Assembly: GCA_015179125.1 (NCBI GenBank)
Contig: WHVA01000322.1
Coordinates: 62,001-126,000, forward strand
Reading direction: 5' to 3'
DNA from: Gautieria morchelliformis
Lineage: Eukaryota; Basidiomycota; Agaricomycetes; Gomphales; Gomphaceae
DNA: 64,000 nucleotides
In this document: piece by piece, positions 1 through 64,000 of the stretch
Layout: each line of letters starts with the position of its first letter
Position numbering within the stretch: position 1 is the first letter of the stretch
Notes under the pieces: model-generated
What the model saw: only the letters and a program-made list of their open reading frames with translations
What the model was told of the DNA's origin: nothing
Database searches by the model: none
Position numbers and translations under genes: made by a program

Positions 1-98
1 TCTTCAGGGCTTGTGCAGCCTTGGTCGCTGCTTGAAGGTCTCGGATTCTCTGGAGTTCGTCGGGCGTTACTTTTTTGTTATCTTTGTCTGGCTGTACT
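1..98 (-). CDS. possible partial exon running off the left edge
   Basis: On the minus strand an open frame runs off the left edge. It is Lys/Gln/Ala-rich (…TPDELQRIRDLQAATKAAQ…) and looks helical. A CAG that would serve as a splice acceptor lies near base 98, so this could be the start of an internal exon. No domain is recognised and only about 30 codons are visible. The case is codon texture plus the acceptor-like site; it may be chance. Confidence 0.22.
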
Positions 99-322
99 TT
101 CGACTTTGAGATCGCAACAGGGTTGGTGTGGATATGTCCCCACAGCATAAGATTAGCAGCACTGTGGGGAGTACCTCAGCGACAGGTCGACAAGGTTGAT
201 TCGGTTCAGAGGAAATGGGGGCAATGGTGAGTGTATCTCCGTCTGAGCCATGGGTAACGACGGTTGGGTGTTTCCTCACAATAAATTTCTGTCCTCACAT
301 TTAAATTACTGTACTTAGTTGG

Positions 323-640
323 GGCATGTGGAATACTTACCTTAGATTTGGTAGGTTTAGCCTTATCCGAGGGTTGGTCAGGCAATATGTCAGGTTAACC
401 GGCGTAGAGTACTTACGTTAGATGTGTCAGGTTCAGCCTTATCCGAGGCCTTTGGATCAGGCAACATGGACGTAGTTAGAGCATGTGGAATACTTACCCT
501 AGCATTGGTAGGTTCAGCCTTATCCGAGGTTTTTGGTCAGGAAATGTCCCTACTTAAGGAAGTAGAGTATTACCTTAGATGTGTCAGGTTCAGTCTTATT
601 CAAGGTCTTTGGATCAGGCGACATGTCTACAAACGAAGTT
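323..640. repeat. ~80-bp tandem array with dimeric order
   Basis: Four units of about 80 bases share TTCAGCCTTATCCGAGG and a GTACTTAC/GAATACTTACC block. Units 1 and 3 resemble each other (GGTAGGTTCAGCC), as do units 2 and 4 (GTGTCAGGTTCAG plus GGATCAGGC), giving a ~160-base higher-order repeat. Open frames through it are repeat artefacts. Confidence 0.6.
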
Positions 641-1396
641 TTATAAATGGTTTGCTAAGGAGGGAAGGAGTTTACATACGATGCGCTCTTGCGTGGACGA
701 TATCGCCATCGCGGACAACCCTAGAGCCTGAGGATGAGTTGGACATAAGCGCTTAGGAGACTGGGGGTGTCTAAAGCAACTGTAGAGAAAGAGATGCAGC
801 GTTGTTTAAGTATATAAATAATCGAAGTCAGGGCGTATATTTGGCAGCGGGACTCCGCAATTTTCTATTAGGATTCATTTAGCAGTGAGAGACGTTTCCC
901 ACAGATATGGAAGGAACAATTGACCTGTCAAGGAAGCCGCGTCAAAACAAGCAAGGGAACGATTGTCAGCCGACTAGTATTGTGTAATACGGGAGTGAGC
1001 ACCGGGCGTGGTCGTTCTTCCCCTGCCTCATGTCCTGAGGTACCGTCCCTGGCATTCTTTTCCTTGTCAAATCGTCAGTCCACACTTGCTTCCGCGCATG
1101 GGCTAGGACCTGGTACTCACGTACTAGTCCGCTTGCTGTCTTACAGAACCCCGGAGGTCTCGTATTGAAGTTGCTCCGTACCCGCCTATCATCATCAGGC
1201 TCTCACCCTTCCGGACATGGCATTATCCAGCTAGTACACCAGGTTGAGAAGCTGAACATCAATAGACAATGAATGAATTACCATCACAGAACGCCCCCAT
1301 CCACTAACACTTAGACGCCTTATGTAATGTTGGACTCAGTTAAGTAAACAGCAGAAGCGGGATAGTTACTTGCTAGCCACCACAAACCATACTGTA
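641..1396. other. no gene recognised; upstream region of F-box gene
   Basis: Apart from short unconvincing open frames I see no domain, repeat or RNA gene. The last few hundred bases probably include the promoter and 5' leader of the F-box gene, but no clear TATA box was picked out. Confidence 0.4.
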
Positions 1397-2659
1397 ATGT
1401 ATCTGCCCTTTGAGGTCTGGAGCCATGTTTTCTGTCAGTTACCCAATAATTCTCAAACACAACTTATGCGCGTTTGCCAATTCTGGCGGGACATAGCCAA
1501 AGCCACACCCCAACTGTGGACATGCCTCCACATTGGCTATCCACATCAATTTGCTGATCCTACCGGTCTCTGGCAATGGCTCGAAAGATCGGGCGAGTGT
1601 CCACTCGATGTGATCCTCAACATTCCACTCGGAGTCACAGATATGCGGCCGACGCTGGTGCTGTTGCGTGGCCATGTCAGACGATTCCACGTTCTTAACA
1701 TCGAAGTACCCACGCCTGGTATCGCGGACACAATCCTCTCATCTATTGCACTCTCTGAAGGAAAATGCAATGGCAATACCGCTCCACTTCTAGAGGAGTT
1801 GTGCATTACCATTGACGAGATGTCAGACACGCCCGCAGATGAGAACCAGGACTATTTTGAACACGCCTTTTATCCTTCCCCACGGCTTCGGAGACTAACT
1901 ACTTCTCCACTGAGGATGCCCGCTCCATCATCTAAATTGCTTTCCACCGTCTCCTCCCTCATGATCGTCTCTGGGCCTAACGACCAAGTTACGCCTATCC
2001 AGGAGGCGCTGAACACCATTGCGGCTATTCCTCACCTTAAATACCTCAAGTACTCCGGGTACCATTTCTTCTCGTTCCAAACCAGCCACAGCCTCGACTA
2101 TCCTCGCGTCGAGTTACTTCCTCATCTTGAGGAGATAGATGTCACAGTTCCTGGCTGTGGCCTCGACATCTTGCAGTGTTTGGAAGCACCCACCCTTCTA
2201 TCCGTACGTCTCGATGGGTCAAGGGAGGATGGCTATGCAGAAGATTGGAATGACGAAGGCGTTACTAATGTGTCTGCATCACTCAAGCGCTTGCCTCAGC
2301 GAGCACCGCGCATTCAGAGGCTCGACATCCATTGCATTGAAGAGCTGCAAGCCGACACATACAAGTGGCTTTTCAGCCAGACTGATTTTGCTTGTCTCGA
2401 AGAAATCCGCATAGAAGGCTCAACCATAACAGACGAAGCGTTTGCCCAATCCAGTTCGCTTGGTCCGTGCATACGCCGGCTCGAGCTCATAGACTGTGAA
2501 GATATAACTGGCAACGCATTAATGGCTTATATCGAGGCCAGGCAGCCGTCAGGGCATGCGGGGGACTTCCAGTTATTGGTGAGTGGGTGTCCAGGAGTGG
2601 AAGACAAGCACCTGGCCCAATTATCCCATCTTGTAACTGCTGAGGGGGTTGATGATTAG
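1397..2659 (+). CDS. F-box protein with leucine-rich-repeat-like C-terminal part
   Basis: A single-exon frame of 420 codons. The N-terminus has an F-box (about residues 3-40): YLPFEVWSHVFCQL, then QLMRVCQFWRDIA and TPQLWTCLHI, the usual fungal L-P-x-E-x-W … V-C-x-x-W-R … P-x-L-W pattern. The rest has irregular Leu-rich segments (HLKYLKYSGY, RIQRLDIHCIEEL, CIRRLELIDCEDITGNAL), like the F-box/LRR families expanded in Agaricomycetes. F-box proteins of this type are expected to be substrate adaptors of SCF ubiquitin ligases, binding Skp1 through the F-box; the target cannot be told. The ATG at 1397 is chosen because it directly precedes the F-box; codons before it lack an ATG. No break was seen. 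It stands alone, flanked by repeats. Confidence 0.85.
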   Translation: MYLPFEVWSHVFCQLPNNSQTQLMRVCQFWRDIAKATPQLWTCLHIGYPHQFADPTGLWQWLERSGECPLDVILNIPLGVTDMRPTLVLLRGHVRRFHVLNIEVPTPGIADTILSSIALSEGKCNGNTAPLLEELCITIDEMSDTPADENQDYFEHAFYPSPRLRRLTTSPLRMPAPSSKLLSTVSSLMIVSGPNDQVTPIQEALNTIAAIPHLKYLKYSGYHFFSFQTSHSLDYPRVELLPHLEEIDVTVPGCGLDILQCLEAPTLLSVRLDGSREDGYAEDWNDEGVTNVSASLKRLPQRAPRIQRLDIHCIEELQADTYKWLFSQTDFACLEEIRIEGSTITDEAFAQSSSLGPCIRRLELIDCEDITGNALMAYIEARQPSGHAGDFQLLVSGCPGVEDKHLAQLSHLVTAEGVDD

Positions 2660-2940
2660 CGCGTCAGCTTGAGCGCAGCCCATGTCAATGTTGTCTACCT
2701 AGGCCCAGGATAGCTGGTAGTGTCGTGAGCAGAATGAACTTTATTCTGACAGTTCCCGGCAATAGCACTGGCAGAACGCTTTTCTGTCGAGTGTGGCAGA
2801 AAATTTTTAGTGGTATACCGTATACCTACACTAAAACTATAGGACAAAAGACGGATGGTAAAGCAGACGTGACGGGTGACCCGCGTGGCTGACGATCGGC
2901 TCAGTAGACATCAGCCACGCTCAGTACTGCTTCTGGATCC

Positions 2941-3573
2941 TGTTGGAGTTTGTAATCTTCGCTGTATTTTGTGGGGCGCGCTCGGCGCCTAATAAGACTT
3001 AAGCCGTTCTTTCCTACTGCGACTACCCCGCAAATACAGGTTATGGGCCCCGCCCGTTCGCTCTAGTTGTCCGCGCCCTGGGGATTGAAATGCGTGCTCC
3101 CCCGGTGTTGGGGTTGAGAGGGCTCTCCCGTTGTAAAGTTCATTGCAAAGCCCTGTGATGTTCCAGGCATTTACCACATCACGCGAAAAAACCCCCAACC
3201 ACATCGCGCACACACACATACCATTTGTTGCCGGTCACCAGTCATTACCGGGATTCATCATTAACCATGGGAACTCGAGTTGTTGTTGAGATTGGCAGTT
3301 GGCACACCTAAGCCTTCATATTCTGAGGCGGTTCATGTAAGCCCTTATTTGTTGAGGCCTCAATATTCTCATTCTACCCGGGGAGGTCACTCAGTATTGG
3401 AAAGCTGTTGGAGCTATTCCAGGAGTTGGTTTTCAGGGAAGCTGGAGTTGAAGAATGCTTCGATTAAGGTGTGTTGGAGTTTGTAATCTTTGCTGTATTT
3501 TGTGGGGCATGCTTGGCGCCTAATAAGACTTAAGCCGTTCTTTCCTACTGCGACTACCCCGCAAACTTCTACA
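2941..3573 (+). mobile_element. TRIM (miniature LTR retrotransposon), looks whole
   Basis: Terminal direct repeats of 98 bp (2941-3038) and 102 bp (3472-3573) start TGTTGGAG and end ACA. The element is bounded by a perfect 5-bp target duplication, GATCC (2936-2940 and 3574-3578). Immediately inside the left repeat is GGTTATGGGCCCC, a primer site of the iMet half-tRNA type and almost the same as that of the Copia element at 51.97 kb. The ~430-bp interior has no coding capacity. Total length is 633 bp, non-autonomous, probably mobilised by a Copia element. The two terminal repeats differ at only a few positions, so it is fairly young. Confidence 0.88.
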
Positions 3574-3578
3574 GATCC

Positions 3579-4704
3579 CACTCCAAAGAGGCTGTCCCAT
3601 CCTGATGTTGGTACATATGAATATCCTCTTTGTGTGTCCATGGTGCTTGGCATTGATCAGCACCTTTTCGTGCTTCAAGATCATATACCTGCGCTGCAGT
3701 AATCTCACTTCCTTCCAGTTCAGACTCAACTTGTCATTAGACATGACCTAAATTTGGTCCAGCACTGACAGAAGAGATTGCGGCGAGGCGAGGAAGGTGG
3801 CGGCCAGGTTGCATCGGTATCCCTGATATAGATTTGGTTTGACTTTTACCGTGATCAAGGCAGATCTGAGCCATGTCTTAATGGGTGGGATGTGTCAGTA
3901 TTGATTTGATGAGCGAGTGAGTTTCTCTTCTCAGGCTGCAAGTCACCACATAAATTTTCATCGAGGTTGGCATCATCCATCTCGTTCAGCTGTCTCTCAC
4001 CCTCCAACATCCCAAAATACCTGCAGAATGCGAGGGAGAATGTGACATCAATGTCAGGTAGTTAAACCAAGCGAGTATGTTGATGAATGGGGCACTCGAG
4101 CTATCATTGTCAGTGGTGGCTGTATTTGCAATAGTGCCCGCTTCTGTTTCAAATCGCGTTGGTGTCGGCACCAGTGTTTTTACCTGAGGCTAGGCTTGTC
4201 ATGGTCCCTGCCCTCGTACAAACGTATGTGTTCGTGGTCATAATGATTGGTCCCCACTGTGTCGTCGCTCACACGGTCATTCGCTACATTCACTATAGCG
4301 ATGACTCGAGGCAATGAACTCTCATGACAACATAGCATCGAATTCTCCTGGCGCCAGAGGAAGTTATTTGAAAAAGGCCTTACATCATAATATGGATCGA
4401 CCTCCTTGATATGGTCTACTGGAAAACGTCGCTGCAGAATGTATAATGACTCCGACAGAGTAAACGGTGGAAATGACAGCGTCCCAACTTGGGGACAGAA
4501 TATTTGGTGGCTTTGGAGATAGAACACAATCAGAATACAGCTCTGTGACAAGGTAATATATCATGACAACAGTAGGCACTGCACCTTGCACATGCACCGA
4601 ATTGGCCATGCAGCTTGCACACAACTGGCCATGCCACCAGTAACACCTTCACGCTGACATCTCTATTGGAGTAAGGTAGTTGTAAGCGGAGAATGCGTCA
4701 GCAG
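3579..4704. other. unrecognised sequence, perhaps decayed transposon coding DNA
   Basis: Minus-strand frames at about 3,575-3,744 (KEVRLLQRRYMILKHEK…) and 4,180-4,551 (KEVDPYYDVRPFSNNFLW…) have protein-like texture but match no family I recognise. No complete gene structure is visible. Probably old transposon debris into which the solo LTR at 4,710 inserted. Confidence 0.3.
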
Positions 4705-4709
4705 CAGGG

Positions 4710-5662
4710 TGTCATGACTCGTTTATTTCTTGTATCCAGTAGTAACTCCATTCTCCCTTTTGTCACCCCACTTCTATGTTCGCTCCGTTCGCTGTTCGCT
4801 GAATTCACTGAATGGTGATTCGCTGCTCGCATCATTTGCCAGCAGGCATGCCATCAAACACGATCGACATCCTCTACCCAGCATGATGGTTCATCACTGG
4901 CCCCATCATCTTCCCGACTCAACCCCTTTAGGTGTTTGTATGGCCGGAATGCATTCGCAGGACATCCTACCCGTAGATCGTGTGGGATCAACCCAGCAGA
5001 CGAAGAGTCCGTGCAGGGTAACATGTATGCAGGTCTCAAGGCCTGTTTTCGTACATAGGTACCTTCGCCATCTTTCCTCCCTGCCGTTTCATGTTCGCAC
5101 TCCTCTTTCATTCTATTGTATATGTGGTTCATCTATTTGTATCCCAACTGCACACCCCTATCCAACCCTGACTCAAGACGGCCTCTTTCCTATTCACTGA
5201 TATCATATGAGCATTCGATATAAGTAGTTTACATTCACCTGTATATTCCCTAGTTCAATTATCATACGTCTATCTTGTGCAAAACACCTCACTGTGACCA
5301 TCGTCTTGAGCCCTCTCCTGTAGATTCCTATCTTCGACCAGAGGAGGACTTAAGCACCACTGGTGAGTTTTCGTAATTCACCTTCATTACCTTAGCCTTC
5401 ATATTATTATCTTTGCTGGCGAAAGGATTGTTACTGCTTAAACAACCTTTCCATGGGACCTTGCACGTTACATCGTCAAGTATCATGGGCTACTTCGCTG
5501 TGACTGTAGATAGGGCGAGCTCCATTCGGGCAGCCCTCTTACCTTCTGAACATTTATTGGTTCACCTTATTTGCCAAACGGCATACTTATTCGCACAAGC
5601 TATTCGGGCATTCGCTGTGTTCACTAATACATGATATTAACGCCTAAAAACCAATCTTGACA
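4710..5662 (+). mobile_element. solo LTR, family A (953 bp)
   Basis: It starts TGTCATGAC, ends CTTGACA, and is bracketed by the exact target duplication CAGGG (4705-4709 and 5663-5667). There is no internal sequence, so this is a solo LTR left by LTR-LTR recombination. Related copies are at 6,896 (fragment), 42,361 (solo, reverse) and about 46,250 (fragment). A conserved GGTGAGT lies about two thirds in. Confidence 0.88.
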
Positions 5663-5667
5663 CAGGG

Positions 5668-5934
5668 TTGTGTCCATCGAGTGGACACTTAGTATAGGGA
5701 GAAGTTTTCACAGCCTCGGTCATACACGACCAAGGCTGATATATATATTGAGCAACTGGATAGCTACCTCAGTGAACTGTATATTCACTGAGGTATGTGA
5801 CCTAGTATATGTCTAGAGACTACAGACTTACTCTGTCATGTAGTCCTTCATCTCTAGGTATGGCAATGATATGGCTCAGTGAACTGTATATTCACTGAGT
5901 CCTTCGTCTCTAGCTACTGCGCTAATATCAACAG
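5668..5934 (+). mobile_element. 3' part of a Copia-type LTR plus primer site (family G)
   Basis: The sequence ends …CAACA and is followed at once by GGTTATGGGTCC, the same primer-site type as the TRIM and the Copia element. A TATA-rich stretch is followed by two copies of a hairpin (CTCAGTGAA … TTCACTGAG, near 5,769 and 5,875). The 5' boundary is obscured by the solo LTR inserted just upstream. Nothing convincing of the element body follows, so it is an old remnant. Confidence 0.5.
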
Positions 5935-6115
5935 GTTATGGGTCCTGCAGAGCATGTTATGCCATCTGGGGCCTCATAGAGTGTGGCATCATTCCACTCA
6001 ACCACTCAACATAAGAGGACAACTCAGTGAAATTGGTCATATGGTGATTAACATGGTGGGTGTTGAGCATTTTAAGTTTTCAAATGGCTCATTTGGACAC
6101 TTGGATGATGTCAGC

Positions 6116-6800
6116 CTAACCAAAAAGGCGATTTAGTTCATTGCAGAAAATTCCCAAACTGCTTTGAATGGGAGGCTTGGGAGTGAGGGTGAGGAAGGGT
6201 TGCCACCAGATTAAGGCAATGTTGCTGAGGTAGGAGGCCGCATAGGATACACACTGCCATTTGTTCTGGAATTTTTGCAGCTTGTTGTCAAAGACCATGA
6301 TACAGCTGGCAATTAACCTTCAGAGGAGTCATTGTTCCTTACCAGTGAGTTTATCTGGTTTCACGGCATCTGAGTCACCTTCAGGGACAGCCTGAGGGTA
6401 TGCGAAAGGACAAGCAAAGTATGGATTCCAAGGGAATCCAGGTTAGGGCCAATGTCCTCCACCAGGAGGTGGTGCAGGAGGGACAGGAGGTCCAGGGGGC
6501 CTGCGAGGTCCAGAAAACCCAATTGGAGGTGCTCCAGGATACTGGAATGGTGGGCCAGGGGGGTGAGCAGGGGGTGGCCTGGGTGGTCCTCCAGATGGGG
6601 GTGGAGGTGGTGCAGGCCTGCCAGGATGGGCAGGAGGTTGCAGTGCCAGAGGTGGTAGAGCAGGTGGCCCTGCGAATGGAGGTGCAATACCCCCGAATGG
6701 TTGTACAGGCCCTTGGGCTGATGCATAAGTGGCGCAAACAAGGGGTGCTACATACTGGGCTGTATTTGGAGGAGTGCAAAACCTCCAAACTGCATGTTAT
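6116..6800 (-). mobile_element. Gypsy gag fragment (fossil)
   Basis: On the minus strand a Pro/Gly-rich N-terminal gag segment (about 6,400-6,720) is followed by a core gag segment (6,116-6,298) with the YAASYLS…WWQPFL type motif of basidiomycete Ty3/Gypsy gag. The element is broken in several places, and neither its LTRs nor its pol are next to it. Old fossil. Confidence 0.7.
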
Positions 6801-6895
6801 AGTGAGGGGTACCTGTGAACGGGGATAGGGGTACCCTGGGTATTGGCCGAAGGCAGCGACCAGGTATTGGCCCTGTTCCCCTAGAGATGCCTGAG

Positions 6896-7234
6896 TGTCA
6901 TGACCTGTTTATTATTGTATCAAGTTACCCCCCATTTTCCCTTTCATCCCTCCATCTCTATGTTTGCTCCGTTCGCCACTCACTGGATTTGCCGAATGAC
7001 CATTCACTACTCACATCATTCGCCAGTAGTCATGCCATCAAACATGATCGACATCCTCTTACCGGTGTGATGGTTCATCACTGACCCCATCACCTTCCTA
7101 ATTCAACCCCCTTTGGGTGTTCCTATGGCCGGCATGCATTTGCAGAACATCCTACCCATAGATTGTGCAGGGTCGACCTGGTAGACCAGGAGTCCATGCA
7201 GGGTAAGATGTATCCAGGTCTCAAGGCATGTTTT
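6896..7234 (+). mobile_element. LTR family A, 5' fragment
   Basis: It begins TGTCATGACCTGTTTATT and follows the first third of the family A LTR at 4,710 (shared ATGCCATCAAACA, GATGGTTCATCACTG, GCAGGGT…ATGTAT). Similarity stops at about 7,230, where repeat C begins. Confidence 0.75.
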
Positions 7235-7442
7235 CTTAGGAGGATAATCAAAAGGTCATGTGATACAGCATATATGAGAATATAATATATATTATAAGAG
7301 TATTAATAACAACATATAGGAATATATAGTAGTATTTATAAGGAGAATAATAGATGTTATTAGAAGATTCTGTATATATTTAAACATCTCGGAGATATAT
7401 ATACATATGAGAGAGTATTAGACTTCAAGATAGAGTAACAGA
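7235..7442 (+). repeat. repeat C, copy 1: 5' end of the Penelope-like element
   Basis: A 208-bp AT-rich block nearly identical to 49,806-50,013, which lies directly upstream of the Penelope-like element. Both start CTTAGGAGGATAATC and end AGAGTAACAGA. Here no element body follows. Probably a relic of another copy, or a terminal repeat of that element. Confidence 0.7.
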
Positions 7443-8238
7443 GGGACACAGGCATCGACCACATGCGGCCGGTCAGAGATAGCGCGCTTATCGACTGATG
7501 GCATCGGCCATGACGTCGACAGGCGTCAGGCCACAGGCACCAAGGAGGTGCGGGCACCAAATGCTGCAGAGGAGTATAGACTGCGCAGGGGCACCAGACG
7601 TCATGGGATGACTGTAGAATGTCATCCCAAGTATGTGTGCTCAATCAGCTTCCCCATAGAAAAGGCACAGAGACAGCGGCCCCATCACCAAGACTAGCAT
7701 TTATGCTACACAGGAGGAATTTGATTTCTATTTTTCTATTGAGCTCCATGACACGACCAGCTGACTACTATCTTGACACCATGTAGACAGGGGCTTTGTA
7801 TAATAGGTACAAGACTCTATTCCAAAGCTTAACACCCCTGACACTATCCCCATCACTCCCATGGCTTTATGACTATAAGTAGTCACCCCTCTAGTTATAC
7901 GTAGTTTTTCGACCCATTAACTCACTATCTCGAACACTAGTAGTTACCACTAGTATAGTATAAGTAGCTACTACGAATGTATGAATCAATCATCCAGAAT
8001 CAACTGTTTCACCCCTTGAAGTCACTGTAGTCTTGTTTGATAGCTACAGAACTTAAATCTCAATAGTTTACTCCAATTCTTCGTTGAGAGTTCACTATTA
8101 TTGTTTACTCTAGACTACCTCAAAAGCGAAGCCTTTTGATATAGTTATCCCCTAGATCAAGACCATTCTCTCGTCAACATGGTCACGTGACCTTCATCCA
8201 TCAGTGGCAGACGCGCCTCAGAAGGCTTAGTCAGCACA
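7443..8238 (+). mobile_element. LTR family B, plus-strand copy
   Basis: About 800 bp matching, in opposite orientation, the sequence at 41,620-43,491. Shared marks are a GGCATCGGCCATGA block, GACTATAAGTAGTCACCCC, the tandem ACTAGTAGTTACCACTAGT, CTTGTTTGATAGCTACAG, GGTCACGTGACC and the end CTTAGTCAGCACA. A TATAAGTAG box fits a promoter. The 5' limit is uncertain because repeat C abuts it, and no target duplication was found. Confidence 0.6.
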
Positions 8239-8544
8239 CAGGAAAGGGACAGATATAGCGGTCCCAACCACTGAGCAATAGGAATCATTTGCTAAAGGCA
8301 TTAATCTAACATTTTACTCATAAAATGCCGCACCCTCCCCCCTTAACAGGAGAGGGCGGGGCCAGCCACCTCTGGGGCTGCACACAAACACAGACACAGT
8401 GGCGGGCCAGTCCTGTCGTGCGGATGGGTGCCCTAGTGGCATGCAAGCCTGCTAGGGAGCTGGGGCGCCACATAGGGCCCACCTTGGATGGGGCCAGGTT
8501 TGCAGGGGGGCACAAGTGTGGGCTGACAGGGCTGCATGGCGCTA
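8239..8544. other. no feature recognised
   Basis: GC-rich sequence with overlapping open frames on both strands; these come from base composition. No domain, repeat boundary or RNA gene seen. Confidence 0.4.
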
Positions 8545-8945
8545 GCCTCTTGGTGGCCCCCAGAGCACCACCGTTCCTGTTAGCTGGGAGTGGGCAGGGC
8601 AGTCCCTGGGGCCATGTGCTACTGCAGATGACGTTGCACACCAGGTGTGGCATTTGCGACATCAGGCCAGCTCTGGGGGCCTCTTGAGGGTCCCTGGAGG
8701 TGGATGCATGCTCTCAGCAAGCAGGGCAGCCAGGGCAGGTCCTGGGGCCACGCACTGCCGTGGATGACATTGCACCGTGTTCATGATGTCTGGCTGGTTC
8801 TGGGGACCTCTGGAGGGCCCCCAGAGGTGGATGCACACTCCAAGGAGTGTGCACCACCATTCCTGCTCGCTGGGAATGAGAGGGTCCTGGGGCTTTGCAT
8901 GACTGCAGATAATGTTGCGCGGTGCTGGCAGCTTACACAGGTTCC
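8545..8945. repeat. degenerate GC-rich tandem repeat, ~130-bp units
   Basis: Three diverged units share CCTGGGGCC…TG…GATGACGTTGCAC, CTCTGGGGGC…GGTGGATGCA and CACCACC(G/A)TTCCTG blocks. Long open frames on both strands through it are probably artefacts of the repeat. Confidence 0.5.
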
Positions 8946-8995
8946 CAGCCATCCTGGGGGGATCCTGGGGGTTCCCCACCATCCTCTGTCTGAGC

Positions 8996-9343
8996 CTAGG
9001 GTGGCCTGGAGCCCAGATGCATGGTGTGGGCAGTGGAGGCAGCGTTGACGAGCATGGTGTCACATTGGGCATCATGCACAGTGTGGCTGACCTGGCTGAC
9101 CAGCTGCTGGGAGGCCTGATGAGGCTGGGAGTGCTGTGGTACATGGATGCACCCTGTAGGGATGCCATCACATTCATCCATGGCCTTGCAGAGGTTTTTC
9201 CAACCCTCCTCGCTGGCCTCTGCCCAGAAACATGCCTCACTGGGTGTCATCTCACAAGCCTTCACCCAGTGAGCGAGTTGTCCCTTCCTCCTCTCCATCA
9301 TTAAGACTAACTTTGACTCGGAGTGTTCCTGCGATGGAAACAT
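8996..9343 (-). pseudogene. unrecognised coding-like fragment
   Basis: A minus-strand frame has protein-like texture (RRKGQLAHWVKACEMTPSEA, then ASEEGWKNLCKAMDEC). No family is recognised. It sits among repeats with no visible start, so it is probably a fragment of a decayed transposon gene. Confidence 0.25.
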
Positions 9344-9404
9344 CGTGGCAACAGCGTTCTTGATGGCAAACCATCATCTGCACTGTGGTGGTGACAGGTA
9401 AAGA

Positions 9405-9496
9405 TTAAGCTGGGGAACTGCCAGGCAGTTCCCATGCACTAACTATACAGTGGTGTCTTGTGGAGCCCCCCTCTCAGAATCTACTTCTTTACAGGA
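9405..9496 (-). repeat. 92-bp repeat, copy 1 (possible 3' stub of a LINE)
   Basis: It matches 13,028-13,124: TTAAGCTGGGGAA, GGCAGTTCCCATGCACTAAC, TATACAG, TTGTGGA, TTCTTTACAGGA. The other copy lies at the 3' side of the minus-strand LINE, so this may be a severely 5'-truncated LINE copy or a SINE using its tail. A perfect inverted repeat, GGGAACTGCC-A-GGCAGTTCCC, lies inside this copy. Confidence 0.5.
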
Positions 9497-9888
9497 AAAC
9501 TTCGGTTCATTTGGGTTTCCCTCGGTACCCTTCTTTCCCCTTATATCCCTCATCACCCCTGATTTCCCTTCTTAGCTAGTTCCCCCTATGTTCATCCCTT
9601 CATTCCCCTTGTCCACTAGTTCCGGTCATCGACACCCCTGACCCTGACTCCTGCTTTACTATATAATTCTGTATGCTAGTTCCTCAGTTCAGATATCAAC
9701 TTAGCTCCTTGTACACTAAGCTCTCCTGTCTGATATTGAATCTGATCTTCGGCTTATAGCCAAACCCTGTTCTTGAAATTAGGGCAGAACACTGAGTGGG
9801 CACAGCCTACAAAGTTGAAGCCAAGCCCTCAGTTCTGAACCTCAGGTTGCCTCTCGTTTAGAGCCGAGTCTCAGTACAACATACAGTC
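9497..9888. other. C/T-rich stretch, no gene recognised
   Basis: Pyrimidine-rich on the plus strand, with LTR- or promoter-like texture (TATATAATTCTGTATG at about 9,660). No partner copy or boundary was found, so it is not called. Confidence 0.3.
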
Positions 9889-11530
9889 TTAACACAGGCC
9901 TGAATTGGAATGGTCATCTGAGTTGCTAGACACTTCTAAGTAATGACCCAATATCAAATAATCAAAGACATACTGACCAATATATATCTTGATTCTGATG
10001 AGGGCTTGCCAGGAGTGCCCTTGGCATGATTTATATCCAATCCATTTGGCGCCAACCAATATTTCTTCAGCTTGTTCCTGTAGCACTTGAGAAGACACCA
10101 GTGTCTACCAGGTTCTTCAGGTACACCATATTTAATATCTAGCCACTTGAACACCTGAGGAAATATTTCCCGCAGCCACCCATCCAGTCGCTTGTTGCTC
10201 AACTTGGTTCAGCACCAATAATCCCCAGCTTTTTGTGCGGTAACAGCCACAATTCCAACTGGTCCTCACAATCCCCATTGGGAGTGGCATTTTTAACTAG
10301 TTCATGATCCTCGGTAAGTCTTTGTTAACATATGCTGCAGTCACATTGAAAAAAAGAGAACTCACACTGAAGCCATCAAATACATCGTTGTCATATTCAT
10401 TGAAAAAGGAACATTCATGATTAGAGTCCCTTGCATATAATGCTCTAATCAAGGTTTTATTGATGGGAATTTGAGAGATGTTCCTGATAATGAAAGTGAA
10501 CAAGGTCTTTCACAACCTAAATTAATCATATATCTTTTGAGAATTCTGATTGAGCCAAGTCAAATGCCAACTGTCCAACTTTGGGAATCACAAATAGTAG
10601 TTTACATATCAATCATCTTCCAAACCCTTTCACAGGTTGTGTGTGGAATGTGTTGACATGGTTGTGTGCTTATGATGCAGCTGTAATGTGTCTTTTCACA
10701 TTATATTCTAATGCATCCCATTGCATCCCTTCTGGGAAAGGTTTGTGTTTTGGCTGCATGCTGCCACATTTTGAACTGTCAGCAAAACATGATCCAAATT
10801 TGAGGGCTGAATGGTCTATCCAATAGATGATAAGTGGAAAACTATCACAAACATTATGCTTACTTGTACAAGACACAAATTTGAATATAAATGTTTTTAA
10901 TCCCATGTGATAAATTATACTCTGTATTAGTTAATGAAAACAATGCCTTATTCCCTATCAGTCTCTTTCCAATGGCTGCATCTGACATTTTAGAATATAT
11001 TCACTCTGAATCAACCCATTCTGTCACTTGTTTGTTGTGTTTCTTATCTTCAATGCCTGTCATATTAAATTGCTTTCCTACCATATTGCCTACTCAATTC
11101 TTCAATGCCTTGGCTTTAATATGCTTCAGTTCTTAATTTAAATCCAACTGCATCTGAGGCAAGCATTGTCTTGTCATGAGACAATTCCTTGTCATTCAAG
11201 TTTTATTGGTATATATACACCACCATGCTGTTTTATGGTTCAAAACTTTCATTGACATGATGCCTCACCCAACTCCCTGTATAACTATTGATGTTCATGC
11301 AACTGCCAATAAGTGTTACCAGTTACAATGTATCATTTACAAAACCGAAAACCATTTTATGTGCTGCTTTTTGTATAACAATTTTTTGTGGTTGCATGAT
11401 GGGAAAGCTCATCAGGGATTATGTGTACCACAAGAACCCAACATTGTCAACAACAGCTTGCAATTTCTTAACAACATGAATGGTTCTCATGCTCATTTGT
11501 ATATTTATCAACACATCTCTGACATATAAC
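9889..11530 (-). pseudogene. decayed, unrecognised coding region
   Basis: Several minus-strand pieces look once-coding: 9,954-10,202 (DGWLREIFPQVFKWLDIKYG, then RHWCLLKCYRNKLKKYWLAP), 10,297-10,503 (INKTLIRALYARDSNHECSF) and 10,670-10,906 (PLIIYWIDHSALKFGSCFAD). They are separated by stops and frame changes, and the 11.0-11.5 kb part is more degraded and AT-rich. I do not recognise the family; an old DNA-transposon or repetitive gene is likeliest. Confidence 0.35.
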
Positions 11531-12600
11531 TTTAATAATGGGTATTGTGTCCTCATTTTATCATTAAAAATGCTTCGTATGAGTTACCTGACAATGTGGG
11601 CCACCATGGCATGTCCTGCTCACGCATCCACATCTCCCCCCCACCCAAAATAATAGGATGTGGTACTCACATGTAAACCATCTGCCTCATGCACAAAGCC
11701 AATACCCATGCAGTCATCCTCATCATACACAATGCACTCCATTATCTGATGCAGCCATCCCCCCACAGCTCCTCCACATCAACTTTGTCGATGTACTACT
11801 GGGGATGCATGAATGGTGCTGTCATCTGCATCGTACACAATGCACTCAATCATCTTAATGATAGCCTCTCTCTGGGCCTCACCTGGTTGGTGGTCACAAC
11901 AATTCCCCGACTCATAGCACGAAAAAAGATAAAAGAAATAGCACCACTCTTTCCTACAACACATCCACATACTGTGGGACCTGGGTAAGTGATGGGTATG
12001 GAAAGCAAAGGGATGCCAAGCTCACATAAATGCAACCATCCTCATAGTACACAGGGCATGATCAATGATCTTGACAGTAACCTCACTATGCACTTCATGA
12101 TCGTCGTCGTGATTGGCATTGCTGGGGATACAGGATTGTGACTGGGGAGCATTGAAAATGAGAGGGATATGCTGAGGTATGGTGGTTGAGAGGCTGGTAT
12201 CAGCCTCATGACAGGTGAATATTCTCATCCCTTCCAGCCAGAGGAAATATGGATGAATCCATAACCTGGTGATGTAACTCGCTGATTAATATGCTACTTC
12301 TACACCTCCTCCTAGTGACCTTCCAGCATTGTGCATGCACAGAGTCATGTTTGCCTATTCACCTCTCTCATCTGTCCACACTCTTGAAACACATCACCAC
12401 TACCACCCCAAGCCTGTGGTACACCATTTGTTTCACTATTTCCATGACTACCCATCTAGTCACCTCTGAAAAACTTGCACATGGCTAGCTCACTCAAGTT
12501 ACTTCCTGCTGTAATATTTATTTATTTCTCCATGACACAAGTCACTGCCATAGAAGTGATCTTCCTGGATGCCATGTCTTCTTATGGGATAGAAGTCAAG
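11531..12600. other. no gene recognised
   Basis: Mixed sequence rich in CA/TC words with short open frames on both strands. GTCATCCTCATC…CACAATGCACTC recurs near 11,710 and 11,820, hinting at an old duplication of ~115 bp. Nothing else is supported. Confidence 0.3.
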
Positions 12601-12607
12601 TTTACAT

Positions 12608-12939
12608 AAGGCAGGCACTGATTTTGTGTGTGTTTTAGCTGCAAGACTTAAAACAGCAATAACTCAGGGAATACTGCTCTGATTGCTTTGAAATTTTTGT
12701 ACATAGCTTTATGTAGATCAAATGCAGGGCACAGAACAATAATATCAAGCCAAGTCATCCACTTTGAAATGCACACAAAAATTGGGATTTTCAAATTGCT
12801 TGATTTTCAGTGAGGTTATTACTCTGTGCCCTGCCTATGATCTACATAAAAAATTTAGAACCAATCAGAGCAGTATTCCCTGAGTTATCACTGTTTTAAG
12901 TCTTGCAGCTAAAACATGTGCAAAATCAGTGCCTGCCTT
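12608..12939. mobile_element. fold-back MITE with ~140-bp terminal inverted repeats
   Basis: The left arm starts AAGGCAGGCACTGATTTTG. The right arm is its reverse complement (CAAAATCAGTGCCTGCCTT). The arms stay similar for about 140 bases, through TTTTAGCTGCAAGACTTAAA, AACTCAGGGAATACTGCTCT and GATC…GCAGGGCACAGA, and leave ~60 bp of loop. ACAT flanks both ends (12604-12607, 12940-12943); a TA duplication of Tc1/mariner type is an alternative reading. No coding capacity. The transposase family is not assigned. Confidence 0.8.
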
Positions 12940-13027
12940 ACATAGTGCAAAGTGCTGTAAAGTCAGATAGATTTAAACTGGGAGAGAGTCAGGTACTGGG
13001 GCGGTGCCCACCGCCACTATGATCAGG

Positions 13028-13124
13028 TTAAGCTGGGGAACCTCTGGGCAGTTCCCATGCACTAACTATACAGAAAGTCCTTGTGGAACACCACCCCCCC
13101 TTCAGAATCACCTTCTTTACAGGA
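13028..13124 (-). repeat. ~97-bp repeat, copy 2, at the 3' side of the LINE
   Basis: The second copy of the block at 9,405-9,496. The LINE coding frame ends upstream of it at 13,433 on the same strand, so it could be the distal 3' untranslated end of that LINE. The inverted repeat perfect in copy 1 is imperfect here. Confidence 0.5.
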
Positions 13125-13432
13125 TGTGTTGGAGTGTGATGAGTTGAATGGAGATGGCCTATGGTGGTCGCTACATGTGTTGTACCTACAATAGGTGGGC
13201 CTTTCCCCTCACTCCCTGGGACTCCCAACCTCCTGCGTCCTCGAGTGGGCGGATGCACTACCGACAAGCTCCATGCCCCCCGGCAGCCTGGTTCCTCGAA
13301 CCGTTTTCCACCCCCCTCTCTTGTGAGGCAAGGTACTCTCTCTCCCTGGTGGATGTTCGCGTTCGTGGGGGTCTGACTTCGTAAGTGTTTGGCCGCTGAG
13401 GCAGTCCAGCACGACGAGAGTGAGCACCGCAG

Positions 13433-14760
13433 TCAAAGAAAAGAAAGGTCCAGAGGGGTCTTCATAGTCTTGCTGCGCCGAGTCGGTTCTCGCCATTGCC
13501 CGAGCTGGTGGGATGATGGCATAAGGTTGTGGCTGTAGGCCTGGCATGTGTTTAGAGTGCATGGAATAGATCCGTTGTCGTTATCTCTTGTGTGTGTTCC
13601 TCGTGCGCATCGCATTTGCATCCCTGTCTGAGAGCATGAACTGTCTTTTTTGCTAAACAAGGGGGGGGACACATCACCGAATGTTCCTTTCAAACGTCCT
13701 GTAGCAGCCACATAGTTCAGCAATGCCAGCATTGGCTCCGGCTTCCCTAACAGCTCTCTGATGGATGTGACCTTCCTGCCCAGCTTCCTCCTCAGCCCAT
13801 GTTGAGCATGCTCGTGCGCCCTGCATTCAAACAGGTAGTGGTGGGTGGTCTCATCGGCTCTGGCGCAGGCAGGGCAGAGCGGCGAGGGTGCCTGTTTGAT
13901 CCTATGAAGGTGCCTGTTGAGTGGGGCGTGACCCGTCCTCAGCTGTGTGATCAGGCTGCACCGGGCCCTAGTCAGCTTGGCCGTGTCGCTGAGGTAGCTG
14001 CCGGAAGGCAGCTTGTTATCGATCTTTGAGAGCCACGCATAGCGAGGGGACTCCTGCCACGATATTCTCCATCTCTGCCTTGTTCCCACTCTGAACGCCT
14101 GTCGCACAGTCGCCAGGCTGCATGGGAGGGGCTTAGTTTCCAGAAGGGGTGGGAGAGGACTCATCTGGCTGGTGGCATCCGCTGCCACCTTCTTGGCCTC
14201 AGTGTCGGCCTCCTCATTGCCCTTAACCCCGTCATGCCCTGAGACCCAGGTTATAGCCAGGTCTGTCTTGCGTCTCCGCGCCGGTGTTGCTAGCTTGTTA
14301 GCCGCGACGTGTATCTGACTCAGGATGTGCTGACCCGGTTTCGAGTGGATGTTCCCGACCGCTTGTATCACCCCTTGGTTGTCAAGGAGGATCATGGCCG
14401 TCCCAGCACCTCTCTCACGTCTCAGCAGCTCCAGTCCAAGGAGCACCCCCACTGCCTCTGCCTCGAAGGAGGTGTGCTCGTCCAGAGGGCCCAGGTGGTA
14501 TCTCAGGGTCTCCTTTCTCCTCCCCCTCCTGTACAATACGCCGCCGCGCCCACACAGCCCTCTGTACCCGAGCCATCCGTGTATATCTTGACCTGTGCCT
14601 CATTGGTTGCCTCATCTTCCCTGGACTCGTCCCTGGAGGCCGCTATCCCGGTCAGATACATCTGTGGCGCATCCGGCGTGTGCGCGAAGGGCCAGATTTC
14701 CTCGTACGCTCCAGGGGTGATGTCGAAGAGTCATGGCATGACATTCATTTGCTGCATCTC
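13433..14760 (-). pseudogene. 3' end of a Tad-like LINE: RNase H and zinc-knuckle domain
   Basis: The minus-strand frame carries an RNase H domain: YTDGS (first catalytic Asp, about 14,580), then FEAEAVGVLLGLEL (Glu), LLDNQGVIQAV (Asp) and VSGHDGVKGNEEAD (His/Asp). After it comes the C-terminal zinc-binding motif of fungal non-LTR elements, CPACARADETTHHYLFEC. An RNase H domain followed by this motif marks the end of Tad1/Mars-type LINE ORF2. Reverse transcriptase and endonuclease are absent, so the copy is 5'-truncated near 14.76 kb. One single-base frameshift (near 14,540) separates YTDGS from the rest. The segment upstream of YTDGS (EEIWPFAHTPDAPQMYLTGI) is also coding-like. Not functional as it stands. 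Confidence 0.82.
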
Positions 14761-14850
14761 CGAAATGTGGTGATAGAACCACAGGGTTGTAAATGAACAT
14801 CTCATTGGAACCCTGAGGTCATCAAATCAGAATGCCTGACCCAATCCATT

Positions 14851-15184
14851 TGTCAGGGGAACCATCGTCACACTGTGTGCACCCCAGTGTGATGTGCGAT
14901 CAAGGCTGCCAAGCCTCTCCTACCCTTTGGCATCCTTCTGCCTTGTGTTCCAGTCATTCCCTTCCTGTTCCAGCCATCTCCAACATCATTCCTTTCTTAT
15001 CTATCCTGCCCCTGTTATTGTTGGTGCAATTGCTTAGGTAACTCGGGCATTTGGTGATCAGGCTAGCATGCCCACAGCTTATAGTTGTATAGCTGGCAAA
15101 GGAGTTCCTTCGAGTTTTCTCTTTGGATCCCCCTTTGCCAGTTCGGCACTTGAGTGTAGAGCATCTGCCTAGGTTGCCCTTATA
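14851..15184 (+). mobile_element. solo LTR, family E (short variant, 334 bp)
   Basis: It starts TGTCAGGGGAAC, ends GGTTGCCCTTATA and is flanked by the perfect target duplication CCATT (14846-14850, 15185-15189). It shares TTTTCTCTTTGGAT and the terminal GTTGCCCTTA with the family E LTRs at 40,973, 54,449 and 59,666. The Gypsy assignment is by the last of these. Confidence 0.82.
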
Positions 15185-15189
15185 CCATT

Positions 15190-15715
15190 GGTCTTCTGTT
15201 GTAAGAGCCCTGAATACCTATGAGTCAACCTCTGAAACAAACTCCCTCTTTTTCCACTGAAACCAATTCTTTGAATTTTCAACAGGTTCTATTGGTATTT
15301 ACACTGGCTGTAGTGGTTTATATACTGAATCCCCAGTGGGTCCACCGATAGGATTCATTGGGTCAACTACCCACAGTGATCACTAGATATATGCCTCATC
15401 AGGAAAAAGGGGGAATTATTTATAGAGATCTGTAGCTCACATAGTACGCATATATATGTTGAACCCTCACACTACGATATCCATCAACATAAACTACAGA
15501 GACACTAATGAGTTATATAATCATTTATTCTCGTCCTATTCTGAATACTAACCAATCCCTAATCATACAACTGCTACGTGATCAGACAGATGTGCACCAC
15601 CCTCTAAAATAGGTACCTAAACCCTTTCTTCCTCTCCACCGCCTCATCGAATGATATTCCCTCCACTATGGCATGGGTTGTTAGAAAATAAGCAAGACAT
15701 TAACAAAAGACACAA
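15190..15715. other. intergenic, downstream of the MFS gene
   Basis: Two imperfect copies of a GGATTCATTGGGTCAAC / CCCCAGTGGGTCCACC motif lie near 15,330-15,380. No gene is seen. The right side holds the transporter's 3' untranslated region. Confidence 0.35.
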
Positions 15716-18706
15716 TCACTTACACCGTGCATACTCTTCGACCCGCTCCTTCTTCGCACCCCGAAGCACCATCATATCTTGCGCATCCAGGACACGGTTC
15801 TCGCGGATGAGTATTTGGCGAATGACTGGGGTAGGGGGTCAATAAAGATGAAGAGAGAGCGAGCAGTTAAATAGGATACGCGAAGAGGCACGTCTCAATA
15901 TAATGGGGAATGCACCACTCACCAAGCGACAGCGCAGTACTAAGTGCGAGTGCACACAGCGCAATGGCCATGCTCTGGTGATATTGCGGGCCCCAATTTG
16001 CTTTCCAAATGAAGGAGCCAATCCTGGGATGGGCGCTGATGAGTGTAATGAAACGGCAATAAGCAAATGGTGACTCACAAATTGCCAATATTTCCAACTA
16101 ATCAAAATAATAATCACGTAAATACAGTTGAGTAAAGACAGTTGAGAAGAAAAAGGACAAGGATCACTCACAGCCATTTGCCAGCCCGATCGCCGCCGCG
16201 CGCTTCACGGGAGGTCGGGGGATTGCCTGCGAGAGATAAGGGAATGAGAGTTTTAAAATATTGAGGATGATGGAATGAAAAAAATAAGTTCGGCTTACGT
16301 TTGAGACCCATACCATCGTTAGTGCAAACCCTTGAGGGGAAGCATTAGCATAGACGCTCCGAAAGCAGAGAGTTCAAAAAAATAATAAAACTGATTCCTT
16401 ACCGGCATACCCCACCGCCATCAAAAACATGCTGAAATATCTTCCTCCAACAGCCATCGTGGATAGGGATATTATATAGCCTATCATGACGACCCACCAC
16501 CAGCCTGCGATGTGGAAGAAGCGTTCTCCGGTCTTATCTGTGGATAGAGGGCGTGTTGTTGCAACAGTTCATTAGTGTGGGAAGGGGAACAAGATGGGGA
16601 GTATGGGAGTGTATGATACGAGGCAGATTGGGGCGGCGTAGGATAATTATTGCGTCAGTGATCAAGTACCCACGCACAAGACCTTGCGGACTGACCTGCG
16701 TGCAGCGCATTCACGAGACAGACGACTGCGGCGAAGATCCATGGTGGACTGTACGCAGTAGTTTCAGATATCAATCTCGAGCGGTCTAAACGCTAGACAA
16801 GACTACGTACGCGGCCATGAGCAGAGTGATTGTAGTCGAGAAGCCGAGGGTACCAGCGAGTCTGCATAATACCAAACAGATAAGACAATCCACGAATCAT
16901 ATCCCCATGAAAGAAGATAAAGAAGGGATGATAAGGAGACACATCAGTGACCTTCTAATTATGCACGATGACAAGCACGCACGTAGGGAAGAAATTGACA
17001 AAGCTAAGACCAAGCAACTGCGCACAAGTCATAATCATAAAAAGAAGGACTTTCACGTCCGTGATCGCCATCTTGAGTCCTGCCCATGCGCTGGCGGAAC
17101 GGATCGAAACGAAGACGAAAAAAAAATACATCAGGCGACATAATCATGCCGTGGGAGGGCGAGGCACTTACGAGTCCCCGACGCCGTCATTATCGGCCTC
17201 ACCTGCTTCCTCCGCGAGGCGGACCTGTGCTAGACGACTTTCGGCAGGGGAAAGCCAGCGCGTGTTGTGTGGCTGTCAATATACGGTGTTGATCACCGTT
17301 CAGCGTAAAATGCGCGGATGATGTGGTGGGTTGGACATACGTAGTCTGGAAGCACGAACCTGGATCCTTCCGTTAATAAAAAGGATCGGTGCACGAGATT
17401 TGGATGGACGTACAGGGTCATGAGGCCAACGACGACTGTGATGGCTCCCTGTGCACAGTGGTGAGTAAATCCATTAAATAATTATTCAGGCATAAGAATA
17501 CTACCTCGATGAAGAACAGCCTAACAAAAATATTAGCTCAGCCCACCAAAACTACATAGAATAAGTGAAAAAAAAAAGAGTCCTTACCATCGCCATGCTC
17601 TTATCCCCCGCATTCCCTCCATATTCCCTAGGATACCCGCCGCCATCAACTACGCCACGCGAGAAAAAGCAGCGGGTCAGTCAACCAATCCCTTGCTGCA
17701 CGACTACAAAATTTATTTAACGCACGCTCCCGAATGCATTTGAGATCAACAGCCCGCAGTACAGAATCGCGGAGCGGAACGCCAGTTCCTACAATGTGGC
17801 AACTGTGACGACAGCGAACAAAGGCGGGTTGACACGTGCGTACCTTGCGCGTGTACCACCGACTGAGGAGATATATTGCCCCCGGGTAGAACGCGGCCTC
17901 TGGCAGGCCAATGAACACGCGACACAACATGATGCCGGCGTAGTTGTGTGTGATCTGTTCGCTGAAGTTGAGACGCGTGCCAGTATATGTGTTATAGAAA
18001 GGACATACTCCGGTCAATGCGGAAGTTATGCCCCAGAGGATGACGCAGATGCCTAGTGAGGACGAGTGAGTGCCGAGTGGGTGGTGCAAAGCATTTTATA
18101 AGTTAAAATACCGATGTAGAGAGACGGGCTGGGCGAAGGACATGAGTATGCTGTGGAGGCTGTGGGTGCTAGAAAGCTCACCGTGTCACTTTGTTTAGTA
18201 TCTACGACGCAGTGTGAGCGCGGAGCGCGAGTGAAGACAAGGACAGCGCACGAGATTAGACGGGACCTGCATGGGGCAGTAGCTGACGTATAAAATAGCC
18301 ACGACAGTGTCATATTGCAGGTCTTCAATGGTAACACGTTACAGTAAGACTGAAAATACCCACATGACGATGTCTACATACCTGAAATACCCAGATCGGC
18401 TTCCATACCCTTAAGTCTAGCAGAGGTCACGGCCGTGCGATCTACAGCACACGATGAGGATTGAAGTATCAGAACTGGCACGGCGCGCGTTGACTCACCA
18501 ATATAATTCATTATAAAAACGAGCGCAATCATGGGCATGAGTCGCATATCCAGCTTCCATACTAGGGCACGTTCCGCCTTCGCACGCTGGTGCGGGTCGA
18601 GAACAGTGTCGACCGTGACCTCAGCCACGCTAGTCCTCGAATCCAATTTTTTCACATCCTCAACATCGTACTGATTATTCGCCAGCATTGTCCCAGCCGT
18701 CCCCAT
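15716..18706 (-). CDS. MFS transporter, anion:cation symporter (Dal5/Tna1-like), multi-exon
   Basis: A minus-strand gene with about ten short introns. Clear junctions include 18,442-18,498 (GTGAGT…TAG) and 18,323-18,381 (GTATGT…AAG). Exon order: MGTAGTMLANN… start; KLDMRLMPMIALVFIMNYI | DRTAVTSARLKGMEADLGIS | QYDTVVAILYVSYCPMQVPS … ICVILWGITSALTG | ITHNYAGIMLCRVFIGLPEA … LLSRWYTRK | ELAFRSAILYCGLLISNAFG … GAITVVVGLMTLYV … WLSPAESRLAQVRLAEEAGE … QSMAIALCALALSTALSL … DAQDMMVLRGAKKER and stop. The GLPEAAFYPGAIYLLSRWYTRKE signature is typical of fungal anion:cation symporters, plasma-membrane carriers for small anionic nutrients such as allantoate, nicotinate, biotin or pantothenate; the substrate cannot be read from sequence. 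The ATG at 18706 is the first in frame. No break was found in the parts followed. The exon around 18,110-18,280 is the least certain. Confidence 0.85.
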
Positions 18707-19550
18707 TATTCTCGCGCTTCTGACCCATAAGTCAGTATGCAGCAATCCAAACGATGTGCATCCTGGTGCTCACCGCAACAGTGACCGTAATTGCGACTGG
18801 GAGGTGGGAATGGCAGGTACCCTGGGACGTGCTTTAAGTACCTAAATTCAGGCGAAGTGGTGCATTAGACTCGTGACCAGCCTGCTGGGCCAACTTGAAC
18901 TATTACTGCTACGCAGTAAGCCCACATGACCCTGCCGGCACGCTCTGTTAGTGCATGGCGCTAAGTGTTGATGCGGTGAGAAGCACACCTGCGTGGCTTA
19001 AAAGTATCGGCTTCGTTCTGGATGTACGTAGACCTCAAAATTATCCTCGTATCCCGGGACTGGGCAGTTCTGGGAGTTGAATTCGAGCTTGAAATCAAGC
19101 TATGGGCTTACGGCATCCAGAAGTGACTCACTGATGAAGTTACCAAAGTTACGTTACTTACAATCTACCAAAATATAACTACAGGTAAGTAATATTACCG
19201 TAGTTTATCCCCGACTTCATCCGGAGGGAGGGATTTGTCGACAAGAACCGTCTTGGATATGCATGTGCCTGTGCCTGGACAGATAGTGTTCTCATGTATC
19301 CTCCATAACCTTGTCTTTCCTTCAAATTGTAATTACTGGTACTTATGAATGCCATTACATTGCCAAAAAATCATTAATCAAAGCTTGCTGTGCTAAATCT
19401 CCCCGAGTCGGGGACTGGCACTCGCGCCGCCGCGATGATTTCTACATACATACGTATTTATTCAGTAGTCCTAGAATGGTCTTGTGCTCGGCTCAGTAAA
19501 AGATTGCAATAGTATAGGAAGAGAAAAAAAGCTGAGTAGAATCACACCAC
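18707..19550. other. intergenic; promoter side of the MFS gene
   Basis: No open frame of interest and no repeat partner inside the window. The first ~300 bases likely contain the transporter promoter and leader. Confidence 0.4.
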
Positions 19551-20566
19551 TTATGACTGTCCGATTTTCTCAAGCGATCGGAGGTACGACCGTTGAATGT
19601 ACTCTATCGCAGCTAGTTCCGCTCTAGGGATCGAGTAACGTATCACCGGAGTTCTGTGGGGATCGGTGTGAGGTACTAGCAGATAATACGAGCAAGAGGC
19701 GGAGGGGGCTGTCATAATGAGTAGGGAGATCGTGATCTTCTTACGGGTTGGCTATGAGAGTCGGATGGGACAGCATGCACGTCGACACCTTGCCGAACAA
19801 TCGCGGTGAATGCCACGGGAAGCGAGCACGGTAGCAACAGGCCTGGCTGGAGAACTTCAACGGCAGACTCGAGCGACCTGAAGGTTCGGTAGGAACTTTG
19901 ATTTCCTTCCTGATGGCATACACGCCTCGGAGAACCACAGCCAATGATAGATAGATAGGTGCAGTGGTACTAAGTACGCCCAATACTGGGAGACATCGCT
20001 TTTATCATGAAGATGATTTTTCTCCGTCTCAGCATTCACGTCAAACAACCTACTAACCCGCAAATTGTCGCCACGGACGTTCACGAGGGCCGGAAACCAA
20101 GGGTAAGTACGCGTTCAATGTGTGTGAGACCGACGTCTGTTAGATCAGCCGTGAAGCAAAGCGGCCAAAGGCAATGGCTGTGTGGGATTATGGGTAGCCG
20201 ACTGGTCACAGTCACATACTAGTAGCGCGGCCTTTGAAAGCACTGTTGACAGAGCACTGCGTGAGACACAAAGGAGGGAGACAAGAAGGGTGCTATTATA
20301 AGTGTAGATTCCCATGAGATCCACGACTGCATCTCATACTTGCTGCGCCTATGAGGACGTATTCTTAGTCGCCGTCTTTTCCACGCCACCCTTTGTCTAG
20401 CACTCACCTCGCCCTTGCGGGCGTGTCTTATCCTCTCCACAGCGTCCACCACCAACAAAGCGTAGTCGACGGCGGTTGCTTTATGAGTTGCCTTCTTCAG
20501 CGCTGACCTCATTTTCCGGGGGCCACCTGAAAAACATGGACCTACACAGTCAACTATGACAGCCAT
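19551..20566 (-). CDS. hypothetical small multi-exon gene
   Basis: A tentative minus-strand gene. The first exon (from ATG 20566) begins MAVIVDCVGPCFSG and runs through ATAVDYALLVVDAVERIRHA to a GTGAGT donor near 20,410. Later coding-like segments are APIYLSLAVVLRGVYAIRKE (about 19,960-19,900, a possible membrane segment) and a last exon with TPVIRYSIPRAELAAIEYIQ and RSYLRSLEKIGQS before a stop at 19,551. Intermediate exon borders are not resolved and no family is recognised. The first ATG lies only 20 bases from the end of Helitron 1, so its native upstream region has been displaced. Confidence 0.4.
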
Positions 20567-20693
20567 TGTTGAACCTTATTCGTGTACTAGCCAATAGACC
20601 CGTGCTTCGCACCGGGTTAGTTAAGTAAGGTTAACATCTCACAGGGGTAGTCAATAGTATTACAGAATTATTTGGTGAAATGAAACTACATAT

Positions 20694-20921
20694 TTAATCA
20701 GGCTTTAGCAGCACCTGTTTGTATACAATATTAGATGTTGTGTTCCCTTCCCTAAAGAACATGGACTCTGTTACAATTAGTGCAACATAAAACTGTCCAT
20801 GTGAAAATACTGCATATCGCAAGTCAATTCCTACTGTGGCCCTGCGCTGCACACCAGGATGTGGCACAGCACTGGGTAGGGACTGCCAGGGACCCATTGG
20901 ATGTGAATGCACTGGGACCAC
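20694..20921 (-). pseudogene. Helitron helicase C-terminal remnant
   Basis: GIDLRYAVFSHGQFYVAL … NTTSNIVYKQVLLKPD corresponds to the last PIF1-helicase motif and tail of Helitron 3 (GLDLRYPVFGHGQLYVGVS … NTTNIVYKDVLL). The rest of the Rep-helicase is missing. It sits close to the 3' terminus, as expected for an internally deleted Helitron. Confidence 0.75.
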
Positions 20922-21049
20922 TGCTAGGGTGGATACCTGTGGCTAGGTCAAACACATTGGGTAAATAAAACTTGGGATAAGTAAAATTATTTGGATAAGT
21001 AAAACACATCTTATCACAATTGAAAGTAGCTCTAAGTAATGCATCAGGG

Positions 21050-22120
21050 TAGATAATGTCTCCACCCATTTCTCCCATGTCTGTGTGCCCCTCATGGGTA
21101 GCATGTCCCTATGTATGGCATGTGTTCCCGGAGTGTAGTGTGTCCTGCAAGTATAGTGTGCGTAGCATGTGTTATGACTGTGCATTTCCGACTTCCAACA
21201 CTCAGTTCCACTCACATTCCAACCTTCTGATAATTCCAACATGACACCAATTGTTTTATTCCTTTGTTCTTTCGACTCTATTACTCGAACCCACCGGACT
21301 CGCCTCGCAGCACAGCAAGACCATCTGTCCGGCCCCTTTGGAGTCTCATTGTTTCTTTATCTCAGATATACTTTCCGACCCCTTGTTCTTTTGCCATCGT
21401 TCTACCCTACCCTGCACTCCCCTTGTAGTCCCCTTGTTCCCAATTAGTTAATTATCCTGTATGTCTATCTGACTTCCGCTCCCTCCAGAATTTGCTTAGT
21501 ACCACACCATTACATGTTGTCTCAGCTCTTTGTATAAAAGCCCCTCATGTATGCTCATTATTCTGCAATCAGATAATTGCCTTCGATATGTGATTTCCTT
21601 CGCTGTATCTCCTGTTCTTAGCACAGTGAGTTTTGCAAGACCTCTGTCTCTCCGCCTCCCACCTTCCACCTTCTGACTCAGTTTCCGACTCAAGTTCTGA
21701 CTTCTGTTTAGTTCGATACATTCCGACTTCTGACTCATGATCCGAAATACTTAGGACGATAGTTCATTGGGGGTGCAACATATAAGTTGAAGCTGTTGTC
21801 CTTTCTAGTTCCAACTTGTGGAAATCTTGATACATACCAGCATGTCACCATGCATAGCATGTCCCCCAAGTGTAGCATGTTCCCCATGTGTAGTGTGTTC
21901 CCCATGTGTAAAGTGTCCCCCATGTGTAGTGTGTCTCCCAAGTATATCATATGTATTATGTCCCTTGTGTGTAGCATGTCCCCATGTGTAGCATATCCCC
22001 CATGCATAGCATGTCCCCAAGTATATCATGTGTAGCATGTCCCTTGAGTGTAGCATGTCACCCAAGTATAGTGTGCATAGCATGTCCCTTGTTTGTAGTA
22101 TGTCCCCATATGTAATATAA
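21050..22120. repeat. TGTAGCATGTCCCC minisatellite in Helitron 1, split by an LTR-like block
   Basis: Short units of about 18-20 bp (TGTAGCATGTCCC, TGTAGTGTGTTCCCC) lie at 21,060-21,180 and 21,840-22,120. Between them (about 21,230-21,780) is a sequence homologous to the LTR-like family D block of Helitron 2, ending GGGGGTGCAACA|TATAAGTTG. The repetitive open frames are not taken as genes. Confidence 0.65.
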
Positions 22121-22399
22121 CTCTAAGAGCCTAAAAGCGAACTTATTGTAGGTGCAGAGAAAATAAATAAATGTTAGAGGGTTTACAATGGATAATAGAG
22201 AAATAGACTTATCTTTTGCAAGCAGAGGCTGTTGTCATTAATTTTTAGCAAAGTCAAAGAAATTTTTTGATATCTATTTTGACAAATATACAGTATATAT
22301 ATACATAAAAAAAAATAAAAAAAAAAATAACATAACAATTAAAAAAAAGAGAATATGATCCTAATAAATATAAAAAAGAAGCAGATATGAGAGCAAGAA

Positions 22400-23580
22400 A
22401 CATACCACTTGCAACCATGACACACAGGAATGGTGGGAGCTCTGAACCTGCGCTAGAAAAAAAATAAAAATAAAAAAAGAGGATAAAAAGTGAAAAATTG
22501 TTGCAAGACAGAAAAAAACACAGACCTGAGGCAGTGATAATGATCAAGAAAGGTGGGAGGCAATAAGAGAAGCAGATTAGGCTGGAAAGAAATCAAAAAG
22601 TGGTTAAAAAAGCGAAAATGTTGGTAGAAATACCATGGAGAGAAGCTGATCCTAATAAATGTCAAAACAACACAAATATGATAGCAGGACACACCAGATG
22701 CAGCAATAGCAGACAGGAAAGGTGGGAAGCACTGAGAGGAGGAACCTGGGCTGAAAATATGGCAAAAAGAGGATAAAAAAGCGAAAATTAGTGGAAGAAA
22801 TGACAGATATGATAAGGAAAGAACACACAGGAGGCAGTAGTGATGTCCAAGAAAGGTGGAGGCTGTAGGAGGAGAACGCGTAAGCCAGGGGCAAACCGCG
22901 TCACCCCGTGTCACCCCATTGTGACATATATGCGCAGTTTCATTGTTCCACTTGTTATTGTCCTATGTGCCTATTGTAGTTCAGATTCCACTGTTCTTCT
23001 TTACTATAAAGTAGGTAGCTAGAAGCCCTTCTTCCTCAGTACTTTGCACTTGCGCAACTACTGAGGTAAGATATTCGGTATATTTCTCATGTTCATTTTA
23101 CTTATACGCTTGTATAGAATACTCGCATAGGTAACCTTATTGAGTACTTTGCACTCGCGCAACTACTGAGAATACTCGCATAGATAAATATATTTATAAC
23201 CAAAGTCTTACAGAGGCAATCAGAGGAGCAACCTAAGCTGAAAAGAAGTCAAAAAGCGATTAAAAAAGCGAAAATTATAGCAAGAAATAGCAATATTTAC
23301 CATGGAGAGAAGCTGATTCTAATAAATATCAAACCAGGATAGCAAGACACATACCAGATGCAGCAATATCAGACAGGCAAGGTGGGAGGCATTGAGAGAG
23401 GGGCTGAAAAGAAGACAAAAAGGGGATAAAAAAGCGAAATTTATTGGAAGAAATGATAGTTATGATAGGAAAAAACACACCAGAGCCAGTAATTACCATC
23501 CAGAAAGGTGGGAGGCAATGAGAGGAGCAGCCTAGGGTGAAAAGAAGTGAAAAGAGGATAAAAAAGCGAAAATATTAACA
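22400..23580. repeat. ~150-300-bp tandem array in Helitron 1
   Basis: Recurrent blocks are ATCCTAATAAAT, GAAAGGTGGGAGGCA, GAAGTCAAAAAG, GGATAAAAAAGCGAAAAT and TACCATGGAGAGAAGCTGAT, in the same order in successive units. The array was split by the solo LTR at 22,864. Confidence 0.65.
22864..23212 (+). mobile_element. solo LTR of the Copia family (349 bp)
   Basis: It starts TGTAGGAGGAGAACGCGTAA, ends AGTCTTACA, with exact target duplication GAGGC (22859-22863, 23213-23217). It matches the LTRs of the complete Copia at 51,663-57,241 and contains the 53-bp GT…AG segment (23131-23183) that the 3' LTR there also has. It inserted after the Helitron 1 array formed. Confidence 0.9.
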
Positions 23581-23629
23581 ATAGTTACGTGAGGGGGCTG
23601 TAGAGAGATAGACAGCCCTAATAACAGAC

Positions 23630-23800
23630 ACAGAGAGAGCCAGACACAGAGAGAGCTAGTAGCAGACAGAGAGAGCCAGCAGCAGACAAAGATCCAGCAG
23701 CAGACACAGAGATCCAGCAGCAGACACAGAGATCCAGCAGCAGAACAGATCCAGCAGCAGACAGACAGATCCAGCAGGCACAGAGACAGTGGGCAGGAGA
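23630..23800. repeat. CCAGCAGCAGACA short tandem repeat
   Basis: About six to eight units of AGAGATCCAGCAGCAGACAC and shorter variants. Similar GACAGCAGACAG repeats occur near the 5' side of Helitron 2 (26,980-27,070), so it is a shared Helitron component. Confidence 0.6.
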
Positions 23801-24407
23801 TCCAGAGGTTGCCAGCAGTTGAGCCAGAGGAAATGCCAACAGGAGGATTGAGGGAAGGTGGGTGCGCGCACAGTAGTGTTGGACGCAAACAGGTCACATG
23901 ACCAGAAACACTGCTTGGTCGCTCGCGGCTGCGCCGCTCGCGTTCAAACTCAGCAAATTACATAACATTATTATGTAAAACACCCACAACCACCCTCCCA
24001 GCAACTTTATACTATAGACTAGGTGGATACCCGCGCTTCGCGCGGGGGTGCAAGTCAAACGCCTCGGTAAGGTCAAACACATCAGCAAAGTCAAACACCT
24101 TGGGTAAATCAAACTTGGGATAAGTCAAACACATTCAGATAAGTAAAATGCATCTTATTGATTAAAAGTAGCTCTAAGTAACACATTGAGGTAGGTAATG
24201 TTATGACCATGCTGCTTGACCAACTCTGGTACCTCTGCACCTCCTCTGACTCTATTCCGCAATGTCCACACTTCGACCTTTTGATCTCCTTGTTCTTTCC
24301 TATTCACATACTTCCCCTTATGACTCTATTCACCAGCCTTCCTTACTTAACCCTTAACATAGCAATTCCGGAGCATCAGGAGTTCCATTTGTTCCGCTAT
24401 CAATTCC

Positions 24408-24800
24408 CTAGGTGGGTACCCACACTTCGCATGGGGGTGCAAGTCAAATGCATCGGTAAGGTCAAACGCATTGGGTGAATCAAACTTGGGATAAGTCAAA
24501 CACATTCGGATAAGAAAATTTCATTCAGATAAGTAAAACCCTTCTTATTGATTGAAAGTAACTCTAAATAACACATCAAGGTAGGTATTGTTATGACCAT
24601 GCTCAACCAACTCCGGTACCCCCGCACCTCTGACTCTATTCCACAATGTCTGCACTTCAACCTTGTGATCCCCTTGTTCTTCACATATTTCCCCTAATGA
24701 CTCTTTTCACCAGCATTCCATACTTGACCCTCAGCACAGCAAGTCCAGAGCGTCAGGAGTTCCATTTGTTCCGCTACCAATTAGACCCTTGGTCTCTTGC
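24408..24800 (-). repeat. second, older copy of the Helitron 3' terminus inside Helitron 2
   Basis: CTAGGTGGGTACCCACACTTCG followed by GGGGGTGCAAGTCAAATGC repeats, with divergence, the terminus at 24,019-24,407 for about 390 bp, including the TGTTATGACCATGCT… block. The hairpin is weakened here. It looks like a tandem terminal duplication or an earlier Helitron end. Confidence 0.6.
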
Positions 24801-25181
24801 CTATTGTTCTTAGTTCTACACTGCACCCCCTTGTAGTTCCTCTTGTTTCGCATTAGGTACTTTTATTCTAGTTACTTGCACTGGAATTGCTTACCTCTAC
24901 CTTCTGACATGTTGTCTCAGCTCTTTGTATAAAACCCAGTCATGTGTGCCTCTGTTCAGCAATCAGATAATCGACTTTGATATGTCACTCCCTTTGCACT
25001 GTCTCCGGTTCTTAGACCTGCAAGGCCTCTGTCTCTCTGACCTCCGTCTTCCAACTTGATTTCTCATATCCAACTTAACTCAATTCTTGAACCCTTACTA
25101 CTTCAGTTACAATACTCAACCTCTTCCAACTTCCAATCTCAGATCTCCAAAATACTTAGGATGATAGTTGGGGGTGCAACA
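24590..25181 (+). mobile_element. LTR-like block, family D
   Basis: It starts TGTTATGACCATGCT and ends GGGGGTGCAACA, with CTCAGCTCTTTGTATAAAA (a TATA-type promoter box) and CAATCAGATAATCGACTT. Homologues are at about 21,230-21,780 and 49,353-49,805. TG…CA ends and the promoter box suggest an LTR. No target duplication was seen and it occurs as part of the Helitrons. Confidence 0.5.
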
Positions 25182-25229
25182 TATAAGTTGGAGCTGCAGT
25201 CCTTTTAGATCCAAACCTGATACATAACA

Positions 25230-26095
25230 GGTAATGACTCTACACATTTCTCCCATGTCTCATGTCCCCTACCTCACATGTAGTGTGTCCTTGCCTGTAG
25301 TGTGTCATCACACTTTATCTGTCCTCACACGTATTGCATCCTCACATGTGGCATGTCCCCACACGTAGTGTGCGTAGTGTGTCTCCACATGTAGCATGTC
25401 TCCATATGTAGTGTGTCCCCACATGCAGTACAGTGTGCATGGCATGTCCCACATGCATAACATGTCCCTCAAGTATTCTGTGTGTAGCATGTCCCTGGTT
25501 TGTAGCATGTGCCCAAACATAGCGTGTCCCTAAATTATAGCATGTGTGTCCCCCATGCATAGCGTGTCCACATGTGTAGCATGTCCCTACATGTAGTGTG
25601 TGTAGCGTGTCCCCCAAGTATAGCTTGTGTAGAATGTCCCTTGTTTGTAGTGTTTTCCCCTGTAGTGTGTCCCTTGTTTGTACCATGTCCCCAAGCATAG
25701 TGTGTCCCCACATATAGTGTGCACATCCCCATGCATAGCATGTGTGTCCCCATGCATAACATGCGTGTCTCCACGCATAACATGAGTGTCCCCAAGTATA
25801 GTGTGTGTGTCTCCACGCATAACATGGGTGTCCCCAAGCATAGTGTGCGTGTCCCCAAGCATAGCGTGCGTGTCCCCAAGCATAGTGTGCGTGTCCCCAC
25901 GCATAACATGAGTGTCTCCATGCATACCATGAGTGTCTCCACACATAGCATGCGTGTCCCCAAGCATAGCATGTGTGTCGCATCCCATGCATGTCTCCAC
26001 GCATATGCGTGTCCCCATGCATAGTGTGTGTAGCATGCCCCTCAAGTATAGCATGCATAGCATGTCCCAATGGCATGTGTAGCATATCCCCAAGG
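25230..26095. repeat. long CATAGCATGTCCCC minisatellite in Helitron 2
   Basis: About 40 units of 18-24 bp (CATAGCGTGCGTGTCCCCAAG, TGTAGCATGTCCC). The minus strand reads as a 256-residue repetitive frame (GDTHAMLGDTHAM…). The frame stays open because the units favour multiples of three, but nothing else points to a gene. Confidence 0.75.
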
Positions 26096-26199
26096 GCCTC
26101 AAAGTGAAGCAAGCAGAGGCTGTTACTACTTATTAACTTTTAGCAAGCTCAGGGACATGTATCAATATCTATTGTGTGACATATACAGACATAAATAAA

Positions 26200-26500
26200 A
26201 TAGTCAAGGAATCTATATTTAAGCAGCTCCTGTCATTAATTTTTAGCAAAGTCAGGATTATCTATTTTTCGAAAAAATGTCAAGAAAATGTCCAGTACAT
26301 GTAAGCTGAAGCTGTTATTAATTTTAGCAAAGTTAGGATTATCTATTTTTCGAAAAATGTCAAGAAAATGCACTGTACATTTAACCTGGAGCTGTTGTCA
26401 ATTTTCACAAAGTCAGGATAATTTATTGATATCTATTTGCGAAAAAATGTCAAAAAAGTACAGTACATTGAAGCAGAAGCTGTTATTAATGCCCAGCCAA
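26200..26500. repeat. ~85-bp tandem repeat in Helitron 2
   Basis: Three to four units share GCTGTTATTAATTTTAGCAAAG, TCAGGATTATCTATTTT and GAAAAAATGTCAA. Related units occur in Helitron 1 (22,230-22,270) and Helitron 3 (33,110-33,330), which ties the three units to one lineage. Confidence 0.6.
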
Positions 26501-27169
26501 AGCCAGAGAAGCCCAGAGACTGACAGAGAAACCCAGAGCCCAGCCAAAGCCATAGTAAGCCAGCCACCAGTATAGCCAGAGAGGAGTGGCTGGTAAGCAG
26601 CTTTACAGTAAATAAAACAATAAAACAAACCACATTTAAAAGCAGAATCTATTGTCATTAATTTTAGAGGGAACTTATTGATGTCTATTTTCGAAAAAAC
26701 CCTGAAAAATATTGATATTAAAATACTTTTTTTTCAGCAGTCTTTGGATTTTATTTAAATCTATTTTCGAAAAAAATAACAAAAATATAAAGCACATGTG
26801 AATGCAATATGATAAAAAAAAACGAACCAATAAAATTATAAACACAAATCAAATAAAATACATTGGAATGCATTAAAAAAGAGATATTACTTACCAATTA
26901 CCAATAGATAGCCAGCCAAGCCAATAGATAGTCAGCCAACCAAAGCCATAGACAGCCAGCCAGCTAAAGGAGGAGACAGCAGACAGAGCTGACAGCAGAC
27001 AGCACCCAGATCAGACAGAGCACAGAGCACAGAGCACAGGGCACAGAGCACATAGCGGACAGCAGACAGAGGAATTGCCGGTTGGGCAGGTTCCTGGCGT
27101 TATGTCCTTACCGTTCGGCCTTTATACCGTGCGCGCGTGTCGTGCACGGACCACACTCGCGTATGCGCG

Positions 27170-27390
27170 CTCTGGTCACGAACGGGTCACGTGACCACTG
27201 CGCAGCGTTCTCTCGCGGATGCGCCGCTCGCCGCTGACCTAATTTGGAATGCAAACGGTCACGTGACCATGCTGCGCAGCGTTCTTGGCTCGCGGCTGCA
27301 CCGCTCGCGCGCTCCGCTGACAAACTAATGACCAAGCATTGGTCAGCATTTGTCAGCGCGCCCACAACCTCCCACCTAGGCGCTTTCATA
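27170..27390 (-). promoter_or_regulatory. Helitron 5' subterminal palindrome cluster
   Basis: Two perfect GGTCACGTGACC palindromes (27185-27196, 27257-27268) are each followed within four bases by a CTGCGCAGCG block. GC inverted repeats (GCGGCTGCACCGC and relatives) lie between. The same set is at 33,880-33,985 in Helitron 3. These may be protein-binding or replication-start structures of the Helitron 5' end; CACGTG is also the core of bHLH factor sites. Confidence 0.45.
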
Positions 27391-30300
27391 TAGTGTAACT
27401 AGGTGGATACCCGCGCTTCGCGCGGGGGTGCAAGTCAAACGCCTCGGTAAGGTCAAATGCATCAGTAAGTCTAACACATCGGTAAGCCTAACATATCATG
27501 AAGGTCAAGTGCATTGGGGAAAATCAAAGCAATCAATTTGCATCAAGTAGATATCAGAAATCAAGGAGCTCTAAGTAATACATCTTTATATACAATGTTG
27601 GTTGTGTTCAAACCCTCCTCAAGCAAGACCTTCACTTTGTTCCAGCTTGTTCCCCTTGAAACACCAACATACAACTGACCATGTCCAAACACTGGATATC
27701 TCAGGTCCAGCCCAACCGTACCCAAAGACTGTCCCTGAGACTTGTTGATGGTCATTGCAAATGCCACACGCACTGGAAACTGTCTCCTCTGCAGCACAAA
27801 TGGTAATTCCCCCTCTGATGGTGAAATGGTGATCCTGGGGATGAAAGCAGTATTTCCTGCACGTGGACCTGAGATGATCCTGACCTCCAACACTCTATTC
27901 CTCATCCTCACCAACCGCAACCTTGTCCATTGCATAGTCCTTGCTTCTTATCCAAATTGCGCAACATCATCAGAGGCACTCCAGGCTTGACTTCCAAGTG
28001 AGCAGGAGGAAGACTGCCCATCTCTATGGAATTCAGATACTCCACAGGATACTGCTCTGCAAAGTCGGTTTCCTTGACAGAATCTGCACAGTGGAAGACC
28101 TGAGCATCACCTGGAAACTGCCTCAACACCATGGAATTGATCTCATTGACCTCAATATTTCTGGGACAGAGGATGGCCCGCTCTAAAAAATAATTGTCCT
28201 GGGCAGGGATTGCATTGCCAATGCCATGGTATATTTCCTGGATCAGCTCTGCAATTCCAGGGCCACAAACCAAGTGTTGAGGGAGTGAGAACGTATGATC
28301 TAGTGGGAGATCCTTTCCCTGACCCACATTCTGCAGCCATTCTGCAAACCGGGCTCTGTCAGGGTCATTTCTCACCCGCATGTTCTCTGTCAGATGGACG
28401 ACCTTGATCTTTGGCCACAGATATGACTTCTGAAGGGTAGCTCCCACGATATCCTCCTTGGAGCCTTTAGGGACAATTGGGAGAGTCTGCTGAAAGTCAC
28501 CTCCAAAGGCGACCGTGATGCCACCAAAGGGTCTGTCAGGCTGGTCAAGGAAATCCCTCAGTGTCCTGTCAATGGCCTCTACGGCATGGCGATGCTGCAT
28601 TGCAGCCTCATCCCAAATGATGAGCCTGGCCAGTCTCAGCATATCAGCCTGGTCAGAGTTCTTTTTGATGGAGGAGAGAGAGCCCTCATGGACAGGAATT
28701 GGAATTCCAAGCATGCTGTGAGAGGTTGTCCCATTAGTGAGGATAAGTGCAGCCATTGCAGATGAGGCTACAGCAAGCACAATGAGACTCTCCGCTCTAC
28801 AGGAGTGGATTAGGGTGTTCCATGTGAATGATTTCCCAGCGCCCCCTGATCCAGTGACGAAAAACATTTGTCCATTAGGTTTCCCCTGAGCATCTATGTC
28901 CAGTGCCGACCGTAATATCTGATCATGCGCAGACCTTTGCCCCTCATTCAGCTTGGGAACCTCCTCATCAGCCATCTGCCTCTCTTGAACAGGGTCATAG
29001 TCCCTCTGCTCAGCTATGAACCTGTTTCCAATCAGGACCTCCCACTCGCCTACCACCCGAGGCATATCATCAAAGCTGCTCAAGGACATTCCATTACGCT
29101 GAAGGAGTTTATCCAAGAGAAAGAGGCCAAAATCATAGACCTGATCATCCCGTGGCTCCTGGATATTGTGTCTGACTTGGAGCCGATGTCTGAGATCATC
29201 ACATATGTGCTCCTTGAAGGCGTCCCATAGTCTGTCAGGCTGTGAGGGAATGCAATGACCAAGGATGGTGGCAAAGAGATGTCTGAGCTGAGCGCCTGTT
29301 TTCATGCCACTGGCTTCCTGGAGACACAACCTCCACTCCTGATCATCCTCCAGAAGTCCCCTGGCAAGACAGGCCTCCTTGTAAGTAGCACATTGTATGC
29401 CATCCACCGTCCTAAGCTCCTCAAAGGATCTGGCCCCCTTGACCACCGTGAGGAGAGTGCGCAAATAAAATCTCTCTCCTGATTTTGGGCTTGCAAAGTG
29501 AAGGCGTCCAATGCTATATCCCCTTTGACGTGGTGTCCATACCCTTCCCTCTTTTTGCCAGGTAAAATGCTCAGGAAAATCCACATAGAGCACATCGCGT
29601 GCATGAGGGTAGGCAGCATTGGCCTCAAAGTAAGCCATGAGCGCTGTCTTTGACCCCTCAACCCTGTTCATGATGGTGAGCGGATCAGCATCAGGATTGA
29701 AAACGACTGATTGCTGGTCTTTTTCATGGACTGGCAGTGCCATGACTGCAGGCACCTGGGTGTGGATTTCCCGCTCCAGCAACCTCCAACAGGCCTCATG
29801 AGCACTGACATAGCGAGCGTCCAGGTACTTCTTTATCTCATCATGGTTGACACCGAACTCCATCGTGGTCCGATCGTGGCCCTTGTATAGATACTTGTGG
29901 ATATACTTGACGCACCTCACACTGAAGGTGAATTCAAGGTTGATGTGACACCGGAGTTTGAGCAAGAGCAGAGCAGAGTATGGCACAACCCATCTGTTGT
30001 CCAGCATGTGACCTCTGACATTGTGCAGCCTTCCATCATTGCGACGACGATATTTTGGATATCCATCTACATTCACAATGGTCTCCTCACAGAATGGCTT
30101 TGGGAAGCCTTTCTTGCACTTGCCATTTTCCATGCAGGGTGCGTTTGGATTCATTTGTCCACAGGGACCATGTGTCATCAGCTCACAGACCAACTGGTAG
30201 AGGACAGGATGTGTCTCTGGATCAGGGAACTCTGCTGAAATCATAGAATCCACCTCATGTGGATGTTTGACCTTGGACTCCCTATCGAACCAGGTAAGCA

Positions 30301-32232
30301 GGTGCATGTGTGGGAGCCCCCTCTTCTGGAATTCAATAGTGTGAACGCAAGCGACAGTTTCTCCAAAGATCCTGTCCTTGACGATCAAGTCAATGAGGTA
30401 TTTCTTTTTGAGGTGAAACACCCGCGACACCAGGTCAGGTCTGTCCTGAGCAGTTTGTCCAGGGAGCAACTCGGCCACTATCTCATCCCACTTTGGATTG
30501 GCAGTCATGGTAATAAATAAATCAGGGGACCCTTCTTTGTTGTAATGGCCAGGGAGTTCTGGCAGTTTTGATTCATGTCCCGTGTACTTCCTTGAAATGT
30601 CGCAGGCAGAATGACTTTTATGCCCAAGCTGTTTGCATCTCCAATGTCATTGTCCAAGCCTCCATATGAATCTACCATCTGGTTATACTGCTCAGCACAC
30701 AGAGTGTGTTGATTGGCCCTGATCCACCTCAGTCTGCTTTGGTCTGCAGCAGCCCAGGAGTCTACAATGTACTGCTGGAACAATTTGCCACCACGCAGGA
30801 GTGTTGTAGGTTCTCTCTCTCTCTGGAACAGACGATATGCATGGTACTGTATTTGGGTGACCTGTCTCCGTCTGTTTGGATTGGGATTGGCCTGCCGAGC
30901 ACGCTCTGGCTCATGATAAGGAATACCTGGTTCCCATCCCAACTCTCCCTTGGGAAAGAGCAAGACATAGTGCAGCGAGGCATAGTTTGCATTGGTATCC
31001 AATACCCTTCTGAAAGGTCCACCTCTGAGCTGGACAATAATATCCCTAGGTCCAGGGTCGATGCCATCTCCAGGAAGAACGACTGCAATCTCATCTGCAG
31101 TTGGGACATTATATCTCCTAGGATCCCTGTGTGCCCTGTACGTGAGCCTTGCCTGGATGTCACCATTCTGTTCTTGAGCTCTGAGCCTCTCAGCTGCTTG
31201 TTTATATGTGCGCACATGAGGATTGCATAGCAGGAGCATTTCCTGCAAGTCTCCCATGATAGTTGGAGACAGACGCTCGTTACGATTTTTTCTCTTTGCC
31301 AAAGCCAGTGCAGGATCATATATGTAAAGCTGGGCATACTTTGGATCGTCTTCATTGTCAGGGAGGAGAGAGCCATGGAGATGATACAGTTCACCCTGTA
31401 GCTTGAGGACATATGGACCACGACCCTCCCGAAGCAAATCTTGGTCAAAGTCGGCCCCCACAGAAGTGAATGCAAATGCAGCATTATACTGCCTGATATT
31501 CTGGCGAAATCCTTTTGCCTCAGGGTCCTGGCCTTCTAAGAGCTGTTTCAATGGCTGAGGGGGCTCTGGCAGGTCTTCCAGCTGCACCTTTACTTCCATA
31601 CAGCAATCACCAAATCTGGGCCGCACATTTGAGGATTTCTGCAGACGTTCTTCCCTCCAGTGTAATGCTCCACAGTCAGGGCAGGGAATAACCATGGGAC
31701 CCAAATCATGACGCTGGACATCTGCCTCAATTATTCTAGAGCGACCAAGTGGAAGAGGAGGAGGAGGTCGCTGAGGACGCTGCTGAGGTACAGGGAGCGG
31801 CTGAGGAGGTGCAGGGAGCAGCTGAGGAGGTTCAGGGAGTGGCTGGGGAGGCTGAGGAGGTGCAGGGAGCGGCTGAGGAGGTGCAGGGAGTCGCTGAAGA
31901 GGCCGCAAAAGTGCAGGGAGTAGCGGCGGCATTGGTCTTATTGCATTGGCCTGAGCACGCAATGCTGCCACTCCTGCAGAACCTACTACAGGAGGTCTAG
32001 GAGCTGGTTGTACAGGTGCTTGCCTGTGTCTTCCCAAGGGCTGTGCTGGGATAGGCTGTATCCCAGCAGCCTGAGCACGCAAATCTGCCACCGCTGTAGA
32101 GCCTACCACTGGATGTCAAATTCCAGCTGCCTGAGCACGCAACTGAGCAATAGCCGCTGAACCTGAACCTACTACGGGAGCAGGCTGTACAGGGTCTGGC
32201 CTATTTCTTCTCAGGGGCTGTAATGGTGGGAT

Positions 32233-32720
32233 TGTTAGCAACTAGGGGCTATGGCAGGGAAGGTTCGGTAGAGTTCTTAGAAAGCTAGAATCAAATATAC
32301 TCTCTCAGTGAATTTATTGTCACTGATGTATTAATACAATACCTAGAATCAAATATACTACATGATTTTCAGTCAACATGCTATGTAAATATGAAAGATA
32401 CTACTCGCCTCTCTCAGTGAATTTATTGTCACTGAGAGAGGAGTGTAATCCTGTCTCAGAAGGCATATACTTGCACCCGGCCCTTTAGCGCCCAAGGGCT
32501 CGCGCGTCGAAGTCGTTTCAAACTCCGCTGGGTGCAGCCGCCTGTGAAAGTAGAAATAACAGAATGAAATGGAGAGATAGAGAGTGACTAGAAAATTTCG
32601 AAAATAAGCAGAGAAATGGATGCATGGTACAAGAACAGTATGAGAAAATATTGAAACACCACACAATAAATTGAATATATTATGCTTGATTTTGGTGCAG
32701 GAGCATAAATGCACCCAACA
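32233..32720 (+). mobile_element. solo LTR, family F (488 bp)
   Basis: It starts TGTTAGCAACTAGGGGC and ends CACCCAACA, with target duplication GGGAT (32228-32232, 32721-32725). It contains two copies of a hairpin, CTCAGTGAATTTATTGTCAC…, near 32,302 and 32,406, the same design as in family G. It interrupts the N-terminal coding part of the Helitron 3 Rep-helicase. The superfamily is not assigned. Confidence 0.85.
32472..32536 (-). other. tRNA-like 65-nt segment inside LTR F
   Basis: The ends pair perfectly over seven bases (TGCACCC / GGGTGCA). CCCT…AGGG could form a D-like arm and a GTTTGAAAC block resembles a T-loop/B-box region. It is too short for a tRNA and no anticodon arm can be drawn with confidence. 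Possibly a decayed tRNA piece taken up by the LTR, or coincidence. Confidence 0.2.
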
Positions 32721-33107
32721 GGGATAACTGCTAACTGTGCACAAAGGGCTGCCACCTGCTCTCCAGGACTGAGATTAGGAGGACGCGATGGTCCTGCAAG
32801 CATAGGAGGACGTGATGGCCCGGCCACAGGTTGTTGAAAAGGATCAGCGACATTGCTTCTAGGAGGAGGGTGGGGGATGGCAAAAGGCTGTGGTGGAGGG
32901 GGTGGCTGGTCCTGAGCTCTGACAGCAGCAGCAGCAAGTGCACGCGCTCTCCGATCAGTGGGCGACGTCATATGACCCTCCTGCTCCTCCCTCGCCCTTT
33001 CACGCTCCTGCTGACGATTTCTCTCTGGAGTAGATGGATCCCTGAGAAATGCAGGCATAAGCTTAGGGGAACAATCAAGCTACCACAATTCAACTTACAT
33101 TTGCAAG

Positions 33108-33350
33108 CAGATGCAGCTGTTGTTAATTTTTCTTGGGCAAAGTCAGGGGAATTTATTAATTTCTAATTAAAATAAAATAAATAAATGTCAGATGGCTCAC
33201 ACCAGAGCACAGAGAAATATATACGTACCAAGGATGGGACTGAGAATTTGTTTGTTAGGCAAAGTCAAGGGAATTTATGATTTTCTATTTAAAATAAAAT
33301 AAATGTCAGATGGCTCACAGCAGACCAAAGAGAAATATATACGTACCAAG
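33108..33350. repeat. ~125-bp tandem duplication in Helitron 3
   Basis: Two units share GCAAAGTCA(A/G)GGGAATTTAT, AAATAAATGTCAGATGGCTC and GAGAAATATATACGTACCAA. The first part is related to the ~85-bp repeat of Helitron 2. Confidence 0.6.
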
Positions 33351-34128
33351 GAAGGGACGGGGAAATTGTTTGATGAAAATATCCAAGTCTTCTTCGGCTA
33401 TCCAACTGGAATAATTCCAGTAAAAGGTCTTGGTCCTGGTCCTGGTCCTGGTCCTGGTCCTGGGGAGATGTCTTCTTCAGCCACCAGTAGTGCAAGCCAA
33501 CACTAAGAGAACTGCAATGCAATTGTGGCTCCCTCTAAGGCAGCCTGGGATGACTACCTGGCTCCTTAGCAGAGAAAAAGCTGCCCCACTGAAGAGGTCA
33601 ACCCCAATAGTTCACTGCAGAGATCTCCCTGGGAAGAGATCTTTTGTGTTCTACACTATAATCTTTTGTGTTCTACACTATAATCTTTTGTGTTCTACGC
33701 TATATAGGCTATCTATTAATTCACTCTCACGCAATTTTATTCTATCTAGTGGGCAGAGAGGAGAGGAGGGTGGTGGTGGAGTGCGCAGACGCGGCTGCAC
33801 AGCGTTCTGCCAGCGCGTTCTGCCAGCTCAGCGCAGGGTTGAGCGCTGGAGCCGGAAGATCGGCGTGAACCGCCAGGAGCTCGCGGCTGCGCCGCTCGCA
33901 CTCCAGGTTCACGCCGGTCTGCCGGTCACGTGACCGCTGCGCAGCGTTGGTGCTTGCAGCTGCGCTGCTCGCCGCTGACATAAGTTTTACGTAATATTAT
34001 TTATAAGCGGCGCCCACAACCTCCCACCGTGCTACTTTCACCTATAGGAATGCCATTGTTCTCCTGCTCTCTTATACATCCACGACGCGCCGTCCTCATC
34101 CGCTTTCTACGACATCACACTGCCCTTC

Positions 34129-35240
34129 ATGCCTGGACTAGCACGCAGAGCCTCCACTCATCGATCCTCTCCTACGGGCTCTGGGGCCAACCCAACCTGT
34201 TCCCCCAACGTGTGCAACCGTTCTGACAAAGTCAAGGCATTGCCCCCGCCGCCCCCTGGCATGCCTCGCAGGCCACAGGCTGACTCCATCTCAATGACCA
34301 TCTGTGAGAGGTGGAAGACCGAAACACCAGAAACCCGTGCACGTCACAGCGACATCAAGGAGGTCGGGCACCAGCTCACCTACCCTGGCTACCGTTTCCA
34401 GCACATGAAGAAGGCCGACAGAGATCGTCTGCGTGCTGAAAAGCAGGCCAAGAGGGAGCGCGAGTGCGCCACGCGTAAACCACAGGCTCGAACGCGTGCC
34501 AGTGCCACCCAGGAACCCCCGCCGCTCTACACCACTGAAGCACGTTTTGGTCCCGCAGGTCCATATCCCCATATCCTCCCATGTCTGAGGCGTCTACGCC
34601 TCCAGTCGACCAATTCCTCACCCCGCTTCCCACCCCACCCGGCGCTCCAGAGACGCAACTGAACGACCAGTTCGACGCTCTCTGGCTCGAAAAACTTGGC
34701 CCGTTCCCTACTATGTCGCACATTACTAGTTCACAGGTTGGTTTATATTGTATTATTGCACCCCAAAATATTTTTTTATTAACGATGTGCATAGCAGCAA
34801 ACCCGACAGTCCCGATTGATGACCCCGAGGGTTTCAACCTCGGCGATATCGACTTTGGGGGGTTATTCGATGGCTCTCGCGAGATCGAAGTCTTGTTTGG
34901 CGCCAACATGCTATCGTTCAGCGACATTCACCAACTCAAGGCATTTACAGTCTCCTGAGCAATCCCCAGTACCACCATCGCAAGCGCGAGCCGGTAGATG
35001 CGTGCCAACGAGGACGCTAGAGTCCCGTTGACGGTTTCCAGCATCAACCGCACCCGGCAGTCTCGAAGACTTGCAAGGGTATTCTATGAGCTGTTTTGTG
35101 GACATGCAGGCGCTGCAAGGGGACGAGGTATTCGCACAGATAACGAACGTGGCCATTTCTGAGCTTGACGGGTGTGTACGCCCTATGCCCCGCTGGCGGG
35201 TGCAGCGAACTCATCGATTGGACAGACTGGTGGCACATTA
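34129..35240 (+). pseudogene. HMG-box protein gene, probably damaged
   Basis: From ATG 34129 the frame reaches ICERWKTETPETRARHSD … YPGYRFQHMKKADRDRLRAE, the second and third helices and basic tail of a fungal HMG-box (DNA-binding, transcription-factor type, as in mating and sexual-development regulators). The first helix (the usual R-P-x-N-A-F) is not recognisable. A +1 frame change near 34,560 leads into MSEASTPPVDQFLTP…, then a likely intron (34,738-34,793, GTTGGT…CATAG) and IDDPEGFNLGDIDFGGLF, an acidic stretch that could be an activation region. A further segment, MSCFVDMQALQGDEVFAQIT (about 35,085), may be the last exon. Helitron 3 ends 78 bases upstream of the ATG. It may be a pseudogene, or a gene whose first exon lay across the insertion site. 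Confidence 0.55.
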
Positions 35241-35860
35241 GGGCCTGGCAGCTGTGGGCTCTATATTCCCAAGTGGCTCATGTTCATCCCTCCGTTTTCT
35301 CTGTTTGGTATCGGCCTGGAATTCCCATCGCTTCATATCATGGCAAATCCTTTTCTTCTCGGCTTACACACCCACGGATATGTCTTTTGTCCTTCGCGTA
35401 GCTTCTTCATCATGCCAATAAATTGCGGTTTAAATCTCTGATTTTCACGCAGCTAATCAACGAGAGTCATGCGCTGACCTCTCATCTCGCCTTCGTGAAC
35501 CGTCCGCGGTTGGCTAGGCACCAGCTCGTGCGCTGACAGCCTCAGGGCAGCCCGCAGAGCGAGTAATACTTGTCTCATCATCATCTCCTAAACGTCTTAA
35601 CTTGTATAAGTAAAATGAAACTCGTGTTATCTCCCAAGCGTTCTTCCCACTGACAGGGCAGTTTTTGTCTATAAAACCTGCCTATCGAGTACAGCCATCG
35701 TATCTCAACCACTGGGAACATCGAAAACCATATACTATATCATCCACTATCTCCGAAGCTCCAATCCAAGCTCACATCTTCGAATCTGACCTTGCACATA
35801 AATGTAATGATGAACCTGCCATAGGTTCAGAAACACATCTACTTACAAAGGTTCAGCCAT
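35241..35860. other. no gene recognised
   Basis: Probably the 3' untranslated region of the HMG gene and spacer. Short open frames only. Confidence 0.35.
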
Positions 35861-36213
35861 GGTTTCTGAAGCACTTCCACCAATTCTGCCCACTTTGTCA
35901 CTTCCACTTTCAGAACAATGTTGGAAGTGAAGCAGATCACATAGTACGTGGCATCCAGGGTCAGTAAAGGGATGGGGAGTTCAGGGGAGGGCAGGGTTGC
36001 TGGTGAGTACAGAGCAATGGCGCTGGCTGCAGTTGAGGATGGTATAATATGGGCTCGCTGGCAGAGGGGATCCTTAGACTTTTCTCTTTGGATTTCCTTT
36101 GTCAGGTGAGATTCCCTCTTAGTGTATTTTCTTATTTATTTATATACTTTGGATTTCCCCTCTGTCAGCTCACATGACTGTGTGATCTCTGCAATGTGCC
36201 AGGGTTTCCCATA
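35861..36213 (+). mobile_element. LTR family E, diverged copy
   Basis: It shares GGCATC(C)AGGGTCAG, GGTATAATATGGGCTCGCTG, TTAGACTTTTCTCTTTGGAT, the repeated TTTGGATTTCC…GTCAG motif (36,085-36,105 and 36,148-36,168) and the end CCAGGGTTTCCCATACA with the LTRs at 40,973 and 54,449. The 5' limit is unclear, and no target duplication was established. Confidence 0.6.
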
Positions 36214-37115
36214 CAGCAGAAAAGTCTCACTATAGAGGACCAGCAGTTGTACTGCATGTTGCATGCCACCATAGGTGCATTCAGAATCAGAGATAGTGAC
36301 TTTGAGTCTACAACCTCTTCCATGCACACTGCATATGACAGCTGCTCTTCTTTCATTGACCTCCCCCACTGGAACACCCATCCCATACTTTTCCAAATTC
36401 TGAGATGGATCCAGAAGATTGCCTCCAGAATATGGAAGAGGAGTTGATGCAATACTGGTTAAATACCAACGTGGTTGAAGCGAGTTACTAGCTATTTTGA
36501 ATAAGTTAGATGTACCACACAATAGTGAAAACACAATAGAGATAAGCTGAGTTTTGGAAGAGTAGAACCGGTGGAGATAGCAGTGGCGGGGTGGAAGAGA
36601 GATGGCTGCAAAGCTGGTGAACCCACAACTCCAGCAGACTTCAACATAGATTGGGAAAAAGGGCACATGTTTTTCAACATGCGCTGCATCTACTTCACAA
36701 TTGTCAGGGACTTTTTCTGAAGGACCAGGCCCACATCATTGGGCACTGTGTAAATAACCCATTTACACACACTTCTCCTATCAATGTGTAGCACTAGTAG
36801 CTTATTTAATGCCAGTGGGCCAGTATGGACCCACTGTATAGTTCTTGCATGGGAACCACACAGCAGTTTCCCATCTTAACCTTACCTTCTAACTGTCACT
36901 ATGTAGCATCCAGAATACCACACATTGGTCAAGTTCTGTCTGCCCTTGTGATACACAAGGTCATAAGGTCAACATCTTTACACCTTTTTGAACTCTCCTG
37001 CAGTTGTTTGCCACACAAACAACTGATTGTGGATTTGGTGCAATCTTGAAAAAGATCACTACATCAACAATCATACATCGGAGACCCTCCAGTAGATCCC
37101 TCTACTGTCGATTGT
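36214..37115. other. no gene recognised
   Basis: Minus-strand frames (36,136-36,666) overlap the LTR and look non-coding. No domain, RNA gene or repeat pair found. Confidence 0.3.
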
Positions 37116-37523
37116 ATGCCCACTATGATCCCACACAATCAAAGGTGGATGCGAGCTAGCAGCTCATGGCCCCAGCCCCAAGTGCAGCCTAGCAATGCAA
37201 CGGCTGATGCTACCCTGGACTCAGAGCCCAGGGAATTGGAAGACAGCAAGGTCATTGACCCCTCCGTGCTCATTCCCCCAATAGAGGATAAGGAAGCCCC
37301 CAACCATGTGTCTCCAAGTGTGGTCAAGGATGAGGTGCTGCCAGGCAACATACCAGTGTCCCCACCCCAAGCCCCCTTGCTGGTAGACAAAGGCAAGAGG
37401 CCAGAAGCCTCCCCATCATCTGACTGGAGGAGATCCAGATTGGACTATAAATCAAATTCAAGACAACGCTCAAGGAGTCGATCAACCATTGTTCCCTTTC
37501 AGGAACAACATAGCAAAAGATGA
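37116..37523 (+). CDS. unrecognised Pro/Ser-rich frame, perhaps a transposon ORF fragment
   Basis: 135 codons of low complexity: acidic/Pro-rich middle (DPSVLIPPIEDKEAPNHVSP) and Ser/Arg end (SRLDYKSNSRQRSRSRST). No family is recognised. Downstream coding-like text ends at the ~110-bp block shared with the insertion in the Penelope element, so this may belong to a larger repeat. Confidence 0.3.
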   Translation: MPTMIPHNQRWMRASSSWPQPQVQPSNATADATLDSEPRELEDSKVIDPSVLIPPIEDKEAPNHVSPSVVKDEVLPGNIPVSPPQAPLLVDKGKRPEASPSSDWRRSRLDYKSNSRQRSRSRSTIVPFQEQHSKR

Positions 37524-37659
37524 GCACCTGATGATAGTCAGAGCTCTGAGTACTCAAGCTCAAGTCAAAAGAGCCCGAGAACACATGCTGTAGACAATGA
37601 GACAGCGGCTGCGATGGCCAAGCAGGTGCAAGAGGCCATGCACAGGAATACCCTCACAG

Positions 37660-37795
37660 GCCTCAAGCACGAGCACATCATTAGGACTGAGCATGCTTTA
37701 CAAGTTCAGGCCACTGTCTCAATTGTGATATATTTTATGAAATATAGACCAGCTAAGCTATATATACATATATATGACAATTCCAAACACCCATT
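37660..37795 (+). repeat. ~110-bp repeat also ending the 605-bp insertion at 51.5 kb
   Basis: CTCAATTGTGATATATTTTA, TGAAATATAGA, AGCTAAGCTATATATACATA and TATATGACA(A/G)TT are shared with 51,480-51,590 in the same order, with weaker similarity upstream. Both end in AACNNCCC. This is the common terminus of an unclassified element. Confidence 0.6.
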
Positions 37796-37926
37796 ATAGT
37801 GGTCAGCTATTTCAGAGAATTTCATGGATTCATAATGTGAGGCCTAGTCCACACCTCTGCTTGACATTCAATTCAGCTGCAATTGAGATGTTTTACAATT
37901 CTCGGGAAAAATAGATCAAGAAAACC

Positions 37927-38560
37927 TTGACTGTGGAATCATTTGAGAAGCTCATAAATGAAAGTGAAGATTTACTCATGGACAATGTTTCTCACCAAAT
38001 CTGCCTTGTATATTATTCTACTCCCCACAAGCCTATTACACCATCTGTTGGCCATCAACTCTGTATGCAACTCTGGCGATTGGAAGAAAACAAAGCTCTT
38101 AACATGTTGCAGCAGTTTTCTCAGGTGCTTAGTGGCTTTCTAGACAAGCATGGTCCTGGGGTTTGCCTTCTATGGATCACAGATAAATTGATCAGTTCAC
38201 GAGAAGTTTCCATTCTTTCCCTTGGATGTGCAGATGGAACAATCCACCGATATGAATATCATATGGTGATAATGATATTTCCTCTTTGCCCTCCTATACT
38301 TCTTGATACAGTCCTAACATTCAGGATATTCTGTGATATCATACCAGACCTGGCTGTCATGGAGAAGCAATTCAAGCTTTGGAATATGATTCTTTTTCTT
38401 GCCAAGTGGCAGCCACCACAGGACAGTTTTTAAATGTCTGGCAATTACAGGCAGATTGTCAGATTATCTTGCAACTATACGAGACTGAAATTGATGGTGT
38501 TCAATACCTTTCACTCATCAGTCAAGAAAACATTACCTATTGCTACTCATAGGGAATCAT
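37927..38560 (+). pseudogene. WD40-like protein fragment
   Basis: Segments read TVESFEKLINESEDLLMDNV, MQLWRLEENKALNMLQQFSQ, GCADGTIHRYEY (WD-blade-like) and, after a frame change near 38,380, CQVAATTGQFLNVWQLQADC, again WD-like. Fungal repetitive WD40 genes of this sort are common. No complete start or stop context is seen, and the 3' part is in another frame. Likely a decayed gene copy. Confidence 0.4.
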
Positions 38561-38841
38561 AGGGAAGTGGCTTGATTATATCTTCTTCCATTATTTGCTC
38601 AAGTGACAGTCCAATAAAGAGCACAGGATATCCTGAACATGACTGAGTTGAAAGTGGAGTTAACAAGCAATATACCTGGGTACAACTTCACATTGTCAGA
38701 CCAGTTTGGGGTTGAGGCTAGCCTGACTATCTCTCAAATGGAAGTTAGTAATGAATTCACAATGTCAAGTGGTTTACTAAATTCAATGGTTGCCCTCATC
38801 ATGGCCAAGGCATCTGAAGCTAAGGGTTGTAAAGAAAAGTG

Positions 38842-40182
38842 CTACTTCAGTATTTTCCGCCCATTTAGCTTCCCCTCTAACATGATCAATCTGGTTTCAA
38901 CTTGCAGATAGGTTGGCCACAGAGTGAATGGGTTGATCAATTGGGTAGTAGAAACAACCTTGCCAGTGTCTAATTTCAAGTAATCTAACCCATCCATTAC
39001 CACTGATTGCACTACCCCAAGCAGCCACTTGTCATGCAATTCTTGTTTTGTCATAGGTTTCCTGTGTCCAGTCTTTCCTGTTGGCTTGAACCTCCATGAG
39101 CATCTTGACACCTGCTAAAAGAACCTGATAAAGTATTTCTACACCCAATGTGTGGTTTGGATCCATTGGGTGACTGAACTTGCATTTGGGATGCAAAATG
39201 CCTTTCGTCATGCCATCAAGGATATAGGTGGCTATGGTGATATGCTCCACTGCAGTTTCTTTGAATGCTAATGATTTTCCCAAGAAGGTGATATGTTCTG
39301 CATGATGGGCTATATCCTCCTGATTGAAAATATCCACAACATAGACAGCAGGTGTTGGTAATCATTGATTTCCATGGCTAGCTCATAGCAGGCAACTAAT
39401 TCCACCACATTGAGGAGTGCATGGAGGCTCTTCAGAGAACACCTGGCCACAACTGCTGGAATGTTGAGTTTGTTGATAGTGTTCTCAAATCAGCTGATAA
39501 TATGTGAAAAAACATGTGTCTGGGTGTCCTTGCTTCTGGCAAGCCAGTTGGTATGTACACTCTGAAGTGCACGTATTGCTCTCTTCTCAGTAGTTATCAC
39601 CCTGCAAGATGGCTAAGTGCATGGCAATATAGTTTAACAGGTAAGCCATACTATGATAAAACCTGCTCCACACCTGTGGTGAAATCCTGCAAGCTATTGC
39701 TTGTGGTTCCCACCTGATCAACAACAGTGTCAAGAGCATCAGCCAGAGCATCCCTGCCAGCCACATCAGACTTTCTGACCATAAGCTTGTCAGGGCTATT
39801 GCACCTCGCTTTTTGATATACAGAGCGATTACATCACACTCAACAGCTTTGTTTTGGAGTGCATCAAAAGATTTCACCTGCATGGTGGCAAGATTGGGGA
39901 AGGGAGGGGAATGTGAACATGAGACCAAGTAAGGGATAATGGACATTGGCATAGGAATGAGGTCTGTATAGATATGGGAAAGAGAGGCAAGGTGAGTATT
40001 GATGATGTGTTGTGCATGAATCCAATAGCCACTTGAAGAAGGAAGAATGTGACCAGGTACATAGCAGTCAAGCATGCCAGTGGATGTCGGACGATTCGAA
40101 TGGCCTGTCCAAGGAAATACAGAAAATCCATCCCAAGTTGCTCCAAGTACTCGAATAGAGCTGTTTTGCATATGTTTATCAT
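38842..40182 (-). pseudogene. decayed minus-strand coding region, unrecognised repetitive family
   Basis: Coding-like segments: TGKTGHRKPMTKQELHDKWL and VVMDGLDYLKLDTGKVVSTT (38,842-39,111), AFKETAVEHITIATYILDGM (39,032-39,337), VRKSDVAGRDALADALDTVV (about 39,740), and a hydrophobic part (39,874-40,182). They are split by stops and frame changes. The last ~330 bases recur at 45,030-45,365. Family unknown; a transposon-linked gene is likely. Confidence 0.35.
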
Positions 40183-40592
40183 GTTACTAGCAGTGGGGTG
40201 TCAGAAAGCAACAAGAAGAAGTAAACATAACCTTTACGGGGGAAGCATGGTAGGGGTATTCAATTGCTATTGAATGACTGGGGGTCAGGAGAGAGGGAGA
40301 GAATCGTCATGATCTCACTTACTGGCTGGGTTTCAGGAACAGCAACATCGTCTGGGTGTGATATTTTGGTAGGGAAAAATTCAGAAGAGATGGGGTCATC
40401 TTTCATATGCATAATAACTTAGCCTTTATATGAATTTTCCCTTGTATATGACATTTTATTCGTAAACTAAGTGATTAACCAGTTGGAAGGGGTCCTCACA
40501 CGATCGTATATCAATCATAACAATGGGTGGCGCACCGCTGAAGGGAACCAGCTGCACACCTTGGAATGAAAATACAAGGTGGGTCCATGTAT
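39854..40592. repeat. ~750-bp direct repeat, copy 1
   Basis: It matches 45,030-45,790 almost throughout: GGAGTGCATCAAAA, GGTGAGTATTGATGATGTGT, GCAACAAGAAGAAGTAAACA, ATGCATAATAACTTAGCCTT, ending at GGTGGGTCCATGTA. Identity looks about 85-90%. It is a dispersed repeat with a little coding texture on the minus strand. Confidence 0.75.
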
Positions 40593-40972
40593 ATATTGGA
40601 ATTGATAGTAATTTTGAACACAATAGAGTCAAGGTCCGCAATAGTGTACAAGGGCTACAAGGGCTGCATGGTACCATGAAAAAAAAACTATGTGTATATT
40701 GGAATTGATAGTAATTTTGAACATGTCATGGATAGAGTCGGGGTCTGCAACAGTGTACAAGGGCTACAAGGGCTGCATGGTGCACACAAAAACAATGTGT
40801 ATGTTGGATTTGGTAGTAATTTTGAATATATCACAGATAGAGCTGACGTCCATGACAGTGTACAAACAAGGGCTGCATGATACCACAAAAAAACTTGGAA
40901 TTGATAGTAATTTTGAACACGTCTCAGATAGAGTCGAGGTCCATGACAGTGTACAAGGGCTACAAGGGCTGC
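40593..40972. repeat. ~115-bp tandem array
   Basis: Four units: TTGGAATTGATAGTAATTTT, GAACA…GATAGAGTC, GGTC…CAGTGTACAAGGGCTA, CAAGGGCTGCATGGTACCAT and an A-tract. The array continues for a few bases after the LTR at 40,973, which shows the LTR landed inside it. Confidence 0.8.
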
Positions 40973-41466
40973 TGTCAGGGGACACCCTGTTTTCCATTTC
41001 CAGTTTCCGACACCATACCCAGTTCCGACTCCATTTCCGACTCCGGTTCCGGTTCCGATTCCATCTCTGCCTCTGCTTTCGGAAATGATTCCGCTTCTGG
41101 GAGAACTTCCACCAGTTCTGTTCGCTTTGCCAGTTCCACTCCAATTTCCGACTTCCGCTCTCGGAACAGTGTCGGAAATCAAGCGACTCGCGTAATAGGT
41201 GGCATCAAGGGTCGATCAAGGGTCAGGGAGGTCAGGGGGATGCAGGGTTGATGGCAAGTGCCAAGTGCTGTCCCTGGCTGCGCAGCGTAGTATAATACGG
41301 GCTCGCTGACATTGGGGGTCCTTAGACTTTTCTCTTTGGATTTCCCCTTGTCAGGTGAGAATCCCCTCTCTTGTATACTCTGTTGTTCATTTATACATAC
41401 TTTGGATTTCCCCTTGTCAGTTGTGTGGTAGTGTGATCTCCACAACCAGCCAGGGTTGCCCTTACA
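40973..41466 (+). mobile_element. solo LTR, family E (494 bp)
   Basis: It starts TGTCAGGGGACACCC and ends GGTTGCCCTTACA, with target duplication GCTGC (40968-40972, 41467-41471). Nearly identical to the solo LTR at 54,449. It has TATAATACGGGCTCGCTG (promoter-like) and the duplicated CTTTGGATTTCC…TTGTCAG motif enclosing GTGAGA…CAG (41355-41420). Confidence 0.9.
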
Positions 41467-41619
41467 GCTGCATGGTACCATGAAAAAACAATTGCACTAT
41501 CTGACAGTTGCGCAGCACTGTGAGTGCAATTTATTTTAGATTAAGGTGTCAACTAGTGCCTTTTAATGAGTAGAATCTATTGCCTAGTGATTAAAATCAC
41601 TGTGTTCGCCCCTCGTCTA

Positions 41620-43491
41620 TGTGCTGACTAAGCCTTTCGAGGCGCGTCCAGCACTGATGAATGAAGGTCACGTGACCGCATCGACAGAAGAATGGTGTCG
41701 ATCCAAGGGATAGTCAAATCAAAAGCGTTCGCTTTTAAGGTAGTATAGATTAAACAGTGATAGTAGACCCTCGATGAAGATTTAGAATAAACTATCAAGA
41801 TCTGAACTCTGTAGCTATCAAACAAGACTACAGCAATTTCAGGAGGCAGAATAATCGATTCTGGATGATCTCGTTCATACATGTGTACTAGCTATTTATA
41901 CTATGTTGGTAGTAACTACTAGTGTTCAAGATACTGGATGGATGGGTCGAAAGACTACTTGTAGCTAAGGGGTGACTAGTTTATAGTCATAAAGTCATGG
42001 GGTGATGGGGATGGTATCAGGATTGTCTGGGCTTTGGAATGGAGATCTGTACCTAGTATACAAAGCCCCTGTCCACATGATGTTAAGATAATAATCAGTC
42101 AGACGTGTCATGGGGTTCAAATAGGAAAATGAATCTGAGTTTACCCTGCACAGCATATATGCTAGGCTTGGGGATGGGGCCGCTATCTCTGTGCCCTTTC
42201 TGTGGGACAGCTGATTGAATATGTGTACTGCAGGTGACTTTCTCAGGTCGCTCCACAGCATGCTATACCCCTGTGCAATCTATTGTTCTTTGCAGCGTTT
42301 GGTGCCCGCAGCCCTCGGTGCCTATGGCCTGGCGCCTGTCGACATCATGGCCGATGCCATTGTCAAGATTGGTTTGCAAGCGTTAATATCGTGTATTAGT
42401 GAACACAGCGAATGCCTGAATAACTTGTGCGAATAAGTATGCCATTCGGCAAATAAGTGAACCGATGAATGTTCACGAAAAAAGAGGGTTTGCCCGAACG
42501 GGGCTCACCCTATCTACAGTCGTAGCGAAATAGCTCGCAGCACTTGACGACGTAACGTGCAAGATATCACGGAAGGGCTGTATAAGTTTAGATGGTCCCT
42601 TCGCTGGCAAAGGTGCTCCTTCAGAGCCCTTCGCCAACAGCTTAGAGAGTAGTTCGAAGGCTAAGGTAATGAAGATGAAGTATGAGAACTCACCAGTGAT
42701 GCCTAAGTCCTTGGCTGGTTGAAGATAGAAATCTTCAAGGGAAGGCTCAAGAAGATGATCACAGCAAGGTCAAGTTTGCACAAGATGGACGACGTATGAT
42801 AATTGAACTGGGGAATATACATGCGAATGTAAACTACTTATATCGAATACTCGTATGGTATCAGCGAATAGGAAAGAAGCCGTCACGAGTCAGGGTTGGA
42901 TAGGGGTGCGCAGTTATGATACTAAGGAGATGGAATAAACATACAATAGAGTGAGGGAAGAATGTGAACATGAGATGACAGAGAGTAAAAGGGGGCGAAG
43001 GCACTTATGGACAAAACCATGTCTTGGGACCCGCATACATGCTACCCTGCACGGACTCTTGGTCTACTGGGTTGATTCCCGCACGACCTATGGGAGGGAT
43101 GCCCTGAGAACACGCATTGGCCATACGAATGCCCAATGGGGTTGGATTAAGAAGGTGATGGGGCTAATGATGAACCATCATGCCGGGTGATTGGTATCGA
43201 TCATATTTGATGGCGCGCCTGCTGGCGAAATGCGCGAGTAGCCAATAGCGGTTCGGAGGATGGGGCGAACAGCGAGTAGAGTAGACATACAGGAGGAGTG
43301 GTCGGTAGGTGCGGCGAGCTCTGACGAAGATGCTAGGGAGTGACAAGGGGGAACATGGAGGTAGCGCGGTAGGAGAAATAAACCGGTCATGACAGCCATC
43401 ACTCGATAGGCGCGCCGTCCCTGATTGACCACACGTGGTCGACGCTCGAACTCCTGTATATTACCCGATCTATGGGTAATATAGCATGTCA
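41620..43491 (-). mobile_element. LTR family B, minus-strand copy, split by a solo LTR
   Basis: On the minus strand it ends CTTAGTCAGCACA (41620) and runs through the same blocks as the copy at 7,443-8,238, including GGTCACGTGACC (41666-41677) and the ACTAGTAGTTACTACC box. The solo LTR A at 42,361-43,394 interrupts it. The outer end, near 43,491 (TGACATGCTATATTACCC on the minus strand), is approximate. Confidence 0.65.
42361..43394 (-). mobile_element. solo LTR, family A, reverse (1,034 bp)
   Basis: On the plus strand it starts TGTCAAGATTGG and ends GGTCATGACA, with target duplication GCCAT (42356-42360, 43395-43399). It is the reverse counterpart of the LTR at 4,710 and keeps the GGTGAGTTCTCA site. 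It sits inside LTR B, so it is younger than that copy. Confidence 0.9.
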
Positions 43492-43700
43492 TAAATTCAT
43501 GTGATCGTCGTCTGCGCCGACGTCTGTCATGAATATAATTTCTGTTTCTTTTTGATTTTTCTTTTGTTTTTCTTTCTTTCTTTATTAGTTTCTTTTTATA
43601 TATAAACGATTTGAAGTGAAAATAATTGCTTTTATCACAACAATTTAAGGGACGCCAAAAACACCTTCAACTAAACACCTTCAATTAATACCTAACATTC
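43492..43700. other. T-rich spacer
   Basis: Poly-T/CTTT-rich stretch (43,540-43,600), then ACACCTTCAA(C/T)TAA repeated twice. No gene seen. Confidence 0.3.
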
Positions 43701-43706
43701 ATCCAT

Positions 43707-44323
43707 ATGTCACCTGGTGCACAAAAACTCCATTATATCCCTTACTTCTCACCTGTGGTAGATTGGCATGTGTTCAGCCCAGAACATCACAGCTTTCAGC
43801 CTCCACTCTCTCCAGGATGGGATCTGGAGCTAGACCCTTGCGATATCACTGACCCCGAAGACATACCAGAAGACACGTTACCTGCTAATGCCCCCATTTC
43901 AAATCTTCTACCCCAATGGGACAGGTGCCCAAGATCCCTGGCATTCACGTTGGAGCTGTTGATCCAGGAAACTTGAATGACCCAGTGCACTCTAGTCCCT
44001 TAGAAAGTGATTTTCATGTAGACACTATCCCCAAGCCTAATGGCATTTTGGGGAAGCCCTCAAGCGGGGGCTATTCCCTATCTAGAATTCTGGGATGGAC
44101 AATTGAAGATTACAGAGCTATTCAGCTATATTTGCTGCTTGTCTTTTTATTTATTTTTCCAACCATGGGTCCAGGAATCTCTTCAAGAGCTATCCAGAAG
44201 CCACCTGGAACTTTGAATAGCTTCAAGTCTCAAGATCCAGATGTCGTTGATGATCTTTGCCATGAAGTAAATAGTCCTGCAGGACTTTGGCTCTTCATGG
44301 CTAACTGTTTCTCATTAGGCTGA
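43707..44323 (+). pseudogene. unrecognised repetitive fungal protein, two frames
   Basis: The first frame is LHYIPYFSPVVDWHVFSPEH … LSPGWDLELDPCDITDPEDI. An overlapping second frame continues PSSGGYSLSRILGWTIEDYR. The G-x-x-S-G-G-Y-x-L-x-x-x-L-G-W pattern resembles a repetitive Agaricomycete protein type seen near transposons, but I cannot name it. The frame change near 43,930 and the lack of a clear end suggest a broken copy. Confidence 0.4.
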
Positions 44324-45029
44324 CCTAAAATGCTGGTTCTCAAGCAGTACATTGATTGCTGGGCAACAAATGCATTCTTTGAGATGTACTTGAAAAACAC
44401 CTCAAGTCAAGCCAGACAGAGTGTTCGCACCCTTCACACTACAGATCCCTCTAAGTCTCCTGTATGTGACACGTCTTCTTGTCTCTTGATCCATAAAAGG
44501 ATGTCATGCCTAAGCCTAATACTCTGTGTGTTGAACTTATTTCCAGGACCCATCATCAAGCACCAGGTCTAAATCCAAACAACCAAGCATGAAAAGGGTA
44601 CGCTTGACTACGCCTACCTCTCACTGTCTCTAGCCTTGCTACACTCAGTTTACATACTGATTTGGCTATTGACGTGGGCAGCCATGCCCTTAAAAGTCTG
44701 CCTCCTTGTGAGGGTTTACATTTGTCAAGCAACCCAAAAGCAATGTAATTTTGGAATGACCTGAAATTTAGGTGTGATTAGAAGACTCTTCTTTCATGTA
44801 AGGCTGTGTGATATTGCAAAAAAAGAATCCCTGCTACTGTCGGGGTTTGGCCAAATTCCTGGTCCCACCTCGCTCTCATGTCCTCCTCTTTGCAGGTTTT
44901 CTGGACTTGCGCTGAGCTACATCACATGACAACCAGTGGCCTGTGGGGTGCTAGTTGGAAAATCCGCTATGGCGACCCCCAAAATTTGCACCAATGCCCT
45001 ACATTGTATCACCCTCTGTGGCTTTGTTT
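44324..45029. other. no gene recognised
   Basis: Possibly decayed continuation of the frame at 43.7 kb. No domain or repeat border was found. Confidence 0.3.
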
Positions 45030-45790
45030 TGGAGTGCATCAAAATATTTCACCTCCATGGTTGCAAGTTGGCAAAAGGAGGGAATGCAAATGTGAGACTA
45101 AGTAAGGGATAATTGGCAACTGGCATAGGAATGAGATGGGCATAGATATGGGAAAGAGAGGCAAGGTGAGTATTGATGATGTGTTGTGCATGAATGCAAT
45201 GGCCACTTGAAGAATGAAGAATTTGTCCAGGTACATAGCGGTCAAGCATGCCTGTGGACATCTGATGAATGGAATGGCCTGTCTAGGGAAATACAGAAAA
45301 TCCATCCCAAGTTGCTCCAGGTACTCAAACAGACCTGGTTGGACATTGTTGCATATGCTTATCATGTGACTAGTAGTGGTGTGTCAGCAAGCAACAAGAA
45401 GAAGTAAACATAACCTTTATAGGGGAAGCATAGTGGGGGTATTCATTTGCTATTAAATGACTAGGAGTCAGGGGGGAGGGAGGGAATCATCATCATCTCA
45501 GGTACTGGCCAGGGTTCAGGAGCAGCAACGTTGTATAGGTAAGACATAATAGTGGGGCAAAATTTGGAAGAGATGGGGTGACCTTTAATATGCATAATAA
45601 CTTAGCCTTTATGTGAGTTATCCTTTGTATATGACATTTTATTCATAAAATAAGCAATTAACATGTAACCAGTTGAAAGGGATCCAAAAATGTACCTACA
45701 CTTAAGTATATCAATCATAACAATGGGCGGCACTGAAGGGAAATGATTGGCTGCACACCTGGCATGAAAAGACAAGGTGGGTCCATGTAA
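45030..45790. repeat. ~750-bp direct repeat, copy 2
   Basis: Copy 2 of the block at 39,854-40,592 in the same orientation. It ends at GGTGGGTCCATGTA, then unrelated sequence. The shared minus-strand frame (EYLEQLGMDFLYF…QAI) is preserved in both. Confidence 0.75.
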
Positions 45791-46249
45791 GGACAACTCC
45801 ACCAGCCTGAAGAATATCACACAGGGCTGAGGTGGAGGAGGTCCAAAGAGAAGAAGGTGGACCTCCTTACCTCAGCAATAAACTATATAGCTGCTGCCAT
45901 GGTGATGTAATCAGACCAGCTCACTGGATGTGAACACAATGAGTAAAGCATGGTAGGGAAAAGGGGGAGATAATGGGACAACAAAGGAGGAGAGGAAACA
46001 GAGGAAATAGGAAAGGAAATAGGCGGTCCCTGACAACACCACCTCTTTACGGTACAGTGTCTTGATGTATGAACCCCTCAAGGCAGGTGAGTCCCAAGCC
46101 TGGACTTAGAGCCCAATCAGCTGCACAAGCCAGCAGCATTATGAGGCATTGTAGCAGCAATGCCGCTGGTGTGAAGTATGCTGGTTCCAAGGGTCATACA
46201 GGTCCCAAGGTGTGTTGTCTCAATGTGCTCTTCACTATCTCACTTCTCT
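45791..46249. other. no gene recognised
   Basis: Purine-rich stretch (45,830-46,020), then unremarkable sequence. Confidence 0.3.
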
Positions 46250-46861
46250 GTTGTTACATGTTCATATCAGCAGTATATGTGTCTTGTCTATTATTATGTA
46301 TCCCAGCTCCATGCCTCTGGTATCACCCAAATCCATCACAGCCCCTCTCCCATTCACTGATATGTTCCATCTCTTTGGTATAAGTAGTTTGCATTCACAT
46401 GTAAATTCCCTAGTTCAACTATCATACATCTACCTTGTGCACTACCTTGCCATGTCATGATCATTGTCCTGAACCTCAGCTTCTAAACTGCTACCTCTTA
46501 GAAAGGACTGGTACTTCACTCGTGAGTCTTTGCCTTCACCACTTCACCCTGTGGGGCATCACCATGCTGCTGGTGAAGGTCTTTGAAGGAAAGCCTTCAT
46601 CGACAAAAGGATAGTTTATCACCGAATGACCTTTCCATGAAGCCTCGCATGTTGCATGGTTGATCTATGTGAGGTATTGGCTTTGACTGTAGATTAGGAT
46701 CCTCTACTTAGATCACCCTATCCCTTGTACATCTTTACTGGTTTGCCTGCCTTCACTGAACCATGTCCTTCACCGCACACAGCATTCAAGCATTCACTGT
46801 GTTCACACATCCATGATTCACTGACACATGATACTAAACACAAAAAAAAACAATCTTGACA
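46250..46861 (+). mobile_element. LTR family A, 3' fragment
   Basis: It matches the second half of the 4,710 LTR: ATTCACTGATAT, TATAAGTAGTTTGCATTCAC, AATTCCCTAGTTCAACTATC, TCGTGAGTCTTTGCC, end CAATCTTGACA. The 5' part is missing. Confidence 0.7.
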
Positions 46862-48400
46862 CCTATGCACTGCATACACAGTATCATCATCAGAGGGTCA
46901 CAAGTGTGCTCATGAGTGCACAGATCCTTGAGGAGTCATGAGAAGGGCTGCGGGGTGCACATGTGGATACCATGGTGGGTGCGTGTGTGTGGCATGTGGC
47001 CTGTCCAATGTGGTGGATGGAGGGATGTGGGAGTGGAGGGCCCCCAAATTGAATGTTTGTGCTTTCCAACACCTGGTCGCCTTGATAAAACTGTCCACAC
47101 ACTTTCCCTCCTGCATAAGTTTCATGGCATGAGCAAGGGCATGGAGTGTGGGGCTCTCACACCCCCTTTATGGTGCACCCTCTTATGTATCTTTGTGCTG
47201 TACTCTGTGTGCTGTTGTAATGTTGCAGGTCTCTCATGTGGTCCTGCTCTTCCACAAGGACCAGGCTGTCCTTGCCTCAACACTAGCCTGTGCTACCAGG
47301 TCTGCACCTTCAGCTGCTGTCCAAGGGTGAGTGTGGCATATATGGGGTTCAACAGGCAAGCTGCAAGCTGCACATGTGGGCAGTGTCAGGGGAACTCCAG
47401 TTGCTTCCATTCACTTCCTTGAGTGTAGAGTATCTGCTTGGGTTGCCCTTATAGCATGGGCCATGCAGTGGTGGCCACTGTCCATATACAAGTGTGAATG
47501 CACGGACCCGTGAGCCCAGAGGGTGGGGGGTGTATGTGTAGTGGTGCAGGGCGTGGGTGGGTGAGCTGCACCCTATGTCACACTGTGATAGCACTACCTG
47601 CATCATAAGGGACATTCAATCACACATAACAGATTCAATTGATTGGATTCAATGGATTATTTATATGATCATGGAGCCACATGCATAAATCCTCACATCT
47701 ATGATGCCAGGCTGTTCCTTGAGGGCGGAGGCCAAACTCTATGGGTGACATGTACCATTCTCATGAACACTAGACATCTCAAATACTTTTTATCCTATCT
47801 GATGTGATATACTCATTCACATATTACATTTCATCCCAAAGCTCCTATGCATTGAATTGAAGGATTTAAACAGATGGCATCTTTTGAATGGATTGATCCA
47901 ACATAAGGATATCCATAGCCTCCCTTTTGGATGATATGAATGAATAAAAAGAATTGAAGGACTTGAAATATCCCTTCATACTCATATTGAGGATATTATG
48001 TACAAAGCCCTTTTCAATTGCACGCATTCTCATCAAGCAATGGAAACAATCAAATGACTCAAAACAAATCTGTCATATGCACATTGAGGACATTATCTAC
48101 AAAGCACATTTCGCTTGCATGCATTCTCACAATTATGATGATCACTTGCCACCATGCCTGGTCCTGGACCTCCCCTGTGTGTTCGTCCATTTCCCTGTCT
48201 ATGAAGACTTGGTTCATCAGTCAGTTTAACAAACCATTCTCTGTCAAACAACTCCGTAAGAAACAATGTGCTGGATTTATTATGGGCAGGCTCACTCCTG
48301 AGCCACTGCACCCTTCACAGAATTTTTTTTCTTCTGTATCAAATTCCATCAGCAAAATGTTGCCACCTTGTAGATAGTATTGATAATACTAACCTTTTGC
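46862..48400. other. no gene; contains a short family E LTR relic
   Basis: At 47,384-47,450, TGTCAGGGGAACTCC…GGTTGCCCTTATA looks like an internally deleted relic of the short family E LTR at 14,851. The rest shows only short frames. Around 47,940-48,110, TATGTACAAAGC / TATCTACAAAGC and GAGGACATTAT / GAGGATATTAT hint at an old ~105-bp duplication. Confidence 0.4.
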
Positions 48401-48404
48401 CCCT

Positions 48405-48850
48405 CCCATGTTCTTCATTTGTACTGAGGAATATGTCAGTATTAGACTATGATCTAGTAACCAATACTGAACTCTGACCTGTTAACTTCCTTTACCTCAC
48501 ACTTTCTCCTCTTCTTTGGCACAGATGGGGGTGGGCTAGCCATGTCCTCTTCTTCACTTGCACTGAGGGACACATCTGTATCAGACTATGATTGCCTTGT
48601 TAAAAATACTAAATACTGACCTGTGAACTGCCTTTATGTGATGCTTCCTTCTCTTCTTCAGTGCAGAAGGGGGTGGGCTGGCTGCATCCTCTTCTTCATT
48701 TGCACTGAGGCACACATCAGTATTCGTCTAGTATTGCCTAGTAAGAAATACTGAATACTGACCTGTGAACTACCTTTACGTTACACTTCCTTCTCTTCTT
48801 TGGCATGGATGGGAGTGGGCTGGCTGTGTCCTCATTTGTCTGTGCAGAAG
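48405..48850. repeat. ~145-bp tandem repeat, three units
   Basis: Units share CTTCATTTGCACTGAGG, ACACATCAGTATT, AAATACTGAATACTGACCTG, CACTTCCTTCTCTTCTTTGG and GGGGGTGGGCTGGC. Three complete units and a partial fourth. Confidence 0.75.
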
Positions 48851-48949
48851 CGAGGCTAGCCCCTGTGTATGTAACATGCAGGATGAGGGCAGGAGGTGAG
48901 AGACTGGGAGTGTTGAGGTTAGTACAAGTGTGATTTAAAGGCTTTGACT

Positions 48950-49324
48950 TTACAATTGGTCTTTGTTGGCCTCTTCAATCTCCTGGGGCAATTTTAAAAC
49001 AATGTACCATGGCACAGAGCCGGTCCCTGAGCCTGAGCTATCTTGGTGCTCAAGGATGTGCATATACAGGAGCTGAACATGAGCGCTGAGCATGTCAGAG
49101 GGATTGGAGAATATGATTCCCAGAGGCAAGGCATCAGGAGAGATGTAGTCAGCAGGGGACTTGGTGATCGCTGTCCATGGAATTAGGAGGATGGCATTCA
49201 GGTCCATTCCCTGATGGGTGACCTCTACAAACTGCATGTTACTATCAAAGAGAAGTGTGGTGGAAGGATCATGTATGCCAGGCATGATTGAAGTATTCTT
49301 CAAGAATGTCACTAAAGTCTTCAT
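48950..49324 (-). pseudogene. unrecognised coding-like fragment
   Basis: The minus-strand frame starts at an ATG: LVTFLKNTSIMPGIHDPSTT, MQFVEVTHQGMDLNAILLIP, SAHVQLLYMHILEHQDSS. Protein-like texture, no family recognised, no neighbours to place it. Confidence 0.25.
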
Positions 49325-49352
49325 TGCATTAATTTTTCATATTGAGGGCTGG

Positions 49353-49805
49353 TGTTACGACCATGCCGCTCAACCATCTCTGCCACCTCCGGAACACCTC
49401 CGCAGCACCTCCGACTCTATTCCGCAACCTCCACAACCCACGACCTCGACCCCTTGTTCTTCAGTACCCCTGGTTGACTCTATTCACTGGCCTCTGTACT
49501 CGACCCTGAGCACAGCAAGATACCATTTCCATATTTCCTTTTGTTCCAATGCTCATTGTACTTACGCACTCTTTGTTCTTTTGCCATTGTTCTTACTCTA
49601 CCCTGCACCCCCTTGTTACCCCCTTGTTCCACATTAGCTACTTACCCCGTATGTCTATCTGTTTTCCGCTCCCTCTGGAATTTGCTTAGTACTACCCTAT
49701 TACCTGTTGTCTCAGCTCTTTGTATAAAACCCCTCCTGTATGTCTCCATTTCTGCAATCAGATAATCGACTTCGATATGTGAACGCCTTCACACTATCTC
49801 CTGTT
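49353..49805 (+). mobile_element. LTR-like family D, truncated at the Penelope junction
   Basis: It starts TGTTACGACCATGCCGCT and carries GTCTCAGCTCTTTGTATAAA and CAATCAGATAATCGACTTCG as in the copies at 24,590 and 21,230. It stops at CCTGTTCTTAG, where repeat C of the Penelope-like element begins. Confidence 0.65.
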
Positions 49806-50013
49806 CTTAGGAGGATAATCATAATGGTCATGTGATACAGCATATATGAGTATATAATATATATTATAAGAGTATTAATAACAATATATAGGAATCTATA
49901 GTAGTATTTATAAGGAGAATAATAGATGTTATTAGATGATTCTGTATATATTTAAACATCTCGAAGATATATATACATATGAGAGAGTATTAGACTACAA
50001 GATAGAGTAACAG
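49806..50013 (+). repeat. repeat C, copy 2 (leading end of the Penelope-like element)
   Basis: 208 bp, near-identical to 7,235-7,442, starting CTTAGGAGGATAATC. It is followed by a short tandem array (AAAAATAAGAAGAGGCAT, about four units, 50,100-50,180) and then the coding region. It may be the terminal-repeat region characteristic of Penelope-like elements. Confidence 0.65.
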
Positions 50014-50225
50014 ATACTTGGAGAGATACTTGTAACAGATATGAGTAGGAGTATTAGTATGAATAGTTATAATGATATAGTGTATATTAAAAGTGGGTAG
50101 AAAAAATAAGAAGAGGCATAAAAATAAGAAGAGGCATAAAAATAAGAAGAGGCATAAAAATAAGAAGAGGCATTCTCATCAGCGGAGCCGCCGCTCGGGG
50201 AGGGACAAAAGTAAATTTATTTATA

Positions 50226-50988
50226 TTGGCTCAGATAATACAACCTTCAGGGCTTATTGCTGAGCAATTTCTTGGAGAACTCAAGAATGCCCTCAATCAG
50301 GAGACAACCAAACACCCTGATCACCTAGATCAATATCTAGTGGAGTGTTCTGCTGTTATTAAACATTGGGATGAGCAGTTTGCAGCATGGATAGAACAAG
50401 GAAGGAAAAAAGGTGCTGAACAATGGGAAGAAGGAGCCAAAAGAGTACATGGCAAAGAAAGCACTCAGCTGGAGCAAGCTAATGTTAGCATATATCACCC
50501 ATTATCTCTCTCTACCTTTAACCAATCTATTACAGGTCAGAGCTGGCAGCAAGGCTGTCAAACCAGAGAAAAGGAAAGTAACTTACTCTCCTTACTCCAG
50601 GAAGGACATGCAACAAATGAGGAAAGGAAAGGGGATGGAAAATTGATACATAAACATAGAAGAAGGAATAAACATTCCAACAGACTTAAAAAAATTGTAT
50701 CAAAGTCAAATATCATACGTCTAACAGAAAAACTTGATGCACAGTCAAAAATTAACTCGCACATTGAAAGACTTGGTATTTGCCCAACCACAATCCATAA
50801 CCTAACCAACTGTATCCTCCCACAAAAAGTCCTTGATACCTTATCTTTAGGAACTAAGTTTATTCCAACACCAAAACCAGAACACCAAGTTATTCATGAC
50901 ACTATGTCTGAATTTATCAAACAATGCAGATGGCAATGGTTATATAGGGAGGATGTTCACATTGACAACAATGTACATTCTTCTAGGA
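50226..50988 (+). pseudogene. Penelope-like element, N-terminal protein region
   Basis: The frame has a helical N-terminal part (EQFLGELKNALNQETTKHPD), a basic middle (KHRRRNKHSNRLKKIVSKSN) and a conserved block, LSLGTKFIPTPKPEHQ, matching the L-S-x-G-x-K-F-x-P-T-P motif that precedes the reverse transcriptase in Penelope-like elements. It is interrupted at 50,988 by the 605-bp insertion. The start at 50226 lies near the edge of upstream non-coding repeats and is only a guess; the piece is part of one long protein. Confidence 0.6.
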
Positions 50989-51593
50989 TATATTAGATAT
51001 CTTTTAAAAAATCAACCATAACTGAGTTCATAGTCCATCATTTTGAGCAACTTGTATATTGTGGCTATCCTAAACTTTTTTGAATGTTCTGATATTTTAA
51101 AAATATGGTTGTATGTGCTAAAACATGGTGTGTATTCAGATGACAGAGCAATCTCAGATAGGATTTGGATGACTATATATTAAAAGTATATATGAAGCTT
51201 GTTACATGTATGATGATAGAATGTAGAGGTGAGTATGGACTATATGAGTACATGTTTGAAGTATATATGGAACATGTTAGATGTACAATCACAGAATATA
51301 GAAGCAAGTATGGACAATACCTGTACTATATTATTATATATGGTTGAGAGATCTGATTAGAAGGTATGTTTAAAATAATATGCATGTATAGTACAAAGAT
51401 ATGTAACTATTGATGTTTAGACAATGGGGTATACACCCTTTCCTGGGGGAGCAGCAGACTGTGAGAAAGAACTTTAGGGCTAGGATTAAGCATGTCTTAC
51501 AGATGCTGGCAACTGCCTCAATTGTGATATATTTTATGAAATATAGATGAGCTAAGCTATATATACATATATATGACAGTTACAACCATCCCC
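50989..51593 (+). mobile_element. 605-bp unclassified insertion in the Penelope-like element
   Basis: It is flanked by CTAGGA on both sides (50983-50988, 51594-51599), a likely 6-bp target duplication. It is AT-rich, with an internal ~78-bp duplication (51,165-51,315: TATATATGAAGCTTGTTAC / TATATATGGAACATGTTAG). The last ~110 bp match 37,660-37,795. It lacks GT…AG ends, so it is not an intron. No coding capacity and no clear terminal inverted repeats; SINE-like or DNA type undecided. Confidence 0.65.
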
Positions 51594-51662
51594 CTAGGAA
51601 GAACAAACTGGATCCTGAGAAAGACAAAATACCAGACTGGTGGATCAAGTCAACAAAAACCC

Positions 51663-54600
51663 TGTGAGAGGAGAACGCGTAAGCCAGGGGCAAACCGCGT
51701 CACCCCGTGTCACCCCATTGTGACTCAATATGCGCCGCAGTCTCATTGTTCCACTCATCTATTGTTCTACGTGCCTATTATAGTTTAGTTCCCATTGTTC
51801 TTCTACACTATATATTAGGTAGCTAGAAGCCACTCTTCCCTCAGTACTTTGCACTCGCGCAACTACTGAGGTAAGATATTCGGCATATTTCTCATGTTCA
51901 CTTTACTTATACGCATGTATAGATTATTCCCATAGATATATATATATATATTTATAACCAAGTCTTACAGGTTATTGGGCCCCGCATATATCCCACTACT
52001 AGCTCGTTCCACGCCGCTCCTGCTCTGCAATGTCCACTACGACCCTCACCACAACAGACCTTCTCCCTTCCTCTGTCCCAAAACTCCTTGCTAATGGCCT
52101 GAACTGGATTGCCTTTTCGATGGGCTTCCAGGACGCTGTCGAAGCAAAAGGATTATGGGGCCATTTCGATGGCACCACAACCCAGCCAATCGTCAGCACT
52201 CCACCTACAACCGACGAGGAGGAAGCCCTTACCAAATGGGTCAAGGACGATCGAACAGCGAAGGCCCTTCTTACTCACCGAATCCCCGACTCCACTCTCA
52301 TACGTGTACATGGCAAACCATCGCTGAAAGATCGTTGGGACCTCATAGTAACAGAATTCTCATCGAAGGGTGCGTTTGCACAGGCTGACTTGCATTCTCA
52401 CTTCATGGAGTCGAAGTGCCCGGACAGAGGAAATGTCCGCGAATTCCTTGACGGTCTGCGTGTCAAAAAGGAGGAATTAGCAACCTTCGGAGTCGACATT
52501 GAAGAAAAAGATTACCGCTCTACAATAATAAAATCCCTCCCACCTCACCTCTCTGCCTTCGCATCAAACCTATTGGCAGGCACCAAGCTATACAGTTCGA
52601 CCAAGACTATCGACCCTGACGAACTCATCACGTTAGTGTCAGAAGAGCATGAGTGACATGCCGCTCACAAGTCTCGTCGCTCTGGGCATGCCAATGGAAA
52701 AGGTGAAGAAAAGGACGAAGCTATGTTTGTAGCCGGAAATGGGAAAGGGAAGAAATTTGAGCGCAAACCGAAGGGAACTTGCTGGAATTGCGGAGACAAA
52801 GGACACTATAAAAATAAGTGTCCTAAACCTGATAAAGCGACAGGTGACAAGAAGCACGACTCACCTAGAGGTGTGGGCTCTGCCAATGTCGCTGTGGAAT
52901 CCGATGATGAAGACGATGCTGCTTTCTTCGCCGATTACGACTCAGATGACGAGCTACCTCAACTGCTGACAAACTGCGAGTCTGACTCAGATGAGGACTG
53001 TGCAGGCGATTGGTTTTCTGAAGTCGACGATGACCTAGAAAATGATCGCAAGAGCAAGGAGTTGCCCATAGCTGACGAAAGTGATACCTGTTCACTTGTC
53101 AGCGTTGATCAGGAGGATGCACATGCAGTATGTGCAGAGGTCAACAGTGCAGCAGAAAACTCACCTCAGACCGAAGTCTACAACTCCGGATGCACAAGAC
53201 ACATAACGCCATACCGAGATGCAGTGACAAGTTATACCCCCATACCGCCAAAATCCTTCCAAGCTGCAAACAGAAAGAATTTCAACGCAGTCGGGACGGG
53301 TGAGATGAAAATTGACGTACCAAATGGAACTACGACATCTCAGCTTAATCTAACTGAGGTCTTGTACTCACCTGATGTCAGGTACACTCTTGTATCAATC
53401 GGACGGCTCGATGATGCTGGTTTCGCCGTATCATTTGCAGATGGCAAATGTGTCATACGGGATCAAGACGATCAGCTTGTTGGCACGGTCCTAAAAACCG
53501 GACATGGCCTCTACCACATTTCACATGAGCAGGAAACAGCGAACTCAGCCGAGGATGTGCTTACCCTGGACCAATTCCATCGAAGAATGGGTCATATTTC
53601 TCCTGAAATAGCCAGGAGATTAGTTACAAAGGGCTTTGTAACTGGAGTAAAGCTTGAAACCTTACCGTCAGGCGACCCCTTTTTTTGCGAATCCTGCGTA
53701 TATGCAAAAGCCACACGGAAACAGTTCCCAAAGATCAGGGATGGCACAAGAGCCACGGCGTTTGGACAAGAAGTCCACAGCAATCTATGGGGACCGGCTC
53801 CAGTCACCACAAAAGCCGGGAAGTGTTACTATATCATGTTTACGGATGATATGACGCGTTTGACTCACCTTTATCTGCTGCGCTCCAAAGACGAGGCATT
53901 TAGTGCCTACAAGGAGTATGAGTCATGATGTGACGCGCAGCTGAAGGCTCGTGTCAAAACGCTCCACTCGGACAGAGGCGGTGAATATCTGGGAAAAGAA
54001 TTCACAGTTCATTTGAAGTCGAAAGGAACCACACAAAAACTTACCATGCATGACACACCCCAGCAAAACGGCGTGGCCGAACGACGCAACCGCACGATAG
54101 TTGAACGTGTACGAGCCCTGCTCCACGCAAGTGGGCTTCCAAGGTTTCTGTGGGGCGAGGCGGCTCGGCATGTTGTCTGGCTGATGAACCGTACCACGAC
54201 TAAAGCAGTCGATGGCAAGACCCCGCACGAAGCTGCCTTCGGTGACAAACCGAACCTTAAGCACGTTCGTGAATGGGGGGAAAGAGTGTGGATATGCACT
54301 GAAGGGGGCGACAAACTCGGCGGTCGAGTGTCTGAAGGCCGCTGGATAGGGGTTGATGAAAGGAGTAAGGGTTTCCGAATTTATTGGCCTGAAAAGAAAT
54401 CTGTCACAGTGGAACGCAACGTCCACTTCGACAACAGCTCTGCATCAGTGTCAGGGGACACCCTGTTTTCCATTTCCAGTTCCGACACCACACCCAGTTC
54501 CGACTCCATTTCCGACTCCGCTTCCGGTTCCGATTCCATCTCCGCATCCGCTTTCGGGAACAATTCCGCTTCTGGGAGAACTTCCCCCAGTTCCGTTCGC

Positions 54601-57241
54601 CTTGCCAGTTCCACTCCAATTTCCGACTTCCGCCCCGGAACAGTGTTGGAAATCAAGCGACTCGCATAATAGGTGGCATCAAGGGTCGATCAAGGGTCAG
54701 GGGGATGCAGGGTTGATGGCGGGTGCCAAGCGTTGTCCCTGGCTGCGCAGCGTAGTATAATACGGGCTCGCTGACATTGGGGGTCCTTAGACTTTTCTCT
54801 TTGGATTTCCCCTTGTCAGGTGAGAACCCCCTCTCTTGTATGCTCTGTTCATTTATACATACTTTGGATTTCCCCTTGTCAGTTGTGTGGTAGTGTGATC
54901 TCCACGACTAGCCAGGGTTGCCCTTACAATCAGCTTCTCGCCTCGAGGGGGAGAACTGGCAAATAATCGAGACAGAAACTAACGCACCAGTAAACAAAAA
55001 CCCCTCCCCCAATGCACCGATACCCAATGCCCCGTCTGTGCCCCACACCAGCGAACCCCAGTCCGACTCCGATGCCGAGGCACCTGCCAAACGTCTGCGA
55101 AAGCCCAGTCAGCGTATTAGAGACATCCTCGAAGCGCACGGAACGTCGTCTCACCGATCATCAGATCCTGCCATACCACAAGGAGTTCAACTGCCCTCCA
55201 TCTCAGAAAAGGATACACTGGAAGGGGAAGGAACCGCTGAGTGGATGCTTATCACTGATGAAGTGGACGGGTACGTACTGGTAGCAGAGACAAGCGAGGT
55301 CGAAGCAATCGAACCTCGATCCCTGGCTGAGGCAAGACGATGCCCTGACTGGCACCTATGGGAGACTGCCATTCATGAAGAATTAGCGGTACTCCGTGAT
55401 GCCGGGACTTGGAGACTCACTGAGGCCCCTAACGGTGCAAACATCGTCGGGTCAAAATGGGTTTTTCGAGCAAAGAAGGACGCTGCAGGAAACATAGTCA
55501 GATATAAAGCCCGCCTTGTTGCGCAGGGCTTCTCACAGGTACCTGGCGTCGACTACTTCGACATGTTTGCCCCCGTAGTAAAACTAGCTTCGATTCGGAC
55601 GGTACTGGCTTTGGCGGCTGCGAACGACATGGAGCTTCATCAGATCGATATTAAGGGTGCATACCTGAACGGTGAACTCACTGAAAAAGAAACAATATAC
55701 ATGTCTCAACCACCAGGGTATCCTGTGCCAAGCTCCTCGGGGAAAGTATGTCTCCTGCAAAAGACGTTGTACGGGTTAAAACAATCCGGTCGCTGTTGGT
55801 ACCAAAAACTTGTTGACATTATGCTCACCAAGTTACTCTTCTCCCGCTGCGACGTAGATCAGGCCATTTTCTTTCGACGCACAAACAATGCACTCACGAT
55901 CATCCTGGTACACGTGGACGATTGCACTATTGCTGCAACGTCAGAGATAGCGGTAAAGCAATTCAAGGCTGGAATCTCGAAGCATGTCGAAATCACTGAC
56001 CTCAGCGAGCTGCATTGGCTATTAGGCATCGAAATAAAACAGGACAGAGAAAGACGAACCATACACCTCTCACAGCGATCCTACATAGAGTCAATTATAC
56101 GAAGGTATAATTTCGAAGATCTCAAACCTGTATCGATGCCGATGGACCGTGGCCTACTCCTCTCCATGTCGCCAACCCCTAAGACCACGGCCGAATGGGC
56201 TAAAATGCGAGACATACCTTATAGAGAGGCTGTTGGATCGCTCATGTACGCCGCCCTTGGAACCTGCCCTGACATCGCCTTCGCCGTACAAGCCGTATCC
56301 AGGTATTCGACCAAGTTCGCCCCCGGTCACTGGAGTGCAGTCAAACGGATCTTTCAGTACCTGAAAGGTTCTATGAACCTATGACTGACTTACAGTCATA
56401 CGAAAAATGAGTTGATTGGGTACGCTGACGCCGATGGCAGTATGGCCGAAGATAGGCACGCAATCTTGGGATACGTGTTCATCATCAATGGAGGAGCTGT
56501 ATCCTGGAGCGCAAAGCGTCAGTCAATAGTATCCCTTTCCACAACGGAAAGCGAATACGTAGCTGCTGCACACGCCGCGAAAGAAGCCCTGTGGCTTCGG
56601 TCACTGATCCAGCAACTTTTCAACAAAAAGATGTTACCCACAACGTTGTTTTCCGATAATCAATCCGCCATCGCACTCGCTAAAGATCATCAGTACCACG
56701 CCAGAACAAAACACATTGACGTACGATATCATTTCATTCGGTGGATTATTGAGAAAGGCGCGATTCGTTTGGTTTATTGCCCTACCAACGACATGGTAGC
56801 AGACACGCTTACTAAAGCGTTGCCATCTGCGAAAGTGAAACATTTTGCGGTTGAGCTCGGGTTGACCACGGTTTGAGGGGGAGTGTGAGAGGAGAACGCG
56901 TAAGCCAGGGGCAAACCGCGTCACCCCGTGTCACCCCATTGTGACTCAATATGCGCTGCAGTCTCATTGTTCCACTCATCTATTGTTCTACATGCCTATT
57001 GTAGTTTAGTTCCCATTGTTCTTCTACACTATATATTAGGTAGCTAGAAGCCACTCTTCCCTCAGTACTTTGCACTCGCACAACTACTGAGGTAAGATAT
57101 TCAGCATATTTCTCATGTTCACTTTACTTATACGCATGTATAGATTATTCCCATAGGTGAACTTATATAGTACTTTGCACTCACGCAACTACTGAGATTA
57201 TTCCCATAGATATATATATATATTTATAACCAAGTCTTACA
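51663..57241 (+). mobile_element. Copia (Ty1) LTR retrotransposon, two LTRs, with a nested solo LTR
   Basis: 5' LTR 51,663-51,969 and 3' LTR 56,884-57,241 start TGTGAGAGGAGAACGCG and end GTCTTACA. Target duplication AACCC lies at 51658-51662 and 57242-57246. The primer site GGTTATTGGGCCCC follows the 5' LTR; a GAGGGGGAG polypurine tract precedes the 3' LTR. Coding order fits Copia: gag with CCHC knuckle (CWNCGDKGHYKNKCP), protease region, GAG-pre-integrase and integrase (PQQNGVAERRNRTIVE), reverse transcriptase (about 55.4-56.1 kb, HVDDC) and RNase H (about 56.4-56.9 kb). It is broken at about four places besides the nested LTR at 54,449. The LTRs are near-identical apart from a 53-bp segment present only in the 3' one, so it is young. 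Confidence 0.92.
54449..54928 (+). mobile_element. solo LTR, family E (480 bp), inside the Copia
   Basis: It starts TGTCAGGGGACACCC and ends GGTTGCCCTTACA, with target duplication ATCAG (54444-54448, 54929-54933). It lies between the integrase and reverse transcriptase parts of the Copia and is therefore the youngest layer of this nest. Nearly identical to 40,973-41,466. Confidence 0.93.
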
Positions 57242-57246
57242 AACCC

Positions 57247-58302
57247 CACTGGTATCTAGTTCAAAACAACTAGAAAAAGGACTAAAAAACCTATATGATA
57301 CACTTATAGACATCATGATTATCATAGCAGATAAAAACCTTGGATATGCCGTCACAACTACCAAATGGTATATACAAGCCTGCAAGGCACACTTAAATAA
57401 TACAAACAACTATGAAGAATGTACTGAGGCATTCCTCGGGTTAGACCAAGGTCAAACAAAAATGAATGAAATCTTTCACCAAGTCAGTAAACTGACTCAA
57501 GAATACAAAGACTATCTAGAACTACCAGAAATCAAATGGATATTACAAAGGCATGAATGGAAAATCATGAGGTTTTACATCACTGCCAAAGTTCAAAAAC
57601 AGCCAGTTAAAGGACGACCTATCCTACCTAGCATGACTTGGATGACTTTTCATCTATCAGAATGGATTGCAGCACAGCTGAATCCATTATCTCTTCAAAC
57701 AGGAACCGTGCTAAAAGATACCAATGAGCTAATTAACATGCTTGAATCTAATATGATTAGACAACAAATTCCCATACACAGCAAAGATATACACTTTGTA
57801 ACAGCTGACGTTGAAGCACTATACCCTAACATAGATATAGACAGAGGAATGCTTGCTATGCAAACCTTTCTTAGAGAAATCAACTGGGAATGTTATGCCA
57901 AAAGAGAATTTCTACTCGAAGGCTTACATCTAGTCCTAACCACAGGATATACGACATTTAATGGCTCTGTCAAAAGGCAACGAAATGGAACAGCTATGGG
58001 AAGTCCTGTTGGTCCTCCCTATGCTAATATCTTTATGCACATGCTCGAGCGAGCAACAGTTAACAAATGGAAAAGCAAAGGACTTTTATTTTACATCCGC
58101 TTCATTGATGATGTACTGGCAATCTTTAGAGTGAAGCATGACCAAATCCTCACCTTTCTAAAAGAGCTCAGTAGTATTGATCAAACAATAAAGCTTACTG
58201 CTGAAATCTCTCAACAGTCTGTTAATTTCCTTGATGTAACACTTGGGCGATATAAAAACTCAGCTGGTGTTCTAGTAAAAGTATTCCAAAAAGAACTCAA
58301 TC
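57247..58302 (+). pseudogene. Penelope-like reverse transcriptase
   Basis: ADKNLGYAVTTTKWYIQA opens the conserved domain. Motif A is TADVEALYPNI (catalytic Asp, about 57,810), motif B NGTAMGSPVGPPYANIFM (about 57,985) and motif C RFIDDVLAIF (Asp-Asp, about 58,105), followed by VNFLDVTLGRY. The xGTAMGSP…PYANIFM block and RFIDD separate Penelope-like enzymes from LINE and LTR ones. It ends at KVFQKELNR, where Gypsy sequence takes over. Within this stretch no stop was seen. Confidence 0.85.
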
Positions 58303-60069
58303 GTTGACCTCTGGCATCGAACCGTGTCCCAGCACCATGACACTCGAGTAGCCGGGCATGCCGGGAGGTGGAAGACGTTGGAACTGGTAGCACAGAACTA
58401 TTGGTGGCCACAGATGTCGAGGTATGTTGGCCAGTATGTAAGGTCCTGTGACCTCTGCCTACGCACCAAGGCCCAACGCCGACCCCCGATGGGTGAGCTG
58501 GTTCCGCTCCCAGTTCCCGAATCCTGGTGGGACACGGTTAGCATAGACTTCATCATCGAACTACCAGAATCCCATGGGTACGACGCGGTCATGTGTGTAG
58601 TGGACCTAGTGAGCAAAAGGTCCCACTTCATCCCGACCATGACCACAGTAACAGCCCTCAGGGCAGCCTGACTGTTCCTCAGGAATGTCTGGAAACTGCA
58701 CGGACTCCCACGCCAGGTAGTTTCCGATCGAGGCCCCCAATTTGTGGCTGAGCTTACCTGAGAACTGTACCGTATGCTCGGGATTGGACTGGCCACAACG
58801 ACCGCGTATCACCCGCAAGGGGATGGCCAGACTGAACGCGTCAACCAAGAGCTCGAACAGTACCTTCGACTCTTTGTGAACGAGAGGCAAGACGACTGGG
58901 ATGAACTCCTCCAGCTCACGGAGTTCCGGTACAACAACCACGTCCACTCCTCAACCCGAGAAACCCCATTCATGCTCGACACTGGCCAGCACCCTCAGAT
59001 GGGCTTCGAACCCAACCAGCTGAACTCTCGGATGGAAGCTGTGAAAAAATTCCGGGACCGAATGGAAGCCTTGCTTGTGGAAGCGCGGTCAGCACTGGTC
59101 AAAGCGAAGGATGACATGGCTCGGTATTATAACCAACGCTGAATCCCTGCCCCCGAGTACGCTGTCGGAGACCGAGTCTTCCTCGATGCAAGTGACATCC
59201 GAACCACCCGGCCCTTGGCCAAGCTAGCCCACCGATACCTCGGCCCCTTCATGGTGGTTCGGAAAGTCGGGAAGAACGCATATCGGTTGCGCCTACCTGC
59301 TTCAATGGCTCGGCTGCACCCAGTGTTCAACATTGTGAAACTCCTCCCAGCCCCGGAAGACCTGATCCCGGGCCGAAGAGCCAGGCCCCCACCACCACCC
59401 GAAATTGTGGATGGTGAGGAACATTACGTTGTTGACAAGATACTCGACAGCTGCCTCCTAGGAGGTCGCCTCCAGTTCTTAGTCAAATGGGAGCGCTACG
59501 GGTATGAGGAGAACTCGTGGGTATCTGAAGATGATGTCCATGCGCCAGCCAAAGTGCGGGAATATTACCGAACCCACCCAGGAGCACCCCGAAGGGTCAA
59601 GTCAACAGCCTTCTGTTCGATAATGTCCCATGCTTCAAGGACACAGCACTCTAGAGGCGGGGTGATGTCAGGGGAACCCCCTCCCGAGGATATTTCTAGC
59701 CTCGGCTTCGGCTCCGACCCGAGATCCGGGCCTAACCCAAACACAACCCAAGGGCCCGGCCGAGTTTCTGAAGCCTCAGCTTCGGGAATCATCCCTGAAT
59801 GGTGCCAAGGTAGTGGGTTGAGACACATGTGGTAGGCGAGGGCCGCGGGGGCGTGGATGTGTGTCAGGAGTGGAGCAGACATCCCTGACTTTGATCAGGG
59901 GTGCGAGGTATATAGGTAGCGCACTGGTAGTGGAGGTCCTTAGCCTTTCCTCTTTGGATCCTCCTCTACCAGGTGAGTTGTGTGTGATATAGGTAGCTTT
60001 TATTCATATCTTTGGATCCTCCTCTACCAGGCCCCGTGAGTCCGCCATCTAGGGAGAGTTGCCCTCACA
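58303..60069 (+). mobile_element. Gypsy chromovirus, 3' third (integrase, chromodomain, 3' LTR)
   Basis: The sequence begins within the integrase zinc domain (HHDTRVAGHAGRWKTLELV … CDLCLRTKAQRR). The catalytic core and GPY-like region follow (HRYLGPFMVVRKVGKNAYRL), then a chromodomain at about 59,420-59,570 (HYVVDKILDSCLLGGRLQFL then KWERYGYEENSWV). A short polypurine stretch (AGAGGCGGGGTGA) precedes the LTR at 59,666-60,069, which is family E by its ends (TGTCAGGGGAACCC…GTTGCCCTCACA). 5' two thirds missing; broken at about two places in what is left. Confidence 0.88.
59666..60069 (+). mobile_element. 3' LTR of the Gypsy chromovirus (family E variant)
   Basis: 404 bp. It has the family E design: CCTTAGCCTTTCCTCTTTGG, then CTTTGGATCCTCCTCTACCAG-type motifs twice (ending 59,972 and 60,030) with GTGAGT directly after the first. 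It identifies the related solo LTRs at 14,851, 40,973 and 54,449 as Gypsy. Confidence 0.8.
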
Positions 60070-60720
60070 GAGTCCATCTGATCCGTGGAGTGGCACGACG
60101 GCTAGTCCGCCGGCCACACACTTTTCTTTTCTTTTTTTTCCTTCATATTACTCACTTCTGATGCCGACATCATATGCTCCCCATTCCATTCAATAGATAG
60201 AGTACGTACACACACCGCAGCAACCAGTACCACAAACCCCATAACCTAGACCTCACACACATACCCTCCCATGCCGGCTACACTTCTTCCATCCTAGCTC
60301 ATTCCACGCAGTAGTTAAAAGGTTGCTGTATGTACAGTATACCACCAGTCAATTGAACTCACATCTTTCCAAGAATCTGCTTGTCTTGACGCACATATAC
60401 CTGTGTATTCTCTATCAGCTTTATACACTCTCCACAGAAACCCTACAGACCCATATCTCTCGAATCCACTCTCGATTCAGCTTTACTTGAAAGCTTGAAT
60501 CATTTATCTATCACACCATATCACATTTCATTTAGATACTTTGTCATGCTGCACCTCAATTTCACTTGCCATAGCTTCGTCTTCATGACCTTGTAGTACA
60601 TCAGGACTTTCCATTTGACCGGCTTTGGGAATAATGGTTACAGCTTCTTGTGGGACAAGTTCTTTAGTGTGCCCAGCATCTGCATTGTGTTTATCCACAT
60701 CGTATGAAGGGTTTTCTTCA
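60070..60720. other. no gene recognised
   Basis: T-rich stretch at 60,120-60,150, then plain sequence. It may hold the 3' flank of the protease gene on the minus strand. Confidence 0.35.
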
Positions 60721-60856
60721 ATAGGAGCCTGCTCTTATGTGATAAGTGTCAAATAAAGCAGAAAATAAGGTGATGACCTTAGGATTAGAAGCAAAGGACA
60801 CCTCAATGCTTGGTAGCTTGATCGTCGCATCCATAATCATGTGCGTCCGTTCAAAA

Positions 60857-63800
60857 TCATTGTGTCCTTTGACACTCAGTGAAACGCCCTCGCATAGCTT
60901 CCCATACCAATTCATGATCCGACGGGGGTTGATACAGGTGGGCCTGGTCTGCCAGCACGTACATTTCTTCAGCTCTGAGCCCCAGTCGATTACCTAGCAG
61001 ATAGTAAGCCAGAATTGCGCAACCAGGGCTGAACGCCAGGTTTGTCTGTTCCGGGTGGCCCTGAATGCCATGCATTTCTCGTAACACACATGTGAGTCTG
61101 CTAGCACAAGAGGACCCAATTATGTATGCATCCACGTTGTCTAGGTATTGAGAATGTTCTCTAAAAAAGTCAAAACTCACACCAGCATCAAGTGTGGATT
61201 GTGTGCACTTGGCTAGATGTTCATTCCATTGGTCGACTAGTCTGTTGAACGGTGTTCTTGATGGTTGCACGAGAATCTCTGCAACAGTATCAATGACTGT
61301 GCACAGATAGTCATGTGCAGCTGCCTTTGCCAGTGAGAGAATGTCTCTGATTTGGTCATCTGCTATACCTTGGGCTTCAGCAGCCTCTAGGTCATGCATG
61401 TCCAAGTTGGCAGGCCATCGTAATTTGGGGATCTATGAAAAATATATTAGGGACAGTCCAGTTCTGTAGAACATGATCCAGCACATACTTGATAGGTTTG
61501 AATCTCAGGTACAGAATTGTCAGGGGCACCCATGAGATCATGACATTTGGCGAATGTGCAAGTGAATTCATAGGTGTTTGGGAGAGGTAGAATGTCATAG
61601 AAGGACTTGGAAGGTTGCGACCTGAGAGGAAATATCGCATGCTGTGATCCGTGCTGGGAAATATAGGTCTCCTGGAGCAAGGAGCCACAATGCCCAGGCA
61701 TCCATGTGAGGCACATACCTCTCTCTCACCTGGGCAGACAGAATGACATTGGTGGAGGCAGTGTTAAGGATATTGGGCACCCTCAATGTCATTTTAAACG
61801 GTTCCACCCACTCAGATATTGGGAAGGGTGCAGGGTTAGATTTGCAATGGGAGGGTGATGCATGGGGAACTGCCTGTTGATCTTGCCATTCACAAGCCAA
61901 GTGTTGTCCTATTTGGGTATGCAGACCTTCAATGTCACCAGCACTCAGCGAGTATGTAGGTGCTTCTGGATTACCACCTCTCACTAACTCCTGTGTAAAC
62001 ACCACTAGGTATACCCCACAGTCAGTGCTGTTTGACTGCTGGGGTAAGTGAGAAGGTAGCTTATAACCAGGTGAATATGGAGCCAAAGTGCAATTATAAG
62101 TAAGTCTTACCTCTGATTGCATATGCTCATCTGAATTCTGATGCCAAATGCCAGAAATTTCACCTCAATCTGAGCAACGTGACTCCCATGTGAGAAAGCG
62201 TAATATGCACTGGAATGTCATACAGTGAGACAAAAAAGAACATTGAGAGGGTTAGTGACACAAACCTCATAGATGTGCTTGTGAGTGAGCACGTTTCAGC
62301 TCAAGCTATCATATATATGAATCAATGAGGTTTGCATGTTAATTGCTACCAGTATCCAATGCCTTTTTTTAGTGATGAACCATGGAAGGAGAAGTCTTCT
62401 GTAATTAAATACATCACACTGAAACATATTTTCAAGTCAGCTGATTTACTGATAAAGGTGATAAGAGAGACCTATATCAGGTATCCAAGAGGCGAGCTTG
62501 CTTCCCTTTTTTCTTGTCCTCGCCCCTGTCCTGGTGGTCCAAATGTAGCTGTCAGAGGGGCATCACGAATGCGATCAGCAAGTATAGTGTCAAAGATATT
62601 AAGACTAGGCAGATCGGTGGTACTGGTGTGGATATCCAAGGTGTAGAGGTGAAAGTAGCTGTTGATCACTGTTTCAGAAATTTCACCCTGTGAGCGCAAA
62701 GCTTGCAGCTTGGCAGCATTGAGGGGGTAGATGCCATTGACTGTAAACTCCAACTGTTTGTAGTTGCACAGGGTCAGGAACAAGAGCTCAGTCTCATCAG
62801 AGGAGCTTCTGGTCATGTCCTGAGGGATGCACATCATATTCACTCGATCTGACTGTTTATTCTTGCGGTTGTCCAGAAATACCGAGTCGAACACATGAAA
62901 ACCCCGTTCAATCCAGTTATTGACATTCCATGTACCATCACGAGTCTGTCCAATGGGGAGCCCAATGTCTGTGAAGTGTTCTGAGTCATCATACACAGTG
63001 AGCTCTTTACCACATCACATATCTTTGTTTGAAACCTCACCTATCCACTCCTCCGTGAACCAGTTATGATTGAAGTAGTCATGAACCCATGCCGATTGCT
63101 GTGTTCGGACTTGTACAGTTGACCTGGACTTACCACTTTTGCATGTGGTTGGCTTCTGAGGGCCTTCTGATAGTGAGCTCTCAGAGTCTGTGTTTGAATC
63201 AGAACCAGAAACATGCACAGGTACTTCATCATCTTGTGTCATGATTAACTTATCAACCTGTTCCAGGAATGTGTCCCTTGCAACTGGCCAAGCTTCCCAA
63301 GTTCGACAGCGCTGGAGAGCATGGAAAAATATCAGTATTTCATACTTGATCTCCTGTGAAATCCTGGGACATGTGCTCTTAGGCTTGTCATCGCCGTCCC
63401 AATGTAAGATCGTCTGGATGACATGAAACTGGCACAGTCAGATATATGCATCTGGAAATGCTGAATTTGTTATGTTTTCAGGGGCTAGTCATACATCACA
63501 TGCAGTTAGTCAACTCACCTTGTTTGATGGCCTTGAGCTCAGATCTACACTTGTCAATCATGAATTTTGGGACATGCCAGCCTTCCTTGACAATGCCCTT
63601 GCAGAGCTGTGCAATTTCCACCCTGTTGGCTTCTCCAGGGTGCTCAATGCAGTTAGTATCTTCCGATGTGTGAGATTAAGATGATATGACTTTCAGGAAT
63701 ATACGTACCTGTGTTAATCTCTTTTGCTCATTGTCCTACTTTGACCTTGGTAGCTTCCAGGTATGTGGCTAAGGTCTGCATGCGTACATTTGCAGACAGC

Positions 63801-63990
63801 AATACTGATCCTACATACATCACAGTAGACGAATGCCTCCCATTAGATACAATACACCACAGCAACTCACAATGACTGACCTGGCACAAAGTGTTGATGC
63901 TGATTGACCGCAATCAGGAACGTAATGGCAGCATGGTTCTCATTTTTATTGCGCTAGCTGGTATCTGCGGCCAACCCATCATGTGTGCCA
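60857..63990 (-). pseudogene. Ulp1/C48-type cysteine protease gene, multi-exon, interrupted
   Basis: Ulp1/SENP-type proteases remove SUMO-like modifiers. The catalytic triad is visible on the minus strand: His in FITKKRHWILVAI (about 62,370), Asp in IHIYDSLS (about 62,310), Cys in QQSNSTDCGVYLVVF (about 62,025). Upstream, LRSQGEISETVINSYFHLY (about 62,680) is the usual N-terminal part of the fold. Further parts: CIEHPGEANRVEIAQLCKGI (63.6 kb), a DUF-like region (63.25-63.45 kb), MDAWALWLLAPGDLYFPARI (61.7 kb) and a long last exon (AKAAAHDYLCTVIDTVAEIL … 61,405-60,857). A clean phase-0 intron lies at 61,433-61,488 (GTATGT…TAG). At least one in-frame TGA (near 63,020) and one TAG (near 63,955), plus a frame problem near 61,600, break it. 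Such genes ride with KDZ- or CACTA-type fungal transposons; it probably continues past the right edge. Confidence 0.65.
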
Positions 63991-64000
63991 TGGAGAATTA

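Follow-up and report, generated by a model that had tools for sequence, protein, structure and literature searches.

Helitrons of one family of Gautieria morchelliformis seem mostly to insert with base precision, and in a single orientation, at the 5' end of an older relative, forming trains. The window (the whole 64,000-nt stretch of DNA analysed) is part of contig C363 of a 122 Mb assembly made of 1,113 contigs, and carries one such train of three elements. This array was probably built by serial insertion between a host A and the initial T of a resident 5' end, a target favoured through a strand-specific transposase nick, as made at the element's own origin. Helitron, copia-like and F-box domains were all detected in the window, which has thus a eukaryotic content.

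Three head-to-tail Helitrons run on the minus strand from 34050 to 20587, in a 13.46-kb block (Table 1). The units, numbered from the 3' side, measure 3,432, 3,380 and 6,652 bp, differ in content, and abut with zero spare bases at both internal joins, where ...CTATAGA is followed by CTAG between 24018 and 24019 (units 1/2), and ...GTGTAA by CTAG between 27398 and 27399 (units 2/3). An earlier note, made from the letters of the window, had described three separate Helitrons abutting at exact termini, an observation that is confirmed to the base. It had also placed the 3' ends correctly: they begin at plus-strand positions 20587, 24019 and 27399, are each preceded by A, and consist on the minus strand of a GC hairpin, about 11 nt, and CTAG. 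The 3' end of unit 1 (CTAGCCAATAGACCCGTGC), referred to as type B, is related to, yet distinct from, that of units 2 and 3, referred to as type A. At the opposite side, the 5' block attributed to all three units is indeed shared (GGTTGTGGG on the minus strand, about 25–30 nt inside), and a minus-strand TC start is found in unit 1 only. By type, 5' ends start with TC (T1, and T4 as in unit 1), TTAC (T2, as in unit 2) or TTCC (T3, as in unit 3). The first T of T3 could be a host T, making a TC start possible; T2 is without that option. Unit 3 is outermost, its 5' end is free, and its terminus, ...TATAGGAA at 34050, is followed by T.

Other traits are those of canonical Helitrons. Rep (HUH, two tyrosines) is fused with a PIF1-type helicase in unit 3, where domain matches include Helitron_like_N, split over two ORFs (2e-17 and 1.2e-24), and PIF1 (7.9e-66). 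PHMH and YIHKYLYKGHD are present in the translation of the second ORF, and we take them to be the HxH and the two-tyrosine motif of the transposase. Neither unit 1 nor unit 2 matched the unit 3 transposase (RepHel). All three 3' ends have the CTRR form (CTAG), with the hairpin 11 nt inside. Insertion took place between A and T with no target duplication, as A precedes all of the 140 3' ends read in the genome (100 of type A, 40 of type B).

Table 1. Features of the Helitron array, in positions of the window
Feature	Position	Strand	Folding
Unit 1, non-autonomous Helitron, array base; 3' end of type B, 5' end of type T4 (TCTATAGTATAAAG...)	20587..24018	-	
Unit 2, non-autonomous Helitron; 3' end of type A, on unit 1 5' end; 5' end of type T2 (TTACACTATATGAAAG...)	24019..27398	-	
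Unit 3, transposase-carrying Helitron; 3' end of type A, on unit 2 5' end; 5' end of type T3 (TTCCTATAGGTGAAAG...)	27399..34050	-	
Unit 1 type B right terminal sequence, hairpin then CTAG	20587..20623	-	-6.5 kcal/mol, z -2.04
Unit 2 type A right terminal sequence, 7-bp GC hairpin + 11 nt + CTAG	24019..24055	-	-9.6 kcal/mol, z -3.23
Unit 3 type A right terminal sequence, 37 nt identical to that of unit 2	27399..27435	-	z -3.23
Unit 1 left terminal sequence (T4), landing site of unit 2	23983..24018	-	
Unit 2 left terminal sequence (T2), landing site of unit 3	27361..27398	-	
Unit 3 left terminal sequence (T3), free; host T adjoins	34013..34050	-	
Host A, left side of single target site	20586	.	
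Host T, right side of target site, partner of host A 20586	34051	.	
First ORF of unit 3 transposase, N-terminal part of Rep (Helitron_like_N)	30505..32109	-	
Second ORF of unit 3 transposase, remaining Rep + PIF1 helicase; frame-shifted relative to first ORF	27908..30508	-	

When joined, the sequences on either side of the array make up a single site, as the earlier note had supposed. Eight other places of the genome span the join (600 nt, 300 from each flank) at 67–78% identity, uninterrupted by gaps or repeats at the join itself; the paralogous places read A followed by A at this point, the A-T target being that of the window's own flanks only.

The search for other abutting termini was extended to the assembly. 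The type A 3' end (28 bases, at most 2 mismatches) matched 1,060 times in 122 Mb, and the reversed-pattern control 0 times; the head-to-tail join pattern was found 873 times, and 0 times in the control. Chance is excluded by these figures, and an assembly artefact is unlikely, as one base-exact join recurs with differing partners throughout. Among the first 100 exact type A matches in contig order, a non-random sample, 88 lie directly on the 5' end of another Helitron; the 88 seated ends have 68 distinct 60-bp left flanks, hence some are non-independent. The remaining 12 are off any 5' end; two of them, L029 and L149, are nested, oppositely oriented, in another element. The type B 3' end matched 239 times (at most 3 mismatches); among the first 40 read, 4 are on a 5' end (L107, L117, L129, L135), 36 in other DNA. 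Seating of the two types differs with a Fisher p of about 1e-18, if sites are taken as independent.

The same picture emerges from the 5' ends, which matched 423 (T1), 172 (T2), 222 (T3) and 134 (T4) times. Among 100 listed ends per type, CTAG follows directly in 79, 76, 64 and 62 cases, respectively (281 of 400 in total), an occupancy somewhat overstated, because the listings demand a non-A base 19 nt beyond the end and some free ends are lost. In 14 further listed ends, counted by eye, CTAG is slightly altered or a few bases off (T1 2, T2 7, T3 3, T4 2). T follows most of the remaining listed ends, also by eye, as an insertion between A and T would predict; in this place a C is found once each in T1 and T2, an A twice in T3, and a G once in T4. 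Matches to the orientation patterns, which are exact patterns of unequal permissiveness, tail-to-tail being the strictest, amount to 873 head-to-tail, 7 head-to-head and 0 tail-to-tail. Head-to-head places are found on contigs C139, C269, C562, C590, C682, C747 and C958, and are base-exact at C269 only.

The constant A before 3' ends and the T after most free 5' ends are both in favor of plain AT targeting, in which Helitrons insert at any A-T step, a 5' end is merely another AT, and the site is regenerated, as put forward for a maize pair in the available text of PMC2267711. This would place a share of about 1.4e-4 (near 1 in 7,000) of the elements on 5' ends, calculated as roughly 1,300 ends over about 9.2 million AT steps scaled from the window, against the 88% found for type A and the 10% found for type B. 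It would also predict even orientation, because AT is its own complement, against the marked excess of head-to-tail over head-to-head joins. The counts contradict plain AT targeting, unless selection purged nearly all other-site and head-to-head insertions, and we regard it as very unlikely. The claim of the earlier note that newcomers are added at the 5' end of an older Helitron is supported. The regenerated AT, which the note had taken as cause, makes landing possible; as sufficient cause it fails, since it gives the wrong rate and no polarity. AT alone being insufficient, the resident 5' end must in addition be recognized in a strand-specific manner. The inference of the note is partly supported, being right in kind and incomplete as to cause.

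Newcomer and resident sides were compared at 34 type A junctions, with at most 1.5 kb per side, for a total of 561 pairs, taken as similar when at least 93% identical over at least 700 bp. Similar pairs are 66, of which 58 are similar on the newcomer side only, 6 on the left side only, and 2 on both. Both copies are seated on 5' ends, by our own count, in 42 of the 58 newcomer-only pairs; the other 16 involve L013, L014, L015, L024 or L029, none of which is on a 5' end. Newcomers L002, L032 and L033 are 99.3–99.5% identical, and their residents are T4, T1 and T1, respectively; L012 and L025, from a set of newcomers 98–99.5% identical, meet T3 and T1. One and the same 3' type comes after at least four 5' types. 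Unit 3 adjoins T2, its 97.8% relative on contig C182, denoted U4, adjoins T1, and its 98% relative on contig C202 adjoins T4 (C202:190657). Near-identical newcomers on unrelated residents argue against segmental duplication, concatemers, and one composite element as main source of the joins. Simple segmental duplication had been dismissed by the earlier note too, and the outcome that it named against itself, the trio always together with a single outer pair of ends, was not seen.

A few joins may have formed once, and then been copied as larger units by 3'-end read-through or duplication. The two pairs similar on both sides (one, L013/L014, looks allelic or duplicated), the left flank shared by C200:2010 and C200:14744, and the host flank common to some free 5' ends are in line with such an origin. 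Newcomer-only and left-only pairs largely outnumber them, one 3' type comes after at least four 5' types, and the same neighbors were not found to recur with one outer pair of ends; as main source, this copying of larger units deserves little credence. The 13.46-kb array was also used as query, and the 2 candidates scored of 5,533, both relatives of unit 3 (C202, C979), say little on the recurrence frequency of the trio.

A single rolling-circle event could instead lay several head-to-tail copies of one element. Polarity would be explained, as would a short same-end repeat on contig C171, where one left end sequence and CTAG both occur twice in an 898-bp unit (L053), and this is how tandem arrays of bats and plants have been interpreted (PMC5876387, in its available text; the bat view via PMC2267711). 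Neighbors, however, differ in kind, and are not copies of one another either in the window or in C182. The latter features five consecutive junctions, uninterrupted from 473050 to 492957, and nine junctions on the same strand in the 444.5–493 kb interval, the outer ones known from the listings alone. In the comparison of the window with C182 (eight units plus one partial), the closest relatives found sit in different arrays (unit 3–U4, 97.8%; unit 2–U5, 98.0%), and identity is lower between neighbors (U1–U2, about 86–90%; U3–U4, 88%). Concatemers are contradicted as main source also by the identical newcomers on unrelated residents, and are extremely improbable in this role. The pairs similar on both sides and the L053 repeat indicate that duplication or co-mobilization also happens.

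An exact head-to-tail join would be produced as well by homologous recombination, if a double-stranded Helitron circle crossed over in the 5' region shared with the resident. Residents do share 5' blocks, and Helraiser is known to form circles in which CTAG is joined precisely to TC (PMC4778049, PMC5876387, as far as their available text goes). Recombination predicts that the newcomer's own 5' type comes after CTAG, hence one type per identical newcomer. Against this, L002 has T4 and L032 and L033 have T1, L012 has T3 and L025 has T1, and unit 3, the own 5' end of which is T3, meets a T2 resident, its C182 and C202 relatives meeting other types still. Recombination is hardly credible, and plain AT targeting, copying of larger units, concatemers and recombination have all been set aside as main source of the joins.

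Marks of landing are visible at some 5' ends. C78:5122 reads CTCTTAGA, then TAGTGTAA, then CTAG, with a short 5'-end tip between the 5' end of the newcomer and the following sequence. The TAGTGTAA tip is found also at C341:54151 and C269:34474, a TAGA tip at C191:178469, and a TAGGAA tip, once or more, on contigs C152, C188, C334 and C364. Such tips are as expected if a newcomer used a second AT, located a few bases further in than the resident terminus, and left the tip outside; slippage is an alternative source of repeated tips.

Sites outside 5' ends were analyzed as a set of 43 host sites, 34 of type B (repeats merged) and 9 of type A; two further type A sites, L147 and L149, lie outside the set. 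The 12 bases preceding A at the 43 sites are T/A rich and G poor. A 5'-end matrix gives higher scores to these sites than to 235 local control AT steps (p 1.1e-6; complement, p 0.31), and 125 of 1,000 column-permuted matrices perform equally well. In strand and composition, the host sites agree with 5'-end recognition. The likeness to 5' ends may reflect base make-up only; a position-specific likeness was discarded, as base order does no better than column permutation.

Serial insertion, the reading preferred here, may be described as follows. The newcomer would enter at the step from host A to the resident's initial T, its CTAG 3' end joining the first base of the resident. Its own 5' end would then face the old host A, so that the landing site would be recreated at the new outer 5' end, and the array could grow only there; we infer the growth order of the array accordingly from this geometry. 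The transposase (HUH, two tyrosines) would recognize left terminal sequences and nick them strand-specifically between A and T, the same nick that would start its own transfer. When the enzyme holds an excised circle, a nick at a resident 5' end could accept the incoming strand, and the circle would enter upstream of the nick, head to tail, at the exact base. Origin nick and target nick would thus be one, and this shared-nick mechanism fits every count in the analysis. Type A elements live mostly on 5' ends, and type B elements are mainly inserted in host DNA, where they often form the base of an array.

We lean slightly towards a broader view, in which the lineage is in effect site-specific for its own kind. 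The transposase would take the nicked left end of any relative, second family included, and newcomers would spare host genes and stack outward one-way, while a sister lineage, differing slightly in its 3' end, would colonize host DNA and supply the bases. If so, arrays would be ordered records of transposition, with the oldest element at the 3' side. To our knowledge, target choice of Helitrons beyond AT is poorly known; origin and target being apparently one site in this family, it would offer a direct and testable handle on Helitron integration, a safe harbor occurring naturally in a eukaryotic rolling-circle element, and ordered arrays in which the succession of transposition events could be read. 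In annotation, units of a train may also be misread as a single large Helitron or as gene capture.

In IS200/IS605 elements, such as IS608, the left-flank cleavage site corresponds to the target site, and integration is oriented and site-specific. The likeness lies in the origin site doubling as target; IS608 has a single-tyrosine enzyme without helicase, and no homology is claimed. The site specificity of IS200/IS605 is mentioned in PMC5876387. On the top strand, Helraiser transposase cleaves single-stranded DNA at the border of flank and 5'-TC (PMC4778049), and it forms precise circles (PMC4778049, PMC5876387); for canonical Helitrons of this kind AT is given as target, and the available text of these two papers describes no preference for resident 5' ends. 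A family living mainly on the 5' ends of other Helitrons would be unusual. In the open-access literature, subscription papers being largely outside the scope of the search, no report was recognized of a family mostly seated on the 5' ends of other Helitrons, and no precedent was found for scale, polarity and family contrast.

Pleurotus Helitrons cluster in some regions (PMC4289320). FoHeli and Metarhizium Helitrons are likewise fungal and have multiple 5' termini; in Metarhizium three tandem copies were attributed either to 5'-end insertion or to rolling-circle replication, the choice being left open (PMC5148889). In contrast to the present family, ends are non-canonical and cases single in the available text of that paper, while seating on 5' ends is the common state here. 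Head-to-tail junctions of Myotis Helibat, with perfect joins of CTAG to TC, were interpreted as tandem repeats (Pritham and Feschotte 2007, as relayed in PMC2267711 and PMC5876387); here neighbors are unlike, and identical newcomers are found on unrelated residents. Adjacent Helitron pairs and the idea of a regenerated AT are already published for maize. At maize r1, two different Helitrons lie head to tail, and consecutive insertion was proposed with the order left open, one option being a canonical insertion at the AT formed by a host A next to the older element's 5' T (PMC2267711). The available text of that report deals with one pair, whereas the present data concern a family of about 1,060 3' ends, with 88 of 100 copies read seated in this way and polarity counted.

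Unit 2, one of the three head-to-tail Helitrons of the window, carries an inner, degenerate copy of the type A 3' end (the type found in units 2 and 3), 389 bp from the real one. The terminal ~386 bp of the unit are present twice, as a duplication, and 21-bp repeats form an array within the same unit. An inner 3' end resembling that of unit 2 is found in unit U5 of the Helitron array on contig C182, the closest relative of unit 2 among the units compared. In unit 3 the Rep domain of the transposase is interrupted by a frameshift, at a place which is open in two C182 relatives. The window also hosts copia-like retrotransposon ORFs, featuring Pol_BBD, gag_pre-integrs and RVT_2 domains.

Positions of features in the window and on other contigs
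Feature	Location	Strand
Inner type A 3' end, unit 2	window 24408-24431	minus
21-bp repeats, unit 2	window 25681-25995	
Frameshift, unit 3 transposase	window 30505-30508	
Copia-like ORFs	window 52723-56384	+
Inner 3' end, U5	C182:493345	
Paired type A 3' ends (L053)	C171:355965-357263	
Facing T3 ends	C20:587-656	
Facing T3 ends	C354:83074-83146	

Elsewhere in the genome, the two type A 3' ends at L053 are spaced by 898 bp and both preceded by the same ...CATACCTAGTAA end; this is a short repeat of the same kind and may be a concatemer. Three copies of type B, the related 3' end of unit 1, share the last ~50 bp of the left flank (L111, L121 and L139) and differ farther out, denoting either insertion into a repeat or a Helitron-carrying repeat. 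Junctions L013 and L014 reside in contigs of about 14.4 kb each (C42 and C43), which match at 99.7-99.9% on either side of one junction, and look like allelic or duplicated contigs within the assembly.

Some 5' ends of the T4 type, found in unit 1, feature a T2-like tip (TTTTCATATAG...) ~35 bp further inward (L107, L117, L065), which looks like the extension of one 5' end by another. Among the T3 matches listed, T3 ends (the unit 3 type) are found face to face on C20 and C354, two per place, and all that lies between them is a short stretch with 3'-end-like sequence, an arrangement like a solo 3' end.
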